Origin: Micromonospora sp. NBC_01796
Lineage (GTDB): Bacteria > Actinomycetota > Actinomycetes > Mycobacteriales > Micromonosporaceae
Direction: 5' to 3'
Assembly (NCBI RefSeq): GCF_035917455.1
Contig: NZ_CP109078.1
Location: forward strand, 4,340,001-4,404,000
Length of the DNA: 64,000 nucleotides
The notes under the pieces were generated by a model that saw nothing but the letters and a program-made list of their open reading frames with translations, was not told the origin of the DNA and searched no databases. The position numbers were made by a program, and so were the translations under genes. Of the stretch, positions 1 to 64,000 are shown one piece after another. The number at the start of each line of letters is the position of its first letter. Within the stretch, counting starts at the first letter, position 1.

Positions 1-1
1 C

Positions 2-433
2 GTCGACCAGATGATGCTCTCCCCGGCGTACGCGTACGACAAGGCGCCGGACCAGGAGCACTTCCTCGGGGTGCAGGAGACCCGGTCGATGTTCAGCAAG
101 GCGTTCGGGGACGGGCGGCGGCGCAAGTGGCGGCTGAACCACTCGCCGCTGTTCCTGGACTTCCTGGAGGGGAAGGTCGACTTCCCGTGCACCGCCTGGG
201 CGATCCCGTCGTACTCGCTGTTCGGGTGGCAGCGCCCGTGTTACCTGATGAACGACGGCTACACCAAGACGTACAAGGAGTTGATCGAGACCACCGACTG
301 GGAGAGTTACGGTCGGGGCAAGGACTCCCGGTGCGCCAACTGCATGGCCCACTGCGGGTACGAGCCCACCGCCGTCCTGGCCACCATGAACTCCCTGACC
401 CAGTCCATCCGGGCGCTCCGCTCGACGAGCTGA
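2..433 (+). CDS. hpnH: HpnH-type adenosyl hopene transferase, C-terminal part (partial at left edge)
   Basis: This is the 3' end of a gene that enters from the left edge; 143 residues are visible. They resemble the C-terminal region of HpnH, the radical-SAM enzyme that attaches a 5'-deoxyadenosyl group to hopene in making extended, side-chain-bearing hopanoids. The evidence is the conserved tail CANCMAHCGYEPTAV near the end and the preceding FPCTAW and YLMNDGY segments typical of this family (DUF3463 region). The radical-SAM CxxxCxxC core lies outside the window and cannot be checked. The stop is 18 bp from the stop of the convergent dehydrogenase. Other radical-SAM enzymes of the same subfamily are the only realistic alternative. 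Confidence 0.85.
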   Translation, partial: VDQMMLSPAYAYDKAPDQEHFLGVQETRSMFSKAFGDGRRRKWRLNHSPLFLDFLEGKVDFPCTAWAIPSYSLFGWQRPCYLMNDGYTKTYKELIETTDWESYGRGKDSRCANCMAHCGYEPTAVLATMNSLTQSIRALRSTS

Positions 434-451
434 GCCCCCGGGGCAGTCCGT

Positions 452-1213
452 TCAGCCCCACCGTCGGGAGAGGGTCCGGTAGGTGTGGGGGAGGGTGGAG
501 CGGATCGCCACCGGCAGGCGTAGCCAGTTGGGCAGGTACGCCTCGGGGCGCCCGGCGAACATGGCGGTGAGCAGGGCGGCCGAGGCCCGTGCGGCCGGCA
601 CCGGCCGGGGGGACCGGCGGTCGTAGGGGCGACCCCGGCGTACGAAGAAGGCGGTGTCCACGACGGCCGGCACGAGTTCGGTGACCACGATCCCGTGTCC
701 GGCCGTCTCGTGGCGCAGGCTGTCGGCGAAGACGCTCAGCCCGGCCTTGGTCCCCGAGTAGACGGCCTCCTCGCGTACGCCGAGCCGGCCGGCGATCGAG
801 CCGACGAAACCGAGGTGTCCCCGGCCCCGGGCCAGCATGCCGGGCAGTACGGCCCGGGTGAGCAGGATCGGCGCGGTCAGGTTGAGTGCGACCATCCGCG
901 CGATCTCCGGCTCGGTCATCCCGGTCAACGGCCCGGCCCACCCCTGACCGGCGTTGTTGACCAGCACGTCGACGCGTCCCGCCTCGGTCAGCACCCGCTC
1001 GGCCAGGTCGGCCGCCCCGGCCGGCTCGGTGAGGTCCCCGATGATCGCCGTACCACCGATCCGGTCGGCGAGTTCGGTGAGCCGGGTGGCGTCCCGGCCG
1101 GCGAGGAAGACCGTGGCGCCGGCGCCGGCGAGTTGCCGGGCCGCCGCCGCGCCGATCCCGGACGACCCACCGGTGACCAGCGCCGTAGCGCCGTCGATGC
1201 GGAAAGCTCCCAT
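452..1213 (-). CDS. SDR family NAD(P)-dependent oxidoreductase
   Basis: A 253-residue classical short-chain dehydrogenase/reductase, presumably cytosolic. The Rossmann cofactor motif TGGSSGIG is at residues 14-21, NNAG at 86-89, and the catalytic Ser139, Tyr152 and Lys156 (YSGTK) are all present. Length is normal for the family. The substrate cannot be read from sequence. I chose the ATG at 1213 because the Rossmann strand follows at once (MGAFRIDGATALVTGG); a TTG at 1261 would add 16 residues without recognisable sequence. It is convergent with hpnH and divergent from the conservon operon about 260 bp away. Confidence 0.88.
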   Translation of the reverse strand: MGAFRIDGATALVTGGSSGIGAAAARQLAGAGATVFLAGRDATRLTELADRIGGTAIIGDLTEPAGAADLAERVLTEAGRVDVLVNNAGQGWAGPLTGMTEPEIARMVALNLTAPILLTRAVLPGMLARGRGHLGFVGSIAGRLGVREEAVYSGTKAGLSVFADSLRHETAGHGIVVTELVPAVVDTAFFVRRGRPYDRRSPRPVPAARASAALLTAMFAGRPEAYLPNWLRLPVAIRSTLPHTYRTLSRRWG

Positions 1214-1474
1214 CCCGGTAGTGTCGCCGCTCCGCGCCCCGAAGACCGGCAGACCGGACAAACTCGGCGCGTCGTATGGCTGTTCGTCGATGCCCGGTCC
1301 CTAGGGGTATGCACCGCGTGTGGAGCGCCAACCCCTATTGCCGTTCCCGAACGGGGCTGATTAGCTACAGCGAGCTATGACGCAAAACCCTCGAACCATA
1401 AATAAATGGTGTGCCCGTGGTGAGTTCGTCACTGATCCGGAAGAACAGGATATGTGCTGCTCAAAGGCTTGCCG

Positions 1475-2803
1475 ATGAACCGGCCGGGTGGACTACGACG
1501 TCGGGTTGCCCGCTGGTTGGACCCGTCCGTGGACGACAGGTTCCCGCCCGGACCGACCGCGACGTACGACGTCACCACGCCCCCGCCCGTCCCCGTCCCG
1601 CCCGGTCCGGACACCGGCGCCGCGCGGGCCTGGCCGGCGCTCTGTGAACAGTTCGCGCTGCGGATCCTCTCCGCCGCCTACCAGACCGGTGGGCAGCTCG
1701 CGGCGGTCGAGGCGGACGAACAGGATCCGGGCCGGCTGGCCCAGTTCTACCGGATCGACCACGCCAACACCCGGATCCGGCGGCAGGCGGAGAACCTGCT
1801 GGTCCTGGCCGGTCGTACGGTCGACGACGCCGGACGTCAGATCACCTCGCTGCTGGACGTGGTACGGGCGGGGACCTCGGCGATCGAGCACTACCCCCGG
1901 GTACGCCTCGGCGTGATCGCCCATCTCGCCGTGGTCGACTTCGCGGCGGACGACGTGATCCGGGTGCTGACCGAGGTGCTCGACAACGCGACCCGGTTCT
2001 CCCCACCGGCCGCACCGGTGACCGTCTCGGCCCACCTGACCGAGGTGGGCAGCGTCCTGCTCCGGGTCGAGGACACCGGACTGGGCTTCGCCCCCGCGCA
2101 ACTCGTGGACGTCAACAACATGCTGGCCAGTTCCGTACCGGTGACCGTGGCCGAGGCCACCGCCAGCCGGCTGGGCCTGCTGGTGGTGCAACGACTCGCC
2201 GCCGCGCACCGGATCGGCGTACGCCTGACCGCCCGACCCGGCGGCGGTACGACCGCCACTGTGCTGCTCCCCGCCGGACTGCTCTGCGAGATCCCGTCCG
2301 CCCCGGAGCCCCCACCCCGCCCGCTCCCGTCTCCCGGTCAACTCCCGCCCCCGTCCCCGGGTCAGCTCCCACCGCCTCCGCCGCTCGGTCAGGTGCCACC
2401 GCCTCCGCCGCTCGGTCAGCTTCCGCGCAACGGCAGCGACCCGTCCGGTCCCCGTATCGGCAGTGACCCGTCGGGTCAGCGTAACGGGAGTGACCCGTCC
2501 GGTCCCCGTAACGGGAGTGACCCGTCCGGTCAGCGCAACGGTCGTGGCCCGGCGGGTCAGCGCAACGGCGCCGGTGTGCCGGCGGCCGGTCCGGCCCGCA
2601 ACAACCTGCCCCGGCGGGAACCGGCGAGTCTGCGCGGGGACATGCCGCCGCCCCGCCCCCTCGGACCGGGCGGCCCGACGGTCGGGTCCGACCAGCTCGC
2701 CTGGCCGGACGAGACGATCGACTTCGCCGCCGGATTCCGCGACGGCCGAGAACCGCACCCCGGCAACCGTTCTGAAGGACACCGTGATGACCAGCCCGCG
2801 TAA
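1475..2803 (+). CDS. Conservon histidine-kinase-like ATPase (CvnA type, soluble short form)
   Basis: First gene of a conservon, the four-gene actinobacterial cassette of kinase-like ATPase, roadblock protein, DUF742 protein and small GTPase. A DHp-like helix with IDHANTRIRRQAENLL (His96) precedes a HATPase domain at about 153-267 with N-box EVLDNATRFSPP and G-box EDTGLGFAP. Unlike full CvnA proteins it has no signal, membrane or extracellular sensor segment, so it is probably cytosolic. The last ~165 residues are proline-rich, with PPPPPLGQ units and five NGSDPSG(P/Q)R-like 9-residue repeats. ATG 1475 follows AAAGG; GTG 1454 would add 7 residues. The next gene overlaps by 17 bp, so translation is likely coupled. 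Confidence 0.85.
   Translation: MNRPGGLRRRVARWLDPSVDDRFPPGPTATYDVTTPPPVPVPPGPDTGAARAWPALCEQFALRILSAAYQTGGQLAAVEADEQDPGRLAQFYRIDHANTRIRRQAENLLVLAGRTVDDAGRQITSLLDVVRAGTSAIEHYPRVRLGVIAHLAVVDFAADDVIRVLTEVLDNATRFSPPAAPVTVSAHLTEVGSVLLRVEDTGLGFAPAQLVDVNNMLASSVPVTVAEATASRLGLLVVQRLAAAHRIGVRLTARPGGGTTATVLLPAGLLCEIPSAPEPPPRPLPSPGQLPPPSPGQLPPPPPLGQVPPPPPLGQLPRNGSDPSGPRIGSDPSGQRNGSDPSGPRNGSDPSGQRNGRGPAGQRNGAGVPAAGPARNNLPRREPASLRGDMPPPRPLGPGGPTVGSDQLAWPDETIDFAAGFRDGREPHPGNRSEGHRDDQPA
2329..2571 (+). repeat. In-frame short tandem repeats encoding the Pro/Gly/Asp-rich tail
   Basis: A run of near-repeat units inside the conservon ATPase gene. The first part repeats PPPPPLGQ-type units; the second repeats a 27-bp unit encoding NGSDPSGPR or NGSDPSGQR about four to five times with small variation. 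All units keep the reading frame, which suggests selection for a flexible tail whose length may vary between strains. Confidence 0.75.
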
Positions 2804-3248
2804 CGACCTCTCCCGCCCGCCGGCAGTCCACTCCCCACAGGACTTCGCGTGGCTGATCGGCCGGTTCGCGGCCGAGACGTCCGGGGTGACGCACGCCCTG
2901 CTGGTCAGCCTGGACGGGCTGCAACTCGTCGCCTCCGAGGCCGTGCCCCGCGACCTCGGCGACCAGTTGGCCGCCCTGACCTCCGGGCTGCTCAGCATGG
3001 CCGACCGCAGTGCCGCCCTGCTCGACCTGGGGCTCTCCGAGTACCTCACGGTCCGCCTGCCCGGCGGGCACCTGCTGTTCATGCGGGTGGGCGACTCGGC
3101 CGGGCTCGCGGTCGCCGCCACCGCCGGCTGTGACCTGCGGGTGGTGGCGTACCAGATGACGAAGTTCGTGGGGGCGGTCGGTCACCTGCTCAGCCCGCAG
3201 ATGCGCAGCGACCTGCAACGGCGTACCGCGAGCCAGGGCGCCGGCTGA
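2787..3248 (+). CDS. Roadblock/LC7 domain protein (CvnB type)
   Basis: A 153-residue protein almost entirely made of one Roadblock/LC7 fold, the domain that binds or regulates small GTPases (compare MglB). Typical features are THALLVSLDGLQLVASEAVP, the central helix with LTSGLLSMADRSA, and the C-terminal MTKFVGAVGHLL. It is second in the conservon and overlaps the ATPase gene by 17 bp. The start ATG 2787 is preceded by GAAGGA seven bases upstream; a GTG at 2784 is also possible. It probably acts on the GTPase encoded two genes downstream. Confidence 0.9.
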   Translation: MTSPRNDLSRPPAVHSPQDFAWLIGRFAAETSGVTHALLVSLDGLQLVASEAVPRDLGDQLAALTSGLLSMADRSAALLDLGLSEYLTVRLPGGHLLFMRVGDSAGLAVAATAGCDLRVVAYQMTKFVGAVGHLLSPQMRSDLQRRTASQGAG

Positions 3249-3305
3249 CCACCCCGTACCACCGCACGACCCCGACCGCGCACTCACGAGGGAGCGAACG
3301 CCACC

Positions 3306-3650
3306 GTGGCTACCGCACATTGGAAGGTGCGACCCTACGTGCTGACCGGCGGCCGTACCCGGACCCGGCAGCGTCTGCTCGTGCACACCCTCATCTCGGT
3401 GTCGTACTACGACCCACGGTTCGCCGCCGGTCTGCCGCCGGAGACCAGGTCCCTCTACGACCGGGCCCGCCGGACCACGTCGGTCGCCGAACTCTCGGCG
3501 TACTCCGGGATGCCGCTGGGGGTGACCCGCGTGGTCATCGACGACCTCGCCACCACCAACCGGTTGCAGGTCCACCCGGAGACCTACTCGTCCCCGTTCG
3601 ACTCCCGGCTTCTGGAAAGACTCCGCGATGGCCTCCTACAGCTCGCCTGA
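3306..3650 (+). CDS. DUF742 protein (CvnC type)
   Basis: A 114-residue DUF742 protein, third component of the conservon. The family signature is visible: VRPYVLTGGRTRTRQ at the N-terminus, then a winged-helix-like region (LYDRARRTTSVAELSAYSGMPLGVTRVVIDDL) ending in a short tail. The start is GTG 3306, with GAGGGAG about 10 bases upstream. Its 3' end overlaps the GTPase gene by 23 bp. In the family the protein is thought to link kinase and GTPase; its biochemical role is unknown. Confidence 0.9.
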   Translation: MATAHWKVRPYVLTGGRTRTRQRLLVHTLISVSYYDPRFAAGLPPETRSLYDRARRTTSVAELSAYSGMPLGVTRVVIDDLATTNRLQVHPETYSSPFDSRLLERLRDGLLQLA

Positions 3651-4257
3651 GCGCCCCGTGCCGACCTCCGCGAAGATCGTCATCGCCGGTGGATTCGGGG
3701 TGGGCAAGACCACCCTCGTCGGGTCGATCTCGGAGATCCCGCCGGTCAACACCGAGGCATGGATGACCGCGGCGAGCGAGTCGGTGGACCGGCTCGACCC
3801 GGGCATCGACAAGACCACGACCACCGTGGCGATGGACTTCGGCCGGCGGACCGTCGCCGAGGACCTGGTCCTCTACCTCTTCGGTACGCCCGGCCAGGCG
3901 CGGTTCTGGCCGATGTGGGACGACCTGTGCCGGGGTGCGGTGGGTGCCATGGTCCTGGTCGACACCCGAAGGCTGGACGTGTCGTTCGCGGCGGTCAACT
4001 ACTTCGAACAGGACAGCACCCTGCCGTTCGTGGTCTGCGTCAACCTCTTCGACGGCCGGCTCACCCACCAGTTGGCCGACGTACGCCGGGCGTTGGCGCT
4101 CGGCCCGGACGTGCCGGTGATCACCTGCGACGCCCGGGACGCCGGCTCGGTCGCCCGTGCCCTGCTCGCCGTCGTGGAGCACACCATCCGGCGTACGGGC
4201 GGCGGCACCCCGACCGGCCGCCTCACCGCCCTCGCCCCCGCTTCCGCCCACCGATAG
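3628..4257 (+). CDS. Conservon small GTPase (CvnD type)
   Basis: A 209-residue Ras-like ATP/GTP-binding protein. The P-loop GGFGVGKTT lies at residues 21-29, the switch II equivalent is LFGTPGQARFW, and the G4 position reads NLFDG rather than NKxD, as is usual for conservon GTPases. It probably completes a membrane-proximal switch complex with the roadblock and DUF742 proteins. The gene overlaps DUF742 by 23 bp and is followed 26 bp later by a flavin monooxygenase in the same direction, so that enzyme is likely a co-transcribed output or partner. Confidence 0.92.
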   Translation: MASYSSPERPVPTSAKIVIAGGFGVGKTTLVGSISEIPPVNTEAWMTAASESVDRLDPGIDKTTTTVAMDFGRRTVAEDLVLYLFGTPGQARFWPMWDDLCRGAVGAMVLVDTRRLDVSFAAVNYFEQDSTLPFVVCVNLFDGRLTHQLADVRRALALGPDVPVITCDARDAGSVARALLAVVEHTIRRTGGGTPTGRLTALAPASAHR

Positions 4258-4283
4258 AGCCCTACCACCCCTCGGGAGAAACG

Positions 4284-5519
4284 ATGCGGAAAATCCTGAT
4301 CGTCGGCGCCGGACAGTCCGGCCTGCAGCTCGGTCTCAGCCTGCTCGCCGAGGGCTACCAGGTGACCGTGATGTCGGCGCGTACCCCGGAGGAGATCCGC
4401 GAGGGCTGGGTGATGAGCACCCAGGCGATGTTCCACCAGGCCCTGCAGACCGAGCGCGCGTACGGGCTGAACCTCTGGGAGGACAGGGCACCCCGGATCG
4501 CCGGGTTGCACGTCTCGCTCTCCGCGCCTCCCGGCACCCGGGCGTTGAGCATCGTCGCCCCGCTCGACGAACCGGGGCAGAGCACCGACCAGCGGCTGAA
4601 GATGGCGGCCTGGCTGGAGCTGTTCGAGGAGCGCGGCGGGATCGTCCACTACCAGGGGGTCACCACCGCCGACCTGGACGGGCTCACCCGGATCGGCCGG
4701 TACGACCTGACCGTGGTCGCCGCCGGCAAGGGTGAACTCGTCGGCGTCTTCGACCGCGACACCGCCCGTTCGCCGTACGCCGCCCCGCAGCGCGGCCTGG
4801 CGGTGTCGTACGTGCACGGGCTGGCCCCGGACCCCCGGTACCCGGCGCCGAGCGTCGGCTTCAACGCCGTACCCGGGTTGGGGGAACTGTTCGTGATCCC
4901 GGCCCTGACCCGCACCGGACCGTGCGACATCCTGTTCTGGGAGGCGGTCCCGGATGGTCCCCTGGACCTGTGGCAGGAGCGTCTCGACCCGGCCGAGCAG
5001 CTCAAGCTCACCGTCGAGCTGGCCCGCCGCTACACCCCCTGGGTGTACGACCGCTGCGCCGACGTCGAACTCACCGACGCCCGCGCCACCCTCTCCGGCC
5101 GGTACACCCCGACCGTCCGGCACCCGGTCGCCGAGTTGCCCTCCGGTGGGCTGGTGCTGGGCATGGCCGACGTGGTCATCTCCAACGACCCGATCACCGG
5201 CCAGGGGAGCAACACTGCGGCGAAGTGCGCCGCCGCGTACGTGGAGGCGATCGTCCGGCACGGCGACCAGCCGTTCGACCGGGCCTGGATGGAACGGACC
5301 TTCGCCGACTTCTGGGACCGGACCGGTGCGTCGGTGACCGACTGGACCAACGCGATGCTGGCGCCGCTGCCCGAGCACGTACAGCAGATCCTCGGTACCG
5401 CGGCGAACAACCCGACGGTGGCCCGCCGGTTCGCCAACGGCTTCTCCGACCCCGCCGACTTCTCCGACTGGCTGATGGACCCGGCCAGGACCGCCGCCTA
5501 CCTGACCGCCGTCGCCTGA
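4284..5519 (+). CDS. Styrene/indole monooxygenase-like FAD-dependent monooxygenase (StyA type)
   Basis: A 411-residue flavoprotein of the two-component StyA/SmoA group. The N-terminal dinucleotide motif GAGQSGLQLGLSLL is followed by the StyA-type segment SARTPEEIREG, and the distal FAD/substrate region contains DPITGQGSNTAAKCA. Such enzymes epoxidise aryl alkenes or indole with FADH2 supplied by a separate reductase (StyB); no reductase gene is seen here. It is the last gene of the conservon operon, with GGGAGAA just before ATG 4284. Conservons with an attached redox enzyme are known (a cytochrome P450 in some Streptomyces operons); a StyA-like enzyme in this slot suggests a redox or small-molecule output. 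Substrate is unknown. Confidence 0.85.
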   Translation: MRKILIVGAGQSGLQLGLSLLAEGYQVTVMSARTPEEIREGWVMSTQAMFHQALQTERAYGLNLWEDRAPRIAGLHVSLSAPPGTRALSIVAPLDEPGQSTDQRLKMAAWLELFEERGGIVHYQGVTTADLDGLTRIGRYDLTVVAAGKGELVGVFDRDTARSPYAAPQRGLAVSYVHGLAPDPRYPAPSVGFNAVPGLGELFVIPALTRTGPCDILFWEAVPDGPLDLWQERLDPAEQLKLTVELARRYTPWVYDRCADVELTDARATLSGRYTPTVRHPVAELPSGGLVLGMADVVISNDPITGQGSNTAAKCAAAYVEAIVRHGDQPFDRAWMERTFADFWDRTGASVTDWTNAMLAPLPEHVQQILGTAANNPTVARRFANGFSDPADFSDWLMDPARTAAYLTAVA

Positions 5520-5544
5520 CCGGCCGCCGTTGCCCGACCTCGAC

Positions 5545-5588
5545 GGAAGGGCCCCTTTTATCGTCTTCTGTAGAGGAAGGGGCCCCTG
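5545..5588. repeat. GGGCCCC intergenic hairpin element
   Basis: Between the monooxygenase and DinB genes. Left arm AGGGCCCCTT (5548-5557) pairs with AAGGGGCCC (5577-5585) around a TATCGTCTTCTGTAGAGG loop. From memory this resembles a short repeat that is very common between genes in Micromonospora; I see no second copy in this window. It could also act as a terminator for the conservon operon, although the T run lies inside the hairpin. Confidence 0.6.
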
Positions 5589-5634
5589 CCGACACGGGAC
5601 AGTCGGGGACGGGTCGGCGCGGTTAGCGTGGGGC

Positions 5635-6138
5635 ATGGAGACGATGCCGCTCACCCCGCCGTTCGGCCCGGAACTCGTCGTCACCGCCGACGAGCGTCGG
5701 GTGCTGGAAGAATTTCTCGACTTCTACCGCCGGGTCATCGTGACCAAGCTGCATGAGGTGCCGGACGCCGACGCCAAGCGCCGCCACGTGCCGTCCGAGA
5801 CCACGCTCGCCGGGGTGCTCCGGCACATGTCGGTGGTGGAACGGAACTGGTTCCAGCACCACCTGGCCGGGCAGCCCACCCCGGCCGCCGACGCCGACGG
5901 TGGCTGGTCGGTCGAGCACACCACGATGGCGGAACTCCTGGAGGACTACACGCGGGAGTGTGCCCGGTCCCGCGCGACCGCCGCCGGGTACACCCTCGAC
6001 GACACCGGCACCCACGACCAGCTCGGGGTGGTGTCGCTGCGCTGGATCTACGTCCACATGATTGACGAGACCGCCCGGCACGCCGGCCACATCGACATCC
6101 TGCGTGAGCTCACCGACGGGTCCACCGGTTCCTGGTGA
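5635..6138 (+). CDS. DinB family protein (DUF664 type)
   Basis: A 167-residue four-helix DinB-like protein of the group related to mycothiol/bacillithiol-dependent enzymes. The metal-binding histidine pattern is present: an early His in GVLRHMSVVERNWFQHHL and the C-terminal HMIDETARHAGHIDILRE, which is diagnostic. Possible roles are thiol transfer or detoxification; the substrate is not predictable. ATG 5635 is used; ATG 5644 is an alternative. It stands alone between the conservon operon and the VOC fusion gene. Confidence 0.85.
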   Translation: METMPLTPPFGPELVVTADERRVLEEFLDFYRRVIVTKLHEVPDADAKRRHVPSETTLAGVLRHMSVVERNWFQHHLAGQPTPAADADGGWSVEHTTMAELLEDYTRECARSRATAAGYTLDDTGTHDQLGVVSLRWIYVHMIDETARHAGHIDILRELTDGSTGSW

Positions 6139-6231
6139 CGGCCGGGTGGCGCGTCCGGCCCGTTGGTCAGATGCGCCACATCCACCGTCGACGGCAACCA
6201 TCGGAGACCACCGCGGTCTATAACTGAGCAG

Positions 6232-7191
6232 GTGGACGGGGACGCGCGACTCTCGGCGGAGGAATTCCTGCGGACGCGGGGCACGGAGGAGATCACCCAT
6301 CCGGGCGGGACCCTCTACGACCACCTGTGCCGGGTCGCGGACCGGCTCGTCGCCTGGGGTGCGCCGCCCGATGTCCAACTGGCCGGGCTCTGCCACGCCA
6401 CCTACGGCACCGACGGATTCGACAACGCCCTGCTGGCGCCCTCCGACCGGGCCACCCTGGCCGAGGTGATCGGCCAGGACGCCGAGGCCCTGGTCTACCG
6501 GTACGGATCCGGTGACCGTCGCGCCGTCTATCCCCGGCTCGGTGAACCCGGCCCGGTGCCGTTCACGGACCGGTTCACCGGTCGGGTGGACCAGCCGACC
6601 GAGGCGGAACTGCGCGCCTTCGTGGAGATCACGGTCGCGAACGAACTCGACGTACTGGCCCACAACCCTGCCCTGGCGGCCGAGCACGGCGGTGCGCTGT
6701 GGCGGCTGTTCAGCCGGGTCCGGTCCCGGATGTCGCCCGCCGCCTGGCAGTCCTGCCAGCACCTGTTCGACGACAACGGGGACTGGGCCGGGGAGCGGCC
6801 GATCGCGGCGGTCCAGATCGACGTACTCGACCATCTGGTGCTGACGGTGGCCGACCTCGACCGTACGGTCGACTTCTACCGGCGGGCCCTGGGCATGCGT
6901 CCGGTGACCTTCGGTGCCGGCCGGCGTGCCCTGGCCTTCGGCACCAGCAAAATCAACCTGCACCAGCTCGGGGCGGAGTTCACCCCGCGTGCCGCGCACG
7001 CCACACCGGGCAGCGCCGACCTCTGCTTCGTCACCGGTACACCGCTGACCGAGGTGCTCGCCCACCTGGCCCGTGAAGGGGTGCCGGTCGAACTGGGACC
7101 GGTGTCGCGTACCGGGGCGATGGGGGAGATGAACAGCATCTACCTGCGTGATCCGGACGGCAATCTGATCGAGGTCAGCAACTACCCGTAG
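6232..7191 (+). CDS. Fusion: DUF6817-like N-terminal domain + VOC (glyoxalase-fold) domain
   Basis: A two-domain protein of about 319 residues. Residues ~1-195 begin with FLRTRGTEEITHPGGTLYDHLCRVADRL and CHATYGTDGF, which resemble the DUF6817/HD-like fold with His residues suited to metal binding. Residues ~200-319 form a VOC domain starting at IDVLDHLVLTVADLDRTV and ending NSIYLRDPDGNLIEVSNYP, with metal ligands expected at His and the final Glu. A two-part detoxification or ring-modifying enzyme is possible, but I do not know the substrate. Start is uncertain: GTG 6232 fits the domain boundary; TTG 6163 would add 23 residues. Confidence 0.75.
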   Translation: MDGDARLSAEEFLRTRGTEEITHPGGTLYDHLCRVADRLVAWGAPPDVQLAGLCHATYGTDGFDNALLAPSDRATLAEVIGQDAEALVYRYGSGDRRAVYPRLGEPGPVPFTDRFTGRVDQPTEAELRAFVEITVANELDVLAHNPALAAEHGGALWRLFSRVRSRMSPAAWQSCQHLFDDNGDWAGERPIAAVQIDVLDHLVLTVADLDRTVDFYRRALGMRPVTFGAGRRALAFGTSKINLHQLGAEFTPRAAHATPGSADLCFVTGTPLTEVLAHLAREGVPVELGPVSRTGAMGEMNSIYLRDPDGNLIEVSNYP

Positions 7192-7238
7192 CCGGCGAAC
7201 CAGTCCGGGAAGACGACCGGTCCCGGAAGGGGAAACCG

Positions 7239-7991
7239 ATGGCACGGATGGAGTACGCCGCCCCGCAGGCCGACGCGTTCGCCGCGAACCGGCACCTGGG
7301 CCCCGACGCGGTCGCGCACTGGCGGCCCGCCGTCGCCCGGCACCTGCGACCCCGGCCCGGAATGCGGCTGCTGGACCTGGGCGCAGGCACCGGCACCTGG
7401 GCCCGTACCTTCGCCGGCTGGTACGGGGTGGACGTGATCGCGGTGGAGCCGTCGGCCGAGATGCGGGCCCGCTGTGTACACCCCGATCCGCTGGCCGGGG
7501 ACGCCGCCGCCGTACCCCTGCCCGCCGCGTACGTCGACGGGGGCTGGATGTCGACGGTCATCCACCACGTACCGGACCTGACCGCCGCCGCGGTCGAGTT
7601 GCGCCGGGTGCTCCGCCCCGGCGCGCCCCTGCTGATCCGTTCGGCGTTCGCCGGGCGGCACGAGCAGATCAACCTGTTCCGGTACTTCCCCGAAGCGGTC
7701 CGGATCCTGGACAGCTATCCGAGCGTGGCGGGGGTCTGCTCGGCCTTCGGCGCGGCGGGTTTCGGGTTCGTCGCGCTCGAACAGGTGCCGCAGGTGAGCG
7801 CCGCCTCGCTGGCCGTGGCGGCGGCCGAGTTGCGCCGGGCGGCGCACACCCCGTTGCAACTGATCACCGACGCGGAGTACGAGGCCGGTCTCGACCGGCT
7901 GCGGGCGGCGGCCCGGTCGGCCGGTCCGACCGACGCGCCCGTGGTCGACCGGCTCGACCTGCTGGTGCTGCGCCGCTCCGGGAAGCCCTGA
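7239..7991 (+). CDS. Class I SAM-dependent methyltransferase
   Basis: A 250-residue Rossmann-fold methyltransferase. Motif I, LLDLGAGTGTWARTF, lies around residues 44-58; VDVIAVEPSAEM provides the acidic residue that binds the SAM ribose; GWMSTVIHHVPDL is motif II/III of the UbiE/MenG-like subgroup. GGAAGGGG stands about 6 bases before ATG 7239. It follows the VOC fusion by 47 bp on the same strand and may share its transcript. Its stop is 6 bp from that of the convergent MFS gene. Substrate unknown. Confidence 0.87.
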   Translation: MARMEYAAPQADAFAANRHLGPDAVAHWRPAVARHLRPRPGMRLLDLGAGTGTWARTFAGWYGVDVIAVEPSAEMRARCVHPDPLAGDAAAVPLPAAYVDGGWMSTVIHHVPDLTAAAVELRRVLRPGAPLLIRSAFAGRHEQINLFRYFPEAVRILDSYPSVAGVCSAFGAAGFGFVALEQVPQVSAASLAVAAAELRRAAHTPLQLITDAEYEAGLDRLRAAARSAGPTDAPVVDRLDLLVLRRSGKP

Positions 7992-7997
7992 CCGGTG

Positions 7998-9278
7998 TCA
8001 CCGCCCGGCGGTGGCCATCGGCCGGGCGGCCGTCGTGGCCGGGGTCGGGACGGCCAGCAGCCGGCGGGCGACCGCCAGAGCCCCGACCGCAACGAGTACG
8101 GCGAAGCCGAGCAGCGCCACCCGGGCACTGACGTGCTGCAACGCGATCCCGATCCCGATCACCGGTACGGACAGCGCGAGGTAGCCGGCGAGGAAGAGCC
8201 CGGCCAGCGCCTCCGCCCGGCTCTCCGGGCTGGCGATGGCGACCACGGTGCCGAGGGTGCCCCTGAACATCGCCCCGGCCCCGGCACCGGTCAGCACCCC
8301 ACCGGCGAGGAAGACGCCCAGGCTGGGTGTCGGTAGCCAGGCGGCGAGTACGAGCAGCCCGATGCCGATCAGCAGGCCGACCATCCCGGTCGCCAGGCTG
8401 CGCCGGATCGACCAGTTCGGGGTGGTCAACTGGACCACCACACCGGCGCCGAAGACGAGGAAGATCGCCGCACCGGCGAGCGCCCGGGACGGGTGGTGCA
8501 GGGTGCCGGCGAGGAACGTGCCGGAGAGTCCGGCGAGCAGCCCGAGTCCGCTGAAGGCGATGAACGCGCCGGCCAGGGCGGCGTAGAACCGGCTCCGGGC
8601 GGCGGCCGGAATCGAGATCCGTTGCGTCCGGTAACGCGGGCGGGGGTTCGGCAGCTCCCGGCTGTCCGGCGACAGCAGTACGCCGACCAGGGCCACCGCC
8701 AGGACGACGAGCAGCACCGCGTACGGCAGCCGCAGCGGCTGGGGGGCGTACTCGGCGAGCAGGCCGGCGAGCAGTGGTCCGAGGCCGAGGCCGCCGAGGT
8801 TGGCGGTGGAGGCGACGAGTTGCGCCCGCCGGGGCGAGGCGTCCGGCCGGTGTGCCCGGTGCAGTTCTGCCAGCCATGCCGTGGCGGTGGCGGTCACCAC
8901 CCCGACGGAGAGGCCGCTGAGCACCCGGGCGACGAAGAGGCCGGGCAGTTCCGGCCAGATCAGGAAGACAATGGCGCTGAGTGCGCTGACCGCGACCGCG
9001 GGGGCCAGCATCCGGCGCCGGCCGTGCCAGTCGGAGATGTGTCCGGCGGTGAAGACGGTGACCACGATCCCGGCGGCGTAGGCCGCGTAGATCAGGGTGA
9101 CGGTGAACGTCGAGAAGTGGTCCTGTTGCTGGTAGAGCGGGTACAGCGGGGACGGCAGGGTGCCGAGCGCCATCACCGCCAGGAAGGCGAGCGCGACCGC
9201 CCAGAAGCCTCGGCCGTGCGCCCGCGCCGATGCACGGACGGTCGGTCGGGCGAAGAGGTTCAAGCTGGTTGTGGACAT
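7998..9278 (-). CDS. MFS transporter (12-TM, drug-efflux-like)
   Basis: A 426-residue major facilitator with about 12 hydrophobic segments. After TM2 it has the loop TAGHISDWHGRRRMLAP, the expected motif A of drug/proton antiporters. The N-terminal 30 residues are cytoplasmic and positively charged. It is divergent from a LysR regulator with 118 bp between them, the usual layout for a regulated efflux or uptake pump. Start ATG 9278. The transported compound is not identifiable. Confidence 0.9.
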   Translation of the reverse strand: MSTTSLNLFARPTVRASARAHGRGFWAVALAFLAVMALGTLPSPLYPLYQQQDHFSTFTVTLIYAAYAAGIVVTVFTAGHISDWHGRRRMLAPAVAVSALSAIVFLIWPELPGLFVARVLSGLSVGVVTATATAWLAELHRAHRPDASPRRAQLVASTANLGGLGLGPLLAGLLAEYAPQPLRLPYAVLLVVLAVALVGVLLSPDSRELPNPRPRYRTQRISIPAAARSRFYAALAGAFIAFSGLGLLAGLSGTFLAGTLHHPSRALAGAAIFLVFGAGVVVQLTTPNWSIRRSLATGMVGLLIGIGLLVLAAWLPTPSLGVFLAGGVLTGAGAGAMFRGTLGTVVAIASPESRAEALAGLFLAGYLALSVPVIGIGIALQHVSARVALLGFAVLVAVGALAVARRLLAVPTPATTAARPMATAGR

Positions 9279-9321
9279 GTCTCGGGTGCACCTGTCTGAA
9301 GCCGTTCCTGGTCAGCTCCGA

Positions 9322-9345
9322 TGGTGATCCGGAAAGTCATCACCA
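9322..9345. promoter_or_regulatory. Candidate LysR operator between the MFS and lysR genes
   Basis: A 7-bp inverted repeat, TGGTGAT (9322-9328) and ATCACCA (9339-9345), separated by 10 bp, lies in the 118-bp divergent spacer. Its GAT-ATC ends resemble the T-N11-A core of LysR-type binding sites. Placement supports control of both genes by the LysR protein. Confidence 0.55.
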
Positions 9346-9396
9346 GCCACGAAGAAAACTTCTATCCATCATCTTGATCCGTGATAAACACGGGGG

Positions 9397-10302
9397 ATGG
9401 AACTCCGGCACCTCGCCACCTTCACCGCCGTGGCCGAGGAGGGCAGCTTCACCAGGGCCGCCGAGCGGCTCCGGGTGGTCCAGTCCGCCGTCTCCGCCGC
9501 CGTACGCAACCTGGAGCGGGAACTCGGCGTACCGCTGTTCGAACGGACCACCCACCGGGTCCAGTTGACCGACGCCGGCCGGCTCCTCCTGCCGGAGGCC
9601 CGGCGTACCCTCGCCGCCGCGGCGGGCGCCCGCGAGGTGGTCGACCAGCTCCGTGGCGGCCTGCGCGGGACCGTACGGCTGGGGATGATGCAGGCCCAGC
9701 GCGCCTCGACGGTCAGCGTGGCCCGCCTCCTCGCGGCGTTCCGCGCCGAACATCCCGGTGTCGACGTCGAGCTACGGGTCGGTGCGAGTGCCGCGCACGC
9801 CGCCGACCTGCGCAGCGGTCGACTCGACCTGGCGTACCTGGCGCTGCCCGCCGGGTCGGCCGCCGGGCTGACCCTGGTCCCGCTGGAGGCAGAGACCATG
9901 CCGCTGGTCTGCCCGCCCGAACATCCGCTCGCCGACCGCACCGACGTCGAACTCGTCGACCTGGCCGACGAGACGTTCGTCGACACCCCGCCCGACTGGG
10001 GGAACCGGATCGCCACCGACCGGGCGTTCGCCGCCGCCGAGGTACGCCGGACCGTCCGCTACGAGGTGGGTGACCTGGGCAGCGTCCTCGACTTCGTGCA
10101 GTACCGGCTGGCCGTGGCGATCATGCCGGCGGCGCGGATCAGCACCGACTCCGACCTGCGCCTGATCCCCATTCGGCAGCACGCGCCGGTCTTCCGTACG
10201 TCGATCGCGGCCCCGACCGACCGCCGGCTCGGCGCACCCGCCCGCGCCCTGCTAGCCACCGCCCAACGCCAACGCACCCCCGACTCCCCACCGACCCCAT
10301 AA
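9397..10302 (+). CDS. LysR family transcriptional regulator
   Basis: A 301-residue LysR-type regulator. The winged helix-turn-helix occupies residues 1-60 (MELRHLATFTAVAEEGSF ... RAAERLRVVQSAVSAAVRNLE), followed by the linker helix and a periplasmic-binding-protein-like effector domain at about 90-290 (GTVRLGMMQAQRAS, LDLAYLALP). It is divergent from the MFS transporter and probably controls it in response to the transported or a related compound. The 3' end is followed within 16 bp by a hairpin repeat that may terminate it. Confidence 0.92.
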   Translation: MELRHLATFTAVAEEGSFTRAAERLRVVQSAVSAAVRNLERELGVPLFERTTHRVQLTDAGRLLLPEARRTLAAAAGAREVVDQLRGGLRGTVRLGMMQAQRASTVSVARLLAAFRAEHPGVDVELRVGASAAHAADLRSGRLDLAYLALPAGSAAGLTLVPLEAETMPLVCPPEHPLADRTDVELVDLADETFVDTPPDWGNRIATDRAFAAAEVRRTVRYEVGDLGSVLDFVQYRLAVAIMPAARISTDSDLRLIPIRQHAPVFRTSIAAPTDRRLGAPARALLATAQRQRTPDSPPTP

Positions 10303-10317
10303 CCGGACACCGGCCTC

Positions 10318-10369
10318 ATTCAGTGAATGAGTGGCTATCTCGTCGTGGATAGCCCCTCTTTCTCTACAT
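10318..10369. repeat. Degenerate copy of the 21-10-21 inverted-repeat element
   Basis: Imperfect hairpin with left arm containing GAGTGGCTAT, a 10-base loop ending in GTGG, and right arm ATAGCCCCTC, just after the LysR stop. It matches the layout of the elements at 16865 and 52210. In this copy the outer part of the stem no longer pairs. It probably works as a terminator for lysR and marks the left edge of the duplicated block that includes the first secreted-protein gene. Confidence 0.65.
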
Positions 10370-10394
10370 GAGGGTTGACGCCTGCGTCGTGTGT

Positions 10395-10617
10395 CGGGTG
10401 TGCGAGGTTTTTGGGCTTGATCAACTCTCGTTGGGGGGGCCGTTGGCGGAATGCCGGGGGGCCCGGGGCGGTTATACATCGCGTACGAGCGGAGCAGCGC
10501 CGGGGCAGTGATCGCCTCGCCTCGTGTGTGCTGTGGCCTCGTACTTCTTCCCGAGTGCAGCGCCGTTTTCCCCCTGTGTGCGCGTGCTCGGAACCCCCGA
10601 TTGGAAGGTGAACCATC
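10395..10617 (+). promoter_or_regulatory. Conserved promoter/5' leader of secreted lysozyme-like gene, copy 1
   Basis: About 220 bp that is nearly identical to the regions at 13670 and 16940. It contains GGCTTGATCAACTC near its start, a palindromic GC-rich stretch (CCGGGGGGCCCGGGG), a -10-like TATACAT at 10473 lying 145 bp before the start codon, and GGAAGGTG as ribosome-binding site. Conservation of non-coding sequence in all three copies suggests a shared promoter and a structured untranslated leader. I did not recognise the c-di-AMP (ydaO) riboswitch often found before cell-wall hydrolases: its GTCAGCTAACC core is missing. Confidence 0.6.
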
Positions 10618-11244
10618 GTGAAGACGACTTTCACCGGTATTACTGAGACTTCGTTTGTTCGTAAGACTGCTCTGGGTGTTGCCAGCCTGGCGTTTGTTGG
10701 TGGCGCGGTGGCGGGGCCTGTGGGTCACGCGTTCGCGTCCCCGGCCGAGCACGCCGCTCCGGCGATGACCACGGTCGCGCAGGTCACGGCCGACAAGCCG
10801 GCCATGGACAAGCTGATCCCGCACGGTACTCAGGGTGCGCAGTCGAGCATTGACCTGAGCAAGGACCAGCTTGCTAACGCCAAGGCCATCACGGAGACGG
10901 CGAAGAAGTTGGGTATGGGTGAGCGTGGTGCCGTGATCGCGGTTGCTACCTCGATGCAGGAGTCGAAGTTGGAGAACCTGGGTCATCTGGGTGACATGAA
11001 CGACCACGACTCGCTGGGTCTGTTCCAGCAGCGGCCCAGCTCGGGTTGGGGTACGCCTGAGCAGATCACCGACCCGACCTACGCCTCGACCGCCTTCCTG
11101 AGCAACCTGAAGCAGGTTGACGGGTGGCAGGACATGCCGCTGACCGACGCGGCGCAGAAGGTTCAGGTGTCGGCGTTCCCGGATGCGTACGCGCAGTGGG
11201 AGAACCAGGCCGCGCACATCGTGCAGGACGTCTGGACCAAGTAA
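10618..11244 (+). CDS. Secreted lysozyme-like protein, paralogue 1 of 3
   Basis: A 208-residue exported protein. Residues 1-42 are a long Sec signal (KTTFTGITETSFVRKTALG, then SLAFVGGAVAGPVGHAFA with cleavage near AFA-SP). The mature domain (~85-208) is the actinobacterial lysozyme/transglycosylase-like fold with GERGAVIAVATSMQESKLEN, where Glu of MQESKL sits at the usual catalytic place, then DSLGLFQQRPSSGWG and AFPDAYAQWE. Probable role: peptidoglycan remodelling or a related cell-wall function. The start is GTG 10618 after GGAAGGTG. It is almost identical to the genes at 13899 and 17164; differences from the latter are three residues. Activity is inferred only. Confidence 0.8.
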   Translation: MKTTFTGITETSFVRKTALGVASLAFVGGAVAGPVGHAFASPAEHAAPAMTTVAQVTADKPAMDKLIPHGTQGAQSSIDLSKDQLANAKAITETAKKLGMGERGAVIAVATSMQESKLENLGHLGDMNDHDSLGLFQQRPSSGWGTPEQITDPTYASTAFLSNLKQVDGWQDMPLTDAAQKVQVSAFPDAYAQWENQAAHIVQDVWTK

Positions 11245-11251
11245 GCAACAG

Positions 11252-11294
11252 GCCGATGGCCGGGTCCCCGAAGTTTGGGGACCCGGCCATCGGC
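11252..11294 (+). terminator. Hairpin terminator after secreted-protein gene copy 1
   Basis: A perfect 18-bp stem: GCCGATGGCCGGGTCCCC (11252-11269) and its complement (11277-11294) around a GAAGTTT loop, 8 bp after the stop codon. No long T run follows, as is usual in actinomycetes. Its sequence differs from the terminators of copies 2 and 3. Confidence 0.85.
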
Positions 11295-11411
11295 GTCTGC
11301 GACGTCGGCGGAACTCCTCCGACGGGGGACGGTGTTCAGCCCGTAATGATCTTGTCGAGGTCTCCGTCGGCCCCTAGGGTGCAGTTGATCAAAAACCACC
11401 TCGGGGGAATC

Positions 11412-11756
11412 ATGTTTGACGCGTACACCTTCCTGCTCATGCTCAGTGGACTCCTGCTCATCGCCATCGGTGCGACGTTCGGCGGCCAGAGCATCGGGTC
11501 CCGCCTGCTGAGTGTCGCGGTCGGTATCGGGTTCTTCGGCTACGGCTTCTACCTGGAGTTCCTGTTCGAGGGCGGGACCTACCGGGTCTTCTTCTTCGCC
11601 TTCGTCTTCCCGGTGCTGCTCACCATCCGCGCGATCAAGGAGCGGCAGGAGACCCGGGCCGCCGAGGCTGCCCAAGCTGCGCAGGCCGCCAGGCTGGCCG
11701 CCGAGCGCGACCAGCCGGGGTACGTGTCGCAGGAGGTTCCGCAGGAAGGTCGCTGA
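11412..11756 (+). CDS. Small membrane protein of unknown function
   Basis: A 114-residue protein that I do not recognise. Three hydrophobic segments occur at about 5-25 (FLLMLSGLLLIAIGATFG), 30-52 and 58-74, followed by a charged helical tail rich in Ala, Glu and Arg (KERQETRAAEAAQAAQAARL) likely facing the cytoplasm. The start ATG 11412 follows CGGGGGA. It has its own transcription unit between the first secreted-protein gene and the convergent DDN-type gene. Confidence 0.75.
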   Translation: MFDAYTFLLMLSGLLLIAIGATFGGQSIGSRLLSVAVGIGFFGYGFYLEFLFEGGTYRVFFFAFVFPVLLTIRAIKERQETRAAEAAQAAQAARLAAERDQPGYVSQEVPQEGR

Positions 11757-11831
11757 CCGCTCCTGCGGAGACTCGGCAGTCCGAACCCGCAATGTCCTGA
11801 GAGGGGCCATCCCAACCCGGACGGCCCCTCT

Positions 11832-12293
11832 TCAGATCTTCGCGCGGCTCAGCCGAACCACCGGGATGTCGCGCGGCGTACCTCGTTGGTACGTGTCCCA
11901 GCGGGCGAACACCTCCGTCAGGTGTGGCCACACACGAGCCTTCTCTTCGGCTGACAGTCGCTCGGCGTACGCGGGGAAGCGCTCTGTCCCTACCCGGAGC
12001 CGTACCTCGGGGTTCTCCTCCAGGCATCGAACCCAGAGCGGATCGGTGTCCTTGCCGCTGTTGGAGGCGACGACCAGGTACGACTCCGCGTCCCGTCCGT
12101 AGATCAGGACCGTGCGGTGCCAGGCGCCACTGCGGCGGCCCCGGTAGTCCAGGAGCAGGCACGGCGATCCGTGGATGGTGGTCGCCCGGGTTCCACCCGA
12201 CTCCTCGTACGCCCGTGCCTGCTTGGCCACCCACGCGACCGGGCTGATCCGTACCGCCTCGTCTGACTGGGAGGCGATGGGGGGCTGGCTCAT
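11832..12293 (-). CDS. Nitroreductase/deazaflavin (F420)-dependent oxidoreductase family protein (DDN type)
   Basis: A 153-residue split-barrel protein of the DDN/Rv3547-like family, which binds the deazaflavin cofactor F420. Indicators are LLLDYRGRRSGAWHRTVLIYGRD, a strand-turn typical of the family, and YLVVASNSGKDTDPLWVRCLEENPEV, which follows the family pattern of substrate/cofactor loop. Likely function is reduction of quinones or other small molecules. ATG 12293 overlaps the stop of the upstream VOC gene by 4 bp (ATGA), so the two are translationally coupled and likely under the divergent TetR regulator. Confidence 0.83.
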   Translation of the reverse strand: MSQPPIASQSDEAVRISPVAWVAKQARAYEESGGTRATTIHGSPCLLLDYRGRRSGAWHRTVLIYGRDAESYLVVASNSGKDTDPLWVRCLEENPEVRLRVGTERFPAYAERLSAEEKARVWPHLTEVFARWDTYQRGTPRDIPVVRLSRAKI

Positions 12294-12751
12294 GCGACCG
12301 GGAACCAGTTCGCCCGTACGGCAGCGAAGCCGTCCTCGGGTATCCCGTCGGCCAGTGGTTGGGAGAACTCCCAGACGTAGCCGTACGGATCGATGCACTC
12401 GAAGACGCGATCACCCCACGCCTCGTCCATCGGTTCCGTGGTGATGGTGCAGCCGGAGGTCCGGCAGTAGTCGTAGCTCGCCTCGAGGTCGTCGACGGCG
12501 AGCCCGATGGCGACGCCGAGCCCCCGTGGTCCGACCTGGGTCCGGCGTTCCCGTTCGGTGTCGGGGAAGGGCATGCCCACCAGGGCGTCGACGATCAGGT
12601 GCACCTCTCCGCGCTGGAGGATCGTCATCACCGGACGGCCGGTCGGGTCCGGCACGGTACCCACCTCGTCGAACCCGAAGCCGCGGTAGAACCGTGCGGC
12701 TCGCTCGACGTCGGCGACCCGCAGGCCCACCCGGAATGTTGCTGCGACCAT
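12290..12751 (-). CDS. VOC family protein (glyoxalase/bleomycin-resistance fold)
   Basis: A 153-residue single VOC protein with two beta-alpha-beta-beta-beta modules: FRVGLRVADVERAARFYRGF at the start and GLAVDDLEASYDYCRTSG in the second half, ending FECIDPYGYVWEFSQP, where the final Glu is a typical metal ligand. It may bind or detoxify a small hydrophobic compound. It is the first gene of a two-gene unit with the DDN-type oxidoreductase and diverges from a tetR gene across a spacer with two operators. Confidence 0.87.
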   Translation of the reverse strand: MVAATFRVGLRVADVERAARFYRGFGFDEVGTVPDPTGRPVMTILQRGEVHLIVDALVGMPFPDTERERRTQVGPRGLGVAIGLAVDDLEASYDYCRTSGCTITTEPMDEAWGDRVFECIDPYGYVWEFSQPLADGIPEDGFAAVRANWFPVA

Positions 12752-12782
12752 GCGACGCTCCTCTCTCCCCGCAACCCAACGA

Positions 12783-12830
12783 GTTTGGGTACGTCGTACG
12801 CAAACTTATTTGGGTACGGTATACGCAAAC
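12783..12830. promoter_or_regulatory. Two tandem TetR operators
   Basis: Two 23-bp near-palindromes at 12783-12805 and 12808-12830, each reading TTTGGGTACG ... TACGCAAAC, centre to centre 25 bp. They fill the spacer between the VOC/DDN unit and tetR and overlap the likely promoters of both. Such a paired site implies cooperative autoregulation and repression of the divergent genes. Confidence 0.85.
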
Positions 12831-12843
12831 AAGGGAGCTGTCC

Positions 12844-13617
12844 ATGGCTACTGCCCCCCAGGAGCGGTCGAACCTGGTACGGACCTTCGAGTTGCTGTGG
12901 AACCTGCGGGAGCACTCGGGCCTGGGCCGCAAGGCCGGGCTCACCGTCGACCAGATCACCTCGGCCGCGATCGAGGTCGCCGACGCCGAGGGCCTGGACA
13001 GCTTCTCGATGCGAGCGGTCGCGGACCGGCTCGGTGTCGGGGCGATGTCGCTCTACCGGCACGTACCCGGCAAGGAGGAACTGCTCGACATCATGGTCGA
13101 CCGGGTCTGCGCCGAGGTCCGCTACGACAACGAGGGCCCCGCGAGCCCCGGTGACTGGCGTACGCGCCTGGAGCACATCGCCCGATCCAACCGCGCGATG
13201 ATCGAGCGTCACCCGTGGCTGTTGCGACTCTTCCCGCGACGGCCACCGCAGGGACCGGGCGTGCTCGCGAAGTACGAGGCTGAACTGCGAGCCGTCGAGG
13301 GGATCGGTCTGACCGACGTCGAGATGGATTCCGCGCTCGCCCTACTCCTCGGCTACGTCCGGGACGCCACCGCCGGCGTACTGGAGTGGAAAACGGTGTC
13401 GGAGCGGACCGGGCAGAGCGATGACGAGTGGTGGATGACCATCGGCCCGCTGCTGGATCGGGTCCTTGTCAGCGAGCGCTATCCCCTCGCGATGCGCGTG
13501 GGCACCGCAGCCAGCGAACACTACAAGGGCGTCCACGACCCGGAGTACACCTACGAGTTCGGCCTACAACGCGTACTCGACGGCATCGAGGCGTTCGTAC
13601 GCACGGGGCGCGAATAG
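12844..13617 (+). CDS. TetR/AcrR family regulator (TetR_C_1 type)
   Basis: A 257-residue TetR-type regulator. The HTH is at about 38-85 (LTVDQITSAAIEVADAEGL, MRAVADRLGVGAMSLYRHV), preceded by an unusual ~30-residue N-terminal extension. The ligand-binding C-terminal domain (WRTRLEHIARSNRAMIERHP ... GYVRDATAGVLEW) matches the TetR/TipAL-like class. GGGAG lies 6 bases before ATG 12844. It is divergent from the VOC/DDN unit, and the two operators in the spacer are its likely targets. Confidence 0.92.
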   Translation: MATAPQERSNLVRTFELLWNLREHSGLGRKAGLTVDQITSAAIEVADAEGLDSFSMRAVADRLGVGAMSLYRHVPGKEELLDIMVDRVCAEVRYDNEGPASPGDWRTRLEHIARSNRAMIERHPWLLRLFPRRPPQGPGVLAKYEAELRAVEGIGLTDVEMDSALALLLGYVRDATAGVLEWKTVSERTGQSDDEWWMTIGPLLDRVLVSERYPLAMRVGTAASEHYKGVHDPEYTYEFGLQRVLDGIEAFVRTGRE

Positions 13618-13669
13618 GGATCTCCGCGACGCGAGCGTCAATCTCCCGGCCTCCATCCGAACGGTTGGG

Positions 13670-13898
13670 GCCCGTGTCGGGTGTGCGAGGTTTTTGGGCT
13701 TGATCAACTCGCGTCGGGGGCGGGTTCGCGGAATGCCGGGGGGCCCGGGGCGGTTATACATCGCGTACGACCGGAGCAGCGCCGGGGCAATGATCGCCTC
13801 GCCTCGTGTGTGCTGTGGCCTCGTACTTCTTTCCCCGAGCGCCAGCGCCTCCCCCTGTAGGCGCGCGTCGGGTACCCCCGATTGGAAGGTGAACCATC
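13670..13898 (+). promoter_or_regulatory. Conserved promoter/5' leader of secreted lysozyme-like gene, copy 2
   Basis: The shared block starts at about 13673 with GTGTCGGGTGTGCGAGG and runs to the start codon. The -10-like TATACAT is at 13755, 144 bp before GTG 13899. The last ~70 bases match copy 3 better than copy 1. The upstream inverted-repeat element present at copies 1 and 3 is missing here. Confidence 0.6.
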
Positions 13899-14525
13899 GT
13901 GAAGACGACTTTCACCGGTATTACTGAGACTTCGTTTGTTCGTAAGACCGCTCTGGGTGTTGCCAGCCTCGCGTTTGTTGGTGGCGCTGTGGCCGGTCCT
14001 GTGGGTCACGTGTTCGCGTCCCCGGCCGAGCACACCGCTCCGGCGATGACCACGGTCGCGCAGGTGACGGCTGACAAGCCGGCCATGGACAAGCTGGTCC
14101 CGCACGGTACTCAGGGTGCGCAGTCGAGCATCAAGCTCGACAAGGAGCAGACCGACAACGCCAAGGCCATCACGGAGACGGCGAAGAAGTTGGGTATGGG
14201 TGAGCGTGGTGCCGTGATCGCGGTTGCTACCTCGATGCAGGAGTCGAAGCTGGAGAACCTGGGTCACCTGGGTGACATGAACGACCACGACTCGCTGGGT
14301 CTGTTCCAGCAGCGCCCGTCCTCGGGTTGGGGTTCTCCGGAGCAGATCACGGACCCGACCTACGCCTCGACCGCCTTCCTGAGCAACCTGAAGCAGGTTG
14401 ATGGTTGGCAGGACATGCCGCTGACCGACGCGGCGCAGAAGGTTCAGGTGTCGGCGTTCCCGGATGCGTACGCGCAGTGGGAGAACCAGGCCGCGCACAT
14501 CGTGCAGGACGTCTGGACCAAGTAA
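13899..14525 (+). CDS. Secreted lysozyme-like protein, paralogue 2 of 3
   Basis: A 208-residue exported protein nearly identical to those at 10618 and 17164, with the same signal peptide and the same MQESKLEN, LGLFQQRPSSGWG and AFPDAYAQWE motifs. It is the most divergent of the three: the segment after GAQSSI reads KLDKEQTDNAKA instead of DLSKDQLANAKA, KLVPH replaces KLIPH, and WGSPEQ replaces WGTPEQ. Start GTG 13899 with GGAAGGTG upstream. It follows tetR in the same direction, but the conserved leader suggests its own promoter. Confidence 0.8.
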   Translation: MKTTFTGITETSFVRKTALGVASLAFVGGAVAGPVGHVFASPAEHTAPAMTTVAQVTADKPAMDKLVPHGTQGAQSSIKLDKEQTDNAKAITETAKKLGMGERGAVIAVATSMQESKLENLGHLGDMNDHDSLGLFQQRPSSGWGSPEQITDPTYASTAFLSNLKQVDGWQDMPLTDAAQKVQVSAFPDAYAQWENQAAHIVQDVWTK

Positions 14526-14557
14526 GCAAGTAAGCAGGTACGGACAGCGAAAACGGA

Positions 14558-14590
14558 AGCCGGGTCCCCGTCACGGGGGCCCGGCTTTTC
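14558..14590 (+). terminator. Rho-independent terminator after copy 2
   Basis: A 14-bp stem with arms beginning AGCCGGG and ending CCCGGCT (one mismatch, T/G), short loop at 14572, followed by TTTTC. It is almost the same sequence as the terminator of copy 3 at 17815. Confidence 0.88.
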
Positions 14591-14611
14591 GCGTACCCGG
14601 AAGTTTTGGGG

Positions 14612-15298
14612 TCAGGGCGTACCCAGAAAGGCCCGGACCTCGGCGCTGAACTGCGCCGGTCGGGTGGCATGGACCTGGTGTCCGGCCGGGATGGTGACCA
14701 GGCGACCGGCCGGAAGCCGCTCGGCCATGACCGCGATCTGCTCCTGCGGCAGGTGGCTGGTCGGTCCACCGGCGATGACGAGGGTCGGCGCGACGATCCG
14801 CGACAGGGCCGCCGCCCAACTCGGGTCGGGCGCGTTGAGCTGGGTGATGACCGCCGGGCGCACCGCCCAGTCGTAGGGCACCGGCTGGTCCGGGCGTTGC
14901 GGCATGGTCAGGCCCAGTGGGATCGGCGGCGGCGTCTCCTCCAGCACCAACGCCTCGACCCGATCGGGATGTGCGGCGGCGAAGAGGTACGCCACCACGC
15001 CGCCGAGCGAGTGCCCGACCAGCGTCACCCGGTCGAGGCCCAGACCCTGAAGGAATCCGAGCAGGTCATCGCGCATCAGCTCGACCGAGTACCGGCCGGG
15101 TTGGTCACTGCGCCCGTGGCCGCGCAGGTCGAGCGTGTAGACCCGCCACCGGTCGGCGAAGTCGCTCGACACCTCGTCCCAGGTCGACCCGTCCCCGCCG
15201 CCGCCGTGCAACAACACCATCGGCGGGGAGCCGAGTTCTCCGATGACGCGGTAGCCAAGGTGTACGTTGCCGACGTCGAGGAGCCGATGGTCAGTCAC
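14612..15298 (-). CDS. Alpha/beta hydrolase
   Basis: A 228-residue alpha/beta-hydrolase. The oxyanion region reads MVLLHGGGGDGSTWDEV, the nucleophile elbow GHSLGG (Ser near residue 96) is intact, and a C-terminal His in IPAGHQVHAT fits the catalytic triad. Esterase or related activity is expected; no substrate can be assigned. It lies 41 bp downstream of the acyltransferase gene on the same strand, so the two may be co-transcribed and linked to lipid metabolism, although that is only suggested by position. Confidence 0.87.
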   Translation of the reverse strand: MTDHRLLDVGNVHLGYRVIGELGSPPMVLLHGGGGDGSTWDEVSSDFADRWRVYTLDLRGHGRSDQPGRYSVELMRDDLLGFLQGLGLDRVTLVGHSLGGVVAYLFAAAHPDRVEALVLEETPPPIPLGLTMPQRPDQPVPYDWAVRPAVITQLNAPDPSWAAALSRIVAPTLVIAGGPTSHLPQEQIAVMAERLPAGRLVTIPAGHQVHATRPAQFSAEVRAFLGTP

Positions 15299-15339
15299 GC
15301 CCGGAGGCTAGCAACGTACGGGTTCCAGCGCTGGCCGGA

Positions 15340-16017
15340 TCACACCCGGCTCGGGTCGTTGTAACCGGGGGCGTACTCCTGGCCGGAGAGCGCGCCGATG
15401 GCCTGGACGATCTCGTCGGTCGCCCGGCGTCGGTCGGACGCCGACGTCGCCTCGCCGTAGTCGGGGCCGAAGTGCAGTGGGGTGCCGAACCGGATCGTCA
15501 CCCGGCTGAGCCTCAGCAGCTTCTTGCCGACCGGCTGGATCCGTTCGGTGCCCTTGAGGGCAACCGGTACGACGGGTGCCCGTGCGGTCAGCGCCAGCCA
15601 CCCCACACCGACCCGGCCACGGTAGAGCCGGCCGTCGACGGAACGGGTGCCTTCGGGGTAGATCCCGAAGGCGTCACCGGCGCCGAGCACCTCCAACGCC
15701 GCGTCGAGTGACGCCTGCGCGGCGCGGTTGGCTCCGCGCTGCACCGGTACGGAGCCGATCGTGAGGAAGAACCAGCGGACTACCCGTCCCTTGAGTCCTC
15801 GACCGTGGAAGTACTCCGCCTTGGTCAGGAACACCACGCGCCTGGGTGCCATCAGCGGGATGATGATGCTGTCGAAGAACGACAGATGGTTGCTGGCGAG
15901 GATCACCGGTCCCTGGGCCGGTACGTTCGACCGGCCCTCGATGACGGGCCGGAAGAAGAGTCGGACCAGTGGAATCAGCAGCAGTCTGGCGATCCGGTAG
16001 AGCACGCAGGCTCCCAT
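15340..16017 (-). CDS. Lysophospholipid acyltransferase family protein (PlsC-like)
   Basis: A 225-residue membrane-associated acyltransferase of the 1-acylglycerol-3-phosphate acyltransferase family. The catalytic NHLSFFD (NHx4D) appears near residue 43, and the glycerol-phosphate binding EGTRS near 121. The N-terminus is a hydrophobic, positively flanked helix (IARLLLIPLVRLFF). It probably acylates a lysophospholipid or similar acceptor at the inner face of the membrane. I chose ATG 16017; a TTG one codon earlier is less likely. It diverges from a tetR gene across a spacer with a clear palindrome. Confidence 0.9.
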   Translation of the reverse strand: MGACVLYRIARLLLIPLVRLFFRPVIEGRSNVPAQGPVILASNHLSFFDSIIIPLMAPRRVVFLTKAEYFHGRGLKGRVVRWFFLTIGSVPVQRGANRAAQASLDAALEVLGAGDAFGIYPEGTRSVDGRLYRGRVGVGWLALTARAPVVPVALKGTERIQPVGKKLLRLSRVTIRFGTPLHFGPDYGEATSASDRRRATDEIVQAIGALSGQEYAPGYNDPSRV

Positions 16018-16050
16018 CAACGGCGTGGCGGACGGTGGTGTCAGGGACTA

Positions 16051-16074
16051 TAGCGTCCGAACGGTCGTACGCTA
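16051..16074. promoter_or_regulatory. TetR operator between plsC-like gene and tetR
   Basis: A 24-bp imperfect palindrome with ends TAGCGT and ACGCTA and inner CGA/TCG matches, in the 78-bp divergent spacer. A further partial inverted match, ACTATAGCG (16048) and CGCTATAGTG (16089), surrounds it. It is the obvious target of the adjacent TetR regulator. Confidence 0.78.
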
Positions 16075-16095
16075 AAGGGGTCGCTGATCGCTATA

Positions 16096-16773
16096 GTGAG
16101 CGCCGTGAGCCCGCGTCGATCCAGCACCGAAGCCGGTCGAACCCGCGCCGCAATCCTGGCCCGTGGCGTGGCGGTCGCCTCGGTCGAGGGCCTGGAAGGA
16201 CTCACCATCGGTCGGCTCGCGACCGACCTCGGGCTGAGCAAGTCCGGGCTGCTGGGCCACTTCGGCTCCAAGGAGTCCCTCCAGCTGGCGGTCGTCGACA
16301 CGGCCGCGGAAATCTTCTTCCGCGAGACAGCCGACCACGCCATCGGTGCCGCACCGGGGCTGCCGCGTCTGCGTGCCATGTGCGAGGCGTGGATTTCCCA
16401 CCTGGAGCGCGAGGTGTTTCCGGGAGGCTGCTTCTTCACCGCCGCCGCCAGCGAGTACGACGACCGCAACGGTCCCGTACGCGACGCCGTCGCCGGGCTC
16501 GTCGGGCTGTGGGAACGCGACCTGCGTCTACACGTACGCCTGGCGGTGGAGACGGGTGATCTGCCCGCCGGCACCGACCCGGACCAGGTGGTGTTCGAAC
16601 TGGTCGGTCAGATGCTCGCGCTCAACCACACCCTCCGGCTGCACCGGGACCGGGGCGGGTTCGCCCGCGCCCGCCGGGCGATGGCCCGGCTGCTCGGTCA
16701 ACCCGAAGCCACCATCGCCGCGCCCTCGCCCGATGCGGCGCATCCCGGCCGTACGCCGGTCGCCTCCGCCTGA
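16096..16773 (+). CDS. TetR/AcrR family regulator (TetR_C_6/YcdC-like)
   Basis: A 225-residue regulator. The N-terminal HTH reads RTRAAILARGVAVASVEGLE and IGRLATDLGLSKSGLLGHFG (about 15-62). The C-terminal domain, with WISHLEREVFPGGCFFTAAASEYDDR, is typical of the family whose ligand pocket is near the conserved GGCF. It diverges from the acyltransferase gene and probably represses it. Start GTG 16096; GTG 16105 is equally possible. A hairpin repeat follows 90 bp after the stop. Confidence 0.9.
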   Translation: MSAVSPRRSSTEAGRTRAAILARGVAVASVEGLEGLTIGRLATDLGLSKSGLLGHFGSKESLQLAVVDTAAEIFFRETADHAIGAAPGLPRLRAMCEAWISHLEREVFPGGCFFTAAASEYDDRNGPVRDAVAGLVGLWERDLRLHVRLAVETGDLPAGTDPDQVVFELVGQMLALNHTLRLHRDRGGFARARRAMARLLGQPEATIAAPSPDAAHPGRTPVASA

Positions 16774-16864
16774 CGACCCGAAACGTCCCAGCCACTCCAG
16801 GACTCCGCCCCGAACCCCACCCCCGGCACCCGGGACCCGCCCCCCGAAACCTCGCACCGAACAC

Positions 16865-16916
16865 TTTCAGTGAATGAGTGGTTATGCCGTCGTGGATAGC
16901 CCCTCTTTCTCTACAT
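16865..16916. repeat. Degenerate copy of the 21-10-21 inverted-repeat element
   Basis: Left arm at 16865-16885 (TTTCAGTGAATGAGTGG...), 10-base loop GCCGTCGTGG, right arm starting ATAGCCCCTC at 16896. The same architecture and loop length as the perfect copy at 52210, and nearly the same sequence as the copy at 10318. It sits at the left edge of the third duplicated block and may terminate tetR transcription. Confidence 0.65.
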
Positions 16917-16939
16917 GAGGGTGGACGCCTGCGTCGGGT

Positions 16940-17163
16940 GTCGGGTGTGCGAGGTTTTTGGGCTTGATCAACTCTCGTTGGGGGGGCCGTTCGCGGAATG
17001 CCGGCGGGCCCGGGGCGGTTATACATCGCGTACGACCGGAGCAGCGCCGGGGCAGTGATCGCCTCGCCTCGTGTGTGCTGTGGCCTCGTACTTCTTTCCC
17101 CGAGCGCCAGCGCCTCCCCCTGTAGGCGCGCGTCGGGTACCCCCGATTGGAAGGTGAACCATC
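16940..17163 (+). promoter_or_regulatory. Conserved promoter/5' leader of secreted lysozyme-like gene, copy 3
   Basis: Nearly identical to the other two leaders. It has the GGCTTGATCAACTC motif, a GC-rich palindromic stretch, a TATACAT -10-like box at 17020 (144 bp before the start codon) and GGAAGGTG before GTG 17164. The upstream part resembles copy 1, while the final ~70 bases are the same as copy 2. Confidence 0.6.
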
Positions 17164-17790
17164 GTGAAGACGACTTTCACCGGTATTACCAAGACTTCGT
17201 TCGTTCGTAAGACTGCTCTGGGTGTTGCCAGCCTGGCGTTTGTTGGTGGCGCGGTGGCGGGGCCTGTGGGTCACGCGTTCGCGTCCCCGGCCGAGCACAC
17301 GGCCCCGGCGATGACCACGGTCGCACAGGTCACGGCCGACAAGCCGGGCATGGACAAGCTCATCCCGCACGGTACTCAGGGTGCCCAGTCGAGCATTGAC
17401 CTGAGCAAGGACCAGCTTGCTAACGCCAAGGCCATCACGGAGACGGCGAAGAAGTTGGGTATGGGTGAGCGTGGTGCCGTGATCGCGGTTGCTACCTCGA
17501 TGCAGGAGTCGAAGCTGGAGAACCTGGGTCATCTGGGTGACATGAACGACCACGACTCGCTGGGTCTGTTCCAGCAGCGGCCCAGCTCGGGTTGGGGTAC
17601 GCCTGAGCAGATCACCGACCCGACCTACGCCTCGACCGCCTTCCTGAGCAACCTGAAGCAGGTTGACGGGTGGCAGGACATGCCGCTGACCGACGCGGCG
17701 CAGAAGGTTCAGGTGTCGGCGTTCCCGGATGCGTACGCGCAGTGGGAGAACCAGGCCGCGCACATCGTGCAGGACGTCTGGACCAAGTAA
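17164..17790 (+). CDS. Secreted lysozyme-like protein, paralogue 3 of 3
   Basis: A 208-residue exported protein that differs from paralogue 1 at only three positions (E10K in GITKTS, A to T in AEHTAP, A to G in KPGMDK). Signal peptide, putative catalytic MQESKLEN, LGLFQQRPSSGWG and AFPDAYAQWE are unchanged. The gene has its own conserved leader and a terminator like that of copy 2. The near-identity at DNA level points to recent duplication or gene conversion. Confidence 0.8.
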   Translation: MKTTFTGITKTSFVRKTALGVASLAFVGGAVAGPVGHAFASPAEHTAPAMTTVAQVTADKPGMDKLIPHGTQGAQSSIDLSKDQLANAKAITETAKKLGMGERGAVIAVATSMQESKLENLGHLGDMNDHDSLGLFQQRPSSGWGTPEQITDPTYASTAFLSNLKQVDGWQDMPLTDAAQKVQVSAFPDAYAQWENQAAHIVQDVWTK

Positions 17791-17814
17791 GCAAGTACGA
17801 ACAGCGAAAACGGA

Positions 17815-17849
17815 AGCCGGGTCCCCGTCACGGGGGCCCGGCTCTTCGC
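17815..17849 (+). terminator. Rho-independent terminator after copy 3
   Basis: The same AGCCGGG...CCCGGCT hairpin as at 14558, followed by CTTC instead of a clean T run. It separates the secreted-protein gene from the histidine kinase gene. Confidence 0.82.
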
Positions 17850-17911
17850 GTACCCGCAATCATGGGGTCGTGTCCTGGACGGCGGACAGGCCGCCGGACA
17901 TACTCGGCGGC

Positions 17912-19081
17912 GTGTGCCGGTCCCGTGCCATCGTGGTCGACGCGGCGTTCGCCGGAGCGATCTTCGCGGCCTGCGTTCCACCGTTGCTGGTCAACAACTC
18001 ACCCTGGTGGGGTTACCCGTTGGCGGCCGGCACATCGTTGCCGCTGATCTGGCGTCGGCGGGTGCCGTTCGTGGTGGGGGTCGTCGTCGGTGTGGCGGCG
18101 ATCGGGTACGCACGGGTGCCGGAGATGCCGCAGGCGATGCCGTACGCCGTGCTCGTCGCCACCTACACGATCGCCGAGCGCGGTACGCGTTGGCAACGGT
18201 GGACCACCCTGGTCGCCGGCCCGCTCGGTGTGCTCGCCTCGACCAACTCCCTGCCGGACGCGTTGTTCAGTTACCAGTTCCCGATCCTGTTGAGCCTGAG
18301 CGCGTACGGCCTGGGAGCCGCCGCGCGAACCCGGCGCCGCTACGCCGAGGTGCTGGAGGACCGGGCCCGTCACCTGGACCGCGCCCGCGATGCCGAGACA
18401 CGGCAGGCTGCGGCGGCCGAGCGGGAGCGGATCGCCCGCGAGATGCACGACATCCTGGCGCACGCGGTGAGCCTGATGGTCGTGCAGGCAGAGGCGGGGC
18501 CGGTGGTGGTCCGCTCCGACCCGGCGCGGGCGGAGGCCGCGTTCGAGGCGATCGGGCAGGCGGGCCGGCGTGCGATGACCCAACTGCGCTGGTTGCTGCG
18601 CGGTGTGGGCGATCCGGTGGACGGGGAGTCGCGGCCGTGCATCGCGAACGTGCCCAGGTTGGCGGGCGAGGTCGGCCGGACCGGGCTCGCGGTGTCGCTC
18701 ACCGTCGCAGGTGAGGCCCGCCAGGTGTCCACCGAGGTGGACGTCGCCGCGTACCGGATCGTCCAGGAGGCCCTCACCAACGCGCTGCGGCACGCGGACG
18801 CGACCACCGTGTCGATCCGCCTGCTGTGGGGGGCCGGGGACGTCGAGGTGATGGTCGCCGACGACGGCCACGGGCTGTCGGTGCCGTCGGGCCGGCGGCC
18901 CGACGTGGCCGCCACCGGCCGGGGACTGGCCGGCATCAGCGTGCGGGCGGCGGCCTGCGGTGGCGTCGCGACGACCGGTCCCGGTCCGGGCGGGCGTGGT
19001 TTCACCGTGTACGCCAAACTGCCGGCACCGGTCGTGCCGGACCCGGTGGTGCGAAAGCCGAGGGTGGAGGCGCAGACGTGA
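17912..19081 (+). CDS. Sensor histidine kinase (NarL/DesK-type, HisKA_3)
   Basis: A 389-residue kinase. About five hydrophobic segments occur in residues 5-140 with very short loops, so the signal is probably sensed in the membrane. The HisKA_3 dimerisation helix has EMHDILAHAVSLMV with His179 as phosphate acceptor. The HATPase (about 285-375) has ALTNALRHADAT and VADDGHGLSV. The gene overlaps its response regulator by 4 bp (GTGA). I chose GTG 17912 because the first TM follows directly; GTG 17870 would add 14 residues. The signal and target genes are unknown; the Lnt-like gene downstream is a possible target. Confidence 0.9.
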   Translation: MCRSRAIVVDAAFAGAIFAACVPPLLVNNSPWWGYPLAAGTSLPLIWRRRVPFVVGVVVGVAAIGYARVPEMPQAMPYAVLVATYTIAERGTRWQRWTTLVAGPLGVLASTNSLPDALFSYQFPILLSLSAYGLGAAARTRRRYAEVLEDRARHLDRARDAETRQAAAAERERIAREMHDILAHAVSLMVVQAEAGPVVVRSDPARAEAAFEAIGQAGRRAMTQLRWLLRGVGDPVDGESRPCIANVPRLAGEVGRTGLAVSLTVAGEARQVSTEVDVAAYRIVQEALTNALRHADATTVSIRLLWGAGDVEVMVADDGHGLSVPSGRRPDVAATGRGLAGISVRAAACGGVATTGPGPGGRGFTVYAKLPAPVVPDPVVRKPRVEAQT

Positions 19082-19731
19082 GCATGATCCGGGTGGTGGT
19101 CGCCGACGACCAGGAACTGGTCCGGAGCGGGTTCGCGATGATCCTCGACGCGCAGCCGGACATGGAGGTGGTCGCCGAGGTCGGCGACGGGACGGCGGCG
19201 GTGGCGGCGGCGCGACTGCACCGGGCAGACGTGGTGCTGATGGACATCCGGATGCCGGGCATCGGTGGCATCGCGGCGACCCGGCGGGTGTGTACGGAAA
19301 CCTCCGCCCAGGTGGTCGTGCTGACCACCTACGACATCGACGAGTACGTCTACGACGCGCTGCGGGCCGGCGCCAGCGGCTTCCTGCTCAAGGACCTCCG
19401 CCGGGACGACCTCGTCCACGCCGTCCGGGTGGTGGCCGGCGGGGAGGCGTTGCTGGCGCCCTCGGTCACCCGACGTCTGATCGCCGACGTGGTCCGGACC
19501 CGGGGCCGACCGACACCCGCGAACGCCCTGGACGTGCTCACCGCCCGCGAGCGGGAAACCCTGGTCCTGCTCACCCGGGGGCTGTCGAACGCGGAGATCG
19601 CCGCCGTCCTGACGGTCAGCGAGAGCACCGTGAAGAGCCACGTCAGCAGTGTGTTGATGAAGCTCGGACTGCGCGACCGGGTGCAGGCGGTCATCCGTGC
19701 GTACGAGACGGGACTGGTTTCTCCGTCCTAG
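19078..19731 (+). CDS. NarL/FixJ-family response regulator
   Basis: A 217-residue two-domain regulator. The receiver domain (1-120) has the acidic pair Asp10-Asp11, phospho-acceptor Asp56 in VVLMDIRMPG, and Lys105. The LuxR-type HTH (about 150-205) reads LTARERETLVLLTRGLSNAEIAAVL and ESTVKSHVSSVLMKL. It is translated from a GTG that overlaps the kinase stop (GTGA), so the pair forms one functional two-component system. Confidence 0.94.
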   Translation: MSMIRVVVADDQELVRSGFAMILDAQPDMEVVAEVGDGTAAVAAARLHRADVVLMDIRMPGIGGIAATRRVCTETSAQVVVLTTYDIDEYVYDALRAGASGFLLKDLRRDDLVHAVRVVAGGEALLAPSVTRRLIADVVRTRGRPTPANALDVLTARERETLVLLTRGLSNAEIAAVLTVSESTVKSHVSSVLMKLGLRDRVQAVIRAYETGLVSPS

Positions 19732-19797
19732 GACCAGTGCGCCGATTGGCTCTCGCCGGCGATTCGCCGTGGCCGTCCGGCAAGGAGCATCGGAGCC

Positions 19798-21192
19798 ATG
19801 ATTCGACGCTGCCTCGCCGCCTTCCTGCTCTCCGCCGTGCTGTTCTGGTTGGGCACCGGATTGGCACCGATCCCGTGGCTGACCTGGCTGGCGCCGTTGC
19901 CGGTGCTGCTGCTGGCGGCGCGCGTACCGGCGCGGACCGCCGCCCTGGTGGCCTTCGGGGCCTGGTTGTTCGGTGGCCTGAACCTGTGGAGCTACCTGTA
20001 CGGCAGCATCGGGCTGCCCGGACCGGTGCTGGCCGGCTACCTGATCGGGTTGGCGCTGCTGTTCCCGTTGGCGGTGCTGCTGTGGCGTGCGTTGGTGGTG
20101 CGTGGTCGGTATCTCCTGGCGGTCGTGGCGATGCCGGCGGCGTGGTCGGGCGCCGAGTACCTGGTCTCGCTGGTCTCACCCGCCGGTGCGTTCTGGAGTG
20201 TCGCGTACACCCAGACCGATGTGGCTCCGGTGCGCGGGATCGCCGCCGTGACCGGCATGTGGGGCATCAGTTTCCTGGTCATGGGCGCGTCCACCACGGC
20301 CGCGGTGGCGTTCGCCCCCGGGGTACGCCAGCGGCTGCCGATCGCCGGCCTCGGGCTGGCGTTCGCCACCGTGCTGCTCGCCTGCGGCCTCTGGCCCGCC
20401 CCGACGGAGCCGGGACCGACCGTGGCGCTCCTCGCCATCGAGCAGAGCGTGGATTCGCTACCGGTCGACTCGGTCGAGGGGGACCGACTGCTGGCACGGT
20501 ACGCCGATCAGGTGCGGGCCGCCGGTACGGAGGTGGCGGTGCTGCCGGAGAAGGTGTTCGCGGTCGACGACCTGCCCGCGTTCACGGCGCGGTTGGCGCC
20601 GGTGGCGGTGCAGAGCCGGACCGATGTTGTCGTCGGCCTGGTGCACGACGGCTACAACTCCGCCATGCTGTTTCCCGCCGACGGCACCACCCCGACGATC
20701 TACCACAAGCAGCATCTCGTCCCCGGGCTGGAGGATCACCTGCGGGCCGGCCGGTCGAGTGTGATCGTCGACGGTCGGGGGCTCGTGGTCTGCAAGGATC
20801 TCGACTATCCGACGGTGGGGCGCGAGTACGCCCGGCGGGGTGCCCGGTTGGTGCTCGTACCCGCGTTGGACTTCGACCGGGACGCCTGGCTGCACTCGCG
20901 GATGGCGATCATGCGAGGGGTGGAGAGCGGCTTCGTGGTCGCCCGGAGCGCCGATCAGGGTTACCGCACCCTCAGCGACGCCCGGGGCGAGGTGGTGCTC
21001 GGCGACCGGGCGCCGCTGCCGGTCGGACCGACGCCGTACGCCCGGCTCGGTGACTGGTTCGCCTGGATGTGCCTGCTCGTGGCGCTGGCCACGCTCACGC
21101 GGGTCGTACGTCCGGCCGGGGCGACGGGCACGACCGCCGCGACCGTCGGGTACGACCGACCGGCCGGTGTCGGGGTCAGACCGCGACGATGA
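19798..21192 (+). CDS. Apolipoprotein N-acyltransferase-like protein (carbon-nitrogen hydrolase fold)
   Basis: A 464-residue membrane protein with the layout of Lnt: about six TM segments in residues 5-200, an extracytoplasmic nitrilase-like domain at 205-420, and a final TM at about 430-445. The Glu-Lys-Cys triad is present as Glu251 (LPEKVF), Lys304 (YHKQHLVPG) and Cys332 (VVCKDLDYP). Lnt adds the third acyl chain to lipoproteins; in actinomycetes several paralogues exist, so acyl transfer to another substrate is possible. The gene is 66 bp downstream of the response regulator and overlaps treZ by 17 bp tail to tail. Confidence 0.85.
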   Translation: MIRRCLAAFLLSAVLFWLGTGLAPIPWLTWLAPLPVLLLAARVPARTAALVAFGAWLFGGLNLWSYLYGSIGLPGPVLAGYLIGLALLFPLAVLLWRALVVRGRYLLAVVAMPAAWSGAEYLVSLVSPAGAFWSVAYTQTDVAPVRGIAAVTGMWGISFLVMGASTTAAVAFAPGVRQRLPIAGLGLAFATVLLACGLWPAPTEPGPTVALLAIEQSVDSLPVDSVEGDRLLARYADQVRAAGTEVAVLPEKVFAVDDLPAFTARLAPVAVQSRTDVVVGLVHDGYNSAMLFPADGTTPTIYHKQHLVPGLEDHLRAGRSSVIVDGRGLVVCKDLDYPTVGREYARRGARLVLVPALDFDRDAWLHSRMAIMRGVESGFVVARSADQGYRTLSDARGEVVLGDRAPLPVGPTPYARLGDWFAWMCLLVALATLTRVVRPAGATGTTAATVGYDRPAGVGVRPRR

Positions 21193-22909
21193 CGGCGGAC
21201 TCCGGTGGAAGCTCGACCCCGTTGCGGGTCACGATCGCCCCCGGGCCGGTGGCCAGCAGGACCGTGCGCACCACACTGGCGAGGTCGATCCGTTGCGACT
21301 TGCCGGCCAGGTTCGCCGCGATCACAGACCGGCCCCGGCGGACCACCACGAACCGGTCGCCGTAGCGTGCGTCGACCCGGTCCAGCCGGGGGTCGGACAG
21401 GTCGGGGCGGCTGCGGCGCAGCGCGATCAGCCGACGGTAGAAGTCGAGCATCTCCCGGTGTTCCGGTTTGTCCAACTCGGCCCAGTCGAGCCGGGACCGG
21501 GCGAAGGTCTGCGGGTCCTGCGGGTCCGGCACCTCACCGTCGGACCAGCCGTGGGCGGCGAACTCCCGGCGGCGGCCGGTCGCCACGGCGGCGGCCAACT
21601 CCGGCTCCGGATGGCTGGTGAAGAACTGCCACGGTGTGCTCGCCCCCCACTCCTCGCCCATGAAGAGCATCGGTGTGAACGGGGCGGTGAGCAGCAGGGT
21701 GGCGCCGACCCGTTGCAGGCCGGGGGAGAGCGACGCGGAGAGCCGGTCCCCGGTGGCCCGGTTGCCGATCTGGTCGTGGTTCTGCAGGTACGCGACGAAC
21801 CGGTGCCCCGGCGTCCGGTGCCGGTCGACCGGGCGGCCGTGACTGCGCCCCCGGAAACTCGACCAACCACCGGAGTGGAAGAACGCCCCGGTGAGTACGT
21901 CGGCCACCGACTCCAGCGAACCGAAGTCGGCGTAGTAGCCCTGTTCCTCACCGGTCAGCAGGGTGTGCAGCGCGTGGTGGGCGTCGTCGTTCCACTGCGC
22001 GTGCAGGCCGAACCCGCCCGCCTCCCGAGGGGTGATCAGCCGGGGGTCGTTCAGGTCCGACTCGGCGATCAGCGACAGCGGTCGGCCGACGTGGGTGGAG
22101 AGCGCCTCGACCTCGGTCGCCAACTCCTCCAGCAGCGGAATCGCCCGCTGGTCACGCAGGGCGTGTACGGCGTCCAGGCGCAGCCCGTCGAGGTGGTAGT
22201 CGCGCAGCCACATGATGACGCTGTCGACGATGTAGCGGCGTACCTCGTCGGAGTGGGGGCCGTCGAGGTTGACCGAACGCCCCCAGGTGTTGCTCGTCTC
22301 GGCCAGGTACGGGCCGAACAGCGGTGCGTACGCCCCCGAGGGACCGAAGTGGTTGTAGACGACGTCGAGGATCACCCCGAGGCCACGTGCGTGGGCCGCG
22401 TCGACCAGCCGTTTCAGCCCGTCCGGCCCACCGTAGCCATGGTGCGGGGCGAACCAGCAGACCCCGTCGTACCCCCAGTTGTGCTCGCCGTTGAAGGCGT
22501 TCACCGGGAGCAGTTCGATCAGGTCGACCCCGAGTTCGACCAGGTGGTCCAGCTTCTCGATGGCGGAGTCGAAGGTCCCCTCCGGGGTGAAGGTGCCGAC
22601 GTGCAACTCGTACAGCACCCCGCCGGGCAGTTGCCGTCCGGTCCACCGCTGGTCCGACCACGCGTACGCAGAGTGGTCGTAGACCCGGCTGCACCCGTGC
22701 ACCCCCTCGGGCTGCCAGGCCGACCGTGGATCGGGCAGCGCCCGGTTGTCGTCGTCGAGCAGGTACGCGTAGTCGGTGCCCGGTCCGGCGGTCGGTACGT
22801 CGACCCGCCACCAGCCGTCCGGGTCGGCCACCATCTCGTGGTCACCGGCTCCGACCAGGCGCAGACGTACGCGGACCGCTTCCGGTGCCCAGACCGTGAA
22901 CTCGGTCAT
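21176..22909 (-). CDS. treZ: Malto-oligosyltrehalose trehalohydrolase TreZ
   Basis: A 577-residue GH13 enzyme that cleaves trehalose from maltooligosyl trehalose. An N-terminal E-set domain (MTEFTVWAPEAVRVRL) precedes the catalytic barrel with DVVYNHFGPSGAY, DGLRLDAVHAL (nucleophile Asp), LIAESDLNDP (acid/base Glu) and QNHDQIGNRA. It is the last gene of treX-treY-treZ, overlapping treY by 4 bp (ATGA), and works directly on the product of TreY. All expected catalytic residues are present. Confidence 0.96.
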   Translation of the reverse strand: MTEFTVWAPEAVRVRLRLVGAGDHEMVADPDGWWRVDVPTAGPGTDYAYLLDDDNRALPDPRSAWQPEGVHGCSRVYDHSAYAWSDQRWTGRQLPGGVLYELHVGTFTPEGTFDSAIEKLDHLVELGVDLIELLPVNAFNGEHNWGYDGVCWFAPHHGYGGPDGLKRLVDAAHARGLGVILDVVYNHFGPSGAYAPLFGPYLAETSNTWGRSVNLDGPHSDEVRRYIVDSVIMWLRDYHLDGLRLDAVHALRDQRAIPLLEELATEVEALSTHVGRPLSLIAESDLNDPRLITPREAGGFGLHAQWNDDAHHALHTLLTGEEQGYYADFGSLESVADVLTGAFFHSGGWSSFRGRSHGRPVDRHRTPGHRFVAYLQNHDQIGNRATGDRLSASLSPGLQRVGATLLLTAPFTPMLFMGEEWGASTPWQFFTSHPEPELAAAVATGRRREFAAHGWSDGEVPDPQDPQTFARSRLDWAELDKPEHREMLDFYRRLIALRRSRPDLSDPRLDRVDARYGDRFVVVRRGRSVIAANLAGKSQRIDLASVVRTVLLATGPGAIVTRNGVELPPESAVIVAV

Positions 22910-25215
22910 GATGTCTCCACGGGCTCGCTTCGGGTGAGCAGTGCCACCGGGTAGTCGGCCAACAGTTCGGCCAGGAGGACCCGTCCGCCACTGTAGACGC
23001 GGCCGGTGAACAGCTCGGTTACATGATTAACGGACGGTGACAACCAGGTGCCGCCCCACCCGCCGCCCCGGGCCAGGCCCACCGGCAACCGGGTGGCGAC
23101 CGCGATCACCCCGCCCCGGTCGAACGCGACCGCGTGTTCGGCGGCCGGCCCGTGCACCGGCACCGGGCGGTAACCGGTGAAGAGTTCGGGCCGGTCCCGG
23201 CGCAGGCGCAGGGTACGGGAGACGACCATCAGCTTCGCCGCGCCGCTGGCGTCGACCGGTGGCCGCCAGCCGCCGTCGAGGCGGTCGAGCAGTTCCCGCC
23301 GTACGGCGAAGTCGACCGGGCGCCGGTTGTCCGGGTCGACCAGGGAGTTCTCCCACAGCTCGGTGCCCTGGTAGGTGTCCGGCACCCCCGGCATGGCGAG
23401 CTGCACCAGTTTCTGGCCGAGCGAGTTGGACCAGCCCGCAGGGGTGATCCGGTCCACGAAACCGGTGATCTCGGCGTGCAGGTCGGGGTCGTCGTACATC
23501 CGGTCGACCAGGGCGTGCAGGGCGTTCTCGAAGACCGGGTCCGGGTCGGACCAGCTCGTCGAGGCCGCCGCCTCCCGTGCCGCCTTCTCCGCGTACGCGT
23601 GCAGCCGGTCCCGGTCGATCGGCCAGGCACCGACCGCGGTCTGCCACATCAGGTGCGCCAGACTCGGGTCGGGCAGCGGTTCGCGGGCCATCCAGTCGCG
23701 TACCTGCCGGGCCCAGTCGCGGGGAACCTCGGCGAGTACGGCCAACCGGGCCCGGACGTCCTCCCCGCGTTTCGTGTCATGGGTGGAGAGGGTGGTCATG
23801 CCCGCCGGCCAGTGCGCCTGGCGGTCGGTGGCCGCCCGGTGGAACTCCGCCGGTGACACCCCGAACTGGGCCGGGCTGCCGCCGACCTCGTTGAGCGCCA
23901 CGAACCGGGTCCACCGGTAGTAGGCGGTGTCCTCCACACCCTTCGCCATCACCGCCCCGGTGAACTGCGGGAACCGCAGGGCCAACTCGTCGTCGGGGTC
24001 GCGCAGGTGGGCGGTGATCGCGTCCAGGGTGGTGGTCAGGTCGGGGCGGCGCCGCCCTGCCTCGGACCGGGCCATCGCCAGGTGCCGGGCACCGTGCGGC
24101 GGGTAGCCCCGGTAGACGGGGAAACACGCCGCCAGCTCCGCGAGCGCGGCCCGGGCGGACTCCCGTGGGACCTCCGGCACCAGCAGGGCCAGCCGGTTCA
24201 GCTCGGCGGCGAGCAACGTGGTGGCGACCACCCGCTTGCACCGGTGCATCAGCGACGGCCACGAGGTGGGGCGGCCGGTGAGGGTGGTGTCCAGGACGGT
24301 GAAGTCGCCGGCCGCCACCGGGTCGACGAACAGGCCGCAGATCGCGGCGAGGGACTCGTACCCGGTGGTGCCGTCGACCGGCCAGTCCGGCAACTCCTCG
24401 CCGTACTCCAGGATCTTCTCCACCACGAGCCAGGCGTCCGGCGCGGCGGCCCGGAGCCGGTCGAGGTACCCGGCCGGGTCGCGCAGGCCGTCGGGGTGGT
24501 CGACCCGGATGCCGTCGACGTCGCCCTCGGCGACCCAGCGCAGGATCTCGGCGTGGGTGGCGGCGAACACCTCCGGGTCCTCGACCCGCAACCCGGCCAG
24601 GTCGGAGACGGCGAAGAACCGCCGGTACCCGAGTTCGTTGTCGCCGCGCCGCCAGGAGACCAGCTCGTAGTGCTGCCGGTCGTGGACCTCGCGCGGGGTG
24701 CCGCCGGCGGTGCCGTCGGCGATCGGGTAGCGGTGTTCGTGGTAGCGCAGCTCGCCGTCGGCGAGCTTCAGGTCGGCGAGCGCGTCCGGGGTGTCGGCGA
24801 GGACCGGGAGCAGCAGCCGGGGCCGCGACCAGTCGATGTCGAACCATTTCGCGTACGCCGACGCGCGTCCCCGACGCAGCACGTCCCACCAGGCCGGATT
24901 CGCCACCGGTACGGCGACCCCGGCGTGGTTCGGGACGATGTCCACGACCAGGCCGAGCCCGGCTTCGCGCAGCGCCTGCACGAGTCGCCGCCGACCGGCC
25001 TCGCCGCCGAGTTCCGGGTTCACCGCGCGCGGGTCGACCACGTCGTAACCGTGGGCGGAGCCGGGGGAGGCGGTCAGCAGGGGCGCGCTGTAGAGGTGGG
25101 TGACGCCGAGGTCGGCGAGGTAGCCGGCGAGGCCGGCGGTGTTGTCCAGGTCGAATCCGGGGCGGACCTGCACCCGGTAGGTCGCCGTGATCCGGGGGTA
25201 CGCGCCCGTCGGCAT
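22906..25215 (-). CDS. treY: Maltooligosyl trehalose synthase TreY
   Basis: A 769-residue GH13 enzyme that isomerises the reducing-end alpha-1,4 bond of a maltodextrin to an alpha-1,1 trehalose bond. Recognisable features are ATYRVQVRPGFDLDN at the N-terminus, VDIVPNHAGV, DGIRVDHPDGLRDP with the nucleophile Asp, VVEKILEYGEELP with the acid/base Glu, and STHDTKRGEDVRARL. Length is normal. It is separated from treX by one base and overlaps treZ by 4 bp, so the three are co-translated. Trehalose made this way protects against osmotic and desiccation stress. Confidence 0.96.
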   Translation of the reverse strand: MPTGAYPRITATYRVQVRPGFDLDNTAGLAGYLADLGVTHLYSAPLLTASPGSAHGYDVVDPRAVNPELGGEAGRRRLVQALREAGLGLVVDIVPNHAGVAVPVANPAWWDVLRRGRASAYAKWFDIDWSRPRLLLPVLADTPDALADLKLADGELRYHEHRYPIADGTAGGTPREVHDRQHYELVSWRRGDNELGYRRFFAVSDLAGLRVEDPEVFAATHAEILRWVAEGDVDGIRVDHPDGLRDPAGYLDRLRAAAPDAWLVVEKILEYGEELPDWPVDGTTGYESLAAICGLFVDPVAAGDFTVLDTTLTGRPTSWPSLMHRCKRVVATTLLAAELNRLALLVPEVPRESARAALAELAACFPVYRGYPPHGARHLAMARSEAGRRRPDLTTTLDAITAHLRDPDDELALRFPQFTGAVMAKGVEDTAYYRWTRFVALNEVGGSPAQFGVSPAEFHRAATDRQAHWPAGMTTLSTHDTKRGEDVRARLAVLAEVPRDWARQVRDWMAREPLPDPSLAHLMWQTAVGAWPIDRDRLHAYAEKAAREAAASTSWSDPDPVFENALHALVDRMYDDPDLHAEITGFVDRITPAGWSNSLGQKLVQLAMPGVPDTYQGTELWENSLVDPDNRRPVDFAVRRELLDRLDGGWRPPVDASGAAKLMVVSRTLRLRRDRPELFTGYRPVPVHGPAAEHAVAFDRGGVIAVATRLPVGLARGGGWGGTWLSPSVNHVTELFTGRVYSGGRVLLAELLADYPVALLTRSEPVETS

Positions 25216-25216
25216 G

Positions 25217-27334
<2,118 letters not shown>

Positions 27335-27467
27335 GCTGCTCCTTTGCCCCACGGTCAACGAGGCGACGGGCAGCGGTAGCCCGGCGCGCACGCGGGTAAT
27401 GCCCAGCCGCCGTCCGCGCCAATCCACCCGTTCGCAACACGTGCGGTGAGGAAGCCCTCGCCCCGGG

Positions 27468-28517
27468 TCAGGGTAGCGAGGCGGGCAGCCCGAAGGGCGC
27501 GAACTCCTCGGGACTGAGGAACGAGGTGATCTCGGCGATCTGTTCGCCGCGCAGCGTCAGCACGTTGATCCCCCAGGCCAGGTGCGTGGCGGTCGCGCTC
27601 TCGCCGACGTAGAACCCCACCGCGGGCTGCCCGTTCGCGCTGGTCGTCAGGTACCGCCAACTCGGGCACCGGGTCAGCGGGACCTCCACGGCGAAGTCCA
27701 TCACCGCGTCGACGCCGTGGTACCAGTGCTCCAGCGGCGGCATCGACCAGGTGACGTCCTTGGTCAACAGGGCGACCAGGGCATCGGCGTCGCCGCGTTC
27801 CATCGCGGTGCAGAAAGCGCCGACGATCTCCCGCAGGCGTCCGTCGTCGATCTCCCGCAGGGTCTGCTGCTGGCTCGGACCGGGAACCTTCTCGGCGACG
27901 ATCCGGCGGGCCCGTTGCAGGGCGCTGTTCACCGAGGCGATGGTGGTGTCCATCATGGCGGCGATCTCGGCGGCGGAGAAGCCGAGCACCTCGAAGAGCA
28001 GGAGTGCCGCCCGCTGGTTGCCGGGCAGGTGTTGCAGGGCGGCGACGAAGGCGAGTTCGACGGCCTCGCGCTGCTCGTAGCGTGCGTCCGGGGCGGCCGG
28101 GCCGGTGCCCAGGCCCGCGTCCGGGTACGGGCCGAGCCAGGCTATCTCGGTCAGCGGCCGAGCCAGTACCGCATGGTCGCTGGACGGCCCGAGGTCGACG
28201 GGCATCGCTCGCCTGCCACGGGTCTCGACCACGTCCAGGCACGTACGGGTGGCCACGGTGTAGAGCCAGGAGCGCAGCGAGCTGCGGCCCTCGAACCGGT
28301 CGAGCCCCCGCCACGCCCGCAGCAGGGCGTCCTGGAGGGCGTCGTCGGCGTCGTGGGTCGACCCGAGCATCCGGTAGCAGTGGGCGTGCAGTTCCCGGCG
28401 CAACGGCTGCACCAGGCGGGTGAACGCGGCGTCGTCCCCGCCGCGCGCCCGGTCCAGGTCGTGGTCGGAGGCATCCTGCACGCCCGGGTCCGGGATCGAC
28501 CGAGAAATGTCGTTCAC
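27468..28517 (-). CDS. ECF-type RNA polymerase sigma factor with SnoaL-like C-terminal domain (SigG/SigJ group)
   Basis: A protein of about 349 residues. Sigma region 2 (LVQPLRRELHAHCYRMLGS, DADDALQDALLRAWRGLDRF) and region 4 (LQHLPGNQRAALLLFEVLGF, SAAEIAAMMDTTIASVNSAL) are followed by a SnoaL/NTF2-like domain (about 220-340) as in ECF41/SigG-like factors, where the tail regulates activity without a separate anti-sigma factor. GTG 28517 lies at the natural start; the ATG at 28592 would put it on top of the divergent VOC gene. The neighbouring VOC and DinB genes, in a divergent unit 73 bp away, are the likely targets. Confidence 0.9.
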   Translation of the reverse strand: MNDISRSIPDPGVQDASDHDLDRARGGDDAAFTRLVQPLRRELHAHCYRMLGSTHDADDALQDALLRAWRGLDRFEGRSSLRSWLYTVATRTCLDVVETRGRRAMPVDLGPSSDHAVLARPLTEIAWLGPYPDAGLGTGPAAPDARYEQREAVELAFVAALQHLPGNQRAALLLFEVLGFSAAEIAAMMDTTIASVNSALQRARRIVAEKVPGPSQQQTLREIDDGRLREIVGAFCTAMERGDADALVALLTKDVTWSMPPLEHWYHGVDAVMDFAVEVPLTRCPSWRYLTTSANGQPAVGFYVGESATATHLAWGINVLTLRGEQIAEITSFLSPEEFAPFGLPASLP

Positions 28518-28590
28518 AACCGATGATTCTGCCCCACCACGGCGGTCTTCCTTATCGACCGAGCAGTAACAGGCACAACATAAGGACATC

Positions 28591-28953
28591 ATGTCTCAGA
28601 ACGGACAGAACCTGTCGCCCGTGTGGTTCGACATCTCCACCCCCGACGGCCCGCGAGCGCGCCGTTTCTACCAGGACATGTTCGGCTGGCCGGTGAACGT
28701 CCTGGACGAGACCTACGCCCTGGTGGGCGGGGAGGGTGGCCCACCGGCGGGCGGGATCGGCCAGGCCGGCCCCGACAGCCCGTACACCGGGATCGTGGTC
28801 TACTTCCGGGTCGAGGATGTCGACGCCGCGCTCGCGCGGGCCGAGAAACTCGGCGGCACCAGGACCCTGGAACCGGTCAGCGTGCCGGGGCAGGGGCGGA
28901 TGGCCGTGTTCAGCGACCTCGACGGCAACCCCGTCGGACTGCTGGGGCCGTGA
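28591..28953 (+). CDS. VOC family protein
   Basis: A 120-residue VOC-fold protein: SPVWFDISTPDGPRARRFYQDMFGW at the start and VEDVDAALARAEKLGG in the second module, ending FSDLDGNPVGLLGP. This subclass usually lacks full metal ligands. It overlaps the next gene by 4 bp (GTGA) and is divergent from the sigma factor, so it may be part of that factor's regulon. Function unknown. Confidence 0.85.
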   Translation: MSQNGQNLSPVWFDISTPDGPRARRFYQDMFGWPVNVLDETYALVGGEGGPPAGGIGQAGPDSPYTGIVVYFRVEDVDAALARAEKLGGTRTLEPVSVPGQGRMAVFSDLDGNPVGLLGP

Positions 28954-29576
28954 CGATGACCACGGACGCCAAAGAGGATCTTCACCGCTATCTGCGGGAG
29001 GCTCGCGAGGACCTGGTCTGGAAGGTGGAAGGGCTTTCCGAACACGACCTCCGCCGGCCGCTGACGCCGACCGGGACCAACCTGTTGGGGCTGGTCAAAC
29101 ACCTGACCACGGTCGAGCTGCTGTACTTCGGATTCGCGTTCGGCCGGAACTTCGCCGAGTTTGTGCCCTGGTACCGGCCGGACCTGGGACCCGACGGGCT
29201 TCCCCCCAACACGGACATGTGGGCCACCGCCGACGAGTCCCGCGAGTACGTCGTGGAGCTGTACCAGCGGGTCTGGAAGCACTCGGACGCGACGATCGAG
29301 GAACTGGCGTTGGACGCGACCGGGCACGTGTTGTGGTGGCCCGAGCCGGAGAGCCGGGCGACGCTGCACCGGGTCCTGGCCCACGTGATCGCAGAGGTGC
29401 ACCGGCACGTCGGACACGCCGACATCGTCCGCGAGTTGGTCGACGGCGCGGTCGGACTGCGGCGGGACGACGGTTTCCTGCCACCGGTCGACGAGGCGTG
29501 GTGGGAGGACTACCGGAACCGGCTGACGCTGGTGGCGGAACAGGCGCGGGTGGCGGAGCAGGCCGACCGGAACTGA
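28950..29576 (+). CDS. DinB family protein (DUF664 type)
   Basis: A 208-residue DinB-like four-helix protein, paralogous in fold to the one at 5635. Key histidines occur in LLGLVKHLTTVELLYFGFAF and in the C-terminal HVIAEVHRHVGHADIVRELVDG. GTG 28950 overlaps the VOC stop by 4 bp; ATG 28956 is an alternative. The VOC-DinB pair divergent from an ECF sigma factor is a common actinobacterial stress-type arrangement. Substrate unknown. Confidence 0.88.
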   Translation: MTMTTDAKEDLHRYLREAREDLVWKVEGLSEHDLRRPLTPTGTNLLGLVKHLTTVELLYFGFAFGRNFAEFVPWYRPDLGPDGLPPNTDMWATADESREYVVELYQRVWKHSDATIEELALDATGHVLWWPEPESRATLHRVLAHVIAEVHRHVGHADIVRELVDGAVGLRRDDGFLPPVDEAWWEDYRNRLTLVAEQARVAEQADRN

Positions 29577-29718
29577 GCCTTACCGGTGGGTGCGCGGTCG
29601 ATTCGGGGAGGCCGGTGTCGCGGGCCCCGGCCCGGACCATGGCAGTGATCGGGGGTGGTCCGGGCGGGTTCGGTACACCCGGTCTCCCGGGTCGGCCGAC
29701 CGGCGCCCGGCCGGATGG

Positions 29719-29829
29719 TCAGCCGGCGAGTCGGGCGGCGTCCAGGTCGATCCGTACCTCGACCGTGGTCGGGTGGTCCGTGCCGAGGATCCGCTCGCAC
29801 CGGGCAAGGGTGCGCTCGTAGCGGGCCAC
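29719..29829 (-). pseudogene. TPR repeat remnant of an NB-ARC/TPR-type protein
   Basis: An open stretch of 36 codons reading RYERTLARCERILGTDHP followed by TTVEVRIDLDAARLAG and a stop. YExTLxxxERxLGxDHPxT is the signature of the tetratricopeptide repeats of large actinobacterial NB-ARC/TPR proteins. It is in the same frame as the RHIM-like gene and begins two codons after that gene's TGA (29833-29835), with only Pro before the GTG. I read it as the leftover 3' end of a once longer gene, or as a small separate ORF without an obvious ribosome-binding site. Confidence 0.6.
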
Positions 29830-29832
29830 CGG

Positions 29833-30249
29833 TCACGCCGGGGCCGCGCCGAAGGTGTTGGTCTGGGTGTTGCCGTCGCCGACCTGGACACCCTGTGAAC
29901 CGGTGACGGTGACGGCGTACCTGGCGGTGCCGGGAACCCCGGCGTCGGCGAGCAGCCGGCCGATCTCGGCCGCCAGCTCCGGGTCGCCGGCCAGCACCTT
30001 CTCCACCTGCGCCCGTACGGCCGCCTGGAGGTCCTCGTCGTCCGGGTGCTCACCGAGGTCGGTGACGGCCGCCTCGATCGCCGGTCGGGACTCCTCCCGC
30101 CCGAGCAGCCGGGCGAGCAGGCGGCGGCCCACCTCGACGGTGGAGTTCGTGGCCTCGTCCTGGAGCCGCTGGAGCACCGCGCCCCCGTACGCCACTGCCA
30201 CCGCGCCCAGGTACGGAAACGCCTGGCTCACCAACACGCCGATATCCAC
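29833..30249 (-). CDS. Small protein with C-terminal RHIM-like amyloid signalling motif
   Basis: A 138-residue protein. Residues 1-45 contain a hydrophobic helix (VSQAFPYLGAVAVAYGGAVL) and amphipathic segment; 50-105 is a helical, acidic region; residues 120-133 are GVQVGDGNTQTNTF, the bacterial RHIM-like motif (the pattern x-Q-V/I-G-x-G-N-x-Q known in prion-like signalling of NLR systems, called BASS3 in the set I remember). Proteins with this tail nucleate amyloid between a sensor and an effector. GTG 30249 has GGAGGAG upstream. A TPR remnant follows in frame after the stop. The role in immunity or programmed death is inferred from the motif alone. Confidence 0.75.
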   Translation of the reverse strand: MDIGVLVSQAFPYLGAVAVAYGGAVLQRLQDEATNSTVEVGRRLLARLLGREESRPAIEAAVTDLGEHPDDEDLQAAVRAQVEKVLAGDPELAAEIGRLLADAGVPGTARYAVTVTGSQGVQVGDGNTQTNTFGAAPA

Positions 30250-30280
30250 TGTGGGTCACTCCTCCGGTAGCCGGCCGTGG

Positions 30281-31585
30281 TTAACGGTGTACCACGTCCG
30301 CCACACCCCTGTCGGTCCCGACTGCCGGGTCGGCGGGGGACGGGGCCGGGGTCGGGGTGTCGTAGCGGCGGGTCAGCGCCCAGCCGCCGACGAGCAACGT
30401 GCCGAGCGCGGACACGCCGAGCGGGATCCGGTAGTCGAGCAGGGCCAGCAGCCCGGCCCCGGTCAGCAGGGTGATCGAGGTCGGGGCGAAGACGAGGGAG
30501 TTGGCGGTGGCGGCGACCCGGCCGAGCAGGGCGTGCGGGGTCTGCCGCTGGACCGCGGTCATCGCCGCGATCACCGTCCACGGCAGACCGGCACCCATCA
30601 GTACGGCGCTGACCAGCACCGCCGGGGTCCACGGCAGGCAGCGCAGGGCCGTACCGGCGGTGAGCAGCAGGGCGCCCCAGCCGGCGAGCGGCAGTTCGCC
30701 GTACCGGGTGAGGAGGCGGCCGGCGAGCAGACCGCCAGCGATCGACCCGGCGCCCTGCACCGAGGCGAGCACTCCGAGGAAGGCGACCGGTCGGTGCAGG
30801 CCGTCGTCGACCACCGCGTACTGCACGGCGGTGCCGAGGCCGGCCATCAGCATGCTGACCGTGGCGACCAGTACCACCGCGCGCAGTGGTCGACGCGACC
30901 GGAGGAAGCCGAATCCGGTCCGGAAGCCGCCCTGCCGGTCGTGTCCGGCGGCCGATTGCTCGTGTCCGGCGGCTGGATGGTGATGCCCGGCCGCGGAGGG
31001 GGATCCTCCTGGCGGGGCGGGCGCGAGGGTGGTGCGGACGGCGGCGTAGAGGCCGGCGGCGACGGCCAGCAGGGTCGCGGTCAGCACCGCGACCGCCGGG
31101 CCGCCGAACCGGGTGAACAGGGCGGCGCCGACCAGCGGGGCGATCAGTTTGGTGCCCTCCTGGGCGGTCATCCGCAGCCCGTTGACCTCGCCGAGCTGTT
31201 CGTCGGGCAGGGCGGCCGGCAGGACCGCCGCCTCACCCGCGTCCAGCAGGACGTAGCTGACGCCGTAGCCGAGCATCACCGTGTAGAGCAGCCAGAGCTG
31301 GTCGGGGGAGCGGACCGCGAGCAGCAGCAGGAGCAACCCGGCCAGGGTCAGGCTGGTCCAGATCAGCAGGGGTCGGCGGGGCAACCGGTCGACCAGGGCA
31401 CCGAGCACCGGCCCGGCCAGGCTCGGCGCGAACACGCACGCACCGGCGACGGCGGCCAGGCTGGCCGAGCCGGTCAGGTCCATCGCCCACAGCCCGGCGG
31501 CGAGCGACATCGCCGTACCGGCGAAACCGGCGACCAGGGAGACGCCGACAAACAGGAACGTGTTGCGGTCCCGGAGCACTCCCAC
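30281..31585 (-). CDS. MFS transporter
   Basis: A 434-residue major facilitator with about 12 TM segments. It resembles the MFS_3/enterobactin-exporter-like group: FVGVSLVAGFAGTAMSLAAGLWAMDLTG, and LGALVDRLPRRPLLIWT as motif A. A His-rich cytoplasmic loop between TM6 and TM7 reads AAGHHHPAAGHEQSAAGHDR, which may bind metal. GTG 31585 follows GGGGGT. An inverted repeat just upstream (31600) is likely an operator. Substrate unknown. Confidence 0.9.
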   Translation of the reverse strand: MGVLRDRNTFLFVGVSLVAGFAGTAMSLAAGLWAMDLTGSASLAAVAGACVFAPSLAGPVLGALVDRLPRRPLLIWTSLTLAGLLLLLLAVRSPDQLWLLYTVMLGYGVSYVLLDAGEAAVLPAALPDEQLGEVNGLRMTAQEGTKLIAPLVGAALFTRFGGPAVAVLTATLLAVAAGLYAAVRTTLAPAPPGGSPSAAGHHHPAAGHEQSAAGHDRQGGFRTGFGFLRSRRPLRAVVLVATVSMLMAGLGTAVQYAVVDDGLHRPVAFLGVLASVQGAGSIAGGLLAGRLLTRYGELPLAGWGALLLTAGTALRCLPWTPAVLVSAVLMGAGLPWTVIAAMTAVQRQTPHALLGRVAATANSLVFAPTSITLLTGAGLLALLDYRIPLGVSALGTLLVGGWALTRRYDTPTPAPSPADPAVGTDRGVADVVHR

Positions 31586-31599
31586 CGTGATACCCCCAG

Positions 31600-31612
31600 A
31601 CTTGAGTCAAGT
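31600..31612. promoter_or_regulatory. Inverted repeat upstream of MFS gene
   Basis: ACTTGAGTCAAGT, a 13-bp perfect palindrome around a central G, 15 bp upstream of the MFS start codon, with a further TTGAGC half-site just beyond on the minus strand. TTGACT within it could be a -35 box, so a repressor bound there would block the promoter. The regulator is not adjacent in an obvious way. Confidence 0.5.
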
Positions 31613-31645
31613 GGGCTCAATCCTGGATGGGGTGCGGTCGGGGTG

Positions 31646-32302
31646 TCAAGACGGGTTGTCTCGCCCCGCCTCGGTCGGCGGCAGCGGTCGGGCGGCGTCG
31701 GCGGCCCGACGCAGCCGGTCGAGAGTCAGCCGCAGCGGTTCCGGCAGTGGAGGGGACGGCGGGACCGCAGGGGCGGCGGCCATCGCGTCGAGATCGGCAA
31801 TCGCCTCGGTGACCAGCGCATACAGCGCGCCTGGGGCAGCCGTACGGGCCACCTCGATGCTGGTACGGGCCAACGCCGCGCGCGGGTGCCGGGCATCCCA
31901 GTCGGGATCGGCGTCGACCTGCCGGTACGCGTTGACAGCGGCCGTACGGAGGCGACGGATGACCACCCCGTACGTGTTGTCAACAGTACGTTGACGTTGC
32001 AGTGCGCCCCGTACCTGGACCGGGTCACGCCCGGCCTCGCCCCGCAGCCGCAACCAGCGCTGCTCGGCCGCCTGTCGCGAGGCCAGGCCCAGCGCGGCGG
32101 CGATCCGGGCCCAACTCGTCCTTCGCTCCCGCGCCGACTCGATCAGCTCGCGTTCGATCCGATCCAGATCCCCGCGTACGCCGTCCAGCAGCGCCAGCGC
32201 CTCCAGCACCTGTTCCGGGCTCGGGTCCGTGGCGGCGGCGGTGGTCGCCAGGATCCGGTGGTCGCGCAGCGACCGGCTGGGCCGCTCACCGGGATGTCCC
32301 AT
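31646..32302 (-). CDS. HSP18-type transcriptional regulator homologue
   Basis: A 218-residue protein like those called HSP18 transcriptional regulator in actinomycetes. An N-terminal segment (SPEQVLEALALLDGVRGDLDR) leads into a helix-turn-helix (RTSWARIAAALGLASRQAAEQRW) at about 58-85; a helical C-terminal domain follows. The start ATG 32302 (MGHPGERPSRSL) fits the family; an upstream start would add 12 residues. The name comes from memory of family annotation and says little about its targets; no small heat-shock gene is seen here. Confidence 0.72.
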   Translation of the reverse strand: MGHPGERPSRSLRDHRILATTAAATDPSPEQVLEALALLDGVRGDLDRIERELIESARERRTSWARIAAALGLASRQAAEQRWLRLRGEAGRDPVQVRGALQRQRTVDNTYGVVIRRLRTAAVNAYRQVDADPDWDARHPRAALARTSIEVARTAAPGALYALVTEAIADLDAMAAAPAVPPSPPLPEPLRLTLDRLRRAADAARPLPPTEAGRDNPS

Positions 32303-32682
32303 GCCCGAGATGCTCCGGCCGGCTGCCCCGAATGTCAACGGATCGTTGTCACTGGTGCCGGGGTTGACAGGCCGTCAGCCGGCTGCCTAGCCTTCGCCCA
32401 CCAGCCGTACCCATGGGTCCTGACCTGCGTCGCCGCCCGCCGGTGGCGAAACCGGTGGGTCCTGACCTGCGCCGACAGTCGGCGGGGTGAACCGGTGGCG
32501 GTGAAACCGTCTCGTCTCCGGTGAAACTGTGGAGGTTTCCGTAATCCGTCGGGCCCGCACCGGTCTCCTGACACGGAGAGGTCGGACGTAGTCCGGCCCG
32601 CCGCGCCCCGTGGCTCGGGCGCATCGCGACAATCGGGCGGGCAACCGCACGCGCGGTCACGATCGAAGGGGAGTGAGACACC
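32303..32682. promoter_or_regulatory. 380-bp regulatory region before the sigma-GH128 gene
   Basis: No gene is seen. It holds two 15-bp copies of GGGTCCTGACCTGCG (32415 and 32457, 42 bp apart) and GGTGAACCGG (32487), GGTGAAACCG (32501) and GGTGAAACTG (32521), the last two exactly 20 bp apart. GTGAAAC followed about 17 bp later by CCGT/CGTC resembles an ECF -35/-10 pair, so autoregulation by the downstream sigma factor is possible. GGGGAG gives the ribosome-binding site of ATG 32683. Confidence 0.45.
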
Positions 32683-34599
32683 ATGTCCGGAGTCGGTCGG
32701 GGCGTACCCGATACCGGAATGGTCATCGCGGCCCAGCGTGGCAACCCGCACGCCCTCGACGACCTGGTGGCGGACTCCCTGCCGCTGGTCTACAACATCG
32801 TCGGCCGCGCGCTGCGCGGTCACGTCGACGTCGACGACGTGGTCCAGGAGACCCTGGTACGGGTCGTGCGGCACCTGTCCGACCTGCGCGACCCGGAGGC
32901 GTTCCGGCCCTGGCTGGTGGCGATCACCATCCGGCAGATCCGCAACTGGGAACAGCACCGCCGGACCGCCCTGATCCGCGACGCCGGGGTCGAGGCGATC
33001 CACGAGGTGCCCGACCCGGCCGCCGACTTCGCCGAGGTGACCATCCTCCGGCTCGGCCTCACCGACCAGCGCCGCGAGGTGGCCGAGGCGACCCGCTGGC
33101 TCGACTCCGACGACCAGGAACTGCTCTCCCTGTGGTGGCTGGAGGAGACCGGCGAACTCGACCGGGCAGACCTCGCCGCCGCGCTCGGGTTGAGCGCCAG
33201 CCACGCCGCCGTACGGATCCACCGGATGAAGGAGCAGATCCAGACCGCCCGTACGGTCGTCCGGGCGCTGCGCGGTCGCCCCGGCTGCAACGACCTGCGC
33301 GTGATGACGGCGGGCTGGAACGGCACCCCCACCCCACTGTGGCGCAAGCGCCTGGCCCGGCACGTACGCGACTGCCCGGTCTGCGGCCGTTACCGCGAGG
33401 ACTTTCTCCCCATCGACCGGCTGCTCGCCGGGTTGCCGCTGCTCCCGCTGCCGGCCAGCTTCGGCGACCAGGCCGCCGCCGCTGCCGCCGCCCACGCGGG
33501 TGCGGCCACCCCGCACGTCGCCGCGACGACCCCCCAGGTCGACGCGGCGAGCGGCGGCACGTCGTGGACACCCGACCCGTCCGCCGTCGACCACTCCGGC
33601 TGGCTGGGCCACCTCTTCGCCGGCGGGGCCGGCAAGGTGATGGTCGCCGCCGCCACGGTGGCCACCCTCGTTGCCGGGGCGCTGGTGGTGACCAAGGTGA
33701 CCGGATCGCCGCCGTCGTCCGCGGCACCACCGGCGGCCGAGGCCAGCGTGGCACGGCCCAGTCCCACCCCGAGCGCGCTCACGCCGACACCGAGCGCGTC
33801 GCCGAAGGCGACTCCGACCGCCAGGCCGAGCAGCAAGGCGCCGGCCGCCGGCCCGGCGGTGTCGTCGGCGAAGAAGGGTGTCGCGGTCTGGGACTTCAAC
33901 GGGGCGAGTCAGGCCCTGGCCAACTCGAAGGCGAGTTGGTATTACACCTGGAACACCGGACATCCGGGAATCACCACCCCGAGCGGGGTGCAGTTCGTGC
34001 CGATGATCCGGGACTCGAAGAGTGTGACGGCTGCCGAGCTTGCCCGCGCGAAGGCCGCCGGCCCGTATCTGCTCGCTTTCAACGAGCCGGACCTGGCGGA
34101 GCAGGCGAACATGACCCCGGAGGCGGCGCTCGACCTGTGGCCGCAGTTGGTCGCGACCGGTGCCACGTTGGGTAGTCCGTCGGTCGCCTGGGGTGCTGCG
34201 GACGCGGGCGGTTGGCTCGACCGGTTCATGTCGGGGGCGAAGTCGCGGGGTCTGCGGGTCGATTTCATCGCCCTGCACTGGTACGGCGGTGACTTCAACA
34301 CCACCAATGCGGTGAACCAGCTCAAGCAGTATCTGACGGCGGTCTACAACCGGTACAAGGTGCCGATCTGGCTGACCGAGTTCGCGCTGATGAACTTCGT
34401 CAACGGTGGTCAGCGTTTTCCGACGCAGGAGCAGCAGGCGGCGTTTGTCACCGCCTCTGCGAAGATGCTCGCCGGGCTGTCGTTCGTGCACCGGTACGCC
34501 TGGTTCGGGCTGCCGGCGACGGACAAGGACCAGTCCGGACTGTTCCGTACGGGCACCGAGGCGACCGCCGTCGGCCGCGCCTTCCAAGCCGCCGGCTGA
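32683..34599 (+). CDS. Transmembrane ECF sigma factor fused to an extracytoplasmic GH128-like glycoside hydrolase
   Basis: A 638-residue protein of unusual make-up. Residues 10-95 are sigma region 2 (HVDVDDVVQETLVRVVRHL), 130-195 region 4 (LDSDDQELLSLWWLEE, SASHAAVRIHRMKEQ), and 227-234 an anti-sigma-like zinc motif His227-x3-Cys231-x2-Cys234 (HVRDCPVC). A single TM (about 318-337) leads to a Ser/Thr/Pro linker (340-395) and a GH128 (Asl1/glucan hydrolase-like) domain at 396-638 with putative acid/base Glu468 (FNEPD) and nucleophile Glu566 (WLTEFAL). The sigma part would be cytoplasmic and the glycosidase outside, so polysaccharide binding or cleavage could trigger sigma release. The GH128 domain is nearly identical to the next gene's. 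Confidence 0.88.
   Translation: MSGVGRGVPDTGMVIAAQRGNPHALDDLVADSLPLVYNIVGRALRGHVDVDDVVQETLVRVVRHLSDLRDPEAFRPWLVAITIRQIRNWEQHRRTALIRDAGVEAIHEVPDPAADFAEVTILRLGLTDQRREVAEATRWLDSDDQELLSLWWLEETGELDRADLAAALGLSASHAAVRIHRMKEQIQTARTVVRALRGRPGCNDLRVMTAGWNGTPTPLWRKRLARHVRDCPVCGRYREDFLPIDRLLAGLPLLPLPASFGDQAAAAAAAHAGAATPHVAATTPQVDAASGGTSWTPDPSAVDHSGWLGHLFAGGAGKVMVAAATVATLVAGALVVTKVTGSPPSSAAPPAAEASVARPSPTPSALTPTPSASPKATPTARPSSKAPAAGPAVSSAKKGVAVWDFNGASQALANSKASWYYTWNTGHPGITTPSGVQFVPMIRDSKSVTAAELARAKAAGPYLLAFNEPDLAEQANMTPEAALDLWPQLVATGATLGSPSVAWGAADAGGWLDRFMSGAKSRGLRVDFIALHWYGGDFNTTNAVNQLKQYLTAVYNRYKVPIWLTEFALMNFVNGGQRFPTQEQQAAFVTASAKMLAGLSFVHRYAWFGLPATDKDQSGLFRTGTEATAVGRAFQAAG
33860..34599 (+). repeat. Duplicated GH128-domain DNA, copy A (inside the sigma fusion gene)
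   Basis: About 740 bp from GTGTCGTCGGCGAAGAAGGG to the stop codon that recurs at 35223-35966 with only scattered, mostly third-position differences. The copy boundary lies in the low-complexity linker, which is also similar. This is a recent intragenic domain duplication or is kept alike by gene conversion. Confidence 0.9.
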
Positions 34600-34922
34600 A
34601 CCGACCCGGCGCAGCCCACAGGGGGCGGCGGTCGGCGTACCGCCGTTTCTTCCCGCGTACGCGCCACGACTCGGGGTGTGTGTCACGGGTGCACTCGTGG
34701 ATGATTGCCGGTGACAATTGTGTAAGCCGGTTATTCGTTGCCGTGTCCGCGCGCCGTCTGCTCGCGTGAGTCGGGCCGGAGCTTCGGATTACGGATTTAA
34801 GACGAAAATAAAAGACCCGGCCCGGGGCTCAGAGTTAAGTGAAAGATAAGGGATCCGAGTCGAGTTCGTCGAGGCTTTCCACGTACTGTTTCCGGCGGAC
34901 AGAGAAAGGTGTGTGCCCCCGT
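34600..34922. promoter_or_regulatory. 323-bp spacer with AT-rich promoter region before the GH128 lipoprotein
   Basis: No gene is seen. The part at 34700-34850 is much richer in A/T than its surroundings (TTGTGTAAGCCGGTTATTCG, ATTACGGATTTAAGACG, GAAAATAAAAGACC), which fits a promoter independent of the sigma fusion gene. GTGACAATTGTGTAAGCC at about 34710 and GTTAAGTGAAAGATAAGG at about 34833 could be sigma-dependent promoter elements. GAAAGG lies 13 bp before ATG 34923. Confidence 0.45.
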
Positions 34923-35966
34923 ATGACGTCACGACCCATCCTCGGAAAGCTCCGACCCGTCACCGCGGTTCTGCTGCTCAGTGCGGTGCTGTTCAGCGGT
35001 TGCAACAACGCGCCGGTCGTACCCGGAGCTTCGGGTCCGTCGGCCTCGACGTCCGCCTCGTCGTCGACCGGCTCGGGCCCCGCTGGCCCGGCGTCGCCGT
35101 CCGGCCTGCCGGGTTCGCCCTCCGCGACCGCGGGTACGTCACCCACCCCGTCGACCGGAAGTACGCCCCCGAAGGCGACCCCGACCGGCAAGCCGAGCAC
35201 CCAGGCGCCCCCGGCCGGACCGGGTGTCTCGTCGGCGAAGAAGGGTGTGGCGGTCTGGGACTTCAACGGTGCGAGTCAGGCCCTGGCCAATTCGAAGGCG
35301 AGTTGGTACTACACCTGGAACACCGGGCACTCGGGCATCACCACTCCGGGTGGGGTGCAGTTCGTGCCGATGCTCTGGGGTGCGAAGAGCGTCACCCCCG
35401 GCGAACTCGCCAAGGCTAAGGCCGCCGGCCCGTACCTGCTCGGGTTCAACGAGCCGGACCTGGCCGAGCAGTCGAACATGACCCCGGAGGCGGCGCTCGA
35501 CCTGTGGCCGCAGTTGGTCGCGACCGGCGCCACGCTGGGCAGCCCGGCCGTCGCCTGGGGCGGTGCGGACGCGGGCGGTTGGCTCGACCGGTTCATGTCG
35601 GGGGCCAAGGCGCGGGGTCTGCGGGTCGACTTCATCGCCCTGCACTGGTACGGCGGCGACTTCAACACCACCAACGCCGTCAACCAGCTCAAGCAGTACC
35701 TCACCGCGGTCTACAACCGGTACAAGGTGCCGATCTGGCTGACCGAGTTCGCGTTGATGAACTTCGTCAACGGTGGTCAGCGTTTCCCGACCCAGGAGCA
35801 GCAGGCCGCGTTTGTCACCGCTTCCACGAAGATGCTCGCCGGCCTGCCCTTCCTCCAGCGCTACGCCTGGTTCGGGCTGCCGGCCACGGACAAGGACCAG
35901 TCCGGACTGTTCCGTACCGGCACCGAGGCGACCGCCGTCGGCCGCGCCTTCCAGGCCGCCGGCTGA
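34923..35966 (+). CDS. GH128-like secreted lipoprotein (glucan hydrolase-like)
   Basis: A 347-residue lipoprotein. The signal LRPVTAVLLLSAVLFSGC ends in a lipobox (LFSG-C) at about residue 22, followed by a ~75-residue Ser/Thr/Gly/Pro linker and a GH128 (Asl1-like) domain at about 105-347 with putative catalytic Glu177 (GFNEPDL) and Glu275 (WLTEFAL). GH128 enzymes act on beta-1,3-glucans. It is almost identical to the C-terminal domain of the preceding sigma fusion, so both may see the same polysaccharide: this one as an enzyme or scavenger, the other as a sensor. GTG 34911 is an in-frame alternative start. Confidence 0.88.
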   Translation: MTSRPILGKLRPVTAVLLLSAVLFSGCNNAPVVPGASGPSASTSASSSTGSGPAGPASPSGLPGSPSATAGTSPTPSTGSTPPKATPTGKPSTQAPPAGPGVSSAKKGVAVWDFNGASQALANSKASWYYTWNTGHSGITTPGGVQFVPMLWGAKSVTPGELAKAKAAGPYLLGFNEPDLAEQSNMTPEAALDLWPQLVATGATLGSPAVAWGGADAGGWLDRFMSGAKARGLRVDFIALHWYGGDFNTTNAVNQLKQYLTAVYNRYKVPIWLTEFALMNFVNGGQRFPTQEQQAAFVTASTKMLAGLPFLQRYAWFGLPATDKDQSGLFRTGTEATAVGRAFQAAG

Positions 35967-36011
35967 GTCGAGTACAAGCGGGTCGAGTACAAGCGGGTCG
36001 AGTACAACGCG
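35967..36011 (+). repeat. 15-bp tandem repeat, three units
   Basis: GTCGAGTACAAGCGG occurs three times head to tail directly after the lipoprotein stop codon (the third unit is slightly changed). It fills the gap to the DUF305 gene. Its role is unknown; slippage would change only the intergenic spacing. Confidence 0.85.
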
Positions 36012-36029
36012 GAAGTGGGTACTGAGCTG

Positions 36030-36662
36030 ATGACCGGTGTGGGTGTCGCAACCGCCGCCCGAACCCGGAACTGGCGACTCGTCGGCGCCGTCGCGATCCT
36101 GGTCGCGACGGCGCTGGCCGTGGTGCTGGTGCAGGGCTGGGGGCGGGACGGGTCCCGGGCGAAGGCGAACGAACCGGCGGCGACAGCGGCGCCGATCGTC
36201 CTGAACGGAACCGATGTCGCGTACCTCCAACTGTTGATCCCGATGAACGACAGCGCGCTGGTGTTCTTCTCGTACCTCGGCACGAGCGAGGCGGCCACAC
36301 CGGCGCTGCGGGAGTTCGCCGGGCGCCTCGCCGCGACCCACCGGGCCGAGGTGGGCGAGATGCGGTCGCTGCTGGCCGCCGGGGGTGTGCCCGAGGAGAA
36401 CATCCACGAGGGCCACCAGATGCCCGGCATGGTCACCGAGCTGCGGCTCGCCGACCTCAAGCAGGCGCCGCCGGCCGAGTTCGGTGCCCGCGCGGTCACC
36501 CTGATCCGGGAGCACCTGGCCCAGAGCGCGGTGGTGTCCCGCTCGGAGCAGACGTCGGGCGGTGACGACCGGGTCAAGGCCGTCGCCGCCGGCCTGGAGA
36601 AGGCCAGGAACGCCGAGCTCGCCGAGCTGGAGGCGCTGCCGGGAACGTCGGGGGCGGGCTGA
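36030..36662 (+). CDS. DUF305 family membrane-anchored protein
   Basis: A 210-residue protein with one N-terminal TM (VGAVAILVATALAVVLVQGW, about 18-36) and an outside DUF305 (ferritin-like helical) domain. It shows DVAYLQLLIPMNDSALVFFSYL and the second repeat QAPPAEFGARAVTLIREHL typical of the family, but several of the usual His/Met metal ligands are changed (for example LIPMND where HHxxM-type motifs are common). It may therefore have lost metal binding. ATG 36030; GTG 36015 is possible. It follows the GH128 lipoprotein by 63 bp. Confidence 0.75.
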   Translation: MTGVGVATAARTRNWRLVGAVAILVATALAVVLVQGWGRDGSRAKANEPAATAAPIVLNGTDVAYLQLLIPMNDSALVFFSYLGTSEAATPALREFAGRLAATHRAEVGEMRSLLAAGGVPEENIHEGHQMPGMVTELRLADLKQAPPAEFGARAVTLIREHLAQSAVVSRSEQTSGGDDRVKAVAAGLEKARNAELAELEALPGTSGAG

Positions 36663-36770
36663 CCGGACCGGGTACGGCGACACACCGGCCCTACCCCGTC
36701 GTTCGCACACCTGTCGGGTAACTTCGTCTTCTGGCCCTGGCAGTACCCCCGGACAGGAGAAGTTTCACGC

Positions 36771-37289
36771 ATGGGTAGAAAGACCGTTCACGTCTCCGAC
36801 TTCAGTGGCAAGGTCCTCCAGTCCGACGACGAGGTGGTTCGCGTCGTCGTCCTGGAACACCCCGACCTGGTGGCCGGACCCGTGCAGTTGGAGGCCAGGT
36901 CGGTCGAGGTGGAGAGCATCGACGACGCGTCGCTGGACGTCGCCGTCGTCGAGATCTACGACAGCCACGGTGGCGGTGAGCCGCGCCGGGTGGTGCTCAC
37001 CGCCAGCGAGTTCGACGCGCTGGCGACCGACGTACCGATGGCGCAGTTGCTCAAGACGGCGGAACGGATCAAGCCGGCGCGGGCGGCCAAGAAGACCGCC
37101 GCCGACCGGCTCGACTACGCCACGCTGGAGCACGCGGGCAAGCCGCACCGGGGCAAGACCACCGAGGAAGAGGCGCAACTCGTCCGCGAGCACCTGGACG
37201 AGATCAACAAGCGGCTGGCCGACGAGGGCATCCGCCAGATCGACCCGGCCGACCCCGAGCACGCTACGCGGTACGGCTTCCCGGTCTGA
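36771..37289 (+). CDS. Conserved hypothetical actinobacterial protein
   Basis: A 172-residue cytosolic protein that I do not recognise. Residues 1-65 are predicted beta-rich (MGRKTVHVSDFSGKVLQ, VVRVVVLEHPDL, VEVESIDDASLDVAVVEIYD), residues 95-150 basic and helical (AERIKPARAAKKTAADRLDY, KTTEEEAQLVREHLDEINKR). The basic C-terminal half could contact nucleic acid, but there is no identifiable domain. ATG 36771 has a GGAGAAG ribosome-binding site. It forms its own transcription unit. Confidence 0.7.
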   Translation: MGRKTVHVSDFSGKVLQSDDEVVRVVVLEHPDLVAGPVQLEARSVEVESIDDASLDVAVVEIYDSHGGGEPRRVVLTASEFDALATDVPMAQLLKTAERIKPARAAKKTAADRLDYATLEHAGKPHRGKTTEEEAQLVREHLDEINKRLADEGIRQIDPADPEHATRYGFPV

Positions 37290-37435
37290 GCGAACCGCAC
37301 CACGTCACACCGCCGGCCGGGTATCCGTACCCGGTCGGCGGTGTGGTGTCGGTGCCCTGGTCACGCCCGGTAGCCTTCGCCCCGACATCGGTGGCACCGG
37401 AAACCGGGACCGGGCGAGCGAGCGGGGAGACGGCG

Positions 37436-37903
37436 ATGGACGACGGGCAGGATCCGATCGACCCGCTCGCACTGGAGCGGCAGGTCTGTTTCGCGCTCTC
37501 CGTCGCCTCCCGCAACGTGGTGGCCCTCTACCGGCCGTTGCTCGAGCCGATGGGACTGACCCACCCGCAGTACCTGGTGATGCTGGCGCTGTGGCAGACC
37601 ACGCCGCTGTCGGTCAAGGCGCTCAGCCAACTGTTGCAGCTCGATCCCGGCACGCTGTCCCCGCTGCTGAAGCGGCTGGAGGCGAACGGCCTGATCCGGC
37701 GCCACCGGGATCCGCAGGACGAGCGTGCGCTCGCGGTGGTGTTGACCGAGTCCGGGCGGGCGCTGCGGGCGCAGGCGGAGCTGATCCCGCCCGCGGTGGT
37801 CGAACGGCTCGGGATGGAACTCGACGAGCTGCAGCAACTGCACGGGTCCCTGACCCGCCTGATCGCCGCTACCCGGGGCGTCGCCGGTACGGCCACGGAC
37901 TGA
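37436..37903 (+). CDS. MarR family regulator, OhrR-like
   Basis: A 155-residue winged-helix MarR protein. The N-terminal LALERQVCFALSVASRNVV contains Cys18 at the position of the reactive cysteine of OhrR organic-peroxide sensors. The HTH/wing region reads LSVKALSQLLQLDPGTLSPLLKRLEANGLIRRHRD with DERALAVVLTESG. OhrR usually represses a neighbouring ohr peroxidase gene, which is not present here, so its target is elsewhere or different. ATG 37436 has GGGGAGA upstream. Confidence 0.88.
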   Translation: MDDGQDPIDPLALERQVCFALSVASRNVVALYRPLLEPMGLTHPQYLVMLALWQTTPLSVKALSQLLQLDPGTLSPLLKRLEANGLIRRHRDPQDERALAVVLTESGRALRAQAELIPPAVVERLGMELDELQQLHGSLTRLIAATRGVAGTATD

Positions 37904-38014
37904 GCGGGAAACACGCCCCCAGATCACAGTCCCCGCCTCTTGCCGGGCTAATAATTGGTGTGCAAACTGTTGGCGTACCAAATATCTGGTCTCGACGGCG
38001 GGAGTGTGGTTGAC

Positions 38015-38287
38015 GTGGGTGGATCCGGGTCGAAGCGATCGTTCTTCGGGCGGGTGGCCGGGCAGGACCGGATGTTCGACTTCCTGTTCAAGATCCTCGG
38101 GCCGCCGACGGTGGAGAACGCGGTCCAGGGCACCACCGCCGAGGCCCGCGAAGGCTGGAAGCGCGACCTCGCGGCACGCAAGCGGTACAGCGCCGAACAG
38201 CGGGCCAAGCGGGAGGAACGTCGGCGGGGGAGCCGCTCCTCGACGCCCTTCCACACCCCGGCCGAGCCGGCGAAACCGATCGACTGA
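38015..38287 (+). CDS. Small basic protein of unknown function
   Basis: About 90 residues; family not recognised. It has one short amphipathic hydrophobic stretch (MFDFLFKILGPPTVENAVQG) and a strongly charged helical tail (DLAARKRYSAEQRAKREERR). GTG 38015 has GGGAG about 10 bases upstream; GTG 38006 would also work. It lies between the OhrR-like gene and an FkbM methyltransferase gene. Small Arg/Lys-rich tails of this kind are common in actinobacterial proteins of unknown role. Confidence 0.6.
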   Translation: MGGSGSKRSFFGRVAGQDRMFDFLFKILGPPTVENAVQGTTAEAREGWKRDLAARKRYSAEQRAKREERRRGSRSSTPFHTPAEPAKPID

Positions 38288-38433
38288 CCGATCTCCCGCC
38301 GCCCTCTGCTCGCCCTGCGACTGATCGATTCACGACACCGCGTCACCTTCCCGCTACCTGTCTCGTTGCGGTGAGGGCGCCGTACTCCGTACGCGTGCTC
38401 CAGGTTGCAGGTTTGAGCAGCGAGGAGGCGGGC

Positions 38434-39264
38434 GTGGCCACCTTCCGATCGGTCCTACGACAGGCGTTCCACATCTCCGGCGGGCAGCGGGTACGCATCG
38501 TCGCGCAGCGTACGGCGCTGCGGGCGAGATCCGGCGCCTTCCGCAACGAGATCGGCGTACGGATGCACGCCGATCCCACCGACATCCGGGGCGTACTCCT
38601 CGCGATGTACCACGGAAACCTCGACCGGAGCGCGGTCGCCACCTGGCGCCGGCTGGCCGAGGAACTCCGCCCCACCGTGGCACTGGACATCGGCGCCAAC
38701 TACGGCGAGGTGGCCTTCTCCACCCGCTACCACCAGCGGCTGCGCCAACTCCACCTGGTCGAGCCGAACCCCGCCGTGCTCCACCGGCTGCGCGAGACGG
38801 TCCGGCACAGCGGTGCGGACTACCCGGACATCGTGCTGCACGAGGGCGCCGCCAGCGACGAGTCCGGAACGGCGCGGCTGAACTTCCACACGCACTCCGG
38901 GGTCTCCTCGTTGCGCCTCCCGAGCGACCGGGGGGTGTCGGTGGACTGCTTCCGGCTGGACGAGCGGATCACCCTCGACCCCGACGACTCGCTGCTGTTC
39001 AAGATCGACGTCGAGGGGCACGAACTGGCGGCTCTGGAAGGAATGGCCGGACTGCTGCGCGGACGCCAGGTCGCCGGCATCTGCGAGGTGATGCACGCGG
39101 ACGACGAACTGCTGGAATTCCTCTGCGACCACTTCGCGGTCACCATCATCCGGGCCGGGGTGGAACATCCCGTCGACCTCGACGGACTGCGGGACACCAT
39201 CGCGCAGGCCCGCGCGACCGGCTGGGCGGGCCTGAGCAAGGACGTGGTGCTCCGGTCCCGGTAG
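38434..39264 (+). CDS. FkbM family methyltransferase
   Basis: A 276-residue SAM-dependent methyltransferase of the FkbM type. Motif I is VALDIGANYGEVAFSTRYH, followed by LHLVEPNPAVLHRLRETV (acidic ribose ligand) and the FkbM hallmark LLFKIDVEGHELAALEGM. FkbM enzymes O-methylate sugars or polyketides; the target is unknown. GTG 38434 follows GAGGAGG by 5 bases. No biosynthetic cluster surrounds it, and the next gene is a NUDIX hydrolase. Confidence 0.88.
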   Translation: MATFRSVLRQAFHISGGQRVRIVAQRTALRARSGAFRNEIGVRMHADPTDIRGVLLAMYHGNLDRSAVATWRRLAEELRPTVALDIGANYGEVAFSTRYHQRLRQLHLVEPNPAVLHRLRETVRHSGADYPDIVLHEGAASDESGTARLNFHTHSGVSSLRLPSDRGVSVDCFRLDERITLDPDDSLLFKIDVEGHELAALEGMAGLLRGRQVAGICEVMHADDELLEFLCDHFAVTIIRAGVEHPVDLDGLRDTIAQARATGWAGLSKDVVLRSR

Positions 39265-39307
39265 GTTTCCGGCACACGATCCGCTCGGAACAGGCAGGGG
39301 TACGCCG

Positions 39308-39883
39308 ATGATCAACCTGGCTGAGGTGGTCGGCACCGTCGAGGCATACCTCGACCGGTACGGCACCGAGCGGGCCCGGCTCGCCCCACTGCTGACCGCC
39401 CTCGACCAGGGTACGGCGATCACCGCCCGGTCGACCTTCACCGGCCACGTGACCTGCTCCGCGATGGTGCTCGACGCCGACTGGCGGGCACTGCACATCC
39501 ACCACAACGTGCTCAACCGCTGGCTCTGCCCCGGCGGACACCTGGAGCCGGGCGACACCACCCTGCTCGGCGCCGCGCTGCGCGAGGTCGAGGAGGAAAC
39601 CGGGATCGAGGCGGATGCCCTGGCGATCCTGGACCCGCTCCCGGTCGACATCGGCGTACACCGGTTCCCGGCGAACACGGCCAGGTGTGAACCCGAACAC
39701 TGGCACTTCGACCTCCGGTACGCCTTCACCGTCGCCGAACCCCCGCGGCTGAGGCTCCAGGCCGACGAGGTCGGTGGCTCCGCCTGGCTGCCGATCGAGC
39801 CCGGAGCCCTCGCCGAGAAACTGGAACCGCTGCGACACACCGCCGCAGGGACCGCCCCGGTTGCCGTCCCGTCCCGTGAATAA
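39308..39883 (+). CDS. NUDIX hydrolase
   Basis: A 191-residue NUDIX protein. The Nudix box is complete: GGHLEPGDTTLLGAALREVE followed by EETGIE, with the metal-binding REVEEE. The N-terminal third (EVVGTVEAYLDRYGTERARL) is a helical extension. Such enzymes hydrolyse nucleoside diphosphate derivatives (for example oxidised nucleotides or ADP-ribose). The start is ATG 39308 after GGCAGGGG. It faces the PRTase gene, 25 bp stop to stop, at the border of the lower-GC segment. Confidence 0.9.
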   Translation: MINLAEVVGTVEAYLDRYGTERARLAPLLTALDQGTAITARSTFTGHVTCSAMVLDADWRALHIHHNVLNRWLCPGGHLEPGDTTLLGAALREVEEETGIEADALAILDPLPVDIGVHRFPANTARCEPEHWHFDLRYAFTVAEPPRLRLQADEVGGSAWLPIEPGALAEKLEPLRHTAAGTAPVAVPSRE

Positions 39884-39908
39884 CCGCGGCTGGGTTCAGT
39901 CGCTCGTA

Positions 39909-40670
39909 CTACCTGTCGTCGACGGCGCAGCGGTCCATGTCAAACCAGGACGCTGCCCGTAGCCGATCGATGAGCGGCTTCGACGGGCCGTAGTCCGGAT
40001 TGACGCGACGACCGATGACTACCGCCGCGACTGCCGTGGCGCCGGCCGCCTTGAGGGCGAATGCCAGGGACTGGACGCGGCCCCCCGTTGTCCATGTGTC
40101 ATCGAGGAGGAGGACTCTACCCCCGGTCGCGCTGTCCGGCGGCAGGTGGAAGCGGTCATGGTGGAAGCCCCGCTCGTCCGCGCCGTACGCCGGGTTCGGG
40201 GCCGGGCGAATGACAGGGAGAGGCATTCGTCGCGTCACGATCGCTTCGAGCGGGTGTTCGCCCTGCCGGCCCCGCGTCGACGGGACAGTGACGATATGCG
40301 TGAACGTGCCGCCGAGTGCCGTGGCAAAGCACTCCCAGTGATACGCGAGGTAGAGGACCGTCAGCGACGAAAGATTTTTCATGGCGACGGCCGACGCCTG
40401 GGTCGACTTGTAGACGACCAGGCTGTGATCGTGCTGTCGGCCCTTGATCGAGTAAGCGATCGGGGCAACAACGTCCGCCTGGACGCCCCCGGACGTCGAG
40501 CGATGCTGGCTGCACTGATAGCACAACTCGAACCCACTGCCCGCGGTGCTGCGGCAGACGGCGCAGATACCGTCCCCCGGTGGCAGCGGATTGCGTAGAT
40601 AGTTGCGCTGGCGATCAACTACCTGTATCTCTTCATGCTGTGCGATCGCCCATTGCCTAAAGGAGCTCAA
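39909..40670 (-). CDS. Phosphoribosyltransferase-domain protein (ComF/amidoPRTase-like) paired with DprA-like gene
   Basis: A protein of about 253 residues. An N-terminal zinc-ribbon-like motif has four cysteines (CAVC at 36-39, CYQC at 50-53); the C-terminal half is a type I PRTase with the PRPP loop RVLLLDDTWTTGGRVQSLA near residue 190. It also has LVVYKSTQASAVAMKNLSSL, the ComF-type segment in which a chain Y-K is conserved. It overlaps the 3' end of the DprA-like gene by 14 bp, so the two are a unit. PRTase plus DprA/SLOG pairs have been proposed as defence modules (from memory). TTG 40670 start is uncertain. Confidence 0.82.
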   Translation of the reverse strand: MSSFRQWAIAQHEEIQVVDRQRNYLRNPLPPGDGICAVCRSTAGSGFELCYQCSQHRSTSGGVQADVVAPIAYSIKGRQHDHSLVVYKSTQASAVAMKNLSSLTVLYLAYHWECFATALGGTFTHIVTVPSTRGRQGEHPLEAIVTRRMPLPVIRPAPNPAYGADERGFHHDRFHLPPDSATGGRVLLLDDTWTTGGRVQSLAFALKAAGATAVAAVVIGRRVNPDYGPSKPLIDRLRAASWFDMDRCAVDDR

Positions 40671-41625
40671 GGCGCGGCAGACCTTCGAGTGCCTGTGGGG
40701 AGTCCGGTATTTCGCGTACGAGTTGGTTGACGGTCGTCACAAGCTCGTTGGCGTTGGATACGACGTAAACGCCCGGGCGTTTGGCGTACTCGCGTGCCCA
40801 GTCGTGCTCAAGGAGCGAGTCGGCAAGGACGACGGGGCGGCCGTGTTCCAGTGCGAGGCGAGCCTGCATGCGGGCGCCGCTACGGTATGCCGCTTCTACG
40901 ACAACCGTTGCGGCGGCATAGCCGCTCATGACCGCGTTACGCATGGGGAAAGTATGCTTGCCCGGAGGCGCGTCAGGCCAGAACTGACTGAGGACCAGAC
41001 CATTTTTGACGATCCGGTCCTGTAAAGTCTTGTTTGTGGCCGGATAGTACCTATTGACGCCCGTTCCTATGACCGCGACGGTGCGGCCACCCGCACGTAG
41101 GGCAGCGGTATGTGCGGCAGTGTCGATGCCCGCCGCAAGCCCCGAGACGACGGTAATACCCGACTCGGCTAGGGCGGTTGCGCAGGACTCGGCGATGCTG
41201 ACGCCGTGTTCGCTGGGCTTGCGTGTCCCGACCACTGCGACTGCCCATCGATCGTCCGCGACCGCACCGCGAGTGAATATGATCGGGGGCATCTGGTGGA
41301 TGTCACGCAGGCGAGCGGGGTACGTGTCATCGAACAGTGAGTGCACAGCGATGCCGTTGGCGGCCCACTCTTGTAATTCGGCGAGCGCGGCGTCCAGTGC
41401 ATCTCGCGCCGGGTCGTCCGCGAACAGCGTTGCCTCTGCCCCGAGACGTCGGTGGAGGGCGGTGAGGGCATTGCCCTCGGCAAGGACATCCGTGGCTATC
41501 TCGGTCCACCGCGCGCCGGGCTGACGGAGCAGCGCAACAAGGGCTGCTACCTGGGCCTCGCGGTCGTCTGGCATGGCAATGATCCTAGGAGTGTCGGGTG
41601 CGGGCGGCAGCGACACGGGGCCCAT
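40657..41625 (-). CDS. DprA/Smf-like SLOG-domain protein
   Basis: A 322-residue protein with the Rossmann-like DprA/LOG fold at about 105-290: VAVVGTRKPSEHGVSIAESC, VVSGLAAGIDTAAHTAAL, VAVIGTGVNRYYPATNKTL and FPMRNAVMSGYAAATVVVEA. Canonical DprA loads RecA on transforming DNA, but here the PG(N/S)xRN-type and C-terminal winged-helix parts are altered or missing, and the gene is paired with a PRTase rather than located by topA or comM. A nucleotide-sensing or defence role fits better. ATG 41625 has a strong GGGAGGAG upstream. GC content and codon use of the pair differ visibly from those of neighbouring genes. Confidence 0.85.
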   Translation of the reverse strand: MGPVSLPPAPDTPRIIAMPDDREAQVAALVALLRQPGARWTEIATDVLAEGNALTALHRRLGAEATLFADDPARDALDAALAELQEWAANGIAVHSLFDDTYPARLRDIHQMPPIIFTRGAVADDRWAVAVVGTRKPSEHGVSIAESCATALAESGITVVSGLAAGIDTAAHTAALRAGGRTVAVIGTGVNRYYPATNKTLQDRIVKNGLVLSQFWPDAPPGKHTFPMRNAVMSGYAAATVVVEAAYRSGARMQARLALEHGRPVVLADSLLEHDWAREYAKRPGVYVVSNANELVTTVNQLVREIPDSPQALEGLPRLELL

Positions 41626-41850
41626 TACCACTCCTCCCGTTGGTTGGCTCTTGACCCTAAGTCTCGTACAGGCGTACGGCAGTCTCTGTTCGGTCACGAT
41701 CACGTAGTTGTCGGGCCGAGCGTTACCGGCAGGGCGGCTGCGCAGGGCGCTGACCCGCTCACACCGGGTGACTGTCGGCTCTACCTCTTCATCGTTCCGA
41801 AGCCCACCGAGCGCTGAGGTTGTCCCCAGCGCGTCCCCTGCTCAGGGTAA

Positions 41851-41884
41851 CGCCCCTCCGGGCGATGGCCGGAGGGGCGTTTTT
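41851..41884 (+). terminator. Strong hairpin terminator beside tRNA-Arg
   Basis: CGCCCCTCCGG (41851-41861) pairs with CCGGAGGGGCG (41869-41879) around a 7-base loop, followed by TTTTT on the plus strand. It lies 16 bp from the 3' end of the minus-strand tRNA, so it may stop the tRNA transcript (hairpin) or plus-strand readthrough toward it. Confidence 0.85.
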
Positions 41885-41899
41885 GCAGCTAACCGTGGG

Positions 41900-41972
41900 T
41901 GCGCCCGGTAGGGATCGAACCTACGACCTTGGGATTAGAAGTCCCCTGCTCTATCCGCTGAGCTACGAGCGC
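41900..41972 (-). tRNA. tRNA-Arg (anticodon TCT)
   Basis: A 73-nt cloverleaf on the minus strand: acceptor GCGCTCG/CGGGCGC (with a T-G pair), D arm GCTC-AGCGGATA-GAGC, anticodon loop CTTCTAA with TCT at 34-36, T arm GTAGG-TTCGATC-CCTAC, discriminator A. CCA is not encoded. It reads AGA codons. Its 3' end faces the lower-GC PRTase/DprA segment, the side on which tRNA-targeting integrases insert; I saw no repeated attachment sequence. Confidence 0.95.
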
Positions 41973-42073
41973 CTGCTGTAATACGCGCGCGAGAAGGGTA
42001 CCCGCGCTGCCGGACGAGTGTCCGGCTGGACGGGGGGTCGCCGGCCCGGCCAGCACATACTAGGTTTTCACGG

Positions 42074-43222
42074 GTGCAGGTGACGAGCACCCAGTTTTTG
42101 CCGCTGCTTGTGTCGACCGCCGACGAGCAGCTCGGCGGAGACACGCTGCTCGACGAGTTCTCCGACGACATCGGCATCGCCTACTCGTTCGGCCCACCGT
42201 ACGGTGAGCGCCTGGTGACCTGGGCGGACCTGGAGCGGAGCGGGGTCGGCCGGCGGGCCCTTCGGCGTACGGCGATGCAGAACCTCGACCTGGCGATGAA
42301 CCGGTTGCGGATCTCCGGCCAGCCGCCCGCGCTGCTGCTCTCCTTCGACGGCCTGGAATCCAGCGTGATGCTGGTCGACGAGTTCTGGAACGACCTCCAG
42401 CAGTCCGTACCCGGTGAACTGGTGATCGGTGTACCGGCCCGGGACGTGGTGATCGTCACCGGCTCCCAGTCCCGACCGGGCCGGGAGAAGGCCCGCCGGG
42501 CGGTGGACCGGGTCTTCTTCGCCGGTGACCCGCATCCGCTCAGCCGTGACCTGCTGGTCTGGCGGCAGGGGATGTGGCTCCCGTTCCACCCGGCCGCACC
42601 CGCAGCCGGCCCGGCCCGTCGGGTGGGCCAGCAGCCGACCTGGCCGCCGCCGTACCAGTCACCATCGGAACGCCCGGTGTCCGCTTCACCGGCGGAACGG
42701 CCGGGACTGCGCCGGGGCCCGGAGCAGCCCGTTCCGCAGCCGCCGGCGGAGCAGCCGGTGACGCGGCCGATCTCCCGGCCGCCGGTGGACCGACCGGTGC
42801 CCCGACGGGGTGGCGACCGCCCGGGTTCGTGGCGGACCGGCGAGCAGCCGGCTCTGCGCTCACCCGACGAACGCGACCAGCCCGTGGACCGGCGGGTCTT
42901 CGAGGACCGGCCCCAGGTGCCGGACCGGCGGGTCTACGAGGAGTTGCCCCAGGCGGCGGACCGGCGGGGGTATGACGGGCAGGATCGGCGGGGTTACCAG
43001 GCGCCGGGGCCGACGGGGTACCGGGAGCCCGGCCGGCCGCCGTACCAGCCGGCGGTGGAGGAGCAGGAGCCTGCGCCGTACCGGACGCCGGACCGGGTGG
43101 AGCAGCCGGAGCCCGATGAGGAGCCGGCTACGGAGTCCGGGCCGGTGGTGCGCTGGTCGGACTCTCCGCAGCCGGGCGAGTTCGGTCGAGGAAGGCGCCG
43201 ACCCACCGATCCAGCTCGGTGA
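42074..43222 (+). CDS. DUF1444 domain protein with long Pro/Arg-rich tail
   Basis: A 382-residue protein. Residues ~5-175 form a DUF1444 (YtpQ-like) domain: LPLLVSTADEQLGGDTLLDE, DIGIAYSFGPPYGERLV, LVIGVPARDVVIVTGSQSR, AVDRVFFAGDPHPLSRDLLV. The remainder (about 200 residues) is disordered, rich in Pro, Arg and Gln, with repeated units such as DRRVFEDRPQ and DRRVYEELPQ. Function of DUF1444 is unknown. The start is GTG 42074, about 100 bp downstream of the divergent tRNA-Arg. Its last 95 bp overlap the convergent hydrolase gene. Confidence 0.8.
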   Translation: MQVTSTQFLPLLVSTADEQLGGDTLLDEFSDDIGIAYSFGPPYGERLVTWADLERSGVGRRALRRTAMQNLDLAMNRLRISGQPPALLLSFDGLESSVMLVDEFWNDLQQSVPGELVIGVPARDVVIVTGSQSRPGREKARRAVDRVFFAGDPHPLSRDLLVWRQGMWLPFHPAAPAAGPARRVGQQPTWPPPYQSPSERPVSASPAERPGLRRGPEQPVPQPPAEQPVTRPISRPPVDRPVPRRGGDRPGSWRTGEQPALRSPDERDQPVDRRVFEDRPQVPDRRVYEELPQAADRRGYDGQDRRGYQAPGPTGYREPGRPPYQPAVEEQEPAPYRTPDRVEQPEPDEEPATESGPVVRWSDSPQPGEFGRGRRRPTDPAR

Positions 43223-44153
43223 AGACCTGCTCGCGTACGGCCGGGCCGGACAGGGTCAGGTCGTGCAGGCCGCCGTCGAACCGGACCAGGGTCACGTGCC
43301 GCCCCAGCATCGGCGCCCACCGGGCCATGTCCGCCACGTTGAGCACGGTGTCCGCGAGCGTCGCCGACTCGTGCCAGGTCGCACCCCGGTAGCTCCGCGT
43401 CGAGGAGGCGAGGAGCACCGGTACGGAGATGGCGAGCCCGCTCTGCACCTGCCGCTGGGCGCGACGGATCGCCGCCAGCCAGCCGGCCCGGACCGGGAAA
43501 CCGCCGAGCGGCTTCCAGGCCAGGTCGTAGGTCCACTCGCCACGGTGCTCGGTGTGCAGGCTCTGGCCGTACACCGGGGACAGAGCGAGCGGGATGACCA
43601 GGTACGGCATCCGCCGGGCCAGCTGGGCGACTGCGGCGGCGAGCGGTCTGCGGGCCAGCCATGGCGCGTTGAGGTCGAAGAACGGGCTGTTGAGGAACAA
43701 CCCGTCGATCAGCGGGGTGTCGCGTCTCGCGTGTGTCCAGAGGGCCGCGAGCAGGCCGCCGGTCGAGTGTCCGTTGACCAGGAGGGTGTGGTTGCCGTCC
43801 TGCTCCCGGATGATGTCGGCGGCGGCGTCGAGTTCGGGGAAGTACTCGGTCAGGTCGCGGCAGAAGTTGGGCGTCTGGTGCGGGAGCAGGCTGCGGCCGT
43901 ACTTGCGCAGATCGAGTGCGTAGAAGTCCCAACCGCGTTCGACGAAGAAGTCGGCCAGGTGCGCCTGGAAGAAGTAGTCCGCGAATCCGTGCAGGTAGAG
44001 GACCGCGCGACCGGTGGGCCGCTCGGCGCGGCGGCGGACGAGCGTGGCCTGTACCGCGCCCTCGTCGTCGTGCCCGAGATCGATCGTCTGGCTCTCGTAC
44101 GCTGCGCCGAGCACATCCGGTTCCACGGGCTTGACGTTATCCCGACATAGCAC
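43128..44153 (-). CDS. Alpha/beta hydrolase (serine aminopeptidase/lysophospholipase-like)
   Basis: A 341-residue hydrolase of the Hydrolase_4 type. Oxyanion strand VLYLHGFADYFFQAHLADFF, nucleophile elbow VNGHSTGGLLAAL (Ser near 130), acidic and His residues near FDGGLHDLTL. It may act on monoacylglycerol-type lipids or peptides. The start is uncertain: GTG 44153 or GTG 44126. It converges with the DUF1444 gene with 95 bp of overlap, where both frames are in use. Confidence 0.87.
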   Translation of the reverse strand: MLCRDNVKPVEPDVLGAAYESQTIDLGHDDEGAVQATLVRRRAERPTGRAVLYLHGFADYFFQAHLADFFVERGWDFYALDLRKYGRSLLPHQTPNFCRDLTEYFPELDAAADIIREQDGNHTLLVNGHSTGGLLAALWTHARRDTPLIDGLFLNSPFFDLNAPWLARRPLAAAVAQLARRMPYLVIPLALSPVYGQSLHTEHRGEWTYDLAWKPLGGFPVRAGWLAAIRRAQRQVQSGLAISVPVLLASSTRSYRGATWHESATLADTVLNVADMARWAPMLGRHVTLVRFDGGLHDLTLSGPAVREQVFTELDRWVGAFLDRTRPAAESPTSAPPARTP

Positions 44154-44305
44154 ATCCGCGCTTGATCAGGGCTTTATCCACCGGTCGCCGAGTTGTCCAC
44201 AGGTCGCGTACGGACGGTGGCGCCACGGCGGCCCGGCCGCCAGGCTCGACCGCGAGTCGACTCGAAGCCATTCATCTGATTCATCGTGATTGCTACGGAG
44301 AGAGA

Positions 44306-45208
44306 ATGTTCGACACCTATGTAACTATCGTGGGCAATGTGCTCACCGCCCCGGAGTGGCGGCGTACCAACCAGAGCGGCACGTTGGTGACCAACTTCAA
44401 GGTCGCCTCGACCGCGCGCCGGCTCGACCGGGAGAGCGGACGCTGGGTCGACGGCAACAGCCTGCGGGTCAGGGTGAACTGCTGGCGCAAGCTGGCCGAG
44501 GGCGTGGCCTCCTCGGTGATGACCGGCGACCCGGTCATCGTGGTGGGGCGGATGTACACCCGGGACTGGGTCGACGACGCCGGCAACCACCGCACCATGT
44601 ACGAGATGGAGGCGGTCGCCGTCGGTCACGACCTGTCCCGGGGACGGGGCCGGTTCGCCCGTAACCGCCCGACCACGACCACCAGTTCGATCGAGGACGC
44701 CGAAGCCGACCAGCGGGTGCAGGGCGAGGAGACCGAACCGGTGCCGAACGCCCAGGCACCGGCCCGGCCCGACGGCCGCCCGCTGGACGACGAGCCCGGC
44801 TACGCACCCGTCCCGGTCTCCCCGGCCCCCGGTTACGGCCCCGGCTTCGGGACCGGCACCGGCTACGAGCCCGACCCCGACTACACGACCGGGAACGGGT
44901 ACGGCACCGGGCCGGGTTATCCGGCCGATGCCGGGGACGCCGCCGAGGACGGTACGACCCAGCGGTTCCTGACGCTGCGCGACGAGCTGCCGGGCCTCCC
45001 GCCCGCCGACGAGCCCGCCGGTTCACCGACGGAGGAGGCGCAAGCCGGTGAATCGCACGACGACGACCGGAGCGCCGGACCGACCGGGGGCGGATTCCCC
45101 GGCGACGACCTCCTCGGCGGCGAACCGGCACCGGGACCGGGGGCCGACGACCGGTCGGGGAACGGTCGTGCGCGGCGTGGGCGTGCCCGGGTGCCCGTAC
45201 CGGCCTGA
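44306..45208 (+). CDS. ssb: Single-stranded DNA-binding protein (SSB paralogue)
   Basis: A 300-residue protein. The N-terminal OB-fold (1-115) is typical of SSB: MFDTYVTIVGNVLTAPEWRR, GTLVTNFKVASTARRLDRES, SLRVRVNCWRKLAEGVASSV, DPVIVVGRMYTRDWVDDAGN. The C-terminal 180 residues are Gly/Pro/Asp-rich with GYGPGFGTG-like units and end in RARRGRARVPVPA rather than the acidic DDDIPF tip of the main SSB. So it probably does not recruit replication partners in the usual way; it may be the sporulation/transformation-type paralogue. ATG 44306 follows GGAGAGAG. Confidence 0.88.
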   Translation: MFDTYVTIVGNVLTAPEWRRTNQSGTLVTNFKVASTARRLDRESGRWVDGNSLRVRVNCWRKLAEGVASSVMTGDPVIVVGRMYTRDWVDDAGNHRTMYEMEAVAVGHDLSRGRGRFARNRPTTTTSSIEDAEADQRVQGEETEPVPNAQAPARPDGRPLDDEPGYAPVPVSPAPGYGPGFGTGTGYEPDPDYTTGNGYGTGPGYPADAGDAAEDGTTQRFLTLRDELPGLPPADEPAGSPTEEAQAGESHDDDRSAGPTGGGFPGDDLLGGEPAPGPGADDRSGNGRARRGRARVPVPA

Positions 45209-45354
45209 TCGAGTGCCGGCACCGGCCTGATCGGGGTGATCGGGGCAGCGTGTCGGTGGTGGGGTGTGCGGGTGCCGGACGGGTGCCCGCCGCCCCACCT
45301 CGGCGATACCGCGGCCGGACGCGCTCTGCTGCTTGCGAAGCGTTACGGTACCGG

Positions 45355-45367
45355 TTGTAAGTTGCAA
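45355..45367. promoter_or_regulatory. Inverted-repeat site before the RibD-type reductase gene
   Basis: TTGTAAGTTGCAA, an imperfect 13-bp palindrome, preceded by TTACGGTACCGG, 34 bp upstream of the start codon. It looks like a small repressor site (HxlR/MarR-like), but no adjacent regulator gene of that type is present. Confidence 0.35.
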
Positions 45368-45400
45368 TCAGCGGTCGGTCGTCACTACCAAGGAGGATGC

Positions 45401-46045
45401 GTGCCGCAGTTGTTGAGGGTGCAGAGCTTCTGCGTGTCGCGTGACGGGTTCGGTACCGGTGAGGGGCAGAGCTTGGGGCGGCCCTTCGGGCACGCGGACC
45501 CCACCCCCCTGTTCTCCTGGCGGACGGCCACCGCCAGCTTCGTGTACCGCACCGAACCCGGCGGCACCCGCGGCCTGGATGACTACATGACCCGCGACTA
45601 CGACCACAACATCGGCGCGGAGATCATGGGCCGCAACAAGTTCGGCGCCCAGCGTGGCCCCTGGGAGAACCACGAGTGGCAGGGATGGTGGGGGGACAAC
45701 CCGCCGTTCCACACGCCGGTCTTCGTGCTCACCCATCACGTACGCCCGTCGTTCAGCCTGGCCGACACCACCTTTCATTTCCTCGATGCGAGCCCGGCCG
45801 AGGCGCTGGCCCGGGCGAAGGAGGCCGCCGCTGGGCGGGACGTGCGCCTCGGTGGTGGAGTCGCCACCGTTCGGGAGTTCATCGAGGCCGACCTGGTCGA
45901 CACGATGCACATCGCCGTCGCGCCCGTCGACTTCGGTCGAGGCGAGCGGCTGTGGGACAGCCACACCGACCTGCTCGACCGCTTCCACCTCGATTCGGTG
46001 CCGAGTCCCAGCGGAGTGACCCACCTGCTGTTCTGGCGACGCTGA
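45401..46045 (+). CDS. Dihydrofolate reductase family protein (RibD C-terminal domain)
   Basis: A 214-residue RibD_C/DHFR-like reductase. It has MPQLLRVQSFCVSRDGFGTG at the start, DHNIGAEIMGRNKFG, VFVLTHHVRPSF and the NADPH-binding LGGGVATVREFIEADLVDTM. This family includes NADPH-dependent reductases of unknown substrates in actinomycetes. GTG 45401 has a near-perfect AGGAGGA 3 bases upstream. Standalone gene with a possible operator 34 bp upstream. Confidence 0.88.
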   Translation: MPQLLRVQSFCVSRDGFGTGEGQSLGRPFGHADPTPLFSWRTATASFVYRTEPGGTRGLDDYMTRDYDHNIGAEIMGRNKFGAQRGPWENHEWQGWWGDNPPFHTPVFVLTHHVRPSFSLADTTFHFLDASPAEALARAKEAAAGRDVRLGGGVATVREFIEADLVDTMHIAVAPVDFGRGERLWDSHTDLLDRFHLDSVPSPSGVTHLLFWRR

Positions 46046-46052
46046 CCAGGGC

Positions 46053-46838
46053 CTAGCGGCGGGCCAGCCAGACCGTCCGTTCGGTCCGTACGCTGAGATC
46101 GTCACGGCCGCCCAGGCCCGCGACAACCTTGTCCAGGGTGGCGAGATCGGACGGCGACAGCCGCTCCGCCAACCCGTGGCGCATCCGAACCAGGGAGACC
46201 TCGGCGTACCGGGTGGCGGCTGCGGGCAGCGGCGGCCGGAGGTCGATGTCGAAGTGTCGCTCGGTCACCGCCTCGAATCCGGCCTGGGTGATCCGGTCGC
46301 CCCAGTTCTCGTGCATGTGCAGGCCCGCCTCGTGCCGACGTTTCGCCGCCTCGGCGTGACCGCGCTCCTCCACATCCTCGTCCGGGGTGCCGGCAAGGAA
46401 GTGCGGGAACGAGTCCAGCTCGGCGACCACCAACAGCCCGCCCGGCCGGAGCGCACCGTACGCCGAGGCGAGCGCACGCCCGGGGTCGGCCATGTGGTGC
46501 ATCGAGGCGGCGGCCCAGATCACGTCGGTCGGTCCGAGATCGGGCCAGGGCTGGTCGAGGTCGGCCTCGACGGTACGGATCCGCTCGCCCAGCCCGGCGG
46601 CGTCGGCCCGGCTGCGCAGGTGGGCCAGCATCTCCGGGGACAGGTCAACCGCGATGATCTCGGATCCGGGCAGTTCCCGGGCGAGGGCGAGGGAACCGGT
46701 GCCGCTGCCGGCCCCGACGTCCACGACCCGGGGGCGGTCGGGGGCCTCGCGGCCGACCCAGCCGATCAGGTTGCGGTGGTATTCGTGCAGGACCTCGGCG
46801 TCCAGGTCCAGCATCTCGATGAGGTGATCGTGAGCCAT
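46053..46838 (-). CDS. Class I SAM-dependent methyltransferase
   Basis: A 261-residue methyltransferase. Motif I VVDVGAGSGTGSLALARELP, the ribose-binding EIIAVDLSPEMLAHLRS, and TDVIWAAASMHHMADPGRAL with LRPGGLLVVAELD as motifs II/III. The substrate is unknown. It is divergent, 47 bp apart, from an XRE-cupin regulator, which probably controls it. Its stop is only 7 bp from that of the RibD-type reductase. Confidence 0.88.
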   Translation of the reverse strand: MAHDHLIEMLDLDAEVLHEYHRNLIGWVGREAPDRPRVVDVGAGSGTGSLALARELPGSEIIAVDLSPEMLAHLRSRADAAGLGERIRTVEADLDQPWPDLGPTDVIWAAASMHHMADPGRALASAYGALRPGGLLVVAELDSFPHFLAGTPDEDVEERGHAEAAKRRHEAGLHMHENWGDRITQAGFEAVTERHFDIDLRPPLPAAATRYAEVSLVRMRHGLAERLSPSDLATLDKVVAGLGGRDDLSVRTERTVWLARR

Positions 46839-46878
46839 GCGTCGACGGTAGCCGGACTTTGCGCTGTTGGCATAGGCT

Positions 46879-46895
46879 CTTGCGTATGAAGCAAG
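46879..46895. promoter_or_regulatory. Inverted repeat over the start of the XRE-cupin gene
   Basis: CTTGC (46879-46883) and GCAAG (46891-46895) flank GTATGAA, covering the ATG 46886. Its position over the start in a 47-bp divergent spacer suggests an autoregulatory binding site and implies very short or leaderless transcripts. Confidence 0.45.
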
Positions 46896-47452
46896 ACAAG
46901 GACCTGGAGGCCCTGGTTCGGCAGCGGATCCGCGGTCTGCGGGTGGCCCGAGGCTGGTCGCTGGACGAACTGGCCACCCGCTGCCTGCTCAGCCCGTCCA
47001 CGCTCAGCCGGATCGAGACCGGCCACCGGCGGATCGCCCTGGACCAGATGGCGGCGATCGCTCGTGCGCTGGGCGTCACGCTTGATCAACTGGTCGAGTC
47101 GGACGCCGACGACGACGTGGTGATCCGCCCGTACTGCAACGAGGAGCGCGGGATCACCACCTGGTTGCTGTCCCGGGACAGCAACCAGACCGTCGCCAAG
47201 CTGCGGGTCACCCGTGAGGTGCCGGAAGACCTGCGGGTGCATCCGGGACGTGACTGGTTCACCGTGCTGTCCGGCACGATCGTGCTGCGTCTCGGTGAGC
47301 GAACGATCATGGTCGGGGTGAACGAGGCGGCCGAGTTCTCCACGATGGTCCCGCACGCGTTCGGCGCCCACGGCGGGCCGGCCGAGATCCTCTGCATCCT
47401 CGACCACGAGGGCGAACGCAGCCACCTGGGTCCAGCGAGTCCCCTGCCCTGA
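46886..47452 (+). CDS. XRE family regulator with cupin domain
   Basis: A 188-residue protein: an N-terminal HTH_3 (LVRQRIRGLRVARGWSLDEL, LSPSTLSRIETGHRRI) and a C-terminal cupin_2 barrel (about 105-180) with DWFTVLSGTIVLRLGERT and ILCILDHEGE. Such regulators bind a small molecule in the cupin and control one neighbouring gene, here the divergent methyltransferase. ATG 46886 has no obvious ribosome-binding site in the 47-bp spacer, so translation may be leaderless. Confidence 0.9.
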   Translation: MKQDKDLEALVRQRIRGLRVARGWSLDELATRCLLSPSTLSRIETGHRRIALDQMAAIARALGVTLDQLVESDADDDVVIRPYCNEERGITTWLLSRDSNQTVAKLRVTREVPEDLRVHPGRDWFTVLSGTIVLRLGERTIMVGVNEAAEFSTMVPHAFGAHGGPAEILCILDHEGERSHLGPASPLP

Positions 47453-47817
47453 GGTGCCCCGACGGCAGGGCGCAGGTGTTCCGCGAGGGGCGTCGCCGCC
47501 TGAAGCACTTCGATGCTCGTCGATGTTGCCGGGATGGATCCCCGCGTGTTGGAATGGCTCATATCGCCGCAGCACGGGGGCAACCGTGCTGGAAACGGCC
47601 AGCACGGGAGCATCGCAGTGCCGGCAGCGCGCCGCTTTGGCAGACGCTCGCGTGCCGCATCGCCGGGCCATCCACTACGACGACGGGCAGGCATCCTCGC
47701 CCGCCGTACGTATTCCCCGGTAGGTGTCTCCGCGACGGCCGACGTGCTCGACGTCCGACAGACCGGGGCGTCCGATGCGGTCTGCCAGCGGAACCGGCGA
47801 CGAGGTGAGAGACAATC
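47453..47817. other. 365-bp region without a confident gene
   Basis: Several frames are open on both strands, but none has a convincing ribosome-binding site or a recognisable family. One plus frame (47513-47821) reads MLVDVAGMDPRVLEWLISPQ and ends in a basic tail. The minus strand has a Cys/His-rich stretch (RRCGTRASAKAARCRHCDAP) that could be a relic of a zinc-binding protein. I make no call beyond promoter sequence for the next gene (AGGTGAGAG before ATG 47818). Confidence 0.4.
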
Positions 47818-48399
47818 ATGATTTCCCGGGAGAGTTTCGCGGGGTGGTACCGAAACCGCCTGGTGTGGGTGGCGGTGATCCTGCTGGCGGTGTCGGCCGG
47901 TGTGGTCGTACTGCGCGACCGGGCCGGTCCGGAGGTGGGGCCGGCGGATCTGCAAGGGCAGATCATGACCCGGATGCGTGCCACGCTCGAACAGGCGGAC
48001 CCGGGGCAGCACAACCACGCCGGACACGGTGCCCAGCAGGTGGGCACCGGGCAGGACAAGCCGGCGGTGATCTGCGGGATCCGCGTCTACGGCTACGAGC
48101 CGGCCGAGGTCACCGCACTGACCGACGTGCAGACGGTCTACGGCTTCCACTTCTGCGGAGTCGCCGAGCGCAAGCGCCCCTGGGATGTGGCGGTCAAACT
48201 GGCCGGGCCGGTGATCATGGACATGTCCACCGAGCCTCCGGGCATCCGGGTGGTCGAGGCGACCGCCGACGTCATGTTCGTCGACCGGCTGCGGGAGATG
48301 TTCCCGGACAAGTACGCGGAACTGGCGCTCAAGGAGGCGCTGGCCGAATCGGAAATGGCCGACCTGCGTCGCCGGTACGACGTCGCGGCCGGGCTCTGA
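47818..48399 (+). CDS. Membrane-anchored protein of unknown function
   Basis: A 193-residue protein with one TM near the start (LVWVAVILLAVSAGVVVL, about 14-32) and an external domain of about 160 residues. It has a His-containing segment (DPGQHNHAGHGAQQ) and two Cys (VICGIRVYG, FHFCGVAE) that could form a disulphide. Family not recognised. AGGTGAGAG precedes ATG 47818. It lies upstream of the LPMO gene but is separated by a long spacer with its own promoter, so linkage is uncertain. Confidence 0.72.
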   Translation: MISRESFAGWYRNRLVWVAVILLAVSAGVVVLRDRAGPEVGPADLQGQIMTRMRATLEQADPGQHNHAGHGAQQVGTGQDKPAVICGIRVYGYEPAEVTALTDVQTVYGFHFCGVAERKRPWDVAVKLAGPVIMDMSTEPPGIRVVEATADVMFVDRLREMFPDKYAELALKEALAESEMADLRRRYDVAAGL

Positions 48400-48568
48400 C
48401 ATGGTGGGCGGCCCTGTCGGCTGTTGATCCCCGGTTGCCGGCGGTTCCGAGTGTCCGATGTGGATGGTCATGGGGCTGCGCCCGGTGGCGACTCCGGGCA
48501 CCTCGATCCATATCCGACCATAAATAGATCGACATTGATATTTAAGTTCATAGATGTAATAGTTGGTT

Positions 48569-48582
48569 TGGGAGCGTTCCCA
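48569..48582. promoter_or_regulatory. CebR-type operator before the LPMO gene
   Basis: TGGGAGCGTTCCCA, a 14-bp palindrome with one mismatched pair, is the binding box of the LacI-family regulator CebR that controls cellulose/cellobiose genes in actinomycetes (consensus TGGGAGCGCTCCCA). It is 35 bp before GTG 48617, downstream of an A/T-rich promoter stretch (about 48520-48562). Repression lifted by cello-oligosaccharides is expected. Confidence 0.88.
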
Positions 48583-48616
48583 TCGATCTCTGGTACCGAG
48601 GAACGGAGGATGAACA

Positions 48617-49297
48617 GTGCGTTCACACAAGTCCGATCAATCCGGCGGACGATCCCGGTCAACCGTCCGTCAGTCCCTCCGGGTGGTCGTCGTGCTGCTC
48701 GCCATGGTGGTCGGTACGCTGCCTTGGACCGGCGCAGCCCAGGCCCACGGCACGATCGTCAACCCGGCAAGTCGCGCCTACCAGTGCTGGAACACCTGGG
48801 GCAGTCAACACATGAACCCGGCCATGCAGCAACAGGACCCCATGTGCTGGCAGGCGTTCCAGGCCAACCCCGACACCATGTGGAACTGGATGAGCGCGTT
48901 GCGGGACGGCCTCGCCGGCCAGTACCAGGCCCGTACGCCGGACGGACAGCTCTGCAGCAACGGCCTCTCCAGGAACGACAGCCTGAACCAGCCCGGAGCA
49001 TGGAGGACGACCACGGTCGGCCGCAGCTTCACGGTCCAGTTGTACGACCAGGCCAGCCACGGTGCTGACTTCTTCCGGGCCTACGTCACCAAGCAGGGGT
49101 TCAACCCGACCACCCAGCGCCTCGGGTGGGGCAACCTCGACCTGATCACGACGACCGGGCGCTACGCGCCGGCGCAGAACATCTCGTTCAACGTCTCGGT
49201 CTCCGGACGTACGGGAAACCACGTGCTCTTCGTGATCTGGAAGGCGTCGCACGCGGACCAGACCTACATGTGGTGCAGCGGCATCAACATCGTCTGA
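48617..49297 (+). CDS. Lytic polysaccharide monooxygenase, AA10 family
   Basis: A 226-residue secreted copper enzyme. The signal runs to AAQA at 40-43; cleavage leaves His44 as mature N-terminus (HGTIVNPASRAYQCWN), forming the histidine brace with His148 (QASHGADFFRAYVTK). Cysteines and the C-terminal FVIWKASHADQTYMWCSGI match AA10 chitin/cellulose-active LPMOs. No cellulose-binding module is attached. GTG 48617 has CGGAGGA upstream. The CebR-type box suggests cellulose-linked control, so cellulose is the more likely substrate. A hairpin terminator follows. Confidence 0.95.
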   Translation: MRSHKSDQSGGRSRSTVRQSLRVVVVLLAMVVGTLPWTGAAQAHGTIVNPASRAYQCWNTWGSQHMNPAMQQQDPMCWQAFQANPDTMWNWMSALRDGLAGQYQARTPDGQLCSNGLSRNDSLNQPGAWRTTTVGRSFTVQLYDQASHGADFFRAYVTKQGFNPTTQRLGWGNLDLITTTGRYAPAQNISFNVSVSGRTGNHVLFVIWKASHADQTYMWCSGINIV

Positions 49298-49326
49298 TCG
49301 GCAGGACCGACAGCGGCGGCACCACT

Positions 49327-49355
49327 CCGGCCCAGGACACCGCGTCCTGGGCCGG
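49327..49355 (+). terminator. Hairpin terminator after the LPMO gene
   Basis: Perfect 12-bp stem CCGGCCCAGGAC (49327-49338) / GTCCTGGGCCGG (49344-49355) with a 5-base loop, 29 bp after the LPMO stop. No T tract, as is normal for this GC content. Confidence 0.85.
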
Positions 49356-49513
49356 ACCGTTCCTCCGGTGGTCCCTACCGTGCACAGCCGGGAGCATCAC
49401 CGAGGTACCGCTCCGCCGCCTGCGCCCGCGAACAGTCACGTCCACCCGGTCCGCCCGGCTCGACGCCCCGTCGCGTCCGGCACGGATCGGCTGGCTAGGC
49501 TGCCGGCCGGGGG

Positions 49514-50599
49514 GTGGTCGGAGTGCGACCGAAGGCGATCGATCGTCGGACCGGACGGCGGGACGCAAACAGCGCGCCCGGAGCCAGCACCCGCGCGAGC
49601 GGGTCGTGGCTGGGCAGTGGCACCGCCAACGCGGCCGGACTCGCCGCCGGTTACGCCCTGGACGCACTGCTCGGTGACCCCCGCCGGCTGCACCCGGTCG
49701 CCGGGTTCGGGCAGGCCGCCGCCGCCCTGGAGCGCCGGCTCTACCAGCCGAACCGGTCGGCCGGTACGGCGTACACGGCGTTGGCGGTGGGCGTACCGGT
49801 GCTGGTCGCGGTGGCCGCCGCGACCGCGACCCGGCACCGGCCATTGGCCCGCGCGGCCCTGGTCGCGGCCGGCACCTGGACCGTGCTCGGCGGGCAGACC
49901 CTGCGGCACGAGGCGACGGTGATGGGCAAGAGGCTGCGCAAGGGCGACCTCCCGGCGGCCCGGGAGCGGCTCAACCACCTCTGCGGGCGGGACCCGTCCG
50001 CGCTGGACGAAGCCGAACTGGCCCGCGCCACCGTCGAGTCGGTCGCGGAGAACACCTCCGACGCCGTGGTCGCGCCACTGGTCTGGGGCGCCGTCGCCGG
50101 CCTGCCCGGACTGGTCGGCTACCGGGCGGTCAACACCCTGGACGCGATGGTCGGGCACCGCTCGCCCCGCTACGAGCGCTTCGGCACCCCCGCCGCCCGC
50201 CTCGACGACCTGCTCAACCTGGTGCCCTCCCGGCTGACCGCGCTGCTCACCATCGCCGCCGCACCCTCCGTACGGGGTGACCGCTCGCGGGCGTGGCGGG
50301 TCTGGCGCCGGGACCGCAACGACCACCCCAGCCCCAACGCCGGGCAGTGCGAGTCCGCGATGGCCGGCGCACTCGGGGTACGGCTGGGCGGGCGTAACGT
50401 CTACTTCGGGCGCTCCGAGGTCCGCCCCTTCCTCGGAGACGGTCCACGGCCGGAGGCGCGGCACATCCGCCGGGCGACCAAGCTCTCCGGCAGCGTCGGG
50501 CTCGGTGCGCTCGGCGTCGCCGTGGCGTACGCGATCACCGCCCGACCCCGACGGGCCGTGCTGCGTGGTCTCGGCCGGGCGCTGCGGGCGCGGGCATGA
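49514..50599 (+). CDS. cobD: Adenosylcobinamide-phosphate synthase CobD/CbiB
   Basis: A 361-residue membrane protein that joins aminopropanol (or its phosphate) to adenosylcobyric acid. The family features are [60 protein letters not shown] and [20 protein letters not shown]-like [20 protein letters not shown]. Several TM helices are visible. It overlaps cobQ by 4 bp (ATGA), forming a cobD-cobQ operon. GTG 49514 or GTG 49523 are both possible starts; the first ~35 residues are not conserved. Confidence 0.93.
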
Positions 50600-52179
50600 G
50601 CGGCGGGCTGCTCGTTGCCGGCACCACCTCGGACGCCGGCAAGAGCGTGCTGACGGCGGGTATCTGCCGGTGGCTGCGTCGCCGGGGGGTCAACGTCGCC
50701 CCGTTCAAGGCGCAGAACATGTCCAACAACTCGGCGGTGGTGGTCGGGCCGGACGGCCGGGGCGGGGAGATCGGCCGGGCCCAGGCCATGCAGGCCGCCG
50801 CCTGCGGGCTCCCGCCCGACCTGCGGTTCAACCCGGTGCTGCTGAAGCCGGGCAGCGACCTGTCCAGCCAGGTCGTCCTGCTCGGTGAGGCACTGCGCGA
50901 GCCGGCCGGGGACGCCACCGATCGGGCCGGGACCGCCTCGATCACGGCGACGAACTTCCGGGCGCTGCGGCCCCGGCTGGCCCGGACCGCCTTCGCCGCC
51001 CTGGCCGAGTTGCGCGCCGAGTACGACGTGGTGATCTGCGAGGGCGCCGGCAGCCCCGCCGAGATCAACCTGCGGGACACCGACTACGTCAACATGGGCC
51101 TGGCCCGGCATGCCGCACTTCCGACGATCGTGGTCGCCGACATCGACCGGGGCGGGGTCTTCGCCTCCCTGTTCGGTACCGTCGCCCTGCTCGACCCGGC
51201 CGACCAGGCACTCGTCGCCGGGTTCGTGATCAACAAGTTCCGGGGGGACCTCGGACTCCTCCAGCCCGGCATCGACATGCTCGGCCGGGTCACCGGCCGA
51301 CCCACGTACGGGGTGCTGCCCTGGGACCGTGACCTGTGGCTCGACGCCGAGGACTCGCTCGCGTACGACCGGCTCCTCGGTCGGCCGGCGCCCCCGCGCG
51401 GCACCGAATGGCTGGACGTGGCGGTGGTCCGGCTGCCCCGGATCTCCAACGCCACCGACCTGGAGGCACTCGCCACCGAACCCGGCGTACGGGTCCGGCT
51501 CACCGTCGAGCCGAGCGAGGTCGCCGCCGCCGACCTGGTGGTGCTGCCCGGTACCAAGTCGACCGTGGACGACCTGGCCTGGCTGCGGCGTACCGGCCTG
51601 GCCGACGCGGTGCTCGCACACGCCGGTGCCGGGCGGCCACTGCTGGGCATCTGCGGCGGGTTCCAGATGCTCTCCCGAGCCATCCACGACGAGGTGGAGA
51701 GCCGGCGGGGAACGGTCGACGGGCTCGACCTGCTCCCCATCGAGGTCGCCTTCGACCCGCGCAAGACGGTGACCCGATCGGTGGGCACGGCCTACGGGTC
51801 GCTCCCCGTGCACGGCTACGAGATCCACCACGGGTACGTCTCCAGCGCCGACGCCGACCTGCCACCGCTGCTCACGTACGCCGACGGGCGGGCGGAGGGG
51901 GCGAGCGTCGGGGCGGTGCTCGGCACCCACTGGCACGGGGCGTTCGAGTCGGACGGGTTCCGCCGCCGGTTCCTGACCGAGGCTGCCCGGTTGGCCGGTC
52001 GGCACGGCTTCGAGGTCGCCCCGGACACCTCCTTCGCCGCCGCCCGGGAACGTACGCTCGACCTGCTCGGTGACCTGGTCGAGGAACACCTCGACACGGA
52101 CGCGCTCTGGCGCCTGGTCGAGACCGGCCCACCCGCCGACCTCCCCTTCATCCCACCCGGCGCCCCCGCCGCCGCCTGA
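50596..52179 (+). CDS. cobQ: Cobyric acid synthase CobQ/CbiP
   Basis: A 527-residue glutamine-dependent amidotransferase that amidates four side chains of adenosylcobyrinic acid a,c-diamide. The N-terminal dethiobiotin-synthetase-like ATPase has [19 protein letters not shown] and [15 protein letters not shown]; the C-terminal class I GATase has the nucleophile Cys in [12 protein letters not shown] and the His in [14 protein letters not shown]. All key residues are present, unlike CobB in this window. Co-translated with cobD. Confidence 0.96.
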
Positions 52180-52209
52180 CCCCGCACCCCCCACCCCGCT
52201 CGGGCGCTA

Positions 52210-52261
52210 TTTCACTGAAAGAGTGGTTATTCGCGGCTGGATAACCACTCTTTCAGTGAAA
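52210..52261. repeat. Perfect 21-10-21 inverted repeat (terminator-like element)
   Basis: Left arm 52210-52230 (starts TTTCACTGAAAGAGTGG), loop TCGCGGCTGG, right arm 52231+10 to 52261, the exact complement. It lies 31 bp after cobQ. It is the best-paired member of a family whose degenerate copies are at 10318 and 16865. A rho-independent terminator of cobD-cobQ is the simplest role; a non-autonomous mobile hairpin is another. Confidence 0.88.
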
Positions 52262-52298
52262 CAGCGGGATCGGTGGGTGGGGGGAGGGAGGAAGTAGC

Positions 52299-52973
52299 GT
52301 GCCGGGGGTGGGTGGGCGGGTGGAGACGTACGCGGAACTCGCCCGGTTGGTCATGGGGCGGCCGGCGCGGCTCGGGCGTACCCGGTTGGTGGCGGTCGAC
52401 GGGCCCAGCGGCGCGGGGAAGACCCTGTTCGCCGGTCGCCTCGCGGCGGGGTTGGGCGGTGCCGGGGCGGAAGAGGTGCCGGTGGTGCACACCGACGACC
52501 TGCTGGCCGGCTGGGACGACCAGCTCACCTTCTGGCCCAGGCTGGACGAGTGGGTGCTCGACCCGCTGCGGGCCGGCCGACCCGGTCACTACCACCGCTA
52601 CAGCTGGGTACGCGGGGAGTTCACCCCGGGCCGGGTCACCGTGCCACCCGCGCCGGTGGTGATCCTGGAAGGGGTGAGCAGCGGCCGGATCGGGATCGCG
52701 CCCGAGCTGACCCTGGCGGTGTTCGTGACCGCGTCGCCACGGCTGCGGCTGGACCGGGCGGTGGAACGGGACGGGGCGGAGCTGCTGCCGTACCTGATCC
52801 GGTGGCGGCAGGGCGAGCGCCGGCACTTCCGCGCGGACGCCACCGCCGAACGCGCCGATCTGGTGGTCGACGGCGCACCCGACCGGGCGGCGCCCACCGG
52901 CTCCGGCAGCCCGGTGCAGGTGACCGGCGGGACGGCGTACGACCCGGAAATCCACTACGTTCGATTGGCCTGA
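52299..52973 (+). CDS. Uridine kinase-like P-loop protein
   Basis: A 224-residue P-loop kinase of the uridine kinase/PRK-like fold. The Walker A is VAVDGPSGAGKTLFAGRL at about residues 31-48; VVHTDDLLAGWDDQLTFWPR is the acidic (D-D) segment; VVILEGVSSGRIGI is the middle strand. It probably phosphorylates a nucleoside or a similar small molecule. GTG 52299 follows GGAGGAAG. It lies between cobQ and an M48 peptidase gene; no tie with cobalamin synthesis can be proved. Confidence 0.85.
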   Translation: MPGVGGRVETYAELARLVMGRPARLGRTRLVAVDGPSGAGKTLFAGRLAAGLGGAGAEEVPVVHTDDLLAGWDDQLTFWPRLDEWVLDPLRAGRPGHYHRYSWVRGEFTPGRVTVPPAPVVILEGVSSGRIGIAPELTLAVFVTASPRLRLDRAVERDGAELLPYLIRWRQGERRHFRADATAERADLVVDGAPDRAAPTGSGSPVQVTGGTAYDPEIHYVRLA

Positions 52974-53058
52974 CTGGCATGTCCGGCCCATGGACGGCAA
53001 CGGGCCGCTGCGGCACGATCGCAGGGTAGGACGAGGGACTGCGGACGGGGAGCCCACG

Positions 53059-54213
53059 ATGACTTCAGCCGACGACGGCGCGGCGGGCGCCCCGGCCCGT
53101 ACCCGGGTGGTGCTGACCGGGATCAGCTCACGGGCCTGGGAGCATCCCGCCGACCGGGGTGCGCTCACCGCCCTGCGGGAGCTGCGCGGGTTCGACGAGG
53201 TGATCCGGTCGTTCTTCGGGATGTGGAACGAACGCGGTTTCCGCCTGTCCCACCTGGCCACCGGCATCCGGGTCGACCACCGCCAGTACCCACGGGTCTA
53301 CCAGCGGTACGCCGAGGCGGCGAGCGCGCTCGACGTACTCGAACTCCCCGAGCTGTACGTGACCCAGTCGCCGTGGCTGAACGCCGAGGCGATCGGGCTG
53401 GACCGCCCGTTCATTACCGTCAGCTCCGCCTGTGTCCAGCAGCTCGACGACGACGAGTTGCGCTGCCTGCTCGGCCACGAACTCGGCCATGTCGGCAGCG
53501 GGCACGCGGTCTACAAGACCATCCTGTCGATCCTCACCCGCTGGGCGGCCAGCCTGAGCTGGCTGCCGGTCGGTGCGATCGCCCTGCGCGCGATCATCGC
53601 GGCGATGCTGGAGTGGTGGCGCAAGGCCGAACTCTCCGGCGACCGTGCGGGTCTGCTCGCCGGCCAGGATCCGGCCGCCGCGCTGCGGCTGCTGATGAAG
53701 ATGGCCGGGGGCGGGGACCTGTCGCAGGTCGACACCACCGCCTTCCTCGAACAGGCCGCCGAGTACGACGGCGGCGGCGACCTCCGGGACAGCTTTCACA
53801 AGATCAGGATGACCGCGTGGAGCACCCACCCGGTGCCGGTCGCGCGGGCGGCCCAGCTTCGGCAGTGGATCGACTCCGGCGCGTACGGCCGGGTCCTCGC
53901 CGGTGACTACCCCCGCCGGGCGGACGACCAGAGCGCCTCGGTGACCGACGAGGTCCGCGCGGCGGCCGACTCCTACCGGGAGGCGTTCGGGCGCAGCCAG
54001 GATCCGCTGGTCGGGCTCTTGCGCCGGCTCGGCGACGGTGCTACCGACCTGGGTGACTGGGTGGGCGGCGGTGCCGGGCGGGCCCGCTCCTGGATGGGTG
54101 CGGCCGGCGAGGCCGCCGCCCGCGCCGCCGGACGCCCACGCCGGGGCACGGGGACCGATGCCACCGGGGGGACCGGGAACGGTTCTGCGGGCTCGGGGAG
54201 CACCGGGGCGTAA
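53059..54213 (+). CDS. M48 family metallopeptidase
   Basis: A 384-residue peptidase. The zinc motif HELGH is in LRCLLGHELGHVGSGHAVYK (about residues 138-142), followed by a hydrophobic segment (RWAASLSWLPVGAIALRAII) and AELSGDRAGLLAG, which supplies the third ligand Glu/Asp. Membrane-associated quality-control function is typical of M48, but here the fold is shortened. ATG 53059 has GGGGAGC; an upstream start at 52990 would add 23 residues. The C-terminal ~80 residues are Gly/Ala/Arg-rich. The next gene starts 22 bp downstream. Confidence 0.88.
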   Translation: MTSADDGAAGAPARTRVVLTGISSRAWEHPADRGALTALRELRGFDEVIRSFFGMWNERGFRLSHLATGIRVDHRQYPRVYQRYAEAASALDVLELPELYVTQSPWLNAEAIGLDRPFITVSSACVQQLDDDELRCLLGHELGHVGSGHAVYKTILSILTRWAASLSWLPVGAIALRAIIAAMLEWWRKAELSGDRAGLLAGQDPAAALRLLMKMAGGGDLSQVDTTAFLEQAAEYDGGGDLRDSFHKIRMTAWSTHPVPVARAAQLRQWIDSGAYGRVLAGDYPRRADDQSASVTDEVRAAADSYREAFGRSQDPLVGLLRRLGDGATDLGDWVGGGAGRARSWMGAAGEAAARAAGRPRRGTGTDATGGTGNGSAGSGSTGA

Positions 54214-54234
54214 GGTCGGCCTACGATTCCGGTC

Positions 54235-55602
54235 ATGACCAGACCGATCTTCACCGAGGCCGGGTTGCGGGCCGCGATCGAGCGGGAGCTGCCGGGCGTC
54301 CGGGCCGACCTCGAGCGCCTCGTCCGGATCCCCGGCATCGCGTTCGACGGCTTCGACCACGCACACGTGGAACGTTCCGCCGAGGCCGTCGCCGAACTCC
54401 TGCGGGCCTGCTCCCTCGACGTAAAAATCGTGCGTTCCGGCGGGCAGCCGGCGGTCATCGGTCGGCGGGCCGCGCCGCCCGGTGCACCCACCGTGCTGCT
54501 CTACGCCCACCACGACGTCCAACCCGTCGGCGACCTGAGCCTCTGGGAGAGCGACCCGTTCGAGCCCGTGGAGCGCGACGGGCGGCTCTACGGCCGGGGC
54601 GCGGCCGACGACAAGGCCGGCATCATGGCCCACGTCGCCGCGCTGCGCGCGTTCGGTGACGACCTGCCGGTGGGTGTGGTGCTGTTCATCGAGGGCGAGG
54701 AGGAGTTCGGCTCCGACTCCCTGGAGCAACTCCTGCGGGAACACCGCGACGAGATCGCCTCCGACGTGATCGTGATCGCCGACTCCGGCAACTGGGACAT
54801 CGGCGTACCGGCGCTGACCACCTCGTTGCGCGGGATCGTGAACTGCTTCGTCGAGATCCGTACGCTCGACCACGCCGTACACAGCGGCATGTTCGGCGGT
54901 GCGGTTCCGGACGCGCTGACCGCGCTGGCCCGGCTGCTCGCCACCCTGCACGACGACGCCGGCGACGTGGCGGTGGACGGTCTGGTCAGCCGGGTCGGCG
55001 CGACCGTCGACTACCCGGAGGACCGGCTGCGGGGCGAGTCCGGCCTGTCCGACGGTGTCTCCTTCATCGGCACCGGTCGGCTCACCGACCGGATCTGGAC
55101 CAAGCCGGCGCTGGCCGTCCTGGCCATCGACGCGCCGCCGACCGTCGGTGCGCCCAACGCCCTGGTCCCGGCCGCGAAGGCCAAGCTGAGCGTACGGCTG
55201 GCGCCGGGCGACGACCCCAAGCAGGCGTACGCGGCACTGCGGGCGCACCTGGAGAAGCACGCCCCGTGGGGCACCACGGCCGTGGTCACCTTCGAGCACG
55301 ACGGCGAGCCGTGCGTGATCGACGCGACCGGGCCGTACTTCGACGCGGCGCGGGGCGCCTTCGAGTCGGCCTGGGACGGGGTCCAGCCGGTCGACATCGG
55401 TGTCGGTGGTTCGATCCCGTTCATCGCCACCTTCCAGGAGATGTTCCCGCAGGCGGCGATCCTGGTGACCGGGGTGGAGGACCCGCACGCGCGGGCGCAC
55501 GGGCCGAACGAGAGCCTGCACCTCGGCGAGTTCGCCCGGGTCTGCCTGGCCGAGACGCTGCTCCTGGCGAAGGTTGCCGAGGCGGCCGCCGCCACCGCCT
55601 GA
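54235..55602 (+). CDS. M20 family dipeptidase (zinc peptidase)
   Basis: A 455-residue M20/M28 dipeptidase. Zinc and catalytic residues are clear: VLLYAHHDVQPVG (His ligand, Asp), LYGRGAADDKAGIMAHVAAL (bridging Asp), VLFIEGEEEFGS (catalytic Glu, Glu ligand), VIVIADSGN (Asp) and C-terminal HARAHGPNESLHLGEF (His). The inserted dimerisation domain lies at about 205-310. It hydrolyses dipeptides or related amides. ATG 54235 lies 22 bp after the M48 gene on the same strand. Confidence 0.94.
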   Translation: MTRPIFTEAGLRAAIERELPGVRADLERLVRIPGIAFDGFDHAHVERSAEAVAELLRACSLDVKIVRSGGQPAVIGRRAAPPGAPTVLLYAHHDVQPVGDLSLWESDPFEPVERDGRLYGRGAADDKAGIMAHVAALRAFGDDLPVGVVLFIEGEEEFGSDSLEQLLREHRDEIASDVIVIADSGNWDIGVPALTTSLRGIVNCFVEIRTLDHAVHSGMFGGAVPDALTALARLLATLHDDAGDVAVDGLVSRVGATVDYPEDRLRGESGLSDGVSFIGTGRLTDRIWTKPALAVLAIDAPPTVGAPNALVPAAKAKLSVRLAPGDDPKQAYAALRAHLEKHAPWGTTAVVTFEHDGEPCVIDATGPYFDAARGAFESAWDGVQPVDIGVGGSIPFIATFQEMFPQAAILVTGVEDPHARAHGPNESLHLGEFARVCLAETLLLAKVAEAAAATA

Positions 55603-55618
55603 CCAGCACCGGAACGCC

Positions 55619-55645
55619 GGGCCCGTGATCGTCGATCACGGGCCC
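55619..55645 (+). terminator. Hairpin terminator after the M20 peptidase gene
   Basis: GGGCCCGTGATC (55619-55630) / GATCACGGGCCC (55634-55645), a perfect 12-bp stem with a 3-base loop, 17 bp after the stop codon. Confidence 0.85.
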
Positions 55646-55700
55646 TCGCCATGCCGGAGAAAATGGGCGAAGTTCCGGCGTACGTCCCGAGTCGTGCAGT

Positions 55701-55919
55701 ATGGTTTCGAACATGAGTACGAACGAGGCCATTGTGCGGCTCGACGCCGCTGTCAGTGCTCTGGGGGACGTCAACGTCTCCGCGTGGTCCGAGGAAGTGC
55801 TGAAGGACCAGCTCGGCGAACTTTCCAGCGTTCTCTGCGCGCTCGACGCCGTACTTTCCCGGGTCGCCGACGAGATACGGGCCCGGGGCATGCGGATCGA
55901 GGAGCCGATCTCCGTTTAG
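55701..55919 (+). CDS. Small protein resembling the N-terminus of DUF222/13E12 proteins
   Basis: A 72-residue protein, ATG 55701 or 55713. [28 protein letters not shown] ends in an Arg-Gly (EIRARGM), the profile of the helical N-terminal region of DUF222/HNH (13E12 repeat) proteins common in actinomycetes. It stops after the first helical hairpin, so it is either a truncated relic or an independent small protein. No HNH segment is seen downstream. The ribosome-binding site is weak. Confidence 0.6.
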
Positions 55920-55962
55920 CTTTGCCTATGGTTTGTCGCAGGGGGCTGCCAGGATTGGGGAC

Positions 55963-57678
55963 GTGCGGTTCCTCGACCTGGCGGCCACCTCCGCCGCCGT
56001 GACAGCGACCTCCGCCCGACGGGCCAAGGTCGAGCTACTGGCCGCCGCCCTGCGGGGCCTCGCCCCGGACGAGATCCCGGCCGGCGCCGCGTACCTGGCC
56101 GGTGAGCTGCGCCAGCGGCAGACCGGGGTCGGTTACGCGGCCCTGCGCGACCTGCCGCCACCGGCGGAACACCCGTCGCTGACCGTGGCCGACGTCGACG
56201 CGGCCATCGACGCCATCTCCGCCGTCGCCGGTCCCGGTTCCCAGGCCCGCCGCCGCGAACTGGTCGGCCGGCTCTTCGGCGCCGCCACCGTCGACGAGCA
56301 ACGACTCCTGGTCGGTCTGTTCGGCGGTGAGCTGCGCCAGGGCGCCCAGGCGGGCCTGCTGGCCGACGCGATCGCCCGCGCCGCACAGGTCCCGCTCCCG
56401 GCCGTACGCCGGGCGTTGTTGCTGGCCGGCGACCTGAAGGCGGTCGCGGCGGCGGCCCTGACCGGCGGCTCCGCCGCGCTCGGCGAGATCAGCCTGCGAG
56501 TCGGTCGGCCGCTCGCCCCGATGCTCGCCTCCAGCGCCCCCTCGGTAGGCGAGGCGATCGAGGCGACCGGTACGCCGGCCGTGGTCGACGTCAAACTCGA
56601 CGGCATCCGGATCCAGGTGCACCGCTCCGGCGGTGAGATCGCCGTGTTCACCCGCAGCCTCGACGACATCACCGCCAGGGTGCCCGAGGTGGTGGCGGCC
56701 GTACGCGCACTGCCCGCCCGCGAACTCGTGCTCGACGGCGAGGCGATCGCGCTGGACGCCACCGGCCGACCCCGGCCCTTCCAGGAGACCGCCAGTCGGG
56801 CCGCCACCCGTGGGGCCCGCCGCAGCGCGACCGCCGGGCTCTCCGCCGAGGTGGCCGCCGAGCAGTCGGCGACCGAACCGGTCCGCTCGTTCGGCGCCGC
56901 CCCGGCCGCACCACCCGCACCGACCGATCCACCCACACCGGCCCAGCTCCCCGTGCCGGCCCGCCCGGAGCAGGCAGCCCCGGCCGTACGCGCAGCCGCC
57001 GGAAGCACCGGCTCGACCGTGCTCACGCCGTACTTCTTCGACCTGCTGCACCTCGACGGCACGGACCTGCTCGACGCGCCCGGCCGGCAGCGGTGGGCGG
57101 CGCTGGCCGACACGGTCGCCGCACCGCAGCTCGTCGGCCGGATGACCGTCGAGAGTGTGCTGGCCGCCGCCGACGCGTTCGCCGCCGCGCTCGACGCCGG
57201 GCAGGAGGGCGTGGTGGTGAAGTCGCCGGACGCGCCGTACGAGGCCGGTCGGCGCGGCGCGGGCTGGATCAAGGTCAAGCCCCGGCACACGCTCGACCTG
57301 GTGGTGCTCGCGGTGGAGTGGGGCAGCGGCCGGCGTCAGGGCTGGCTGTCGAACCTGCACCTCGGCGCCCGCGACCCGGACAACGGCGGCTTCGTGATGC
57401 TCGGCAAGACCTTCAAGGGGCTCACCGACGAGTTGCTGCGGTGGCAGACCGAACGTTTCCTCGAACTGGCGGTCGAGCGGGGCGACTGGGTGGTCCGGGT
57501 CCGGCCCGAGCAGGTGGTCGAGATCGCCTTCGACGGGGTGCAGACCAGCTCCCGGTATCCGGGCGGGATGGCGCTGCGGTTCGCCCGGGTGATCCGCTAC
57601 CGCGATGACAAGAGCGCCGCCGAGGCGGACACCATCGACATGGTCCGGGCGGTCCACGCCGGCCGGGTCAGCGGATGA
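55963..57678 (+). CDS. ATP-dependent DNA ligase (LigB-type)
   Basis: A 571-residue ligase. An N-terminal domain (1-190) precedes the nucleotidyltransferase core with the active-site [10 protein letters not shown] (Lys211), a DGEAIAL motif and a [23 protein letters not shown] region (motifs IV-V), and then the OB-fold domain. An inserted ~60-residue Ala/Pro-rich segment (about 335-390) interrupts the adenylation domain between motifs III and IV. It probably seals nicks in DNA repair. GTG 55963 is the likely start; TTG 55933 would add 10 residues. Confidence 0.93.
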
Positions 57679-57694
57679 TCCGGGAGCAGCCCAG

Positions 57695-58516
57695 CTAGGC
57701 GGGTGTCGGGTCGGCGGCCCGGTCCCGGTTGCGCGGGGTCCCGTCGCGGGTCTTCGGCAGGGTGTCGCCGAGGGCTTCGCGGCGGGCCAGCCAGCCGAAC
57801 CCGTAGAGGGTCATCAGGGCGAACAGCCACCACTGGATCACGTAGCCGGCGTTCTGCCAGTTGTTCTCGTGCTGGATCGGCACCGCCGCGAACGTCGGGT
57901 CCGCCGCCGGGGTCTGCTCGCCGACCAGCAGGTACGCCCCGAAGAGCGGGTACGGCAGCTCCCGCGCCAACCGGGGTACGGCCACCCGACGGGTCTCCAG
58001 CTTGCCGTCACGGCGGTCGACCGCACCCGGCTTGCTCTCCGACATGTGCACCCGGCCGACCACGGTCACCTGTCCGGTGGGGATCGCCGGGATCCGGGGC
58101 TGTTCGGTGGCGGAGCCGTTCGGTGGCGGCACCCACCCGTGGTCGACCAGCACGGCGGTGCCGTCGTCGAGCAGCAGCGGGGTGACCACCTCGAAGCCGA
58201 CCTTGCTGTCCACCGTCCGGCCCCGTACGACGATGGTGTTGGTGGTGTCGTAGCGCCCGGTGACGGTGACCCTGGTCCAGGCCATCTCCTTGGCCGGCGC
58301 GTTGCCCGCCGTACCGGCCGTACCACCCGCCGGGGGCAGCACCCCGGCCAGCGGGACCGGCGCGATCCGGTCGGCGGCGTCGATCCGTTCGTTGATCGCG
58401 GACCGCTCCCGGTAGCGGCTCAACTGCCAGTTACCGAGCAGCACCATCACCGCGGCGGCGGCCAGCGTCAGGGCGAGGATGCCCAGCCAGCGCGGGGTGA
58501 GCAGGAAGCGGTACAC
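57695..58516 (-). CDS. SURF1 family cytochrome oxidase biogenesis protein
   Basis: A 273-residue SURF1 protein with the usual two TM helices at the ends: RWLGILALTLAAAAVMVLLG (about 9-28) and VIQWWLFALMTLYGFGWLA (about 230-248). Between them is the extracytoplasmic SURF1 domain with WTRVTVTGRYD, VLVDHGWVPP, and the C-terminal NNWQNAGYVIQWW family signature. It assists heme insertion into cytochrome c oxidase subunit I. The start ATG 58516 fits. It converges with the ligase gene (17 bp between stops) and diverges from cobB. Confidence 0.93.
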   Translation of the reverse strand: MYRFLLTPRWLGILALTLAAAAVMVLLGNWQLSRYRERSAINERIDAADRIAPVPLAGVLPPAGGTAGTAGNAPAKEMAWTRVTVTGRYDTTNTIVVRGRTVDSKVGFEVVTPLLLDDGTAVLVDHGWVPPPNGSATEQPRIPAIPTGQVTVVGRVHMSESKPGAVDRRDGKLETRRVAVPRLARELPYPLFGAYLLVGEQTPAADPTFAAVPIQHENNWQNAGYVIQWWLFALMTLYGFGWLARREALGDTLPKTRDGTPRNRDRAADPTPA

Positions 58517-58736
58517 GACATGAGGTTACCCGTGTGACGGCAGCCACTACGCTGGTGCCCGGATCGGCGGCCGGCGGGTGTCTCCGACGCCCGGTATCGT
58601 CACGCCCGGCGATCCGGTTGCCGGGTTGGCCCGCCCCGTCACGGTTGCTCACGGTCCGGGTCAGGAACCCGCCGCCCCGGTAGCCGTGCCCCGCCAGTCC
58701 GACCCCGGTACCCCGTTCGCCCCCGAGGAGCCGACC

Positions 58737-60359
58737 ATGACCGCCGTGCCGCGCGTACTGGTGAGTGCGCCCTCTTCCGGACACGGTAAGACCGCGATCG
58801 CCGTCGGCCTGCTCGCCGCGTACGCCGCCCGGGGGATGGCCGCCGCCGGGTTCAAGGTCGGCCCGGACCAGATCGACGCCGCGTACCTGGGATTCGCCGC
58901 CCGGCGACCGGGGCGCAGTCTCGACCCACGGCTGGTCGGTCCGCACCGGGTCGCGCCGATCTTCGCCCACGGTTGCGCGGGCGCGGACGTGGCGGTGGTC
59001 GAGGGGACCATGGGCCTGTTCGACAGCCTCGCCGGGCGTTCCGAAACCGACTCGACCGCCGCCGTGGCGACCGAGCTGCGGGCCCCGGTCGTGCTGGTCG
59101 TCGACGTCGCGGCGATGGGCCAGTCGGTGGCCGCGCTGGTGCACGGCTTCCGGGCGTACGACGAGATGCTGTGGCTCGGCGGGGTGATCCTCAACCGGGT
59201 CGCCTCGGACCGGCACGAACAGTTGCTCCGGGACGCCCTCGACGACATCGGCGTACCGGTCTTCGGCGCGCTGCGCCGCCACCAACTGCCCGCCGTCCTG
59301 CCGTCCCGCGAGCACGGCGTGGTGCCGGTGCTCCAGCAGGGGGTGGACGCGTACCGGGGGGTGCGTCGGCTGGGTGAGGCGATCAGCGGCACCGTGGACC
59401 TCGACCGGCTGCTGTCGCTGGCCAGTTCGGCCCCACGGCTCGCGGTCGAGCCGTGGTCGGCGGCGGCGGCGCTCGCCCAACCCAGCGGTGCGCCGCACGG
59501 CGCCAACGGCGGGCGGCGTCCGGTGATCGCCCTGGCCGGCGCCAGCTCGCTCTCCTACTCCTACCCGGAGACCGCCGAGCTGCTCGCCGCCGCCGGGGCC
59601 GAGGTGGTCCCGGTCGACCCGCTGGTGGACGAGGAACTGCCCGAGGGAACCGACGCGCTGGTCGTCGGTGGCGCGCTGCCCGAGTCGTACGCGGAGGAGC
59701 TGTCCGGCAACCGGCGGCTCGGCGCCGCGGTGGCCGACCTGGCCCGGTCCGGCCGGCCGGTGCTCGCCGAGGGGGCGGGTGTGCTCTGGTTGTCCCGCGA
59801 GTTCGACGGGCGGCCGATGTGCGGGGTGCTGGACGCGACCGGGGAGAGCACCGACCGGATAGTGGTCGGGTACCGGGAGGCGACCGCCCGTGCGGCCAGC
59901 GTGGTAGCCCCGCTCGGCGCCCGCCTGATCGGTTACAAGCAACATCGGGGGGTCCTCACCCCGCGTGCCGGGCAGACCCCGGCCTGGACCTGGGGCGGCG
60001 GTACGCCCGAGGGTTTCGTCTGGCGTCAGGTGCACGCCTCGCAGCTCATCCTGCACTGGGCCGGTACGCCGGAGATCGCGGCCCGGCTGGTCCGGGCGGT
60101 GGCGGCGGTCGGTCCGGTGGCGCCCCGCGCCGGTGCGGAACCGGTCGCCGGAGCACGGATCGGACCGGTGACCGGGCCGTTGGCTCCCCGGCCCGGTGCG
60201 GAACCCGTCGCCGGTCCGGTGGCGCCCCGAGCGGGTGCGGAACCGGTCGCCGGGCCACGGTTGGGGCTGGTGCCCCGACCGGGCGGCCCGGTGGCCACGG
60301 CGGAGTCGCCGAACGGGTCGGACCAGCAGGGCGGCCCGACCGGTGGGAAGTCGGCATGA
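58737..60359 (+). CDS. cobB: Cobyrinate a,c-diamide synthase CobB/CbiA, lacking the glutaminase cysteine
   Basis: A 540-residue enzyme of the CobB/CbiA type. The N-terminal ATPase has VSAPSSGHGKTAIAVGLL, FKVGPDQIDAAY and SLDPRLVG; the GATase domain (about 262-470) has LAGASSLSYSYPETAELL and VVGGALPESYAEEL. The nucleophile elbow expected as AEC(A/G)G reads AEGAG: residue 346 is Gly (GGG at 59772-59774). The later HASYLHxH segment reads HASQLILHW. The last ~65 residues repeat RAGAEPVAGP-like units. It may use ammonia, or another glutaminase, or be reduced in activity. ATG 58737 has GAGGAG upstream. Confidence 0.9.
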   Translation: MTAVPRVLVSAPSSGHGKTAIAVGLLAAYAARGMAAAGFKVGPDQIDAAYLGFAARRPGRSLDPRLVGPHRVAPIFAHGCAGADVAVVEGTMGLFDSLAGRSETDSTAAVATELRAPVVLVVDVAAMGQSVAALVHGFRAYDEMLWLGGVILNRVASDRHEQLLRDALDDIGVPVFGALRRHQLPAVLPSREHGVVPVLQQGVDAYRGVRRLGEAISGTVDLDRLLSLASSAPRLAVEPWSAAAALAQPSGAPHGANGGRRPVIALAGASSLSYSYPETAELLAAAGAEVVPVDPLVDEELPEGTDALVVGGALPESYAEELSGNRRLGAAVADLARSGRPVLAEGAGVLWLSREFDGRPMCGVLDATGESTDRIVVGYREATARAASVVAPLGARLIGYKQHRGVLTPRAGQTPAWTWGGGTPEGFVWRQVHASQLILHWAGTPEIAARLVRAVAAVGPVAPRAGAEPVAGARIGPVTGPLAPRPGAEPVAGPVAPRAGAEPVAGPRLGLVPRPGGPVATAESPNGSDQQGGPTGGKSA

Positions 60360-60925
60360 CCGGCGAGGTGGCGGTCCGCCGGTTCCCGACCCTGACCGTC
60401 TCCACCCCGAGAGCCCACGTACGGCCGCTGCTGGCGTACGACATCGCGGCGGTCGCGGAGATCTTCGCCGACAAGCTGACCCAGCGCTGGTTGCCGTTGC
60501 CGGAGTCGTCCGGCCCGATCAACGCCAGGGCCTGGTGCACGGAGATGGCCAAGGAGCGGCGGGACAGCGGCAACGGCGACCACTACGGGGTGGTCCGGCG
60601 CGAGGACGACCAGTTGGTCGGGGCGCTCTGGACCAAACGCACCGACTGGTCCGGCAAGGTGACCGAGGTCTGCTACGCGGTCGCACCGCAGGCGCGCGGC
60701 TTCGGGCTGGCCGCCGAGTCGGTCCTCGCCCTGGCCATCGCGTTGATCCTGGAGCACGGTTTCCAGCGGATCGAGCTGCGGGTGGCGCCCGGGAACGTCG
60801 CCTCCCGCCGGGTCGCGGAGAAGGCCGGTTTCAGCTACGAGGGCCTGCTCCGCAACGCCGGGTACGCCCAGGGCGGCCGGGTGGATCTCGAATCGTGGTC
60901 GTTCGTGGCGGCCGACCTCCGTTAG
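60356..60925 (+). CDS. GNAT family N-acetyltransferase (RimJ/RimL-like)
   Basis: A 189-residue acetyltransferase. The acetyl-CoA segment reads EVCYAVAPQARGFGLAAESVLAL (motif A, about 108-130) and the end RIELRVAPGNVASRRVAEKAGFSYEG is typical of the RimJ/RimL group, which acetylate protein N-termini or small amines. ATG 60356 overlaps the cobB stop by 4 bp (ATGA), so it is co-translated with cobB. Its stop overlaps the convergent penicillin-binding protein gene by 4 bp. Confidence 0.9.
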   Translation: MTGEVAVRRFPTLTVSTPRAHVRPLLAYDIAAVAEIFADKLTQRWLPLPESSGPINARAWCTEMAKERRDSGNGDHYGVVRREDDQLVGALWTKRTDWSGKVTEVCYAVAPQARGFGLAAESVLALAIALILEHGFQRIELRVAPGNVASRRVAEKAGFSYEGLLRNAGYAQGGRVDLESWSFVAADLR

Positions 60926-63087
60926 CGGGTGATGTTGAGCGACGGTGGGGCGAACTGGCGGACCGGTTGGTCCTTGAGCGCTTCCTTCAGGGTGTCGGAG
61001 ACCGTGCTGACCGGTTTGTTGGACTGCGCGTCACCGACGGCGTTGAACGGGTTGTCCGGGTCGGCGAGGAAGCTCGCCATCGAGTACTCCGGGGTGTAGC
61101 CGACGAACCAGGCCGACCGGGTGCTGTCCGTGGTACCGGTCTTGCCGGCGACCGGGCGACCGACGGTGCCCTTGACGCTGTCGGCGGTGGACCAGCCTCC
61201 GCACGAGCCACGGGCCGGGGTGTCACCGGTCGGGCAGCGGGCCGCGTCGGTGGCGGCCCGGGCCGCGTCCGCGCTCACCTCCTGGTGGCAGCGGGGCTTG
61301 GCGGCCTCGATCTGGGCACCGCTCCGGGTGGTGATCATCGCCGGGGTGCCGTTCGGATTGGTGATCGAGGTGACCGGGATCGCCTCACAGAACCGCCCGT
61401 CGGCGGCGATAGCCGCGTACGCGTTGGCCATCTCCAGCGGTGTCACGTCCGACACGCCCAGTACGAACGCACCCCACTCCTTGCGTTTCTCCGGGGACGC
61501 CTGCCGCCGGTCGACGTCCGTACGCCACTGGAGGCCGAGCCGTTCGGCGAGAGCGACCGCCTTGTCCGCGCCGACCGCCTGCTCCAACTGGACGAAGTAG
61601 GTGTTCACCGACTTGCCGAAGCCGGACCACATGGTCTGCCGGCCGGTCATCGCGGCACTGGCGTTGGACGGGCACCACAACCCGCCGCAACTGCTGGTCG
61701 TACCACCGCCCGGATAGATCGAGGTGATCTTGAACGGTGAGTCGTACGCGGTCGACAGCGGCATCCCGGCGTCCAGCGCGGCGAGCATGACGAACATCTT
61801 GAACGTCGATCCGGCCTGGTAACCGGGGAGGTCTCCGCCGCCGAGCAGCGGGTTGACCGTGTTCGGGTAGTTGCCCTTCATCCGGGACCGTTTCTCCGGG
61901 TCGGAGTGCGGCCCGTTCTCGGTGGAGTCCAGGGAGTAGATCCGGTTGATCGCCATCGCCTTGACCCGCCCGGTGCCGGGCTCGACCGCGACCAGACCGT
62001 GCGCGAACGGGCTGCTCTCGCCCTCCTTCGCCAGTACGTTCTTCTCGGCGATCTCCTGGACCCTCGGGTCGATACTGGTAATGATCTTGTAGCCGCCCCG
62101 GCGGAGCTTGTCCAACCGTTCGAGCGAGTTGCTGCCGAAGCCGGGCTGGACCGACCACCACGATTTCAGGTAGTCGCAGAAGAAGCCCCAGCTGTTGTAC
62201 TCCTTCGGCACCGAGACGCAGTCGTTCGGTGGCGTACTGAGCTTGAGTTTGATCGGTTCGGCCGCCATCGCCGCCGCCGCGTCCGGCGAGATGTAGCCCA
62301 TGGTCCGCATCCGGTCGATGACGTAGTTGCGCCGGTCGGTGGCGGCCTTCTGGTCGTTGACCGCCGGGTCGTACTCGGAGGGGGCCTTGACCAGGCCGGC
62401 GAGGGTGGCCGCCTCGACCGGGCTGAGATCCCTGGGTGTCTTGGAGAAGAAGATCTCCGAGGCGGCGTAGATGCCGTACGCGCGGTGGCCGAAGTAGGCG
62501 GAGTTGAGGTACCGCTCCAGGATCTCCGACTTGGTCATCTCCTTCTCCAGGTCGAGGGCGATCCGCATCTCGCGAAGTTTGCGGATGCTGGTCTGCTCGG
62601 TCGCCTCCTGCACCTCCAGTGGCGTCTGCGCACTGTCCCGCAGTGCCATCCGGACGTACTGCATGGTCAGCGTCGAGGCGCCCTGGGAGACCCCGCCGGC
62701 CTGTTGGTTGGCGACGAACGCGCGGGCCACGCCCTTGGCGTCGACGCCGTTGTGCTTGTAGAACCGGGAGTCCTCGGAGGCGACGATCGCCTGCTGGATG
62801 TACGGCGACATCTCCCCGATCGGGGTGTACTTGCGATGCTCCTCGTAGAACGTGGTGAGCAACGTCTTGCCGTCGGCGCCGTACACGTAGGTGGTCTGCG
62901 CGGGTGAGGTGTGGCGCAGGTCGCGCGGCCGGTCACGGACCAGGTCGGCGGTTGCCTTGGCGCCGAGGCCGCCGATGGCGGCGAGTGGGTAGGCCGCCGC
63001 CGCGAGGATGACCCCCGCGATCAGTCCGGCCCGCAGGAGGGGAAGGAAGCGGTTGCCTTCGGGACGCTTGAGGGTGGGGTTCGTCAC
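60922..63087 (-). CDS. Class A penicillin-binding protein (transglycosylase/transpeptidase)
   Basis: A 721-residue bifunctional PBP. One N-terminal TM (about 15-40) is followed by the GT51 glycosyltransferase domain with EDSRFYKHNGVDAKGVARAF and GGVSQGASTLTMQYVR, and the transpeptidase with SxxK in GSTFKMFVML, SxN in KSVNTYF and KTG in AGKTGTTDSTRSAWFVGYTP. It polymerises and cross-links peptidoglycan outside the membrane. ATG 63087 fits. The stop overlaps the GNAT gene by 4 bp, tail to tail. Confidence 0.95.
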   Translation of the reverse strand: MTNPTLKRPEGNRFLPLLRAGLIAGVILAAAAYPLAAIGGLGAKATADLVRDRPRDLRHTSPAQTTYVYGADGKTLLTTFYEEHRKYTPIGEMSPYIQQAIVASEDSRFYKHNGVDAKGVARAFVANQQAGGVSQGASTLTMQYVRMALRDSAQTPLEVQEATEQTSIRKLREMRIALDLEKEMTKSEILERYLNSAYFGHRAYGIYAASEIFFSKTPRDLSPVEAATLAGLVKAPSEYDPAVNDQKAATDRRNYVIDRMRTMGYISPDAAAAMAAEPIKLKLSTPPNDCVSVPKEYNSWGFFCDYLKSWWSVQPGFGSNSLERLDKLRRGGYKIITSIDPRVQEIAEKNVLAKEGESSPFAHGLVAVEPGTGRVKAMAINRIYSLDSTENGPHSDPEKRSRMKGNYPNTVNPLLGGGDLPGYQAGSTFKMFVMLAALDAGMPLSTAYDSPFKITSIYPGGGTTSSCGGLWCPSNASAAMTGRQTMWSGFGKSVNTYFVQLEQAVGADKAVALAERLGLQWRTDVDRRQASPEKRKEWGAFVLGVSDVTPLEMANAYAAIAADGRFCEAIPVTSITNPNGTPAMITTRSGAQIEAAKPRCHQEVSADAARAATDAARCPTGDTPARGSCGGWSTADSVKGTVGRPVAGKTGTTDSTRSAWFVGYTPEYSMASFLADPDNPFNAVGDAQSNKPVSTVSDTLKEALKDQPVRQFAPPSLNITR

Positions 63088-63211
63088 CCTCTTAAGCTAT
63101 GACATGCCCCATAATAACCCGATAAAAATTCGCGAACGTCGCCGTCGAACTCCATCCGCCGGGCGTGCACACGTTGGCCAGCGATCCCACCGCCGGGCAG
63201 GATCCCGGTCA

Positions 63212-64000
63212 TGCACCCGCAGGTAACCGCGCCGCCGCCGGCACCCGAGGTCGACACCGAGGTCGATCTGGGGCACCACGGCGACGCGGAGGTTGTCCCC
63301 GGCCTGGTCGATCTCGCGGTCAACGTCCGCCGGGCGCCGATGCCGGACTGGCTGGCCGATCCGGTCACCGCCTCCCTCGGCGACTTGGCCAGCTACCCGG
63401 ACCCCGGCCCGGCCCGCGCGGCGGTCGCCGCCCGGCACGGCCGCCCGAGCGCCGAGGTGCTGCTCACCGCCGGAGCCGCGGAGGGCTTCGTCCTGCTCGC
63501 CCGGGCGCTGCACGACGCCCGCCGCCCGGTCGTGGTGCACCCGCAGTTCACCGAGCCCGAGGCGGCGCTGCGGGCCGCCGGGCACCGGGTCGAACGGGTG
63601 CTGCTGCCCGCCGGGACCGGCTTCCGGCTGGACCCGACGCTGGTACCGGCCGACGCCGACCTGGTCTTCGTGGGCAACCCGACCAACCCCACCTCGGTCC
63701 TGCACCCGGCCGGCGTACTGGCCGAACTGGCCCGGCCGGGCCGGGTGCTGGTGGTCGACGAGGCGTTCGCCGACACCACCATCGACCCGGAGGGCACCGC
63801 GGCCGAGCCGGAATCCCTCGCCGCCCGGCGGGACCTGCCCGGAGTCGTGGTGGTCCGCAGCCTCACCAAGACCTGGGGGCTGGCCGGGCTCCGGATCGGC
63901 TACCTGCTCGGCCCGGCCGACCTGATCGAGCGGCTGGCCGCCGTACAGCCGCTCTGGGCGGTCGGCACCCCGGCGCTGGCCGCCGCGCGGGCCTGCGCGA
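63212..64000 (+). CDS. cobC: CobC-like (Rv2231c-type) PLP-dependent aminotransferase/decarboxylase, partial at right edge
   Basis: The 5' part of a fold-type I PLP enzyme of the threonine-phosphate decarboxylase/histidinol-phosphate aminotransferase family used in making the aminopropanol arm of cobalamin. Conserved pieces are DLGHHGDAEVVPGLVDLAVN, LASYPDPGPARAAVAARHG, VFVGNPTNPTSVLHP, VLVVDEAFADTT and the lysine segment VVVRSLTKTWGLAGLRIGYL. The N-terminal problem: this frame has no ATG/GTG/TTG between the upstream stop (63115) and an ATG at 63340 that would lose the conserved start, while the well-placed ATG 63212 is in another frame. A one-base shift in the GCC run at 63231-63241 would join them. 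The coordinates assume that. Confidence 0.8.

Follow-up and report, generated by a model that had tools for sequence, protein, structure and literature searches.

In the 64,000-nucleotide stretch of the Micromonospora sp. NBC_01796 genome analysed here (the window), we found a gene joining an ECF sigma factor, a zinc anti-sigma (ZAS) segment, a transmembrane helix and a GH128 domain. Most probably, with a likelihood of about 0.6, its product is an enzyme-derived beta-1,3-glucan sensor mounted on a one-component sigma receptor, in which glucan engagement would release the sigma part for transcription from a conserved GTWATC-N16-RTCTCC element, and the protein may directly sense glucan of the fungal or plant type. 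The relevant features are as follows:

32541-32568, + strand: promoter-like element GTAATC-N16-GTCTCC, from an alignment of upstream regions, starting 142 nt before the ATG of the fusion gene
32541-32546 and 32563-32568, + strand: putative -35 and putative -10 of this element, from the same alignment
32683-34599, + strand: fusion gene (ECF sigma, zinc anti-sigma segment, transmembrane helix, GH128), a 638-aa open reading frame from ATG without internal stop
32764-32949, + strand: sigma region 2, aa 28-89 (PF04542, Sigma70_r2, E 5.3e-12)
33100-33246, + strand: sigma region 4 helix-turn-helix, about aa 140-188 (TIGR02937, weak HTH and fold matches)
33361-33384, + strand: ZAS zinc motif HVRDCPVC, aa 227-234 (sequence motif)
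33637-33693, + strand: transmembrane helix, aa 319-337 (hydropathy peak)
33709-33873, + strand: Pro/Ser/Thr/Ala-rich outer linker, about aa 343-397 (sequence, low pLDDT)
33874-34596, + strand: GH128 subgroup I domain, aa 398-638 (Foldseek, phmmer)
34009-34011, + strand: Arg443, codon CGG, at the substrate-platform Trp position (alignment; W77 of AmGH128_I by counting)
34084-34086, + strand: Glu468 of NEPD, equivalent to E102 of AmGH128_I (alignment/structure match)
34378-34380, + strand: Glu566 of WLTEF, equivalent to E199 of AmGH128_I (alignment/structure match)
34923-35966, + strand: GH128 lipoprotein gene, 347 aa from ATG, a partial tandem duplicate covering linker and GH128 domain of the fusion (open reading frame, Pfam, alignment)
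35376-35378, + strand: Trp152 of the lipoprotein, codon TGG, platform Trp kept (sequence)
36015-36662, + strand: DUF305 protein gene, GTG start, in-frame ATG at 36030 (PF03713, E 8.7e-13)

The open reading frame and profile searches confirm the first-pass annotation's description of a single 638-aa protein with ECF sigma regions 2 and 4, an HxxxCxxC motif, a transmembrane helix and a GH128 domain. By the sigma70-ECF profile TIGR02937 (aa 23-188, E 1.9e-17, 63.4 bits, cut-off 42.9) the protein is an ECF sigma factor, and PF04542 is also above its cut-off. No region-4 model was returned at E<=1 by the Pfam profile search; region 4 was delimited from TIGR02937, weak HTH matches (HTH_AsnC at aa 140-183 lies under its cut-off) and the alignment. 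The HxxxCxxC motif lies beside the sigma part in all 36 fusion proteins compared, although no zinc-finger anti-sigma family of Pfam matched the window's protein at E<=1. A hydropathy peak common to the same 36 proteins supports a real transmembrane helix, which in the window's protein is its single hydrophobic stretch (aa 319-337, mean hydropathy 2.26). The AlphaFold model is of moderate quality (mean pLDDT 67.7, pTM 0.43); around residues 200-340, a region singled out earlier for structure prediction, it recovers a helix at 325-337 with low confidence, within a segment (aa 250-392) where pLDDT is below 50. The modelled N-terminal part resembles sigmaE-RseA, AlgU-MucA and CnrH-CnrY chains, all from structures in complex with anti-sigma factors, and we infer a topology with the sigma part inside and GH128 outside.

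All three genomes compared from the window's genus carry the fusion gene, and the 37 fusion genes examined are spread over three families (the frame is broken in L031 and L034, and L040 runs off its contig). Because of this recurrence, a chance fusion or an assembly error in a repeat region can be ruled out, and a sigma remnant is excluded by the many region-2/4 positions that are invariant over 25 sequences. Domain order and motifs are kept across the 36-protein and 25-sequence comparisons and, judged by its sequences, the fusion is old and conserved. With the sigma residues and the transmembrane helix conserved, the earlier proposal of a one-component membrane-spanning sigma receptor with a GH128 (beta-1,3-glucan) head is supported.

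The head (Glyco_hydro_cc at aa 412-633, E 2.8e-50; phmmer E 1.2e-82) is assigned to GH128 by its fold, by its sequence, which is closest to solved GH128 proteins, and by the presence of two catalytic Glu. It shares with AmGH128_I, an endo-beta-1,3-glucanase of Amycolatopsis mediterranei (PDB 6UAT/6UAQ), the fold (Foldseek TMt 0.93-0.94), 57% identity and both mutated catalytic Glu positions, of which Glu468 (E102) would be the acid/base and Glu566 (E199) the nucleophile. NEPD and WLTE[FY] are kept in 32 of 33 GH128 fusions compared, the exception, L031, being cut by its frame break. Unlike AmGH128_I, which has W77, the window's fused copy carries Arg443 at the substrate platform, whereas the lipoprotein retains Trp152. 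According to the available text of PMC10956234, subsites -4 to -2 are lined by this Trp, which does not formally define the family. The earlier suggestion that the outer domain cuts glucan is consequently weakened for this copy, although its catalytic Glu are kept. Arg replaces the platform Trp in 19 of the 36 fused copies in the tree, and the Trp is kept in 28/28 sigma-less GH128 copies. The tree forces at least three Trp/Arg changes and leaves their direction unset; three losses of Trp would be the simplest account, and the repeated Arg may partly reflect mutation, because a single step, TGG to CGG, turns Trp into Arg. Besides the fused copy, a further GH128 (E<=1e-40) is present in 17 of 19 genomes of the Arg type versus 7 of 19 of the Trp type, a comparison that leaves G036 uncounted and involves only about three independent Arg origins. 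In 12 genomes the fused copy is the only GH128 (E<=1e-40), and in these the Trp is kept.

The element GTWATC-N16-RTCTCC lies upstream of 29 of the 37 fusion genes exactly and of 35 when relaxed to one mismatch or a spacer of 17, compared with mononucleotide-shuffle means of 0.002 and 0.044, respectively, for the 37 upstream regions; start codons are ambiguous for L026 and L049 in this comparison, and the two remaining genes (L020 and L025) lack such an element upstream. Throughout the window's own genome, the exact GTWATC-N16-GTCTCC occurs at a single site, that of the fusion gene. Two one-mismatch sites (L055, L057) have no obviously related gene downstream, and the five DUF1996 genes of this genome, considered as targets, yielded one weak element-like site (L101, spacer 17), scoring 14.2 against 23.4-36.9 at the fusion sites that built the matrix. 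In Micromonospora, the element precedes all 12 sigma-less, membrane-anchored GH128 genes with readable upstream DNA (10 exact, 2 with GTTATT), and in 12 of 14 two-copy genomes searched exact sites are confined to these genes and the fusion; 3 of 19 exact sites have no clear gene. The many one-mismatch sites are probably background (52 matches vs 9 for the reversed pattern). Elsewhere, the element is found before F5/8C-GH128 genes (L071, and L075 at 354 nt) and seven DUF1996 genes, exactly in four (L084, L085, L087, L088) and with one mismatch in three (L074, L094, L095). Relatives in Micromonospora, Herbidospora and Streptosporangium have a GH128 enzyme gene bearing the element and appear to switch on this separate copy from a promoter like that of the fusion, and the fusion's sigma part would be what reads it.

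The same chassis occurs with other heads. GTTATC-N16/17-GTCTCC is present at three GH128-headed paralogs in other genera and at one of the 14 chassis genes whose head is of another type or missing; the sigma paralog L165 has the element and lacks a GH128 head. Upstream of two paralogs with Pel9A-like heads (L003, L011) we found GTTATC-N17-GTCAAC, which is not a general rule for this type because the element was not found upstream of six others. Two further chassis proteins (L172, L182) have an AbfB domain as head and no recognised enzyme domain.

These data bear on an alternative in which the fused GH128 is a surface beta-1,3-glucanase carried as cargo, the gene being autoregulated and the sigma part answering a redox, zinc or membrane-stress cue through the ZAS segment. 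ZAS domains can be redox-responsive, the catalytic motifs are almost always kept, genomes that have no GH128 besides the fused copy retain the Trp, and the sole exact element of the window's genome lies at the fusion gene itself, so that the main product would be a membrane glucanase. We nevertheless consider it unlikely, given the other polysaccharide heads on related chassis, including AbfB without a recognised enzyme domain, and the replacement of Trp in fused but never in sigma-less copies.

The lipoprotein next to the fusion has a lipobox-like LFSGC (by eye) and, as noted in the first pass, an almost identical GH domain (92.7% protein and 90.7% DNA identity over 246 codons). The expectation that relatives share this arrangement was borne out for the fusion and only in part for the lipoprotein, which is present in G000 and G002 and absent from G001; among the further fusion loci that BLAST comparison covered, none showed a downstream tandem lipoprotein. 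The idea that the sigma factor turns on this neighbour was not upheld: the element is missing upstream of the lipoprotein in both the window and the sister genome, where an isolated GTAATC has no GTCTCC at the right distance, which rules out direct control by the conserved element. Read-through from the fusion is possible, as a terminator search between the genes found only one weak hairpin (shuffles 1.5). Gene conversion homogenises the two GH128 copies in the window's genus, except around the platform Trp. Within each genome the homogenised stretch covers GH codons ~108-246, and after nt 317 there are 23 genome-type, 0 gene-type and 1 cross-type sites. For this mosaic we prefer the run permutation (p 0.0001) over Fisher's test (p 3.4e-6), since the latter uses the cut at nt 317, picked after seeing the data. 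The window's lipoprotein probably works on the same polymer as the receptor head. A more specific role as an accessory of the circuit, competing for, pre-digesting or presenting glucan and kept matched by gene conversion, would fit the adjacent copy in two genomes and its homogenised codons, but is doubtful considering its absence from G001 and from other loci, the missing shared element, and the fact that tandem repeats can undergo gene conversion without selection.

DUF305 genes are found in 19 of the 37 fusion loci, 14 of them on the same strand and <=352 nt from the fusion end. Together with a narrow predicted regulon that is not obviously catabolic, and with the effect of SCO4117 (ECF52) on differentiation in Streptomyces coelicolor, where the available text of PMC5826349 reports delayed aerial growth and sporulation in a knockout, this neighbour might hint at a receptor monitoring the cell's own envelope or a developmental exopolysaccharide, the least probable alternative in view of the close match of the head to a beta-1,3-glucanase and of the element at genes for secreted GH128 and DUF1996 proteins, which carry F5/8C domains and suggest extracellular polymer attack.

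Under the preferred reading of a glucan-sensing receptor, which retains part of the earlier interpretation, the sigma part would be kept inactive in the cell by its own fused ZAS segment. Outside, beyond the transmembrane helix and a flexible linker, a head descended from an endo-beta-1,3-glucanase would engage beta-1,3-glucan from fungal walls, callose or similar material, and the sigma part would be freed, most likely by stepwise proteolysis. Its first target would be its own gene, a positive feedback yielding more receptor; in relatives it would further drive a dedicated GH128 enzyme that retains the substrate-binding Trp, with DUF1996 proteins added to its targets in some genera. The GH128 lipoprotein would have arisen as a tandem copy in the window's genus, outside the direct reach of the element. 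A broader and tentative extension, to which we give somewhat less than even odds, is repeated enzyme-to-receptor conversion: a fused glucanase would become a sensor by losing its Trp after a second, Trp-bearing copy arose, closing a two-gene circuit on a private promoter, with gene conversion in one genus keeping both genes similar outside the block that sets sensor and enzyme apart, and the chassis being reused with Pel9A-like and AbfB heads.

The system offers a compact case of how outer signals free sensor-carrying sigma factors. The question is directly testable, as both ligand and promoter are predicted and most of the Micromonospora genomes searched have no more than two exact predicted target genes. 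It would provide simple parts for a glucan-responsive biosensor and shed light on the detection of fungi or plant callose by actinobacteria. Among openly CC-licensed papers, searches found nothing related on GH128 joined to a sigma factor and nothing on a glucan-sigma system for DUF1996. In general terms, this architecture has already been predicted in the literature as ECF52/ECF53, groups reportedly described by Huang 2015, Pinto 2019 and Casas-Pastor 2021. The fusion protein shares their layout, a likeness of architecture rather than of sigma-domain phylogeny or HMM: as far as the available text goes, these are actinobacterial ECF sigma factors with a C-terminal zinc finger, one or two transmembrane helices and a carbohydrate module outside, glycosyl hydrolase domains being predicted for some of them and proteolytic activation being proposed (PMC8999054, PMC10766802, PMC5826349), and the members bearing such domains await experimental validation (PMC10766802). 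Relative to those parts of the descriptions, the GH128 identity, the promoter element, the sensor-enzyme gene pair, the Trp loss and the tandem twin are additions; what is new here is the element, the Micromonospora pairing, the Trp/Arg pattern and the gene-conversion mosaic.

Like IutY of Pseudomonas putida (ECF243), in which a sigma factor fused to a membrane anti-sigma factor is freed by regulated proteolysis, the protein combines both functions in one chain; unlike it, IutY serves siderophore (aerobactin) signalling, and no enzyme head is mentioned in the available portion of PMC8999054. GH128 folds have a precedent as binders in the oligosaccharide-binding proteins of subgroup VII (PDB 6UBC, 6UBD, by their structure titles), which differ in being fungal and of another subgroup. 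The closest functional analogy may be sigmaI6/RsgI6 of Clostridium thermocellum, whose GH10-derived outer sensor is, in the accessible text of PMC4711584, 57% identical to Xyn10D of its own regulon, binds despite very low activity and belongs to an autoregulated system. In both, the outer sensor derives from a glycoside hydrolase and resembles an enzyme of the regulon it controls, but the RsgI6 system consists of separate proteins with a sigmaI factor, in a Firmicute and for xylan/cellulose, whereas the fusion is a single polypeptide with an ECF sigma factor that may work like a sigmaI/RsgI carbohydrate sensor and is not a member of that family.

The fusion is a real and conserved sigma receptor that spans the membrane, and its enzyme-derived head is predicted to be directed at beta-1,3-glucan. 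Its architecture bears out the first-pass annotation, which described an ECF sigma factor, a zinc motif, a transmembrane helix, and a GH128 head within a single protein; the frame, profile matches, motif, and helix are listed here with the neighbouring genes.

32683-34599 (+ strand), fusion gene, an uninterrupted single frame of 638 aa
Fusion aa 23-188, sigma70-ECF TIGR02937 (NCBIfam, 63.4 bits against a cut-off of 42.9)
Fusion aa 28-89, Sigma70_r2 (Pfam)
Fusion aa 227-234, zinc anti-sigma (ZAS) motif HVRDCPVC
Fusion aa 319-337, lone hydrophobic helix
Fusion aa 412-633, Glyco_hydro_cc (Pfam/NCBIfam profile search)
34923-35966, GH128 lipoprotein gene, after the fusion
36015-36662, DUF305 gene, after the lipoprotein

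An AlphaFold model of the fusion built from 25 input sequences (mean pLDDT 67.7, pTM 0.43, below 50 at aa 250-392) matched AmGH128_I, a subgroup I endo-beta-1,3-glucanase, with 57% identity and a TM-score by target of 0.93-0.94, and its N-terminal part resembled the sigma chains in the sigmaE-RseA, AlgU-MucA, and CnrH-CnrY structures.

The expectation that relatives would carry the fusion with an adjacent lipoprotein held within the genus for the fusion (three of three genomes) and only partly for its twin (two of three). A contig scan of GTDB genomes yielded 38 loci; four sigma-less GH128 genes (L044-L047) were left out, and the remaining 34 together with the window, L008, and L009 gave 37 fusion genes, many of them from close Micromonospora relatives and thus not independent cases. 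One (L040) runs off its contig, and two have broken frames (L031 and L034, in the records of Phytohabitans suffuscus and Micromonospora tarensis), either naturally or through sequencing error. HxxxCxxC and a hydrophobic segment were present in 36/36 proteins (33 GH128 fusions and three other-headed paralogs), and NEPD and WLTE[FY] in all GH128 fusions (32/33) except L031, truncated by the broken frame noted above.

Of 41 sampled Micromonosporaceae genomes, 17 encode proteins related to the sigma-ZAS part (E<=1e-40), with up to five per genome. Twenty paralog stretches were taken, of which three lacked a readable gene of this type; Pfam scans of the other 17 identified GH128 (n = 3), Pel9A-like beta-helix (n = 6), and AbfB (n = 2) heads, and recognised none in six. 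This mixture of heads identifies the sigma-ZAS-TM unit as a modular receptor chassis. The window's own genome encodes a second such receptor at 7.456 Mb (L003, G000:C1:7456042-7457082, + strand), a protein of 726 aa whose head is a Pel9A-like right-handed beta-helix; GTTATC-N17-GTCAAC lies upstream of it and of its G002 counterpart (L011), and is absent from six other beta-helix-headed paralogs. Another ECF sigma factor of this genome (L004, G000:C1:7493862-7494551, - strand) has HxxxCxxC, a late TM helix, and a long low-complexity region with a Glu-Val repeat run, and no head that could be recognised. By eye, the heads of L176 (G076) and L181 (G054) appear lysozyme/transglycosylase-like (ILRWAACKWGIDEDMVKAQAAIESWWHM), with no Pfam match for either.

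The fusion upstreams share an element consisting of a short A/T-rich stretch followed by GTWATC, 16 nt, and RTCTCC. It precedes 29/37 fusion genes exactly and 35/37 when one mismatch or a 17-nt spacer is allowed (means of 0.002 and 0.044, respectively, when these upstreams were mononucleotide-shuffled 500 times), the exceptions being L020 and L025. The fusion has the single GTWATC-N16-GTCTCC site of the window's own genome, and its promoter is probably private and autoregulatory. With one mismatch and two A/T bases, the pattern gave seven sites in the three genus genomes (reversed-pattern control, 0) and 52 in 20 other genomes (control, 9). The 19 exact sites in the latter, assigned by position and reading of the downstream DNA, precede fusions (n = 9), sigma-less GH128 genes (n = 5), F5/8C-DUF1996 genes (n = 2), and no clear gene (n = 3). 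The GH128 gene starts 354 nt downstream of the Streptosporangium site, and the sigma-less gene at the G006 site is divided over two contigs. Repeated DNA in L091 (G007:C45:987-1188) contains the exact element twice, 170 nt apart, with no clear gene downstream. In two Phytohabitans species, GTTATC-N16-ATCTCC precedes a stand-alone gene that by eye is sigma-factor-like (L092, L093), possibly a link between sigma circuits.

The proposal that the fusion sigma drives the neighbouring lipoprotein gene fails here in its direct form, since no upstream element scored above 13 in the window or the sister genome (L002, L010), on a scale where the 29 sites from which the matrix was built range from 23.4 to 36.9 and the weaker fusion sites from 17.1 to 27.2; an equivalent pairing does exist in relatives. 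The lipoprotein is possibly expressed by read-through from the fusion. A short tandem repeat of the GTCGAGTACAAGCGG type occupies 35966-36010, between the lipoprotein and DUF305 genes. DUF305 is found at 19/37 fusion loci, in 14 on the same strand and no more than 352 nt from where the fusion ends. DUF305 members typically have a His-His motif; the window protein has IPMNDSAL at this position, yet contains HEGHQMPGM, so its metal binding may differ from that of typical members. CopM, a DUF305 protein, is a copper binder according to PMC4335983.

The pairing in relatives is clearest in Micromonospora, where the second element-bearing gene encodes a TM-anchored GH128 with a start similar to the fusion N-terminus (MHATGRGGPDTG against MSGVGRGVPDTG), as if it were the fusion minus its sigma-ZAS part. 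The element is present at 12/12 such genes with readable upstreams (ten exact; GTTATT in L090 and L138), two further genes (L145, L149) being cut by contig ends. Among 14 Micromonospora genomes in which two GH128 copies occur and the fused one is of the Arg type described below (G003, G004, G006, G016, and ten others), the only exact sites in 12 are those at the fusion and the TM-anchored GH128; G004 has one mismatch at both sites, and in G032 the contig of the second gene ends early. Several of the 14 have additional one-mismatch sites. Seven DUF1996 genes also carry the element, four exactly (Lentzea L084 and L085, with ATCTCC; Herbidospora L087; Streptosporangium L088) and three with one mismatch (Sphaerisporangium L074; Acrocarpospora L094, L095); all seven match PF09362 and five also F5/8C. 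The window's own genome has five DUF1996 genes (L100-L104), no more than one of which (L101) has a weak site resembling the element.

Both glutamates are kept in the fused head (E468 and E566, corresponding to AmGH128_I E102 and E199). At the position of AmGH128_I W77 (own count), the fusion has R443 (CGG) and the lipoprotein W152 (TGG). An alignment with PvGH128_II and the same 27-residue spacing to the NEP glutamate equate this tryptophan with W141 of CBM6E, placed across subsites -4 to -2 in PMC10956234. In a tree of 47 GH domains, 19/36 fused copies have Arg and 17/36 Trp, while all 11 sigma-less copies have Trp, as do 17 further sigma-less frames (16 and L141; 28/28 in total). Five fused copies outside the tree also have Trp (L135, L136, L163, L179, L180); L163 gives no match to LTE[FY]. 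The tree requires at least three changes, and 0/200 bootstrap trees allow one; most simply, Arg would have three origins, namely Micromonospora, the window's genus apart from G001, and Acrocarpospora. At E<=1e-40, 17/19 Arg-type genomes have a second GH128 copy, compared with 7/19 Trp-type genomes (G036 undecided), a suggestive association of Arg in the fused copy with a second copy that rests on few independent events.

Comparing fusion and lipoprotein in G000 and G002, 50 sites divide two to two, 33 by genome, 15 by gene, and two crosswise. All 15 gene-type sites fall between nt 104 and nt 317 of the GH domain, beyond which 23 are genome-type, none gene-type, and one cross-type (run permutation on the 48 genome- and gene-type sites, p 0.0001). 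On the simplest reading of these sequences, the two copies would predate the species split and have been homogenised separately in each genome, with differences persisting in a block containing the Trp/Arg position and the residues preceding NEPD.

We infer that glucan is the signal, that the ZAS segment inhibits the sigma part until a release step, and that this sigma matches the element. No paper naming both GH128 and such a sigma factor was found within the one collection searched. Anti-sigma-like extensions with a zinc finger and TM are found at the C-terminus of ECF48, ECF52, and ECF53 members, for which PMC8999054 gives proteolysis as the expected activation. PMC5826349 describes a carbohydrate-binding domain in SCO4117 (ECF52), and, as with the GH128 domain here, glycosyl hydrolase domains are predicted, without validation, in some ECF52/53 members according to PMC10766802. 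The fused head and separate GH128 likewise recall Clostridium thermocellum RsgI6, whose GH10 sensor, according to PMC4711584, binds but has very low activity, and whose sigmaI6 regulon includes Xyn10D, 57% identical to that sensor: a glycoside hydrolase-type sensor with a related enzyme in its regulon.
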